A stretch of DNA of 32,793 nucleotides from Bacteroidales bacterium (GCA_003556325.1 PWRF01000045.1:1-32793); one strand, 5' to 3'; shown: positions 1 to 32,793, counted from the stretch's first letter. A program made the numbers and translations. The notes: generated by a model from the letters alone, not told the origin.

Positions 1-182
1 AAAGCGGTGATATTTTTACCCTCATTCCTGATTTCCCCAAGGAGGCTTTCAACAAAAGCATGACTATTATCCGGCATGAGCTCATAAAGTACAAGGATGG
101 ACCTGGCCTGTTCGAATCCCACTACCCGCTTCCGGCGTTTGTCGGCCCTTAGCACTCTCCGCAGCAGGAAAAGCCTGAACAT
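1..182 (-). CDS. Partial CDS (3' end off window), DUF6913-like small protein
   Basis: Own translation from ATG at 182: MFRLFLLRRVLRADKRRKRVVGFEQARSILVLYELMPDNSHAFVESLLGEIRNEGKNITA, open to the window edge; GGAGG upstream of ATG. Not in the supplied ORF list. Family call is by resemblance only. Confidence 0.5.
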   Translation of the reverse strand, partial: MFRLFLLRRVLRADKRRKRVVGFEQARSILVLYELMPDNSHAFVESLLGEIRNEGKNITA

Positions 183-238
183 GTATATGATCCTCCTTAA
201 GAACTTCACTTATTTCTGATTTTAGAACAGGTTGGTTA

Positions 239-757
239 TCAATCTGTTTTCTTTTGCCAGGCCTGAATGATCTCCCCGACATAAAAGCGATGATAATCCT
301 TGGCCGGATAAACTTTTTCAATATCAAAGGCCTGGAAAAAAGCAGGGTCTATGTCGTCAAAATAGATCTTACGGCATTCGAGGATCAACCGTGCTTCCTG
401 AAAGGCAATGCTTTCCGATGGAGTTTGCAGGGCATTAAGACCTTCGATATTCATCTTGTTGAGGTCGCGTCCGCTTGTGGTACCACATATATTCAGTATT
501 TCACGATATTTTTCCTCAAAAAAGGACACTGTGAAGTGTGCATTCTTTTCGACAAATTCGTATGTGTAGCGTTGCGGACGGATAAAAGTAAAGATCACGG
601 GTTTGCGCCAAAGAACACCAGCTGCTCCCCAGCTTGCCGTCATCATATTGTATGCGTCTTTCTGACCAGCCGTTATCAGCATCCAGTCTTTTCCTATCAG
701 TTTGAATACATTGTCGCTGATATCCTCTGTCTGAATGGGTAAAAAAAGTTCCTCCAT
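239..757 (-). CDS. Flavin reductase-like FMN-binding domain protein
   Basis: 172 aa ORF; MTASWGAAGVLWRKPVIFTFIRPQRYTYEFVEKNAHFTVSFF is typical of the flavin reductase-like split-barrel family. Confidence 0.85.
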   Translation of the reverse strand: MEELFLPIQTEDISDNVFKLIGKDWMLITAGQKDAYNMMTASWGAAGVLWRKPVIFTFIRPQRYTYEFVEKNAHFTVSFFEEKYREILNICGTTSGRDLNKMNIEGLNALQTPSESIAFQEARLILECRKIYFDDIDPAFFQAFDIEKVYPAKDYHRFYVGEIIQAWQKKTD

Positions 758-1072
758 AATACATTCTGTTGTGGGTGATAAATTGAGCGCAATTTACTAA
801 AAAATGAGCAATAACAGGAGAGATTGTTTGCGAAACACATTATCAGGCTGCACGTGGTTGGCCTCTTGCAAATTATGAACAATGCTGTAATTTTGAAGTT
901 TATAAAGGAGCGGATGTTGTTCATCTGAAAGATATTCTGGTCCGGACCATCGGTATTTACATGATGGACCCTGTTATCCGGAACACAGTATTTAAATTAC
1001 ATGAAACGCCCATGTTGTAATTCCCGACCATTCGGGAACAGGATTTTTGACACACAGGAGTATGATTATTTG

Positions 1073-1112
1073 GACGTTTTGACATTTTGACATTTCGACA
1101 GTTCGACAGTTG
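1073..1112 (+). repeat. Five 8-bp units (GACGTTTT GACATTTT GACATTTC GACAGTTC GACAGTTG)
   Basis: Read directly; period exactly 8, upstream of the MBL gene. Confidence 0.9.
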
Positions 1113-1183
1113 CAACACAACCCCTAAACTTTTGACAAGTACATAAACACCTCAATAACAATTAGTTGGAAAAATACAAACAG

Positions 1184-1945
1184 ATGAAAGTTACAGTTCT
1201 GGGTTCGGGTACTTCACAAGGTGTGCCGGTGGTGGGTTGCGATTGCAGGGTTTGCATGAGCCATGATTCGCGCGATAAGCGTTTACGGACTTCCGTTCTG
1301 GTTGAGACAGAAAAAACTGTAATAGTCGTTGATGCCGGGCCCGATTTCCGCCAGCAAATGTTGCGTGCGGGGGTAAGGAAGCTGGATGCTGTGGTGATCA
1401 CGCACAACCATAAGGACCACACCGGCGGACTTGACGATGTGAGGGCATTCAACTGGATACAGAAAAAGCCTATGGATATTTATGCCAGGGAGAGCGTCCT
1501 GGAGTCTGTAAGAAAAGAGTTTTCATATGCTTTTGAAGACGACAAATATCCGGGCGCACCTGAAATTATCCTGCATCCTCTTGGAAGCGGGAGCTTTCAG
1601 ATTGGCGACATGCAGCTGCTTCCCATTCATGCAATGCATCACAAAATGCCCGTTAACGGGTTTCGCATTGGCCGTTTTTCCTACCTTACCGATGCAAATT
1701 ACATTGAACCGCAGGAACTGGATAAGATGAAAGGGTCACGTGTTGTGATCCTCAATGCGCTTCGAAAGGAAAAACACGTATCCCATTTTACCCTTGACGA
1801 GGCTGTATCCATTCTGCAGTACCTGGAGCCGGAGGATGGTTATATAACCCATATAAGTCACCAGATGGGCTTAAGTAAAGAGATAGAGCCAAACCTGCCA
1901 TCCAATATTTCGTTTGCATACGACGGACTGGAAATTACAGTATAA
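1184..1945 (+). CDS. MBL-fold metallo-hydrolase, PhnP-like
   Basis: MKVTVLGSGTSQGVPVVGCDCRVC...THNHKDHTGGLDD: MBL metal motif HxHxDH and N-terminal CxCxxC. ATG at 1184 preferred over the upstream start at 1166. Confidence 0.88.
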   Translation: MKVTVLGSGTSQGVPVVGCDCRVCMSHDSRDKRLRTSVLVETEKTVIVVDAGPDFRQQMLRAGVRKLDAVVITHNHKDHTGGLDDVRAFNWIQKKPMDIYARESVLESVRKEFSYAFEDDKYPGAPEIILHPLGSGSFQIGDMQLLPIHAMHHKMPVNGFRIGRFSYLTDANYIEPQELDKMKGSRVVILNALRKEKHVSHFTLDEAVSILQYLEPEDGYITHISHQMGLSKEIEPNLPSNISFAYDGLEITV

Positions 1946-2004
1946 TACCCCGGGCAAATTTTTTCTGCCGCACAGGCCTGCGGGTAAAGCCCCGCCAGAA
2001 CATG

Positions 2005-2030
2005 ACCACGCCCAAAGGACGTGGGTTTTC
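2005..2030 (+). terminator. Weak hairpin CCACGcC..GGaCGTGG followed by GTTTTC
   Basis: Imperfect stem with one C/A mismatch downstream of the MBL gene. Confidence 0.3.
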
Positions 2031-2059
2031 AAGTTAAACTAAGCTCACAGCTGCTTCGA

Positions 2060-3160
2060 TTAAAATGCATAGCCTATCCCCCATTCGATATAATCGGCTC
2101 TTCCGCCGTGTGCTTTAAGGGCAAGGTGGCCAACAATGCCGGGGCGGGTCTGGTATCTGAGCCCTATACGTTTGTATATCAACTGCTCCGGGTCGTAACC
2201 GTAATAGAGGTATGTGCCCAGGTTCAATAGCATCGACAAACGGTTAAATACAATATCGCATGAGGCAAAACCACCGATTCTCATATAGTCGAAATAGTTT
2301 GTGTTGTCATGCTTTTCACGCATTTGTTCTTTGGCATGATCGTCGTAGAACAGGTCAAGGCCCACGCCCCAGCGGGTTCTGAATTTCTTTCTGATGGTCT
2401 GATTGGCAGTAAGGGTTCGGGCAATATAGGTAGGATCTCCGATTGACCTTTCCATCAGGCCAGCTGAGTAGGTTAAAAAAAGTGTTTGGGTTTCTTCATA
2501 CTCCACTTTGTAAGCCTCTTCGTGGCTGTATGTGATAAAATTCGCATCACCCAGGCGGTAGCGCAACCCCATGTTTGCATCCAGCATATTCAATCCGCGG
2601 TTGGGTTTACGGTAGGCACCGTTGGAAAAATGTGTGAACGAAAGTCCCGGTGTCAACCATAAATTTTCGCCGATATGTAAGGAGAGCTTATAGTTCAGGT
2701 TAAAATGAACGTTCCAGGGGGCTCCGATAACCCTGTTCTCAGGGTTTTTAACGGGGTCGTAGTAGGTGTTGAAGTGTGCAAGGCCAAGGGATACTTTGAA
2801 CCTGCGGTGGGTTTTTTGAAACTCGCCAAACATAAACTCCATAAACAGAAACCCGGACCTCACCTCTCCGAGTATGTCAGGGTTTCCCAGGTCGGTAAAT
2901 GAAATACCCAAACCGTAAGACGGCAGGTTGTACACGCGATGCCAGGTCTGGCTGCCTGAAGTTTGCCATCCCAGGTTCAGCTCCAGCATCCTGGCTGGTT
3001 TTCTCGCCTGTTCTTCCAGGTCAGGACGGTGCGGGTATATATACTGGTAATGGAACTGGGCCGAAAAGAACATATGATCGTGGTTTTGCCCGGCATATGT
3101 GTTACTCCCGGCAGCATGGAGCAGGATAATAGCAAATAATATACTGCCAATGTGTTTCAT
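2060..3160 (-). CDS. Acyloxyacyl hydrolase / lipid A 3-O-deacylase (PagL-like) outer membrane protein
   Basis: 366 aa, signal peptide, LSFTHFSNGAYRKPNRGLNMLDANMGLRYRLG matches the PagL H-x-S-N-G region. Confidence 0.8.
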   Translation of the reverse strand: MKHIGSILFAIILLHAAGSNTYAGQNHDHMFFSAQFHYQYIYPHRPDLEEQARKPARMLELNLGWQTSGSQTWHRVYNLPSYGLGISFTDLGNPDILGEVRSGFLFMEFMFGEFQKTHRRFKVSLGLAHFNTYYDPVKNPENRVIGAPWNVHFNLNYKLSLHIGENLWLTPGLSFTHFSNGAYRKPNRGLNMLDANMGLRYRLGDANFITYSHEEAYKVEYEETQTLFLTYSAGLMERSIGDPTYIARTLTANQTIRKKFRTRWGVGLDLFYDDHAKEQMREKHDNTNYFDYMRIGGFASCDIVFNRLSMLLNLGTYLYYGYDPEQLIYKRIGLRYQTRPGIVGHLALKAHGGRADYIEWGIGYAF

Positions 3161-3171
3161 CTGATATTATT

Positions 3172-3211
3172 GTCAAAAAGTCAAAATGTCGAAATGTCGA
3201 AATGTCAAAAT
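3172..3211 (-). repeat. Five 8-bp units (plus strand GTCAAAAA GTCAAAAT GTCGAAAT GTCGAAAT GTCAAAAT)
   Basis: Read directly; reverse complement of the same family as 1073..1112; starts 12 bp upstream of the PagL-like ATG. Confidence 0.9.
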
Positions 3212-3335
3212 AATCATCCTGCTATGTATCAAAATACCGCTGTGGGATTTGGCTTCGCCAGGCTTGCAATTGACCGGCTATTGTGTTTATAATTTGTTGA
3301 AATTTCAAAGCATCGGAAAGCCTGGATTATGGCTG

Positions 3336-5018
3336 CTACTGCTCTATTCTCACCCGTTTCAGCACCAAATGGTTTAAGGGGTTATTGGTCATATTTTTTA
3401 CGTATTTATGTGTAAACCGCATAGACTGATCATAGTAGAGAAACACCTTGGGCGCTTCACTGATGATCAGGCTATCCATCTTGTGATAGATTGCATGGCG
3501 TGCGCTGTCATCTGTTTCTGAAAGTGCCTGCTGATAAAGATAGTCAAAAGCTTCGTTTTGAAAATGTGTATAATTTGGGCCATCGGGTGTCTTGTTCTTG
3601 CTGTAAAAAAGGGCAAGGTAGTTTTCGGCGTCCGGGTAATCGGCAATCCAGGAGCCTCTGAAGAAAGGGGCATCTGTGTTCGCCATCATTTCGCGCAACG
3701 TTGCAGGAGGCATAACATCAATATCCATGGTGATCCCTATTCCAGACAACTCAAACTGGATGTACTGGGCAATATCCTGGTAAGCCTGGGTTGTATGCAG
3801 TGTAATACCCGGCAATCCGACACCACCCGGATATCCTGCTTCTTCAAGCAAACGAAGGGCTTTTTCCGGATCGTATGTGTACCCACCCGTATTTTCCGTA
3901 AAGCCAGGCATGCCGACAGGCACAAAGCCGGCATGGGCAGGTGTGCCGATGTTGTTTCTCATAAACCGCAACATCTTCTCCCTGTCAAAGCCATAGTTGA
4001 CAGCCCGGCGGATCTTCACAGATCTCATGGGCCAGTCGTCGGGCACCTTCTCCTTGTTCATGACCATGCCGAGGTATTCGGAGTTCAGAAAGGGCATTGT
4101 GATCATCACCAGGTTGTCCTGGTGGCGGGGCTGCAACTCACCATCGGGAGTAAGGAGTTCATCCTGGTAGCTGGGATCTGTCCGGGTGAGCAGGTCGAGG
4201 TTTCCCTGGATGAATTCGAGAAAAGCTGTTTGACGATCCTGTATAAAACGGATTGATACAGCATCGAGGTATGGCAGGCGCTTATCCCCATCGAATTCAA
4301 AATACTTTTCGTTTTTCCTGTACACAAGTTTAACTCCCTCTTTCCAATAGGCAAAGTGAAAAGGACCGGTGCCAACCGGGTTACGGCGAAAATCGCGACC
4401 GTATTTTTCGACAGCCTCACGGGGTACCACGGAGCAATACTGCATAGCCAGCAAAGAGAGGAAAGGCGGGAACGGCCGCTCCAGGCGGATCCTGAGCAAG
4501 GTGTCGTTTGGCGCTGTAACATTCAGGCTCCCGTCGGGCTTTCGTGCAACCGGGTTCATGACCCATGATCCGGGAGGGTTTAAGGAAGTGGAAATCAGCC
4601 TGTTTAAGCTATACACGAAATCTTCTGCCCTCACAAGCCGTCCTTCCCCGCCGGTAAAACATGGGTTGTCATGAAAATAAACATCCTCACGCAAGCTGAA
4701 GGTATACAGCAACCCGTCGTCTGAGATCTCCCAGCTGCGGGCGATGGCAGGCCGCACCTCAAGCTGCTCGTCAAGCTCAACAAGACCGTTAAAAAGCTGT
4801 GCCACAGCCCATATGTTGGCCTGGTTGCGGGCAAAGACCGGATCCAGCGAAGTGATGTTCTGATCCTCATTATACCGCAGAACGGTCATATCGCCAGTAT
4901 CCTCAAAGGCCGGCCCGCAAGAAGCCATCAGCGCAGCAAAGAAAAAAACCACCAGGGCAAAGCGACCCCTTTTTATTTTCAGAAAACTGATCCTGCCGGT
5001 GTTCGCAAGGCGCTTCAT
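3336..5018 (-). CDS. Peptide/oligopeptide ABC transporter substrate-binding lipoprotein (SBP family 5)
   Basis: Lipobox FFFAALMASC; LRYNEDQNITSLDPVFARNQANIWAVAQLFNGLVELDEQL and NPVGTGPFHFAYWKEG are typical SBP_bac_5. ATG at 5018 preferred over the TTG at 5036. Confidence 0.9.
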   Translation of the reverse strand: MKRLANTGRISFLKIKRGRFALVVFFFAALMASCGPAFEDTGDMTVLRYNEDQNITSLDPVFARNQANIWAVAQLFNGLVELDEQLEVRPAIARSWEISDDGLLYTFSLREDVYFHDNPCFTGGEGRLVRAEDFVYSLNRLISTSLNPPGSWVMNPVARKPDGSLNVTAPNDTLLRIRLERPFPPFLSLLAMQYCSVVPREAVEKYGRDFRRNPVGTGPFHFAYWKEGVKLVYRKNEKYFEFDGDKRLPYLDAVSIRFIQDRQTAFLEFIQGNLDLLTRTDPSYQDELLTPDGELQPRHQDNLVMITMPFLNSEYLGMVMNKEKVPDDWPMRSVKIRRAVNYGFDREKMLRFMRNNIGTPAHAGFVPVGMPGFTENTGGYTYDPEKALRLLEEAGYPGGVGLPGITLHTTQAYQDIAQYIQFELSGIGITMDIDVMPPATLREMMANTDAPFFRGSWIADYPDAENYLALFYSKNKTPDGPNYTHFQNEAFDYLYQQALSETDDSARHAIYHKMDSLIISEAPKVFLYYDQSMRFTHKYVKNMTNNPLNHLVLKRVRIEQ

Positions 5019-5050
5019 CTTTTTAAAAATTATCAAAACTCACAAATTCC

Positions 5051-5163
5051 TTAATCTTAACCTTAACCTTAACCTTACCTTAACCTTAACCTTACCTTAA
5101 ACCTTAACCTTAACCTTAACCTTAACCTTAACCTTAACCTTAACCTTAACCTTAACCTTAGCC
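5051..5163 (+). repeat. Hexanucleotide tandem array, consensus TTAACC, 19 units
   Basis: TTAATC, TTAACC x3, TTACC, TTAACC x2, TTACC, TTAAACC, TTAACC x9, TTAGCC; unit lengths add up exactly to 113 bp. Confidence 0.95.
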
Positions 5164-5211
5164 TTCTTGCTTCTTACTTTTTACTTTTTACTACTTACTA
5201 CTTACTTCTTA
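5163..5211 (+). repeat. Heptanucleotide tandem array, consensus CTNNTTA, 7 units
   Basis: CTTCTTG CTTCTTA CTTTTTA CTTTTTA CTACTTA CTACTTA CTTCTTA read directly. Confidence 0.9.
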
Positions 5212-5228
5212 CTTCCAATCCCCTGCAC

Positions 5229-7505
5229 TCAACCCTGCCGATCCCCAGCCGGCACCTTCACCGAGTCACCATCCATCATCGCCGGTATCACGCTTTCATA
5301 CAGTTCGTTGAGCTCATCGATACTTCCAAAATCTTCGCCGTCGACGACAGCATTTTTCCCGGTTACTTCTCCGAGAAGAGAAAACTCTAAAGACGAGCTG
5401 GCCAGCAGTTCCGCTAAGTTGCCTTCATCACCGGGTTTCAGTGTAACCACCACCCGGCTTTGCGCCTCGCCAAAGAGGAATGCGTCTTTCCGGATCTCCG
5501 CATCAGTATCGATGGTGAAGCCCAGCCCATTGATCCTGGCAGATTCGAACAGGGTAGTGAACAGCCCTCCATCCGACACATCGTGCGCAGAAACAATAAG
5601 CCCACGGTGAATCAGCTCGCTGAGCACCTGCTGAAGCTCATGTTCTTCATCCAGGTCAAAATAGGGTGCCGGCGAATTTTTCACCTGGTGATAGCTGTAC
5701 AGGTATTCCGAACTGGCGATGTCGTTTCGGGATCTTCCGATGAGATAGATCTGATCCCCTTCGTCCGTAAACGCAATACCTGTCATCCTCTTTTTGTCTT
5801 CAAGGATGCCAAGCATCCCTATCACCGGAGTGGGGAACACAGGTTCTGTTTTGTTGTTTATGGTGGACTGGTTGTAAAAACTTACGTTGCCTCCTGTAAC
5901 GGGGGTGTTGAGTTTTTCGCATGCCGCGCTCATACCTTTTATCGCACCTACAAACTGCCAGTACACATGCGGGTTGTATGGATTCCCGAAATTCAGGCAA
6001 TTGGTGATGGCCAGGGGCCTGCCTCCGCTGCAAACAATATTCCGTGCGCTCTCGGCCACGGCAATGGCACATCCCTTTTCCGGGTCGGCATATACGTAGC
6101 GGGGGTTGCAATCCACCGACAAAGCGAGTGCCTTATTGCTTCCTTTGAGGTTGACAACTCCTGCGTCTGCCTCTTTGTTGGTGCTCATATTTTTAGTGCC
6201 TACCATGGTGTCATACTGGTCAACAACCCATTTTTTTGAAGCAATGTTATGGTTTCCCAGAAGATGTCGTGCCACTTTTTTTATGTCTGCGGGCATGGGG
6301 ACAAGGTCCATGTTAAATGCACGGTTTTTCCGGTAATAGTCCGGTTCATCGTACTGGCGGTCATATACAGGTGCCCCGCCACCCAGCACCAGGGAGCCGG
6401 CGGGTACTTCAGCCACAAGGTCACCCTGCCAGTAATATTTCAGAATGTCGCCTTCGGTCACTTCCCCGATCTGCACGCAGTTGAGGTCCCACTTGTCAAA
6501 CACCTCCGTCACCTCTTTCTCCCTGCCTTTTTTCACCACTACCAGCATACGCTCCTGGCTTTCGCTCAGCAGGATCTCAAAGGGTTGCATGTTTTTCTGG
6601 CGCAGAGGGACCTTGTCGAGATGTATGATCATACCGTGTTTCCCTTTTGCCGACATCTCCGATGTTGAGCAGGTGATACCGGCAGCCCCCATGTCCTGCA
6701 TCCCGACGACGGCTCCTGTTTTGATCACCTCCAGGGTGGCTTCCAGCAGAAGTTTTTCCTGGAAAGGATCCCCTACCTGCACCGCCGGGATCTTGTCGGC
6801 CGATGCTTCTGTTATATCCTCGGAGGCAAAAGTGGCCCCGTGAATACCGTCTTTCCCGGTTGAGGAGCCTACGATAAAGACAGGGTTTCCTTTACCGTAT
6901 GAAGTTGCAGAAATGGTGTTCCCTTTCCTGACCACCCCCACAGACATGGCATTCACCAACGGATTGGTATTGTAACAATCGTCAAAAAACACCTCTCCCC
7001 CGACAACGGGTACACCAAACGCATTTCCATAGTCGCCGATACCTTTGACAACACCTTTCATGAGCCACTTTGTACGTTCCCGGGAAGGATTGCCAAAACG
7101 CAGGGAGTTCAGCTGGGCAATGGGGCGTGCCCCCATGGTAAAAATATCGCGATTGATACCTCCGACGCCTGTGGCAGCTCCCTGGTAAGGCTCAAGAGCC
7201 GAAGGGTGGTTGTGCGACTCAATTTTAAATGCGCAAGCCAGGCCATCGCCCAGGTCTACAAGCCCTGCATTTTCGTCACCGGCCTCGGCAAGTAAATGCT
7301 CACCCTTGCGGGGAAGGGTTTTAAGCCACTTTATTGAATTTTTATACGAACAATGTTCCGACCACATTACCGAATAGATGCTCAGCTCGGTGAAGTTCGG
7401 CTCCCTGCCGAGGTATTCCCTGATCATGTCGTACTCCTCCGGAAGAAGTCCTAACTTTTTTGCTGTTTCAAAGTTCGATGCGTGACCCGTAGTTTTTTCA
7501 TCCAT
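5229..7505 (-). CDS. purL: Phosphoribosylformylglycinamidine synthase subunit PurL (short form)
   Basis: 758 aa; [53 protein letters not shown] are PurL signatures. Confidence 0.96.
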
Positions 7506-7530
7506 AACAAATACTTTCTTTAAGAACAGG

Positions 7531-7538
7531 CAAAAATA
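7531..7538 (-). promoter_or_regulatory. Candidate Bacteroidota -7 element TATTTTTG upstream of purL
   Basis: Matches TAnnTTTG; no clear -33 element at the expected spacing. Confidence 0.35.
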
Positions 7539-7636
7539 CGTAACTAATAGACAGGCTCATAATAAAAATGCATCTGTATCTGACAGCATCCGGCCACATA
7601 CGCCGCCCAGGCAGGCCATAGGCGGTTGCAGACTCT

Positions 7637-8728
7637 TTATCGGCTGGCGACAGGCAAAACCAGGGTTCTCATCTTACGGAGAAACTTTTCCTTTTCTTCA
7701 TGATGCGGACGATGTGCCGACTGTTCAAACCATATAAGCTGTTTCCCTGCAGGTGCCTCGAGTAATTCAAAATACTGCTCAGCAAGCACGGCAGATACGA
7801 TCACGTCATACCTCCCTGTCATAAAGAAGACAGGAACTTCAATGCGGGGGGCCTGTTTTGTCAGATCAAGAGTCATAAGGTCATTCCAGAGCTCATCAGC
7901 GGAAAAGTATGGCATCAGTACCATGTTTAGCTTGTCAATTAATCCATACTGAGGTGCTCTCAGGGTACTGAGGATATACCCGGCATCAATGTAGCGGCCT
8001 CTCTCCGGCTCTTTCTCCACACCGCCGTAATAGGCGACCCATCGGCGTACCAGCAAGGCATCCCGGAGAGTATAATTCTCAGGGATAGTGTCAACGCGCT
8101 CTATCTGGCGCAAAGCTCTAATGTTATTGTCTTCGGTTGCCTTTGACAGGACAAACTCGTAGTTCAGCCGTTCATTGATAAATGGATGTACGCTTTGGCC
8201 TGTTGAGATATAGGCATGCAGCATTCCGGGGTGCTGCGAGGCAAAGATGGCACCAAAGCTGCTGCCCCAGGAATGTCCCCATAAAAAGACCTTTTCCACA
8301 TCAAGAAGATCCTGCAGATACTCGACAAGCTCTTTTGTATCATCCACAAAACATTGCACACTGAGGGATTTTTTCGGCAGGCGCCAGCTGAATGACCCTC
8401 CTGTGCCTCGCTGTTCCCAGTAGACCATTGTGAAATGCTTTTCCAGCTCCCGCATGACCCCGTTGGTCTGATCTACGGGGAAAAGAGGAAAGCCCGGGCC
8501 TCCATGCAGGTAGATCATTACCGGATTATTTTTATCCTCTCCCCTGACCTTGACAGACTGCCTGACATCTCCAAGCCGGACGCGCTGGAAGTAATATACG
8601 CCACGTTCGCCGATATACTTGCTTCGATAGGCAGTACACGACCAAAGTGAAGAAATAATAAAAATCAGCACAAGCCAAAATAAGTACGTCCTTTTCTGTG
8701 TTCTACTACCAGATATCATAGTATACAT
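7637..8728 (-). CDS. Alpha/beta hydrolase, proline iminopeptidase-like, membrane-anchored or secreted
   Basis: IYLHGGPGFPLF, VYWEQRGTGGSF, LWGHSWGSSFG (nucleophile elbow), C-terminal SAHRPHHE; N-terminal hydrophobic segment. Confidence 0.87.
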   Translation of the reverse strand: MYTMISGSRTQKRTYLFWLVLIFIISSLWSCTAYRSKYIGERGVYYFQRVRLGDVRQSVKVRGEDKNNPVMIYLHGGPGFPLFPVDQTNGVMRELEKHFTMVYWEQRGTGGSFSWRLPKKSLSVQCFVDDTKELVEYLQDLLDVEKVFLWGHSWGSSFGAIFASQHPGMLHAYISTGQSVHPFINERLNYEFVLSKATEDNNIRALRQIERVDTIPENYTLRDALLVRRWVAYYGGVEKEPERGRYIDAGYILSTLRAPQYGLIDKLNMVLMPYFSADELWNDLMTLDLTKQAPRIEVPVFFMTGRYDVIVSAVLAEQYFELLEAPAGKQLIWFEQSAHRPHHEEKEKFLRKMRTLVLPVASR

Positions 8729-8878
8729 ATAACGTGGTTTATGCGATCATGTTTTAGGATGCAATACCGGCAAAGTGCTCCGTAACTGCAAATATATTGA
8801 AGATTTCAACCAGGATAAACCCCACACCGTTTCTGAAGAAGCCTGGCGGGGGTATAGCCTGAATACGTTGTATATTCT

Positions 8879-8886
8879 TATATTTG
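8879..8886 (+). promoter_or_regulatory. Candidate -7 element TATATTTG upstream of lptF
   Basis: Matches TAnnTTTG, 43 bp upstream of ATG 8930; no clear -33. Confidence 0.35.
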
Positions 8887-8929
8887 CAGCGTATTGTATC
8901 CGAAAAAACAAAAAAAACAATCAATCTGT

Positions 8930-10405
8930 ATGAAGAAGCTTCACAAACTGGTTCTCCAGTCGTACATAGGACCATTTTTTGTGACTTTTTTCATTGCCCT
9001 GTTCATCCTGTTGATGCAGTTTCTTTGGAAATACATCGACGACCTGGTGGGGAAAGGGCTGGAATGGTACATCATCGGTGAGCTTTTGTTTTATGCTTCA
9101 GCCACTTTTGTACCCCTGGCACTGCCATTGGCTGTATTGCTCTCCTCCATCATGACCATGGGAAAAATGGGAGAGCATTACGAGCTGGTTGCGTTTAAGT
9201 CTGCCGGGATCTCCCTGCGGCGGATCTTATGGCCCATGGTAATGATCTCGTTCGTTCTGGTCCTGGCTGCATTTTTCTTTTCCAACAATGTATTGCCTGT
9301 AGCCAACCTTAAGAGCCTGTCGTTGCTTTACGATGTCCGCCAGCACAGGCCGGCATTTAATATCACCGAAGGTATTTATTATCATGGTATTGACAACTTT
9401 GTTATCCGTGTCGACGAAAAAACCAACGGGGGCAATACATTAAAAGGCATCAAAATATATGACCATTCGGAGGGTAAGGGCAACACAAACCTGACACTGG
9501 CAGAGTGGGGCACCATGGCGGTTACCCCCGACCAGAGATACCTGATCCTGACACTTTACAAGGGCACAAACTATCAGGAGGCGGGGGAAGGCAGACTCAC
9601 CGACCCCGACAGACCTTTTCAGCGACTCATGTTCGACAAGCAAGTCCGGAAATTCGACTTAAGCATGTTCGAGCTGGAGCGTACCGACGAGGATCTTTTC
9701 AGAAGCCACTTCAGAATGCTAAACATCAGCCAGCTGGTCTATTTTGAAGACTCCTTATCCACAGAGTTAACAAAGAGAAAGGAATCGTTTCTCCGCAGCT
9801 ATAAAGGGCGTTTTTTCTTTATGCCCGGCCTTGACACTTTATCTGTTGAGGGCATCCCTCCGGAAAGCTTTCGTCCTCCCCCGGGTGTTTCAGAACTGAA
9901 AGCAGCCCCGGTGAATGAGCAAATGGTTATCACCGGCGCCATGGAAAAGATCCGGAACAACAGAAACCTTGCAGATAGGTCACACCAGGAATTTCGTGAC
10001 AGAAAACGAACACTTGCCAGGTACCAGATAGAGTTCCACCGGAAGTTCACGCTTTCATTTGCGTGTATTGTGCTGTTTCTGATTGGTGCCCCCCTGGGCG
10101 CCATTATTCGCAAAGGCGGATTCGGCCTGCCGTTGGTGGTATCGGTTTTGCTTTTTGTGGTCTTCCACGTGATTTCCATGATGGGCGAAAAGATGGTAAG
10201 AGAAGGGGTTCTGGAGGCTCACCAGGGCATGTGGCTTTCGTCAGTAATACTGCTTCCCGTTGGAATATTGCTTACTTACAAAGCCACAACAGACTCACCG
10301 GTGCTCGACATGGACCTTTACAAATCAAGCATTGAAAAGATCATCAATAAAATTCCTTTTGCCAGGAAACGACTCCGTAATGAAGATACTGCAACTGACC
10401 AATAA
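8930..10405 (+). CDS. LptF/LptG (YjgP/YjgQ) family LPS export permease
   Basis: MKKLHKLVLQSYIGPFFVTFFIALFILLMQFLWKYIDDLVGKG...FYASATFVPLALPLAVLLSSIMTMGKMGEHYELVAFKSAGISLRRI; ATG at 8930. Confidence 0.93.
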   Translation: MKKLHKLVLQSYIGPFFVTFFIALFILLMQFLWKYIDDLVGKGLEWYIIGELLFYASATFVPLALPLAVLLSSIMTMGKMGEHYELVAFKSAGISLRRILWPMVMISFVLVLAAFFFSNNVLPVANLKSLSLLYDVRQHRPAFNITEGIYYHGIDNFVIRVDEKTNGGNTLKGIKIYDHSEGKGNTNLTLAEWGTMAVTPDQRYLILTLYKGTNYQEAGEGRLTDPDRPFQRLMFDKQVRKFDLSMFELERTDEDLFRSHFRMLNISQLVYFEDSLSTELTKRKESFLRSYKGRFFFMPGLDTLSVEGIPPESFRPPPGVSELKAAPVNEQMVITGAMEKIRNNRNLADRSHQEFRDRKRTLARYQIEFHRKFTLSFACIVLFLIGAPLGAIIRKGGFGLPLVVSVLLFVVFHVISMMGEKMVREGVLEAHQGMWLSSVILLPVGILLTYKATTDSPVLDMDLYKSSIEKIINKIPFARKRLRNEDTATDQ

Positions 10406-11588
10406 AGTCCCCTACCCGCCAAAGGATGGCGGAGCAATTGCCACACTCAACCTTTCACTTGGTTTGGCTGAACTCGGCCACGAAATCACCGTGCTTGCCA
10501 TAAACACCCCAAAGCATTATTTCGACATCCGGAATATTCCCGGACACATCAACAGCAAAATCACCCTCCAAGCCCACTATGTAGACACCAGAATACGACC
10601 TCACGCCCTGATATCCAATCTTTTATTTTCGAGGCTTCCCTATAATGCCACCCGGTTCTTTTCGGATGACTTTGCCGGCCGGTTAAGGTCGCTGCTGGCA
10701 GAAAACGACTTTGACGTAATTCAGCTGGAGGGGCTTTACATGGCATACTATATCCCGCTGATACGAAAGCACAGCAAGGCGCGTATCGCATTACGGGCTC
10801 ATAATATTGAACATGAAATATGGCAGCGCACGGCAAATCTTGAGAGGTCCAAGCTTAAGAGATTCTATTTCCGTTCGTTGGCAAAAAGGATACGGGCTTT
10901 TAAGCAAGGAATACTAAACTCCTACGATCTTTTGATCCCTATCACGGAAAGAGATGCAAACAGGTACAACCAGATGGGGAACTCCAGGCCATACCATGTC
11001 AGTCCTGTTGGATATCAGCTAGCGGACAGCCAACCCGAACCTGGTAAGATTATTTTTCCTTCTTTAGGCTGCATCGGGACACTCGACTGGTTCCCAAACC
11101 AGGAGGGAGTGGTATGGTTCCTCGACAATGTATGGCCCGGTATAAGGAAGAACCACCCAAATCTTACCCTTCGCATAGCAGGAAGAAATGCTCCGCCCTG
11201 GCTGGAGAAGCAGTTCAACAGGCCTGGCGTGTCATACCTGGGAGAAATTGATGATGCCAAAAAATTTATTCAGCAAACAGCAATAATGGTTGTACCTTTG
11301 TTCTCCGGAAGCGGAATGCGCGTTAAAATAATCGAAGGAATGGCCCTTGGGAAAACAATAATCACCACCTCAATCGGTGCCGAAGGCATACCCGTCACAC
11401 ACATGGAAAACATCGTGGTGGAAGATACAGCAGAGGGATTTAGCAACAGCATTGATCGCTTACTTAAGGACCCTGCGCTTTTTGATTCCATTGGCAAAAA
11501 TGCCAGCCTGTTTATTCACAACCGCTTCGACAACAAAAAAATATGCAAGGCATTAAGCGATTTTTACAAAGAGAATCCCGGTAAGTAA
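10380..11588 (+). CDS. Glycosyltransferase family 4-like
   Basis: MKILQLTNKVPYPPKDGGAIATLNLSLGLAELGHEITVL...VPLFSGSGMRVKIIEGMALGKTIITTSIGAEGI; ATG at 10380. Confidence 0.9.
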   Translation: MKILQLTNKVPYPPKDGGAIATLNLSLGLAELGHEITVLAINTPKHYFDIRNIPGHINSKITLQAHYVDTRIRPHALISNLLFSRLPYNATRFFSDDFAGRLRSLLAENDFDVIQLEGLYMAYYIPLIRKHSKARIALRAHNIEHEIWQRTANLERSKLKRFYFRSLAKRIRAFKQGILNSYDLLIPITERDANRYNQMGNSRPYHVSPVGYQLADSQPEPGKIIFPSLGCIGTLDWFPNQEGVVWFLDNVWPGIRKNHPNLTLRIAGRNAPPWLEKQFNRPGVSYLGEIDDAKKFIQQTAIMVVPLFSGSGMRVKIIEGMALGKTIITTSIGAEGIPVTHMENIVVEDTAEGFSNSIDRLLKDPALFDSIGKNASLFIHNRFDNKKICKALSDFYKENPGK

Positions 11589-12778
11589 TGGTGTACACTA
11601 TGTGTTTCTGGCTAGCTTTGGTGGCATTTACAGTTTCGGTTTTCCTGATATTTTATTCGTATGCCTTGTATCCGTGGCTGGTTTTTTACCTGGCACGTAA
11701 CAAAACACTAAACCTGTCGTCGTATAGCCGGAAAGACGGGCTGCCCTTTGTAAGTATAATCATCGCAGCCTTTAACGAAGAAAAGGTGATAGCCCAAAAA
11801 CTGCAAAGCGTTTTGGATTCCGATTATCCTGCCAGCAATTTTGAGGTACTGGTCGGGTCCGATGCATCTACCGATACCACAAACAGTATCGCAGAAGGGT
11901 TTGCCGGCAAATACGACAATGTGCATTTTTTCCCTTTCAGCAAGAGGCGTGGGAAAGGCAATGTGATCAACGACCTGCAGAAGCATTCCAAAGGCACTGT
12001 GCTGGTATTTACAGATGCCAACGTTATGTTTGAGGAAAGCACCCTTTTTGAGATGGTCAGATACTTCAGGGAGGAGTCAGTAGGACTTGTTGATACGCGT
12101 ATGATAAACACAAACATCAGGCAGGAGGGAATATCATTCCAGGAAAAGTCTTATATATCGAGGGAAGTAAAGATTAAGCATGCAGAAAGCCTGTTGTGGG
12201 GTACGATGATGGGGCCGTTTGGGGGTTGTTTTGCCATTCGGCGGGAGCTTTTTTCTCCCGTGCCGAGGAATTTCCTGGTCGATGATTTTTATATAAACAT
12301 GAAGATCCTGGCAAAGGGGTATCAATGCATCAACAATCCGGATGCAAGGGTATATGAAGCAGTTCCTGACGACCTGCTAGCTGAATTCAGAAGGAAAAAG
12401 CGTATCGGGGCAGGGAATTTTCAAAATCTAAGGGCTTTTTATCCAATGCTGTGGCACAAAACCCCGGGCCTTTCTTTCAGTTATATATCCCATAAGGTCC
12501 TGCGATGGTTCGGGCCTTTCTTGATGATCATTGCATTTGTGGCAAATATTTGGCTTGCGTTTTACCACCCATTGTTTGTTTATGTACTTTTGCTGCATGG
12601 TTTGTTATTGCTGTTACCTTTGTTTGACTTTTTGCTAAAAAAACTTCATATACACAACAAGCATCTGCGTTTCATATCTCACTTTTACGGTATGAATCTT
12701 GCTATGTTTTTTGGCTTTTTCAAATCCTTCAAAAAATCTGAAACCAATGTTTGGAGACCCACAGAAAGGAGTCAGTGA
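11588..12778 (+). CDS. Glycosyltransferase family 2 with C-terminal TM segments
   Basis: [29 protein letters not shown]...[12 protein letters not shown]...[21 protein letters not shown]. Confidence 0.9.
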
Positions 12779-13979
12779 TTCTTTTCAGTTTAACACCATA
12801 GATGAGGCCATTGCGGATATCCGTGATGGCAAGGTAGTAATTGTTGTTGATGACGAAGACAGGGAAAATGAGGGCGATTTCATTGCAGCAGCGGAAACGA
12901 TCACTCCTGAGATAATCAATTTCATGGCAACACATGGAAGAGGTCTGATCTGTGCTCCCATTACGAGGGAGCGGGCAGAACAGCTTGACCTGGAGTTAAT
13001 GGTACCTAAAAACACTGCTTTGCATGAAACCCCTTTTACGATCTCGGTTGATTTACGCGGGAAAGGCTGTACAACCGGGATTTCGGCTTCAGACCGGTCA
13101 AAGACTGTAAAAGCTTTGGCCGATCCCGACACCCGGCCTTCTGACCTGGGCCGCCCCGGTCATATCTTTCCTTTGCGGGCCCGGGTAGGAGGAGTTCTTC
13201 AACGCGCGGGCCATACCGAAGCATCCATTGACCTTGCACGGCTAGCAGGCTTGCAACCTGCTGGCGCTTTGGTGGAGATCATGAACGACGACGGCACCAT
13301 GGCCCGATTGCCCGAACTTTTTCAAATTGCCGAACGCTTTAACCTTAAAATAATATCCATAGAGGACCTCATAGCCTACCGGATCAAAAATGAAAGCCAC
13401 ATCAAACGGGAGATCACTGTCAACCTGCCTACCGAATGGGGTACATTCAAACTGGCAGCATACAGGCAAACAACCAACGAGCAGCTGCACCTGGCCCTGA
13501 TCAAAGGAAGCTGGTCCAAGGATGAAGAGGTCATGGTAAGGGTTCACTCATCCTGTATTACCGGGGATATTTTCGGATCCTGCAAGTGCGACTGCGGCGG
13601 TCAGCTGCACAAGGCTATGCAGATGGTTGAAGCAGAAGGCAAGGGCGTTGTTCTTTACATGAACCAGGAAGGGCGTGGCATAGGGCTGCTGAACAAACTG
13701 AAGGCCTACCACCTGCAGGAAAAAGGCCTTGACACCGTAGAGGCAAACGTCGAACTGGGGTTCAAAGCCGATGAGAGAGACTATGGCATCGGAGCACAGA
13801 TACTAAGAGACCTGGGCGCCAGCAAGATCAAGCTGATCTCTAACAATCCCAGCAAAAAGGCAGGGCTTATGGGGTATGGCATAGAAATAACCAAGAACAT
13901 CCCCATCATAGTGAGCACATCCGAACACTGCAAAATTTACCTGGACACGAAGAAGAACAAACTGGGGCACACCTTTTAA
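12747..13979 (+). CDS. ribBA: Bifunctional 3,4-dihydroxy-2-butanone-4-phosphate synthase / GTP cyclohydrolase II
   Basis: [18 protein letters not shown] (RibB) and [28 protein letters not shown]...NQEGRGIGL (RibA). ATG at 12747. Confidence 0.96.
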
Positions 13980-14075
13980 CCGGGGAGCACTAAAACCCTC
14001 ATCAGTTTCTTATATGCCGGAAAGGCGAAATCTTAAAAGTTCTGCTCATTCAGATGGCCAGGAAATGAGCCGGTA

Positions 14076-17000
14076 TCACTGACCTCCCGAAAGATCAATG
14101 TATCCGTTTTCAGTACTGTTGTTTTCCTCTGCGGGAGCATGCTCACCGGGCAGCCGCTGGCGCCGGAAAAGATCGTGCAGGCGGTCAAATTCCCGCCGGT
14201 AAAACAAGCCAATACCCTGTGTATAGGGTGCATTTGTATGGATGATATCAAAGGTGTTGGAGCGATTGAATGCTTTGACCCTGAACTTGCCTTCAGGCGT
14301 TATCTTTACCTCCACGTTGATGTCGCCTATGAACTGGTTGGCAGCCTGTGTCTGCTGCCCGGTAGCCGTCTGGTTACCTGCAACCCCGAAGTTCCCGTCG
14401 ATTAACACCCTGTCGTCGAAAAGCTGTGTAGACAGTGCCAGCTCAACTTCCTGGCTGGTAATCTCATCGCCGGGCCGGTAGTTGACACCGATATCAAAAT
14501 CTGAGCTTATTTGCGACAGCCAATTACTCAACTGGTGCGACAAAAGCTCGGATGAGGTAGCCCCCATCCCATAGCCCAGAGCTGCATACTGATCGCGGGG
14601 CATGAAACGATTCAGGAGGAGCAGGGAAAAAACCTGGCGGTTCATCTCCTGGTCGGTGGTGATTTCGCGCTCTATGAGCTCCCTGACGGTATCGTCTCCA
14701 CCGGGTATGTTTATGTCAAAAGATATATCGGGATTAAAAAGCTTGTCTTCCAGAATGAGTACCGTTTCAACCGGCACACGCCTGCGGAATTGATTGGCCA
14801 GGTCATCGTCTGTTCCTCCTCCGGCAAGCAGGTCATAGAGCGATGTTCTTAAGCGGTAAATGGCGCGCAGATCCACGTCCGCTTCGTTCAGATCGCCTGT
14901 CCACCTGATGTTGCTGCCCTGTTCGATACGGAATCTCTTGTTGATAATATTTTGAAGTGTAAATAAATATTCCCCGCTTTGAATCGCATATTCACCATAG
15001 ATGTTAAAAGAACCATCCGGTAAGATCTCCAGGTTGATATCACCGCTACCCCTTCCGCGGATGATGTCTCCAAACTGGGCATCAAAGAAAAGTTCCACCT
15101 CTGCCTCGGGAGTAACTTCCAGGTCAAAATTTAGCGTAATTTCACCTCCGGTACGGGGTTGAAAGGGTAAGGCCTCTTCGCTCTCTTCGTCGTGAGATAC
15201 AAAGGAGATAAAATGCCTTTCCCGGATATCTCCCGTATAATTCAACGGCATCATGATCCGTGTACCGCGTTCGGTAGTGGCGCTCACGTCCAGTGTAATG
15301 TTATTTACAGGACCATGGAAGCGTGCCAGGCCCGTCAGAAAAGCTGTCCCGAAGAATATTTCGTTGCTGGCTGATGTGGTATTCAGCAGGACCATATTTT
15401 CCGGCCTGGCATCGATGTCAATAGCAAAATTGCTGAAAATATCATGCATGATCGTACCATTTACCAGGGCAGTATTCCCGATGGTATCGTTTAAAACCAG
15501 GTTTTCGAAACGGAAACGGTCTTTTTCAATCTCCACTTCGTGGGCAAAGGTGTATGAGGTGTTGAGATAAGGGATATGCATTCCCATGCGACTGAGGCGC
15601 AGGTTCCCACTGAGTTCAGGACTGCTGAAAGCCCCTTCCATCCTAAGTTGCCCCGATGCAATACCCCTGAAGTTGTCAGCAAAGCTCTGCAGGTAGCGTC
15701 CCCATACAGACATCTTAAAATTGGTGAGATCTATGTCGAGATCAAAGTTATCCCCTTCGTCACCTGTATACAGGTTCCCCGAGGCTATCAAAGGTTGATT
15801 GGAGCCCACGTTGCCATGATAGGTAACTGCTGCGTAAACATCAAAGGCCTGTATCACATCGTTCCAGGAACTCTGCACTTCGAGGTCTCCCATCAGGTCT
15901 TTGTTAAACGAGAAACCCCTGACGGAAATGTCAGCGGCAATACCCGGTGGCTGGTACAGGCCTGTAAGACTTATATGGCCGTCAATGATGCCCCCGAAAT
16001 CGAAATTCCGGTCCCCGAGCAAAATGCTTGTGTGATCCAGATTAAAATCAGCAAAAGAAAGACCCATCCGGTCACCCGGAAAAGAGCTGAACGCACCGTG
16101 TGCTTTGATGAACTGATTGTCATGATAAGCCATTAACTGATATACTTCAACACGGTTTGAATCCAGTATGATTCTGTTGTCGGTGTTAAACCTCCATGTC
16201 GTGCCGTTGATGATCAACTCTGACTGAGGTATGGTTATCTCGATCAGATGTTCGTCAACAAAGTGTGTGATACCCTTTATAAATCCCCTTCCGGAGCCGG
16301 AGCGACCCTGGCCCCAACGGATATCGGAATACAGGCTGTCTTTTCTTACTGTATTCGATAAAACAAAGTCTTCAAGATGCCTTTGCTCTGAGATCATAAA
16401 CCTGTCAGAAGTCATGTTGATCCCATAACCGGTATCGTTGTCCTGCCCCGTGATCCCGTAGCCAATAAAGCTGCGCCCTGCAACACTGAGCGTATCTGCA
16501 TAGCCCTCAAAGGACAGACTCCTTTGCCTGTCGCTGAATGTTCCGTTTAACCAGCTTCCTTCAGACAGGCTCACCCCCGGCAAAAACAGTTCTGTAAGCA
16601 GTTGTGTATCTTTCATCCTCACTGAGAAGCTCAGATCCTGGTCTGAGGCAATGCTGTCCTCAGAGGCGGCTCCAATCTTTGAGGAAGGCAAATACATGGC
16701 AGCGAAAGTCCTCATTGACTCCGTCAATTGATCAAACCTTATCTTTCCGTGTATGTCGATATCAGCAAAATCTGACCGAACACGCAAATGATGGTTCGTT
16801 TCAGACCAGCGTCTGTTGCTTACGTATATACTGTCTTTTTGATATATTACGGGAAAAACCTCAAGCTCAGCAGGATCAAGCGGAATCTCGCCATAACGTA
16901 TATCTCTGATCGTCAGCTCGCCCTGCATGTCATCGAGCGCAGATCCGCTGGCGTCAACAGACAATTCGGCAGACAAGACCGACTCATAAAGACTGTTCCG

Positions 17001-18611
17001 CTGAAACAATTTCATATCCGTAAGATTGGCACGGTCTATCCTTGCGTTAAATTGAAACAGGGGAACTTTTGCTTCCAGGTCAACAATTCCGTGAAAATCA
17101 AGACGGAGGTTCTCGTCATCAACAGCAAATGTGCCATCGAATCGCTGATTGGCAAAATCACCTGCCAGAACGATATCCTTGTATGATACATCCCTGACGA
17201 CCATAGATTCAACGGCACCGTTGATATGCATATTCAAATTGCCGGGTTCAAAGCCCGAGCCCTGAAGCTCTGCATGCATATTCACTTTGGCAGGCAAGTC
17301 CGGGTTTGCAAACATTTTATCCAGGTAGAAATTCTGTGCTGCAAGGTATCCCCGGTAACTGTAATCTTTCTCCTTATCCTCCCTGAAAACCTCTATGTCG
17401 CTCTGTAAAGAGCCTATGCCGGTATGCAAGGTGCCCTCTGCCAGAAAGTCATGCACCGTCCCGGCAAGTAATCCGGAAAAAGAAATATCACCGAATGCAT
17501 TCAGGTATTGAGGTAGTTGCGGATACTCCCAATCGAATGTTTCCGGAAGTGAGAAGGAAAGAATGTCGCGTATATTGCTTCTCATGTCGTGTACCTGCAT
17601 GGTCAGATGAGGAGACAATTCGTTTCCCAGGTTTGTCAGCATCCAATCGGCATCCAATAAAATGTTTTCACCATAAGCCAAACGGATATTTTCTCCCTGT
17701 ATATGTGTATCTGAGCCTCGAATAGCACCGTGGAGATACAGGAGGTCATGCATACCCTGCAAGGGGCTGTAGTAATGACCAATCTCGGCTAGGTCAACCC
17801 TGGATTCCTCAATATCGACGGCAAACCGAAGGCCTTCGAAGGAGTTTGCGGGCCTTGTATTTTCCGTAAAATGCATTTCCAGGTCAAAAGCAATATCAGA
17901 ATCCCGCGTTTGAAGCACAAACCCCTCAACAGTCAGCATGTTCTGGTGCAAAATGATCTTTCCGCCAAGCTTATTGACGGCAAAGCCTGAAGCTTCGGCG
18001 TAACGTAAATGGTCGATGGTAAATGCGGCAAATTCATGAGCACGGCGGATCTCTTTTACATAAAGGTCGAAATCCTTCAGGCTGAAATGCGATGGGTCAA
18101 AACCCGTTTTACGTGCATCATGATTCAGGTCCCGGTATTGAATGCCGGACCCTTTTATCTGAAAGGCCCCGAGATTAAAAAGCCATCGTTCGTCTTCGGG
18201 TCTGACGTCGCGGTCATCAAAATAATCAAGAATAAACTGGTAATTGGGGTGTTTTTGATCATTTGCCGTGTATAGGTCAAGGGAAGCTTCTTCCAGTCGG
18301 ATCTTCCGGACATCGATGCTTTTATGACGGAACGAGATGGCATTTAGCTGCAAGTCCAGATCCTTCACTGCCAATAGCTTTTCGCCCGACTGGTCTTCTA
18401 TCACAACGTCTTTGAGAACAATGCTTCGAAACAGCCGGATATCAACCCCACCCACAGAGATCTCCGTTTGCAGTTCCCGGGAAAAGTAATCGCTGACCCT
18501 GTTGACGAGATAATGCTGAACTGCATTCACATTCAGGAGGGCATAAAGGATGGCAGGCAGCAGAATTGCCACCGCAAGCAGAGAAAGCAATATTTTTTTT
18601 AGTTTTTTAAT
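14076..18611 (-). CDS. tamB: Translocation/assembly module TamB (DUF490)
   Basis: About 1.5k aa AsmA/TamB-like beta repeats; C-terminal GATSSELLSHQLSNWLSQISSDFDIGVNYRPGD...ALSTQLFDDRVLIDGNFGV is typical. Annotated from the proposed ATT start at 18611; the ORF track starts at TTG 18590. Confidence 0.92.
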   Translation of the reverse strand: MKKLKKILLSLLAVAILLPAILYALLNVNAVQHYLVNRVSDYFSRELQTEISVGGVDIRLFRSIVLKDVVIEDQSGEKLLAVKDLDLQLNAISFRHKSIDVRKIRLEEASLDLYTANDQKHPNYQFILDYFDDRDVRPEDERWLFNLGAFQIKGSGIQYRDLNHDARKTGFDPSHFSLKDFDLYVKEIRRAHEFAAFTIDHLRYAEASGFAVNKLGGKIILHQNMLTVEGFVLQTRDSDIAFDLEMHFTENTRPANSFEGLRFAVDIEESRVDLAEIGHYYSPLQGMHDLLYLHGAIRGSDTHIQGENIRLAYGENILLDADWMLTNLGNELSPHLTMQVHDMRSNIRDILSFSLPETFDWEYPQLPQYLNAFGDISFSGLLAGTVHDFLAEGTLHTGIGSLQSDIEVFREDKEKDYSYRGYLAAQNFYLDKMFANPDLPAKVNMHAELQGSGFEPGNLNMHINGAVESMVVRDVSYKDIVLAGDFANQRFDGTFAVDDENLRLDFHGIVDLEAKVPLFQFNARIDRANLTDMKLFQRNSLYESVLSAELSVDASGSALDDMQGELTIRDIRYGEIPLDPAELEVFPVIYQKDSIYVSNRRWSETNHHLRVRSDFADIDIHGKIRFDQLTESMRTFAAMYLPSSKIGAASEDSIASDQDLSFSVRMKDTQLLTELFLPGVSLSEGSWLNGTFSDRQRSLSFEGYADTLSVAGRSFIGYGITGQDNDTGYGINMTSDRFMISEQRHLEDFVLSNTVRKDSLYSDIRWGQGRSGSGRGFIKGITHFVDEHLIEITIPQSELIINGTTWRFNTDNRIILDSNRVEVYQLMAYHDNQFIKAHGAFSSFPGDRMGLSFADFNLDHTSILLGDRNFDFGGIIDGHISLTGLYQPPGIAADISVRGFSFNKDLMGDLEVQSSWNDVIQAFDVYAAVTYHGNVGSNQPLIASGNLYTGDEGDNFDLDIDLTNFKMSVWGRYLQSFADNFRGIASGQLRMEGAFSSPELSGNLRLSRMGMHIPYLNTSYTFAHEVEIEKDRFRFENLVLNDTIGNTALVNGTIMHDIFSNFAIDIDARPENMVLLNTTSASNEIFFGTAFLTGLARFHGPVNNITLDVSATTERGTRIMMPLNYTGDIRERHFISFVSHDEESEEALPFQPRTGGEITLNFDLEVTPEAEVELFFDAQFGDIIRGRGSGDINLEILPDGSFNIYGEYAIQSGEYLFTLQNIINKRFRIEQGSNIRWTGDLNEADVDLRAIYRLRTSLYDLLAGGGTDDDLANQFRRRVPVETVLILEDKLFNPDISFDINIPGGDDTVRELIEREITTDQEMNRQVFSLLLLNRFMPRDQYAALGYGMGATSSELLSHQLSNWLSQISSDFDIGVNYRPGDEITSQEVELALSTQLFDDRVLIDGNFGVAGNQTATGQQTQAANQFIGDINVEVKITPEGKFRVKAFNRSNTFDIIHTNAPYTQGIGLFYRREFDRLHDLFRRQRLPGEHAPAEENNSTENGYIDLSGGQ

Positions 18612-18618
18612 ATCTTTG
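18611..18618 (+). promoter_or_regulatory. Candidate -7 element TATCTTTG for tsaD
   Basis: Exact TAnnTTTG, 42 bp upstream of tsaD ATG; overlaps the proposed tamB start region. Confidence 0.4.
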
Positions 18619-18660
18619 TCCTCCGAACCGTGTTAGCCAGCTGCACTTATATTGCCGTTT

Positions 18661-19677
18661 ATGAGCATATATATACTTGGGATTGAATCTTCCTGCGACG
18701 ACACCTCTGCAGCAGTGATAAAAGATCGCAAAATTCTTGCCAATCTTGTTGCCAATCAGCATGTTCATAAAGATTTTGGAGGTGTGGTACCTGAACTGGC
18801 CTCCAGGGCTCACCAGCAAAACATCATTCCTGTCATCAGCAATGCGTTATCAAAGGCAAATATAAAGAAAAATGAAATACATGCGGTCGCCTATACCAAC
18901 GGTCCGGGATTGCTGGGGTCGTTGCTTGTGGGCACCTCGTTTGCCAAGGGATTTGCCATGGCGATGGGCATTCCGCTGATCACTGTAAATCATATGCACG
19001 CCCATATTCTGGCGCATTTTATTGAAGATGAATCACAAAGTAAATCTCCCCCCTTTCCGTTCCTGTGCCTTACAGTATCGGGAGGGCATACACAGATCGT
19101 ATTGGTAAGCGGGTATCACGATATGAAGGTTATCGGGCAAACCATTGATGATGCTGCCGGCGAAGCTTTTGACAAGGCAGCAAAGATCATGGGGCTTCCT
19201 TATCCCGGCGGACCTCTTATTGACAGATATGCCCGTGACGGTGACTCCCTTGCATTTACGTTCCCGCACCCTAAGGTTCCTGGTTTGGATTACAGCTTTA
19301 GCGGCCTTAAAACTTCCATATTGTACTTTCTTCGCGACCGCCTGAAAAAGGATCCGGATTTTATTAAGCGGAACATGAGCGACCTTGCAGCTTCCATACA
19401 GCACAATATTATTGAAATACTTATGAAGCAGCTTCGGCGTGCCGCCGTTGAAACCGGAATCCGGCATATCGCGATCGCCGGTGGTGTATCTGCCAACAGC
19501 GGGCTGAGAAAAGCATTTGAAAAGGAAAAAGAAGAAGGAAACTGGGAGGTATACATACCAAAGTTTGAATATTGCACAGACAATGCGGCTATGATAGCTG
19601 TTGCCGGGTATTTCAAATACCTGAACAAAGACTTTTCGTCACAACGTACGGCGCCATTTACCCGATATCCCGGTTAA
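18661..19677 (+). CDS. tsaD: tRNA N6-adenosine threonylcarbamoyltransferase TsaD
   Basis: ILGIESSCDDTSAAVI, NHMHAHILAHF, LTVSGGHTQIVLV, IAGGVSANSGLR. Confidence 0.97.
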   Translation: MSIYILGIESSCDDTSAAVIKDRKILANLVANQHVHKDFGGVVPELASRAHQQNIIPVISNALSKANIKKNEIHAVAYTNGPGLLGSLLVGTSFAKGFAMAMGIPLITVNHMHAHILAHFIEDESQSKSPPFPFLCLTVSGGHTQIVLVSGYHDMKVIGQTIDDAAGEAFDKAAKIMGLPYPGGPLIDRYARDGDSLAFTFPHPKVPGLDYSFSGLKTSILYFLRDRLKKDPDFIKRNMSDLAASIQHNIIEILMKQLRRAAVETGIRHIAIAGGVSANSGLRKAFEKEKEEGNWEVYIPKFEYCTDNAAMIAVAGYFKYLNKDFSSQRTAPFTRYPG

Positions 19678-20477
19678 TTCTGGTCAGCCTCATCCGGAGT
19701 TATACGTATAAAAGGAGGAAACTCTCTTTCCTTCAACCGGTGTTCATCCACATCGTAATGAAAATAGTAATCAATGTCCCTTCTTATTTGCTCTCTGACA
19801 TAGAGATTCATCAGATGATCAAAGATGTTCTGTGCATTTTTTTTGCCTGCAAAGGAGGCAAGGTCGTAGACATCATCCAGTGTTAAAGGATAAGTGACGG
19901 GGTCAAATTGCACGCTTCCATCCGTGCGCCTGATAAACCGGCCGTCAACATAATCGCTGGTGGCTCTCACGTCGAAAAGTATATCCATCTCATAGTCCGG
20001 ATCGTGCAATTTCATGAACTCAAACCAGGTATTGTGTTCAAGCACTGTAATATCAACAGCTGCCCTGTAAGTTTGTCCGTGTGCACGGCCCACAAACACT
20101 TCTTCATCCATATATTCCATTAGCTCCATCTGGCCTGTTGCAAAAATATAGGCAGGTTCTTCCAGCTCAAAAAATTCGTCGACGTCGTCAGGGCCGTAAT
20201 GGTTTACATACAGCACGTCAAGATATCTTTTCAGTGAGTTCATAAACCTGTCGATAAACAAGGAATCCTCCACTTCTGAAAGAAAACGCGCTCTTTCATC
20301 GTCTTCGCCGAGGATGCTGTCGGGCGCAACCTTGTCGGGAGGTGCGGGGGCAAAGCTTTTTATGAGCCCCGGGGGCGGAAGCAAAAGCACGTGGATATCT
20401 GTCTGCTCCACCACATACCTTGTGGCGAGCTGCCTGCTGCTTGCGCATGCTGTGGCGAGCATGGCAAGCAGCAACAA
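19674..20477 (-). CDS. Uncharacterised lipoprotein
   Basis: 267 aa; MLLLAMLATACASS lipobox; no family recognised. The true start may lie upstream (see findings). Confidence 0.75.
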   Translation of the reverse strand: MLLLAMLATACASSRQLATRYVVEQTDIHVLLLPPPGLIKSFAPAPPDKVAPDSILGEDDERARFLSEVEDSLFIDRFMNSLKRYLDVLYVNHYGPDDVDEFFELEEPAYIFATGQMELMEYMDEEVFVGRAHGQTYRAAVDITVLEHNTWFEFMKLHDPDYEMDILFDVRATSDYVDGRFIRRTDGSVQFDPVTYPLTLDDVYDLASFAGKKNAQNIFDHLMNLYVREQIRRDIDYYFHYDVDEHRLKEREFPPFIRITPDEADQN

Positions 20478-20528
20478 AGCAATTTTATGTGTTCTTACTG
20501 ATCTGATATCTCTTCCTTATTTCAAAGT

Positions 20529-21758
20529 TTACCTGGATTTTTCGAGCAGTTTTTCCCCGATCTTTTTTCCGTAATCATAGCAAAGGTTGTACTCATCCTC
20601 GTGCGGGGTGAATTTCACAAACACTCCCTCGCCCTGTACATCGAGTTTAAGATTGGCAAGTGTGGTGTTGATTAGTTTTCCGGCTTCACCGCTCCAGCCG
20701 TATGATCCAAACGAGCCTGCAATCTTTTTGTTGTCACGGATGGGGCTGATCACTGCAAACAGGCGATACACAGGCAGCAGTATGTTCTGGTTGATGGTGG
20801 GACATCCCACAATAACGGCGCTGCTTTTGGCCACACGTTCATCCACATCTCCAATAGGCATGTTTTCAATGTCGGCAACTTCAACCTGAAAATCTCCCGC
20901 GCTTCTGATGCCATCGCGGATCGCCCCGGCCATCATCCCGGTATTATGATATGCCGACACATAAGGAATAAATACATGATCCTGCTGCGGGGTTTGCAGG
21001 GCTTCCTTTGCGTACTGCCCGCTGAGGTCAACCCACTTTTTCCAGTCTTTCATCAGCAGGGGGCCGTGGCCAGTCAGTACGGCATCGATTTCCAGCGGAC
21101 GGATCTTGTCGATCGCCTTCAGCATGAATTTGCTGAAGGGTTTCAGGATCACATCAAAATAGTATTTGAACGCATCGCTGAAGTCTCCGACCTTATCGTC
21201 ATACATGGCAGGGTGTGCGTAGTGGCACCCGAATGAGTCGCAGGTGAACAGGAGTTTGTCTTCCTCCAGATAGGTATACATGCTGTCGGGCCAGTGCAGG
21301 TTGGGTGCTGAAATAAAACGCAGGGTTTTATTGCCCAGGTCGATAGTGTCACCGTCTTTAACGATCCGGTGCTTAAACTCTTTGCCCAGGAAATCCTTGA
21401 GATACTGGATCGCCAGCCTGCTGCCCACCACTGTGGCATCAGGTGCAAGCTCCAGCACATTGGCCAGGTTTCCGCTGTGGTCCGGTTCCGTATGATTAAG
21501 GATCACGTATTCGATCTCCGTGGGATCTCCTGCCTTGTAAAGCTTTTCTTTGTAAACATCCCAGAACTTTTCCTTGGATGTTTCAATTAGTGCCTTCTTA
21601 TCGGCATTTATAAAGTAAGAATTGTAGGTGGTACCATATTCGGTTGTCATCACCACATCAAAGGTTACAATGTCATAATCGATCACACCGACCCACTTCA
21701 CATCTTTGTTTATGTCGAGCACCTCGGTATCGGGTCTCTTCAAATCCTGTACTTTCAT
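20529..21758 (-). CDS. Flavodiiron protein (A-type flavoprotein, FprA-like; O2/NO reductase family)
   Basis: MBL-like di-iron motif [23 protein letters not shown], then a flavodoxin domain ([15 protein letters not shown]). Confidence 0.92.
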
Positions 21759-21810
21759 AGGTTAATAATTTTTCAACTAATTGTTTTTGTGGCGTTTATG
21801 TTTTCATTTA

Positions 21811-21845
21811 CTTCTTACTCCTTACTACTTGCTGTTTACTCCCTA
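21811..21845 (+). repeat. Degenerate heptanucleotide array, consensus CTNNTTA, 5 units
   Basis: CTTCTTA CTCCTTA CTACTTG CTGTTTA CTCCCTA; same family and orientation as 5163..5211. Confidence 0.8.
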
Positions 21846-21856
21846 CCGCTACCCCA

Positions 21857-23107
21857 TCACGCCATGTTCCTGTCCATATACTGAATCAGCTTACCCATTG
21901 AGGTAACATAGCTGCCATACTCATTATCGTACCAGCCAAATATTTTCGCGTGGGTGACAGGCAGGTTCAGGTCTTTTTCCACCTTTATTCCCAGTGAGGC
22001 CATGGCTGACCCGGGGAGATTGATAAAGCCTGTTCGTGTGTGGCATTCATGACCTTCGATGACCACAGCTGCGGGGAACCCCATCATATCGACCGATACG
22101 TTTTGCTTTTCACTGAAGACCAGCAAGTCTTTTTGCGGGCCTTTGGCTGCTTCTTTATAAACGTTGTCAATAAAGCTTTTGTTGATCACGGGTTCTCCTT
22201 TTTCGTTCATCCTGGAGTTGAAAGTCACGTTCAGGATGATCAGCGAAACCGTGTTGGTTGGGATCCGCACGGAGTCGGCCATAAAGCCGATCTCTTCGAT
22301 CTGCGGCATGATTTTTTCCAGGGCCTTTGCGGCTCCTGTGGTAGACAGGATAATGTTATTGAATACCGACCGGTTTTTACGCAGGTCGGAGGCACCTGCT
22401 TTAGGTACGGCGTCGAGGACGTTTTGGGAGTTGGTTGCTGCGTGCACCGTTGACATGGATGCGGTAAGGATATGCGATGTTTCTTCCTGCCCGAGCAGCG
22501 GCAGGATCATATGGGCGAGACCCGTAGTGGTGCAGCTTGCCGCCGAAACCAGCCGGTGTTGTCCGCTGTCGTAATTCAGGTGGTTGATGCCATATACCAT
22601 CATGGCACTGTCGTCGGGCATCTTTTTGGCCTTATCTTTGATTTTGAAGGGAGCACTTAGCAGCACCGTTTCGGCTCCTGCCTCGAGATGGCCCCTCAGG
22701 CTGCCTCCCTCTTTATTCGCAGGCACGGTAGGGTCGTTAAACCTGCCCGTGCAATCCACCACCATTCGCACTCCATGGTCTTTCCATCCGATCCCGGCAG
22801 GATTTCTGTGCTGCCGGAGCACCTGTACCAGGAAGCCGTCGTAGTCAAGCAAGCCCTTTTCGTGATCGATAACCTTAAAATGCTTTTCGGGCTGGCCAAA
22901 TCCATAAATGAAGCGCGAGAGATTTCCGTAGGTGGAGTCATGCTCCATAACCTGAATGATATGTTCCAGGCTTTTCCCTACCTCGCGGCCCACATTGATG
23001 ACCACACCATCAAAGTGGCGGTAGATGAGCTGGTACCAGAGGGTTAGTTTTCCGATTCGGCCTAAGCCATTGATTCCGAGAAGATTTTTATGTTTAAGGT
23101 TTTCCAT
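21857..23107 (-). CDS. Divergent glyceraldehyde-3-phosphate dehydrogenase-like protein
   Basis: INGLGRIGKLTL, SAASCTTTGLAH (catalytic Cys), STVHAATNSQ, STTGAAKALEKIMPQ, WYDNEYGSY. Confidence 0.9.
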   Translation of the reverse strand: MENLKHKNLLGINGLGRIGKLTLWYQLIYRHFDGVVINVGREVGKSLEHIIQVMEHDSTYGNLSRFIYGFGQPEKHFKVIDHEKGLLDYDGFLVQVLRQHRNPAGIGWKDHGVRMVVDCTGRFNDPTVPANKEGGSLRGHLEAGAETVLLSAPFKIKDKAKKMPDDSAMMVYGINHLNYDSGQHRLVSAASCTTTGLAHMILPLLGQEETSHILTASMSTVHAATNSQNVLDAVPKAGASDLRKNRSVFNNIILSTTGAAKALEKIMPQIEEIGFMADSVRIPTNTVSLIILNVTFNSRMNEKGEPVINKSFIDNVYKEAAKGPQKDLLVFSEKQNVSVDMMGFPAAVVIEGHECHTRTGFINLPGSAMASLGIKVEKDLNLPVTHAKIFGWYDNEYGSYVTSMGKLIQYMDRNMA

Positions 23108-23142
23108 AACGTATGTATTTTTTTGGTGTTTAAAAAGGGTAT

Positions 23143-26100
23143 TTATCTAACGATCTCAGTATAATCAGTTTGATAATGACCTTTAAAGATATTTCCGGAA
23201 AAACCGTCAATGGATATCTGATCTCCGGGCACCAGGACATCCCCGTTGATGGTGCATTTTTTTTCTTTCTCGTTGACTTGCAGCGTGCGGCAGTTCAGCA
23301 CACACACCTTACCCAGGCGGGCTGCTGTAACTGCAGCATGGGAGGTGGTACCGCCCCTTGCTGCCACCAGGCCATCGCATTCAAAGATAATTGGAATATC
23401 GTCCGGGACGGTATCCGGACGCATTAAAATGCAGGGGTCATCGGGATGCTTTTTTCTGAGCGCAAGAATATCGTCCATATCGATGGCAATCCGGCCGTTA
23501 AGGGCACCTCCGCCACCCCCGATACCTCTCCCGAGAAGTTTCATTTCGGAGACGGAATCCACGAAAACCTGCAGGCGTTCTGTTTTATGAGTGTCCTGGT
23601 CACGGATCTGCAAAATATATAGTTCATCGGGGTCTGACGACTCAAAAGTAAACTCGATCTCCTGGTGGTTGAAACCCTTTTCTTCCACCAGTTCGGTGGC
23701 TATCTCCTTCAGCTTGTTATAGATATCCGGCAGCAATTCTTCCATCGACTGTTGATTTTCGCGACCGGTAAGGTTTTTCTGGTAGACAGATACTGGCAGG
23801 GCATGAACAAGTCCGGCAACGATATCTTCACCCTGGCTGCAGAGGGTGAAGTCCCCGTTGAGGTAAATCCCCGGTTTCTGGATCAGCGGGTTTTGGGTAA
23901 ACACAACACCGGTTCCTGAAAATTCATCGATATTGCCAAGTACCATTTGCTGGATGACGACTGCCGTACCCCACTGGTCGGCGATCTGAAGGTGGTTGCG
24001 ATACACATTGGCCCTTTCCGATCCCCAGGAGTCAAAAACGCTCATAATGGCCTGCTTGAGTTGTTTCCAGGGGTCTTCCTCAAAGAAAACTTTTTCATTT
24101 TCCAGGATCTTTTTGTAAGCGAACGCCATTTCACGCATCTGTTCAGGGGTAAACTGAATTTTCTGTTCAACCTGGTATTTTTCCTTAAAGCGGATCATCA
24201 CCTGGTCAAAGACATCCCGGTTTATGCCGTATGTCATGCCCCAGCTCTGCAGCAGGCGCCTGTAGCAGTCCCAGGATGTCCATCCGAAGTTGGGTTGCCT
24301 GCTGAGTGCTTCCACAATGTCGTCGTTGAGCCCCACATTAAGAAAGGTGTTCATCGCTCCGGGCATGGAAATGGCAGTGCCTGACCGCACCGAAAGCAAG
24401 AGCGGGCTGTCGGGAGAACCAAACTGACGACCGCATTTCTCTTCCAGGCGGCTCAGATGATGTCTTATCAGCGCTTCGACCTCATTTTCCAGGGAAGGGT
24501 TGCTGTTGATGGCCTTACGGCGACGAAAGACCTCAGTGGTCAGAACAAAGCCGGGGGGCACGGGGAAGTTTTCCATATACAGCATTTTCTGAAAGTAGGC
24601 CTTGGAACCCAGGAATATCTGGTTGTCAATTTTCGGCGTCTTTTCAAACAGGGGGCTGATCACCAGGCCGGGGTCATACGACATGATATGCCTGATAATA
24701 TCGGGCGGGAAGTTGTCGACCATATCCTGCAGCGCATGGATCATCCGTGAGATATAGTTGTCGAGGGGCTGGATCAGGAAGGAGGTGTACAGGATCTCCC
24801 GGTAAAACGCCTCCGACCTCTTGACCAGAAGTTCCTTCCTTTCGGTGTCATCCAGCTGGTTCTCCGGATCGAATATCTGGGGTATGATCATCCGCAGGGG
24901 CTGATCATAGAAGCCAAAGAAGTAGGTGTTGGTGATGTCCTTTACGTTTTTGGCCATAAACTGGAAGAGGTTGATAAACTGGCCCAGCGAAAAGCTTTCA
25001 CTTGTCAGGCCGTATCTCAGCATTTGCAGGTTGGCATCCAGTCCCTGGCTTGTCACACCGTCCAGCTCAAGCCCCCTCCGGAACATGGCCATGATGTCGT
25101 ACGAGGCCTTTAGCGACCGGGCAGTGATATATTCCGTATGCACAGCATATACCTTCTCTTCCATAAGCGTTGCTGCCAAACGCTCGAGGCGGAAGATCAG
25201 ACCCAGGGCCTCAAACTTGTCTTCCCGGTACTGTCCGTACATGGAGGGAATGCCAAACGCGATATGTCTTTTGTGGTATATGCTCTCCCAGCCTTCGCTG
25301 TGTTCCGGACTGAAGATCACCTGGTTGAGCTGCTCCATGAAGTCAAACAGTACCGCCAGGCCCTGATCCGTATCTCCCTGCTCCAGGTGCCGTTTCAGTT
25401 GGGTTACCTGCTCTTCTGAAAAAAAGTGATAACGGCTGAGAACAGCGATTATGTCGGCTGCATCAAAGGAATACTTCTCACGCAGAAGCACAAAAAGTTT
25501 AAAGAGCAGGCGCAGTCGTTTCAGGTCATCGTCATTGTCGTGATCAACCTCCCCGAGTACCTCTTCAAACCCCGCGATAGTAAGCTTCAGCAGATCTTTT
25601 GGCCCCCGGTGGGTGGCTTTTGAAATTTTCTGCAGGAGTTCGTGCACACTTGTAAACCATCGACTGGCAGTGTCAATGTTTGCCAATACTTCGTCAGGAA
25701 GCATTTCTTTTAAATGGCCGGCGTCTCCGTCGTGCCAGAAATAAAAAATCCGTTTGCAGAGGTCAATATGGCTGTTGTTGCCTTCAATGTGCACCTGCTT
25801 TCTGAGAAAGTGAATCAGGATGTCCTCCCGGCCTGATATTTCATCCATAACGGTGGTTACATCGCGCAATTCGCCTTCAGCTCCTATCTCATTAAAATAT
25901 ACAGGAAAGATCCGGGTGAGCTGTTTTATCTGCTTGTACAGTGGTGAGATGTTGCTGTTCAGCAGCTTGCTGATGTCGCGTTGAAACAGGTCGGTATCGA
26001 AGATGAAGATGCCCCCGAGCCGAAGGTTCACAATAAGTGCGGAGAGAAGCTTCCTGAACGTATAGGGCGCGTGCATGATGAGTTCCAGCCACACCCTGAT

Positions 26101-27255
26101 ATTTTTCAGGTGGTTAGGGTCAACGCTCAGCTGCCAGTTTTCCTGTATAAACACCTTGCCGGGGCCGGCGAAACCCAGTTCAATAAGTTTGTTTTCAAAG
26201 AGGCTTATGATCTTCCTGTCTTCCACTTCAATGACCTCTTTCCCCAGAGTGAGAATACAGTCGAGCACTGTAGACATATACCTTCCCTTCAGCTCATTAA
26301 AAAGCTCAAAAATGTTATCAAGAAAGCCTGACAAAGCTTCTTTGTCAAGTTCAGCACGGATGTTCCGCAATATTTTATTGAGCTCCCAGAGCAACTGGGT
26401 TCGCTGCGTCTCCATTCCCGGGAGGTGCAGCAGGAAAAGGATATAATAGAAGCGCTCAATGCTTTTTTCGAACTGGTCAATAAAAGATTTGAAATGGATA
26501 GCTGTTTCCTGATAAAAAAGCACATCCTCACATAAGCTATCCCAGGTTCCGGCCTTGCTGAGCAGGTCTTGTTGCCTGGAAAAAAATCCTTCACCTATGT
26601 CGCTGATTTTTCCGGAGTAATCTTTGGCAAAGAGGTGTTTGCGTTTTGCGAACCATTCTTCGGTCGGCGTGCTTTCTTTCCAGAATTTTATGGAGTGCGA
26701 CAATACCTCTTTGACCAAAGAAACAAGCTTCTCCGAATAATCATCCTGTCCGGCTACTGCATTAAGGTGTTTTTTCAGGAGGTCAGAGTATTTGATAAGC
26801 AGCTCCTGCCGGCTCTTAAGAAGCATATTTAAGACTTCAAAGAGATGATTAACCAGGCTGGGGAAATAGGATTTTCCGGTGAGGTCGTCAGATCCGAAAT
26901 ACTCAAGGTAGGTCTTGAGCAGCTGGGCAGCTTCTTCATCTCCGATGGGCTGTTTCAGCAGGCCGGCAGCAATATCCAGAAAAAACAGGATGGCTTTTTC
27001 CGGGTCGTCTGATTGTTCGTACAGCCATCGGTCGCCGAGAAGGATCTTCCGGTATTCTTCCGCGATGATCTTATGGTTGGCATAGGGGTGGTTAAGTTCT
27101 TCGAAGAAACTTCTTGTCCGTTTATGTATACCCCAGTGTTTTTCCAATAGTTTGAGGATCTCCTGGTGGGGTTTAGGTATCCTGATCTCTGCGACGCGTG
27201 TCTCTTCCAGGTTTACCTGAAGGGCTCCCGAAGTAAATTTTTTATTTTGCACCAT
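23143..27255 (-). CDS. PEP/pyruvate-dikinase-like protein: ~870-aa N-terminal region plus ATP-grasp plus swivelling phospho-His domain, no PEP-binding TIM barrel
   Basis: LLLSVRSGTAISMPGAMNTFLNVGLND and WDCYRRLLQSWG (PPDK ATP-grasp); DGLVAARGGTTSHAAVTAARLGKVCV (phospho-His). ATG at 27255 (MVQNKKF) avoids overlap with hydE. Confidence 0.88.
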   Translation of the reverse strand: MVQNKKFTSGALQVNLEETRVAEIRIPKPHQEILKLLEKHWGIHKRTRSFFEELNHPYANHKIIAEEYRKILLGDRWLYEQSDDPEKAILFFLDIAAGLLKQPIGDEEAAQLLKTYLEYFGSDDLTGKSYFPSLVNHLFEVLNMLLKSRQELLIKYSDLLKKHLNAVAGQDDYSEKLVSLVKEVLSHSIKFWKESTPTEEWFAKRKHLFAKDYSGKISDIGEGFFSRQQDLLSKAGTWDSLCEDVLFYQETAIHFKSFIDQFEKSIERFYYILFLLHLPGMETQRTQLLWELNKILRNIRAELDKEALSGFLDNIFELFNELKGRYMSTVLDCILTLGKEVIEVEDRKIISLFENKLIELGFAGPGKVFIQENWQLSVDPNHLKNIRVWLELIMHAPYTFRKLLSALIVNLRLGGIFIFDTDLFQRDISKLLNSNISPLYKQIKQLTRIFPVYFNEIGAEGELRDVTTVMDEISGREDILIHFLRKQVHIEGNNSHIDLCKRIFYFWHDGDAGHLKEMLPDEVLANIDTASRWFTSVHELLQKISKATHRGPKDLLKLTIAGFEEVLGEVDHDNDDDLKRLRLLFKLFVLLREKYSFDAADIIAVLSRYHFFSEEQVTQLKRHLEQGDTDQGLAVLFDFMEQLNQVIFSPEHSEGWESIYHKRHIAFGIPSMYGQYREDKFEALGLIFRLERLAATLMEEKVYAVHTEYITARSLKASYDIMAMFRRGLELDGVTSQGLDANLQMLRYGLTSESFSLGQFINLFQFMAKNVKDITNTYFFGFYDQPLRMIIPQIFDPENQLDDTERKELLVKRSEAFYREILYTSFLIQPLDNYISRMIHALQDMVDNFPPDIIRHIMSYDPGLVISPLFEKTPKIDNQIFLGSKAYFQKMLYMENFPVPPGFVLTTEVFRRRKAINSNPSLENEVEALIRHHLSRLEEKCGRQFGSPDSPLLLSVRSGTAISMPGAMNTFLNVGLNDDIVEALSRQPNFGWTSWDCYRRLLQSWGMTYGINRDVFDQVMIRFKEKYQVEQKIQFTPEQMREMAFAYKKILENEKVFFEEDPWKQLKQAIMSVFDSWGSERANVYRNHLQIADQWGTAVVIQQMVLGNIDEFSGTGVVFTQNPLIQKPGIYLNGDFTLCSQGEDIVAGLVHALPVSVYQKNLTGRENQQSMEELLPDIYNKLKEIATELVEEKGFNHQEIEFTFESSDPDELYILQIRDQDTHKTERLQVFVDSVSEMKLLGRGIGGGGGALNGRIAIDMDDILALRKKHPDDPCILMRPDTVPDDIPIIFECDGLVAARGGTTSHAAVTAARLGKVCVLNCRTLQVNEKEKKCTINGDVLVPGDQISIDGFSGNIFKGHYQTDYTEIVR

Positions 27256-27299
27256 ACTATCGGAACGTAATTTTGCCTTATCTGATGTATAGGGATAAC

Positions 27300-28388
27300 C
27301 TAAGATTTTTTTCGCCTGGAAAAATGTTTTGAGTCGCCCCACTCGCCGTACCCTATCTCACCGCCGGCCATGTGTATCCGGGCTTCAAGGCACCGTTTGC
27401 ACTCCTCGGCATCTTCGTCAGTACAGGGTTTATCCTCATACAAAAGGTAATCTTCGCGGTAGCGTGAGGGCGTTAGGTTTGGCATGATGATGTTGGCCCC
27501 GACCTTTATGGATTTCTCCCTGCCCATAGGGTCGATGGCTTGCATTGCCGTTGTGGCGGCTATGTTGATGTCTTTCATCATGATCCGGAGGATGGCAACC
27601 ATTTTAAGGCTCAGATAAAACCGGTCCATCCTGGGCATGAGCTGGTCGCGGTATTGATACATCGGGGTATCTTCATGCTCGATATAAGGCCCCATTCCCA
27701 CCATGTCGATATCATGCTCCTTCATAAACAGCAGGTCGTCGGCAAGGTCTTCAGTGGTTTGAAAGGGCAGGCCGATCATCACGCCTGTTCCTACCTGGTA
27801 TCCTACCTTGCGCAGCAGGTATAACGACTGCAATCGTGCCTGGTAGTCGTGGGTTTTGTTTTGGGGATGGTAACGGTGATACAACTCCGGGTTGGACACC
27901 TCGATACGCAGCAGATAGCGATGGGCACCGGCCTCAAACCACCGGCGGTAGGTTTCTTCGCTTTGTTCTCCAAGCGACAGGGTAATACCCAGCTCTCCCT
28001 GGCTCATCTTTTTGATCTCCCTGACAAGTCGCTCAATGCGCCGCACGTAGTCTTTTCCGCTGCGTTCGCCGGCCTGCAGCACGACGCTGCCAAACTTGTT
28101 TTCCCAGGCATAGCGGGCCGCTTCCAGAACCTCCTCCTCGGTTACTTCATAGCGGTGTGCCTTCTTATTACCGGCACGAATACCGCAATAAAGGCAATTT
28201 TTTCCGCAGAGGTTGGAGTACTCCACCAGGCCCCGGTAAAATACTTTTTTTCCAACGTACTCCTCCTTCACCTTTGCAGCGCGCTCAAAAAGAAGCTTCC
28301 GTTCCGTTTCATCAGTATGTAACAAACGGACGATATCTTTTTTTGAAAGATTTTGCTTCTGCAGTATGTTTTGAATAACCTGAGTCAT
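27300..28388 (-). CDS. hydE: [FeFe] hydrogenase H-cluster maturase, radical SAM HydE
   Basis: VEYSNLCGKNCLYCGIRAGN (CxxxCxxC), VLQAGERSGKDYV, GLPFQTTEDLADDLLFM, NIIMPNLTPSRYREDYLLYEDKPC. ATG at 28388. Confidence 0.93.
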   Translation of the reverse strand: MTQVIQNILQKQNLSKKDIVRLLHTDETERKLLFERAAKVKEEYVGKKVFYRGLVEYSNLCGKNCLYCGIRAGNKKAHRYEVTEEEVLEAARYAWENKFGSVVLQAGERSGKDYVRRIERLVREIKKMSQGELGITLSLGEQSEETYRRWFEAGAHRYLLRIEVSNPELYHRYHPQNKTHDYQARLQSLYLLRKVGYQVGTGVMIGLPFQTTEDLADDLLFMKEHDIDMVGMGPYIEHEDTPMYQYRDQLMPRMDRFYLSLKMVAILRIMMKDINIAATTAMQAIDPMGREKSIKVGANIIMPNLTPSRYREDYLLYEDKPCTDEDAEECKRCLEARIHMAGGEIGYGEWGDSKHFSRRKKS

Positions 28389-28414
28389 GGCCCAATACAA
28401 TTTACTGAAAAATA

Positions 28415-28461
28415 CACAAAAAACGCAAAGAAAAAGTGCGGTCTTTTGCGGCTTTTGCGTT
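28415..28461 (-). terminator. Terminator-like hairpin AACGCAAA...TTTGCGTT followed by T-run, between hydF and hydE
   Basis: Eight-bp arms at 28454..28461 and 28422..28429; minus strand continues TTTTTGTG. Confidence 0.35.
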
Positions 28462-28469
28462 CATAGTTA

Positions 28470-29699
28470 TTATAAATAATCCTCATCCGTTTTTTCCAGT
28501 TTGACAAAAGGTGCCACAGCCCTGTGGTATATTCCATGCATAAATGCAATTGCCATGCCATAGTTGGTCACGGGAACGCCGGCATCTACTGCCTCTTTCA
28601 GGCGGTTTTTGATTTGTTTTTGGGTAATCATGCATCCCCCGCACTGTACCACCAGGGCATATTCAGCAATTGGCCTGGGCAGGTCTGAAAGTCCGGCCAC
28701 CACTTCATACTCCAGCTTTTTCCCGGTATACTGGTTCATCCATCTTGGGATCTTGACCCTCCCTATGTCGTCGCAAGCCACATGATGCGTGCATGACTCA
28801 AGGAGGAGCACGCGGTCACCGTCATTGAGGCCGTCGATCTTCGGTGTGCCGGCAAGGTAGTTCTCAAAATCCCCTTTATGCCTGGCGAGCATGATGCTGA
28901 AACTGGTAAGCGGGATATCAGCGGGGATAGAAGCATCGGCCTTGAGGAATACCTGCGAGTCAGTGACCACCAGGCTGGGTTTGGGTTGCAGTTTTTTCAT
29001 CAGGGCGTCTATCTCTCTTTCCTTGACTACAACCGCAATGCAGTCGTTATCGATGATGTCGCGAATGGCCTGAACCTGGGGGAGGATAAGCCGGCCTTCC
29101 GGGGCTTCGGTATCGATAGGTGTGATCAGGACGACCAGGTCGCCATAGCTAAGAAGGTCGCCAAGCAGGGAACGCGAACGGTATGCTGTCTCCGGCATGG
29201 CTTTTCGCAGTGCAGCGATGGCGTCTTCCAGGTTATCCGGGTTTACCGCACAGAAAGGCAACACAATGGTTTGATACGTTTCTTCCAGCTGCTTTTGGGT
29301 TGCGGGTTCAAGAGCCTGCTTATCAGACTTATTATGAAAGATCACAAAAGGTACTTCCTGCCGCTTGAAAGCCTCCACCAGCCGCTTTTCTGCCTCATCA
29401 AACAGGTTATCCGTGATCACAAGAACGGCAAGATCAACTGTTTTCAAGGCTTTCAGTGAGCGCCCGACACGCTTCTCCCCCAGCTCACCAATATCATCGA
29501 TACCCGCGGTGTCCACGAGGATTGCAGGTCCGATGCCGGGTATTTCCATGGACTTGCGCACCGGATCGGTAGTGGTGCCGGGTACGTCGGATACAATGGC
29601 GATGTCTTGCTGTGCCAGGGCATTGATAAGGGAGCTTTTGCCGTTGTTCCGTCGTCCGAATATGCCGATATGGGGTTTGGATTCTCTGCCTTTGGCCAT
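28470..29699 (-). CDS. hydF: [FeFe] hydrogenase H-cluster maturation GTPase HydF
   Basis: GRRNNGKSSLINAL, VSDVPGTTTDPVRK, LVDTAGIDD; C-terminal CTHH...CGGCM cluster-binding motif. Confidence 0.94.
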   Translation of the reverse strand: MAKGRESKPHIGIFGRRNNGKSSLINALAQQDIAIVSDVPGTTTDPVRKSMEIPGIGPAILVDTAGIDDIGELGEKRVGRSLKALKTVDLAVLVITDNLFDEAEKRLVEAFKRQEVPFVIFHNKSDKQALEPATQKQLEETYQTIVLPFCAVNPDNLEDAIAALRKAMPETAYRSRSLLGDLLSYGDLVVLITPIDTEAPEGRLILPQVQAIRDIIDNDCIAVVVKEREIDALMKKLQPKPSLVVTDSQVFLKADASIPADIPLTSFSIMLARHKGDFENYLAGTPKIDGLNDGDRVLLLESCTHHVACDDIGRVKIPRWMNQYTGKKLEYEVVAGLSDLPRPIAEYALVVQCGGCMITQKQIKNRLKEAVDAGVPVTNYGMAIAFMHGIYHRAVAPFVKLEKTDEDYL

Positions 29700-29722
29700 G
29701 AACGCATGCGTTTAGATATGCA

Positions 29723-29730
29723 CAAAGATA
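29723..29730 (-). promoter_or_regulatory. Candidate -7 element TATCTTTG upstream of hydF
   Basis: Exact TAnnTTTG, 23 bp upstream of the ATG; no clear -33. Confidence 0.4.
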
Positions 29731-29751
29731 GGAAAATAAGGGCTTACGAAT

Positions 29752-30648
29752 CTATTTATCCAGTTTGTCTTTTAAGCTTTTAAAACCTCCGCCGAGCACT
29801 TCATTGGCTTCGAGTACCGTCATAAAAGCATCGGGATCGATATCATGAATGAAATCCTGCAGGATGGCCACTTCTCTGCGTGTCACAGTGGTAAAAATGA
29901 TCTTATGCTGCTTTCCGCCAAACATGCCTTCTCCGGTAATAAACGACCCCCTTCTCCCCATTTCATGCACGAGTTTTTTCTGTACCTCCTCATGCTTTTT
30001 GCTGATGATAAACAACGTTTTATCATAATTAGGGCCCTGGACTACCACATCCACAATTTTACCGTATACAAAAATGAGTATCCAGGAATAAAGCGGAATT
30101 TTCCAGTCGCCAAAGACAGCCAGTCCCAGCAACACCACAAGGGAATCCACGATGATCATGATCTGCCCTACCTGCATGCTGCTGAAGCGTCCGATGATCA
30201 TGGCAAGCACATCCGAACCGCCCGTAGAAGCCCTGGCACGGAATATCAACCCCACGCCCAGTCCCACCAGGAGGCCGCCAAACACGGCTGACAGCAATGC
30301 ATAGTCTTCAACAAGGGGTTCATAGCCGGTAAAATATCCTGCCACATCAACAAATACGGCAATAAGTACCAGGGTCGTAAAAGTTTTCACCCCAAAACGC
30401 GGACCGAGGATCTTCAGGCCAACCCCAAGCAGGATCATGTTGAAGACCAGCGCCGTAACCCCTACGGGAAGACCCAGCTGGTGATGCAGGATAATGGATA
30501 TCCCATATATTCCGCCAGGCAGAATTTTATAGGGTATGATGAAGTATACATATCCAAAGGTCAGGATAACGGATCCCAGTAAAATGAAGGCGTAAGCCTT
30601 GAACCATTTTTTGCTGAAGGGCTTTTCCTTGCTGACGTATGCTGCCAT
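29752..30648 (-). CDS. YitT family membrane protein (DUF161/DUF2179)
   Basis: GSVILTFGYVYFIIPYKILPGGIYGISIILHHQLGLPVG, RARASTGGSDVLAMI, C-terminal TTVTRREVAILQDFIHDIDPDAFMTV. Confidence 0.92.
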   Translation of the reverse strand: MAAYVSKEKPFSKKWFKAYAFILLGSVILTFGYVYFIIPYKILPGGIYGISIILHHQLGLPVGVTALVFNMILLGVGLKILGPRFGVKTFTTLVLIAVFVDVAGYFTGYEPLVEDYALLSAVFGGLLVGLGVGLIFRARASTGGSDVLAMIIGRFSSMQVGQIMIIVDSLVVLLGLAVFGDWKIPLYSWILIFVYGKIVDVVVQGPNYDKTLFIISKKHEEVQKKLVHEMGRRGSFITGEGMFGGKQHKIIFTTVTRREVAILQDFIHDIDPDAFMTVLEANEVLGGGFKSLKDKLDK

Positions 30649-30673
30649 AATGGGTTTCTAATGATTTAGAAAA

Positions 30674-30707
30674 CAAAAATAATTGTTTCACTCCATCGGC
30701 TGACAAA
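30674..30707 (-). promoter_or_regulatory. Candidate Bacteroidota promoter TTTG-N22-TATTTTTG for YitT gene
   Basis: -33-like TTTG at 30704..30707 and -7 TATTTTTG at 30674..30681 on the minus strand. Confidence 0.5.
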
Positions 30708-30930
30708 AACAGGCAGCAAGATAAAAAAATCGCAACTTCACAAAAACCGGGGCGCCGCTGATTGAGCACGTGTAAACGTTCCATCTGCCGGATGCAGATC
30801 TGACCTGAACAATATCAGTTTCGTTTTGTTACAACTTAAACATACAATGATCTGATTTTTTGCAACATTTCTGAAAACCCATGTGTTGTTTATTCAGTTC
30901 ATTGTCTTTTTTTCCTCAGCCGTCGGGCAC

Positions 30931-30950
30931 ATGAATCCTTCCGGATTCAT
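30931..30950 (+). promoter_or_regulatory. Perfect hairpin ATGAATCC-TTCC-GGATTCAT in the leader of the DsrE-like gene
   Basis: 8-bp perfect stem, 4-nt loop, 32 nt upstream of ATG 30983. Confidence 0.5.
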
Positions 30951-30982
30951 TGATTGCAAACCAAACAAGAAAGGATAGAGTT

Positions 30983-31417
30983 ATGAAAACGAGTGTTTTG
31001 ATCTTTTTGAGTCTGTTTACGATGAGTTTAACTGTAAACGCGGATCACCATGACCGTGGTGAGGATCATCACGAACAGGACAAATTGGTGGTGTTATGGA
31101 CCAGTGACGACTCCAACCTGGCAGAGCGGATGGTGTTTCCTTATGTACATGATGCCCAAATTGCCGGATGGTTTGATGAAGTTACTCTTATTGTATGGGG
31201 GCCTTCGGCAAAACTGCTTGCAGAGAACGTGGTCATCCAGGAAAAGCTTGAAAACATTAGTGAAATGGGGGTGACTGTTGAAGCCTGCATCGTTTGCACC
31301 CATGAATACGGGGTAAACGAAACCCTTGAAGATTTTGACTACCTGATCTTGAAGCCTATGGGAGAGCCCCTCTCCGGCTACATCAAAGACCCCGGGGTCC
31401 ATGTGCTTACTTTTTAA
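30983..31417 (+). CDS. Exported DsrE-like protein with His-rich N-terminus
   Basis: MKTSVLIFLSLFTMSLTVNADHHDRGEDHHEQDKLVVLWTSDD...GPSAKLLAENVVIQEKLENISEMGVTVEACIVCTHEYGV; AAGGA upstream. Confidence 0.8.
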   Translation: MKTSVLIFLSLFTMSLTVNADHHDRGEDHHEQDKLVVLWTSDDSNLAERMVFPYVHDAQIAGWFDEVTLIVWGPSAKLLAENVVIQEKLENISEMGVTVEACIVCTHEYGVNETLEDFDYLILKPMGEPLSGYIKDPGVHVLTF

Positions 31418-31655
31418 AGCAAGCCCCTTGCGTTATCTTTGACCAGCGGGAATAACCGCTTATGAGACAATTTATACTCTCCCTAACCATATTGTTCCTG
31501 CACGCACCGCTTTTTTCCCGGGAGCATAATATGATTTGCGTATCCAACCCCCGGGGACCGGACGATGAGGTTCACATCAGCTGCCGCACGGGCCAGATCA
31601 AGAAAGAAATTCCATTCCAGAGAATGGTTTTTTCAGCACCCATTCAGCTCTTGAC

Positions 31656-31691
31656 GAAAGAAGCCGGTGCATCGGGGCACCGGCTTCTTTC
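31656..31691. terminator. Strong terminator hairpin GAAAGAAGCCGGTGC-ATCGGG-GCACCGGCTTCTTTC
   Basis: Perfect 15-bp stem, 6-nt loop, between convergent transcription units; possibly bidirectional. Confidence 0.85.
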
Positions 31692-31747
31692 ATTTCAACA
31701 ACATAACCTGTGTTATGCATAATACAGCATAACTGAAGGTTTCGGAA

Positions 31748-32793
31748 TTACCTGATAATCTCGAAACGCTCAATCGCGATTCCGGACTCAAAATACAATC
31801 TCAGGAAATACATTCCGTTTTCGAGAGACTGGACTGGCAATTGCACTTTCTTGCTATCTGTGGTTTTATCAATCACCATCTGGCCAGCAATGTTGTATAC
31901 GCTTATCTGCTTAAGCGTTTCATCGCTACTTATATTCAGGTATTGACTGGCCGGGTTGGGATATACAACAACAGCCGGCAACACAGGCTCTGTAATAGCT
32001 GTCACATTCTCGAAGTGGGCAACAAGATGTAAGTCCTCAGAAGGCATTGTGAATGTGAACACAGCCTCCTGTGAAACTTCATCGCCATTTTCATCTGCCC
32101 ACTTTTCGAATTCGTAGTCTTCGTTGGCTTCGGCCATCACGGTCACTTCTTCGCCAAAGACATACAGTCCTTCTCCGGATACAGTTCCTCCGGTCTCCGG
32201 TTCGGCACTAAGGCTCAGGGTAAAGCTCAGCTGCTCAAAGTTTGCAATAAGGGTAACATCTTCTGCCGGCATGGTGAATGAATATTCTTCCGTATCAGCA
32301 ACCACTTCATCATCCAGATTTGTCCAGTTGATAAACTCATACCCTTCATTGGCGTTGGCTGTTACAGTAACTTCATCTCCCATCTGGTAAGTACCCTCTC
32401 CTGTAACATCGCCTCCTTCTTCAGGCTCAGCGAGAAGGCTGAGGGTATAATCTGCCAGCTCGAAATTGGCGGTTAGTGTGAGATCTTCTGCAGGCATGGT
32501 GATACTCTCAGATGGAGATGCCGACACCACATCGCCGTCTTCATCTGTCCAGCTTACAAAGTCGTACCCTTCCGCGGGTGTCGCATTGATCAGAACCATG
32601 TCGCCCATATTGTAATTGCCTGCTCCCGTAACTTCACCGCTACCTTCTGGCTCTACCAGCAGAGACAGGGTATACTCCGCCATTTCAAAGTTGGCAGTAA
32701 GCGAAAGGTCTTGTGCAGGCATATCAAACGTATGTTCTGCATTGCCGGCAAACTCGTTGCCGTCATCATCAGTCCAGTTAACAAAGACATATC
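31748..32793 (-). CDS. Partial (5' end off window) secreted protein with InlB B-repeat-like domains and C-terminal T9SS type A sorting domain
   Basis: Frame stays open to the window edge (YVFVNWTDDDGNEFAGNAEHTFDMPAQD...). C-terminus VVVYPNPASQYLNISSDETLKQISVYNIAGQMV...GMYFLRLYFESGIAIERFEIIR. Confidence 0.9.
   Translation of the reverse strand, partial: YVFVNWTDDDGNEFAGNAEHTFDMPAQDLSLTANFEMAEYTLSLLVEPEGSGEVTGAGNYNMGDMVLINATPAEGYDFVSWTDEDGDVVSASPSESITMPAEDLTLTANFELADYTLSLLAEPEEGGDVTGEGTYQMGDEVTVTANANEGYEFINWTNLDDEVVADTEEYSFTMPAEDVTLIANFEQLSFTLSLSAEPETGGTVSGEGLYVFGEEVTVMAEANEDYEFEKWADENGDEVSQEAVFTFTMPSEDLHLVAHFENVTAITEPVLPAVVVYPNPASQYLNISSDETLKQISVYNIAGQMVIDKTTDSKKVQLPVQSLENGMYFLRLYFESGIAIERFEIIR
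32000..32674 (-). repeat. Three full 75-aa (225-bp) protein repeats, plus a partial fourth upstream
   Basis: Units begin YTLSLLVEPE, YTLSLLAEPE, FTLSLSAEPE; each counts to exactly 75 residues. Confidence 0.9.

Follow-up and report, generated by a model that had tools for sequence, protein, structure and literature searches.

A predicted PPDK-like phosphotransferase of Bacteroidales with a large helical N-terminal domain, no PEP/pyruvate barrel and a repeated linkage to GAPDH genes

Introduction

Glucan water dikinase carries C-terminal His and ATP-binding modules behind a large acceptor-binding N-terminus, a layout shared with the protein described here; it differs from the latter in that its His domain stands before the nucleotide domain and its N-terminal part holds carbohydrate-binding modules. 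Modules of the pyruvate, phosphate dikinase (PPDK) type have been re-used for rifampin, for aromatic compounds and for regulation. In rifampin phosphotransferase (5HV1) an ATP-grasp and a swivel His domain serve a non-PEP acceptor; the barrel is replaced by a partly alpha/beta acceptor domain placed between the ATP-grasp and the His domain. No structural relatives of this domain are known, and the phosphate is bound by its Arg, Gln, Lys and Glu side chains (PMC4844700). The two-component dikinase HpeHI (9GOJ), of the RPH type, consists of two subunits, likewise combines ATP-grasp and swivel His, and uses aromatic small molecules other than PEP as acceptors (PMC12167813). VadK (Rv1127c) of M. 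tuberculosis, a protein of ~50 kDa, unites the PPDK nucleotide-binding and His domains without the barrel and without a large N-terminal domain; it phosphorylates itself on His422 and binds enzymes of the methylcitrate cycle whose genes lie nearby (PMC13400623).

Here we describe a PPDK-like protein encoded in a 32,793-nucleotide stretch of DNA from a Bacteroidales bacterium (GCA_003556325.1 PWRF01000045.1:1-32793; the whole stretch is called the window). No description of its architecture was found in the open-access literature, Pfam, NCBIfam or PDB. The 2235-bp gene DVU0246 of Desulfovibrio, part of a nitrate-resistance cluster (PMC4001038), encodes a shorter and different protein.

Results

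The coordinates of the gene, its domains and its neighbours are given in Table 1. An alternative GTG start at 27342 would run the reading frame into the hydE stop, and homologues begin near the position of the ATG; the ATG is therefore preferred. The frame is unbroken and has been kept intact in >30 other genomes, so it is neither a chance ORF nor an assembly fusion. The first-pass annotation had called the protein "giant", which is apt only by comparison with PPDK (1370 aa against about 870-930 aa).

Table 1. Features of the PPDK-like phosphotransferase locus (positions counted from the first letter of the window)
Feature	Residues	Positions	Strand	Basis or remark
PPDK-like phosphotransferase ORF	1370 aa	23143..27255	(-)	ATG start; intact homologues in other genomes
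All-helical N-terminal domain	1-880	24616..27255	(-)	AlphaFold2; family unrecognised
Most conserved N-terminal core, candidate acceptor site	381-500	25756..26115	(-)	conservation
Second conserved N-terminal block	654-690	25186..25296	(-)	KRH.A.GIPSMYG.Y.E.kFeA
ATP-grasp, PPDK-type	~876-1237	23545..24630	(-)	Pfam, NCBIfam, phmmer, alignment, structure superposition
Phosphohistidine swivel domain	1239-1365	23161..23541	(-)	Pfam, phmmer, structure superposition
Predicted phospho-His codon	His1306 (= PPDK His455)	23338..23340	(-)	alignment, conservation
GAPDH, ~415-aa subfamily	416 aa	21857..23107	(-)	35 bp downstream of the phosphotransferase
Flavodiiron (FprA-like) protein		20529..21758	(-)	downstream of GAPDH; ODP + flavodoxin domains
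HydE		27300..28400	(-)	upstream neighbour; TIGR03956 above cut-off
HydF		28470..29699	(-)	upstream neighbour; TIGR03918 above cut-off

The C-terminal part is of the PPDK type. Pfam places PPDK_N at residues 924-1156 (E=3.7e-29) and the PEP-utilizers mobile domain at residues 1272-1354 (E=1.8e-15), and phmmer aligns residues 882-1237 and 1239-1365 to PPDK 1KBL (E=6e-73), in agreement with the PPDK-type ATP-grasp and swivelling domain read from the sequence at first pass. The phospho-His codon predicted then is that of His1306, which sits within the motif GGTTSHAAVTAA. The protein stops 64 residues past this histidine, and Pfam gives no barrel family match; it is therefore without a C-terminal PEP/pyruvate TIM barrel, as had been stated. 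Compared with PPDK of C. symbiosum (1KBL; TIGR01828), the ATP-grasp and phosphohistidine domains are homologous (~30% identity), follow in the same order and keep the TSHAA motif as well as the equivalents of the catalytic residues. In contrast to PPDK the barrel is missing, an 870-aa helical N-terminus has been added, and ATP-grasp and swivel domain are joined by a linker ~33 residues shorter (query 1237/1239 versus chain 355/389), which may limit the swing of the swivel domain.

Among the NCBIfam models, PPDK (357 bits) scores far above PEP synthase (57-73) and rifampin phosphotransferase NF041857 (31 of 999). The equivalog score of TIGR01828 is nevertheless not reached (356.6 bits versus a cut-off of 843.45). 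Because the equivalog score is missed and the barrel is missing, the protein is not a PPDK, and the label "pyruvate, phosphate dikinase" is a wrong annotation for these genes. A separate PPDK of full-length size is present in the same genome (a 931-aa frame on contig C111), so the protein is an additional one. Nor is it an RPH, since the domain order differs: helical domain, ATP-grasp and His domain follow each other, and the RPH-type acceptor domain and order are absent. The ATP-grasp of rifampin phosphotransferase is PEPS-like, whereas that of our protein is PPDK-like, and the structural matches to rifampin phosphotransferase (E about 2e-6) and HpeHI (E 8e-5) are weak.

The first-pass annotation had proposed a check of the ATP-grasp catalytic residues, and these turned out to be present throughout. 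In the alignment to 1KBL, K885, R957, E1201, Q1216, R1218 and H1306 correspond to K22, R92, E323, Q335, R337 and H455 of PPDK (C. symbiosum numbering), residues with catalytic roles in PPDK. All six are invariant in 33 full-length homologues, as are R999, R1000, D1135, E1143 and D1144, although the most distant homologue is only ~48% identical over residues 175-1370. Judging from this conservation, the protein very probably autophosphorylates His1306 from ATP.

Residues 175-1370 were modelled with AlphaFold2 (pLDDT 85.6, pTM 0.66). Superposed on 1KBL, the ATP-grasp and His domains of the model give an rmsd of 3.2 A across 541 alignment columns, but they fit 2R82 and 1VBG poorly (13-14 A). 1KBL is a structure of the NBD-facing state; in the group that includes 2R82 and 1VBG, the central domain is found close to the pyruvate domain (PMC5371819). 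The model thus depicts a state suited to histidine phosphorylation; this state may partly reflect the training of the predictor on known PPDK structures.

The N-terminal ~870 aa, previously described as helical-looking and unrecognised, are indeed all-helical in the AlphaFold2 model of residues 1-880 (>40 helices, pLDDT 83.6, pTM 0.73; confidence is low at residues 657-674), which contains neither a beta domain nor a beta/alpha barrel. Neither of the two findings that would have spoken against the first-pass reading was obtained: the N-terminal half does not form a TIM barrel, and a described family of the same architecture did not turn up in the sources searched. The earlier suggestion of a non-PEP acceptor is likewise supported as likely. 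No confident family was obtained in Pfam, NCBIfam or the PDB profile search. The sole Pfam match with E<0.001 is a 30-residue FIMAH fragment (23.0 bits in the full protein, 24.9 in the N-terminus alone, cut-off 24.8); it was found in just 2/12 members and is treated as chance. Foldseek against PDB gave no confident match (TM by query length <=0.18 among the matches listed) and a loose likeness to ARM/HEAT-type and generic helical-repeat proteins.

The domain is present, at 870 aa, in every full-length homologue, and it is conserved very unevenly. Identity between families reaches 66-78% in residues 381-500, as compared to 55-64% in the ATP-grasp and 52-65% in the swivel domain; it is 46-56% in residues 641-870 and 25-46% in residues 1-380 and 501-640. 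That an N-terminal core is better conserved than the ATP-grasp came as a surprise. R448, E456, E460, R464, D471, E472, R476, D478, H482, R485, K486, H489, E491, N493 and N494 are invariant within it in the 33 homologues. Such a pattern is what would be expected of a ligand, active or acceptor site, and the acceptor probably binds here.

The genomic neighbourhood provides the second line of evidence. A GAPDH gene directly adjoins the phosphotransferase gene in 28/35 evaluable loci and 12/14 families, mostly co-directional and with gaps of 6-260 bp; of the remaining loci, four have a GAPDH gene ~2-7 kb away, and in three the fetched stretch contains no GAPDH gene. These neighbours fall into three clades of the GAPDH tree that are ~30-40% alike: (i) a form of ~415 aa, downstream; (ii) a divergent short form, upstream and in the same orientation; and (iii) short GAPDHs of the ordinary kind, divergently oriented. 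In four loci (G525, G585, G624, G701) the gene is flanked by members of clades (ii) and (i). Members of the ~415-aa clade are at least 59% identical, and the 416-aa protein of the window retains the catalytic-type SCTT and STVH motifs. This subfamily occurs in 24/35 genomes with the phosphotransferase versus 0/32 without it, a pattern that holds within one genus too (Fisher test p ~1e-9, uncorrected for kinship and with 24/36 versus 0/31 entered, a table one genome off that leaves the conclusion unchanged). Positive genomes usually have at least two GAPDH genes, most negative ones a single one. In the phosphotransferase tree the lineages without a neighbouring ~415-aa GAPDH largely cluster together, consistent with one loss of this GAPDH and ordinary GAPDH genes near the phosphotransferase thereafter. 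From this linkage we infer that the physiological role of the protein likely lies at the GAPDH node.

Full-length homologues were found in 26/295 genomes sampled across the order Bacteroidales and, counting fragmentary copies, in 14/47 genomes of the family to which the window belongs. In the class sample (247 genomes) and the phylum sample (396), both made up largely of other orders, the window's own genome alone matched; no homologue was found in the sampled genomes of other orders of Bacteroidota. Within the phylum sampled, the protein is restricted to one order, and its named relatives are Bacteroidales MAGs. A link to defence systems was rejected, as PADLOC gave no match. The first-pass annotation contained neither the GAPDH link, the restriction to one order, the conservation of the N-terminal core nor the VadK precedent.

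Discussion

The protein is best placed among the PPDK-derived phosphotransferases, with an architecture described in none of the sources searched, and would work like a dikinase half-reaction. On balance we favour a PPDK-derived histidine phosphotransferase that acts at the GAPDH step and in which the helical domain replaces the PEP barrel. The ATP-grasp would phosphorylate His1306 with the beta-phosphate of ATP, giving AMP and PPi (or Pi), a half-reaction that homology leads us to expect to be reversible; the swivel domain would then swing and pass the phosphate on to an acceptor, whose binding would fall to the all-helical N-terminal domain in place of the PEP/pyruvate barrel. As in rifampin phosphotransferase, this acceptor is likely not PEP. 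The family would add another branch to the re-used PPDK-type modules, distinguished by a large acceptor domain whose fold is unrecognised and by its strong and recurrent association with GAPDH, a central enzyme of glycolysis. This association suggests that sugar breakdown includes a phosphate transfer, or a point of control, that has not been described before. It also raises a testable question, namely whether PPi/AMP-linked phosphotransfer or histidine-kinase control operates at the GAPDH step of anaerobic Bacteroidales.

As to the acceptor, we weakly favour a molecule of the 3-phosphoglycerate/1,3-bisphosphoglycerate type over GAPDH itself, because three GAPDH clades as divergent as those found next to the gene are more easily explained by a shared metabolite than by a shared protein interface. 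The helical-repeat look of the modelled N-terminus would suit protein binding and leans the other way. In its most specific form, the metabolite reading makes the protein a 3-phosphoglycerate dikinase (3-phosphoglycerate + ATP + Pi <-> 1,3-bisphosphoglycerate + AMP + PPi), which we consider unlikely. The 1,3-bisphosphoglycerate would be passed to, or from, the neighbouring GAPDH, and the enzyme would be to phosphoglycerate kinase (PGK) as PPDK is to pyruvate kinase: a PPi-linked bypass driving gluconeogenesis or, reversed, saving PPi energy in glycolysis. A general replacement of PGK is rejected, since PGK is retained in 22/24 positive genomes checked; the two misses, in the window's genome (86% complete) and in G613 (94%), fit incompleteness. 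Retention excludes simple replacement, yet a parallel PPi-linked route is still compatible with it. Pyruvate kinase and PPDK, too, coexist in many organisms. A second divergent PGK was rejected as a partner: it occurs in 42/295 genomes, just 7 of which carry the phosphotransferase.

VadK is the closest functional precedent. Both proteins pair the PPDK nucleotide-binding and His domains and lack the barrel, but ours, with its 870-aa N-terminal domain, is not a short protein of these two domains. The VadK gene, too, is linked to genes of metabolic enzymes, namely those on which VadK acts, although these belong to the methylcitrate cycle and not to the GAPDH step (PMC13400623). Our protein could be a regulatory histidine kinase or scaffold that autophosphorylates, binds or phosphorylates GAPDH isozymes via a helical solenoid, responds to the ATP/AMP/PPi state and tunes flux between glycolysis and gluconeogenesis. 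The VadK precedent, the ARM/HEAT-type likeness and the surplus of GAPDH genes in positive genomes all speak for such a regulator; the best-conserved part, however, is a compact charged core that resembles a ligand or active site more than a surface, and the gene has GAPDH neighbours from three distant clades, even in genomes that lack the ~415-aa form. We regard this possibility as less probable than the favoured one. That a catalytically dead relative has been retained as a structural protein might be read from the absent barrel and the shortened linker, but the checked ATP-grasp and phospho-His residues, all invariant in 33 sequences down to ~48% identity, speak against it, and this reading is very improbable. 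An ordinary PPDK or PEP synthase with its PEP-binding domain relocated to the N-terminus would explain the PPDK-like catalytic half; given an all-helical N-terminus without a beta/alpha barrel, the lack of any barrel family in Pfam and a separate full-length-size PPDK in the same genome, it is very improbable.

The local gene order suggests yet another role, in [FeFe]-hydrogenase maturation or redox balance. In the window, hydE is followed by the phosphotransferase gene after 44 bp and this by the GAPDH gene after 35 bp, with no terminator-like site found in either gap; the tight order is repeated in most positive members of the family, and HydF is present in 33/35 positive genomes. It is also common without the phosphotransferase (21/32 negative genomes), and the order hydF-hydE-phosphotransferase-GAPDH-flavodiiron is confined to the window's family, beyond which GAPDH adjoins the gene and hydE/hydF do not. 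To our knowledge, H-cluster assembly requires no kinase of this kind. A hydrogenase-linked role is thus rejected as a general rule and improbable altogether. Gene clusters downstream of the phosphotransferase in some families, whose gene sizes had suggested hydrogenase subunits, seem from their sequences to encode LepA, a sigma factor and other proteins.

GAPDH and PGK types

The ~415-aa GAPDH subfamily retains the catalytic Cys and His motifs and carries several insertions; the window member scores 297 bits, under the 367-bit equivalog cut-off for type I GAPDH. In a comparison of 35 genomes with and 32 without the gene of the PPDK-like phosphotransferase (T), this subfamily was seen only where T is also present. 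Most T-positive genomes without it have a separate GAPDH type of ~490-520 aa, which was also found in one T-negative genome (G456). In several families the gene immediately upstream of T belongs to the divergent short GAPDH clade (loci L062, L066, L075, L082, L085 and L086), and in most members of this clade a VVHINDKM-like motif replaces VVGINDLT. A divergent second PGK with a VRVDHNVVKKG motif occurs in 42 of the 295 genomes sampled across the order, and in G701 the sole PGK found is of this type.

Other proteins

The ORF at locus L093 encodes a further PPDK-related protein of genome G000, the match to the start of PPDK_N falling at the contig edge. Its upstream part gave no Pfam match. By eye, this part has a response-regulator-like appearance.

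Coordinates of the features discussed
Feature	Location	Strand	Remark
GAPDH, ~415-aa subfamily	window 21857-23107	(-)	below type I GAPDH equivalog cut-off
GAPDH, divergent short clade	L062 6189-7202		directly upstream of T
GAPDH, ~490-520 aa	L117 (G705), L118 (G615), L119 (G488)		T-positive genomes without ~415-aa GAPDH
Divergent second PGK, ~436 aa	G525:C12:380679-381986 (L129); L127 4680-5990		VRVDHNVVKKG motif
Open-ended ORF, 732 aa	L093 6885-9080 (G000:C140)		end of ORF matches PPDK_N start
Protein of divergent InlB B-type repeats	window 31748-32722	(-)	Por secretion sorting tail
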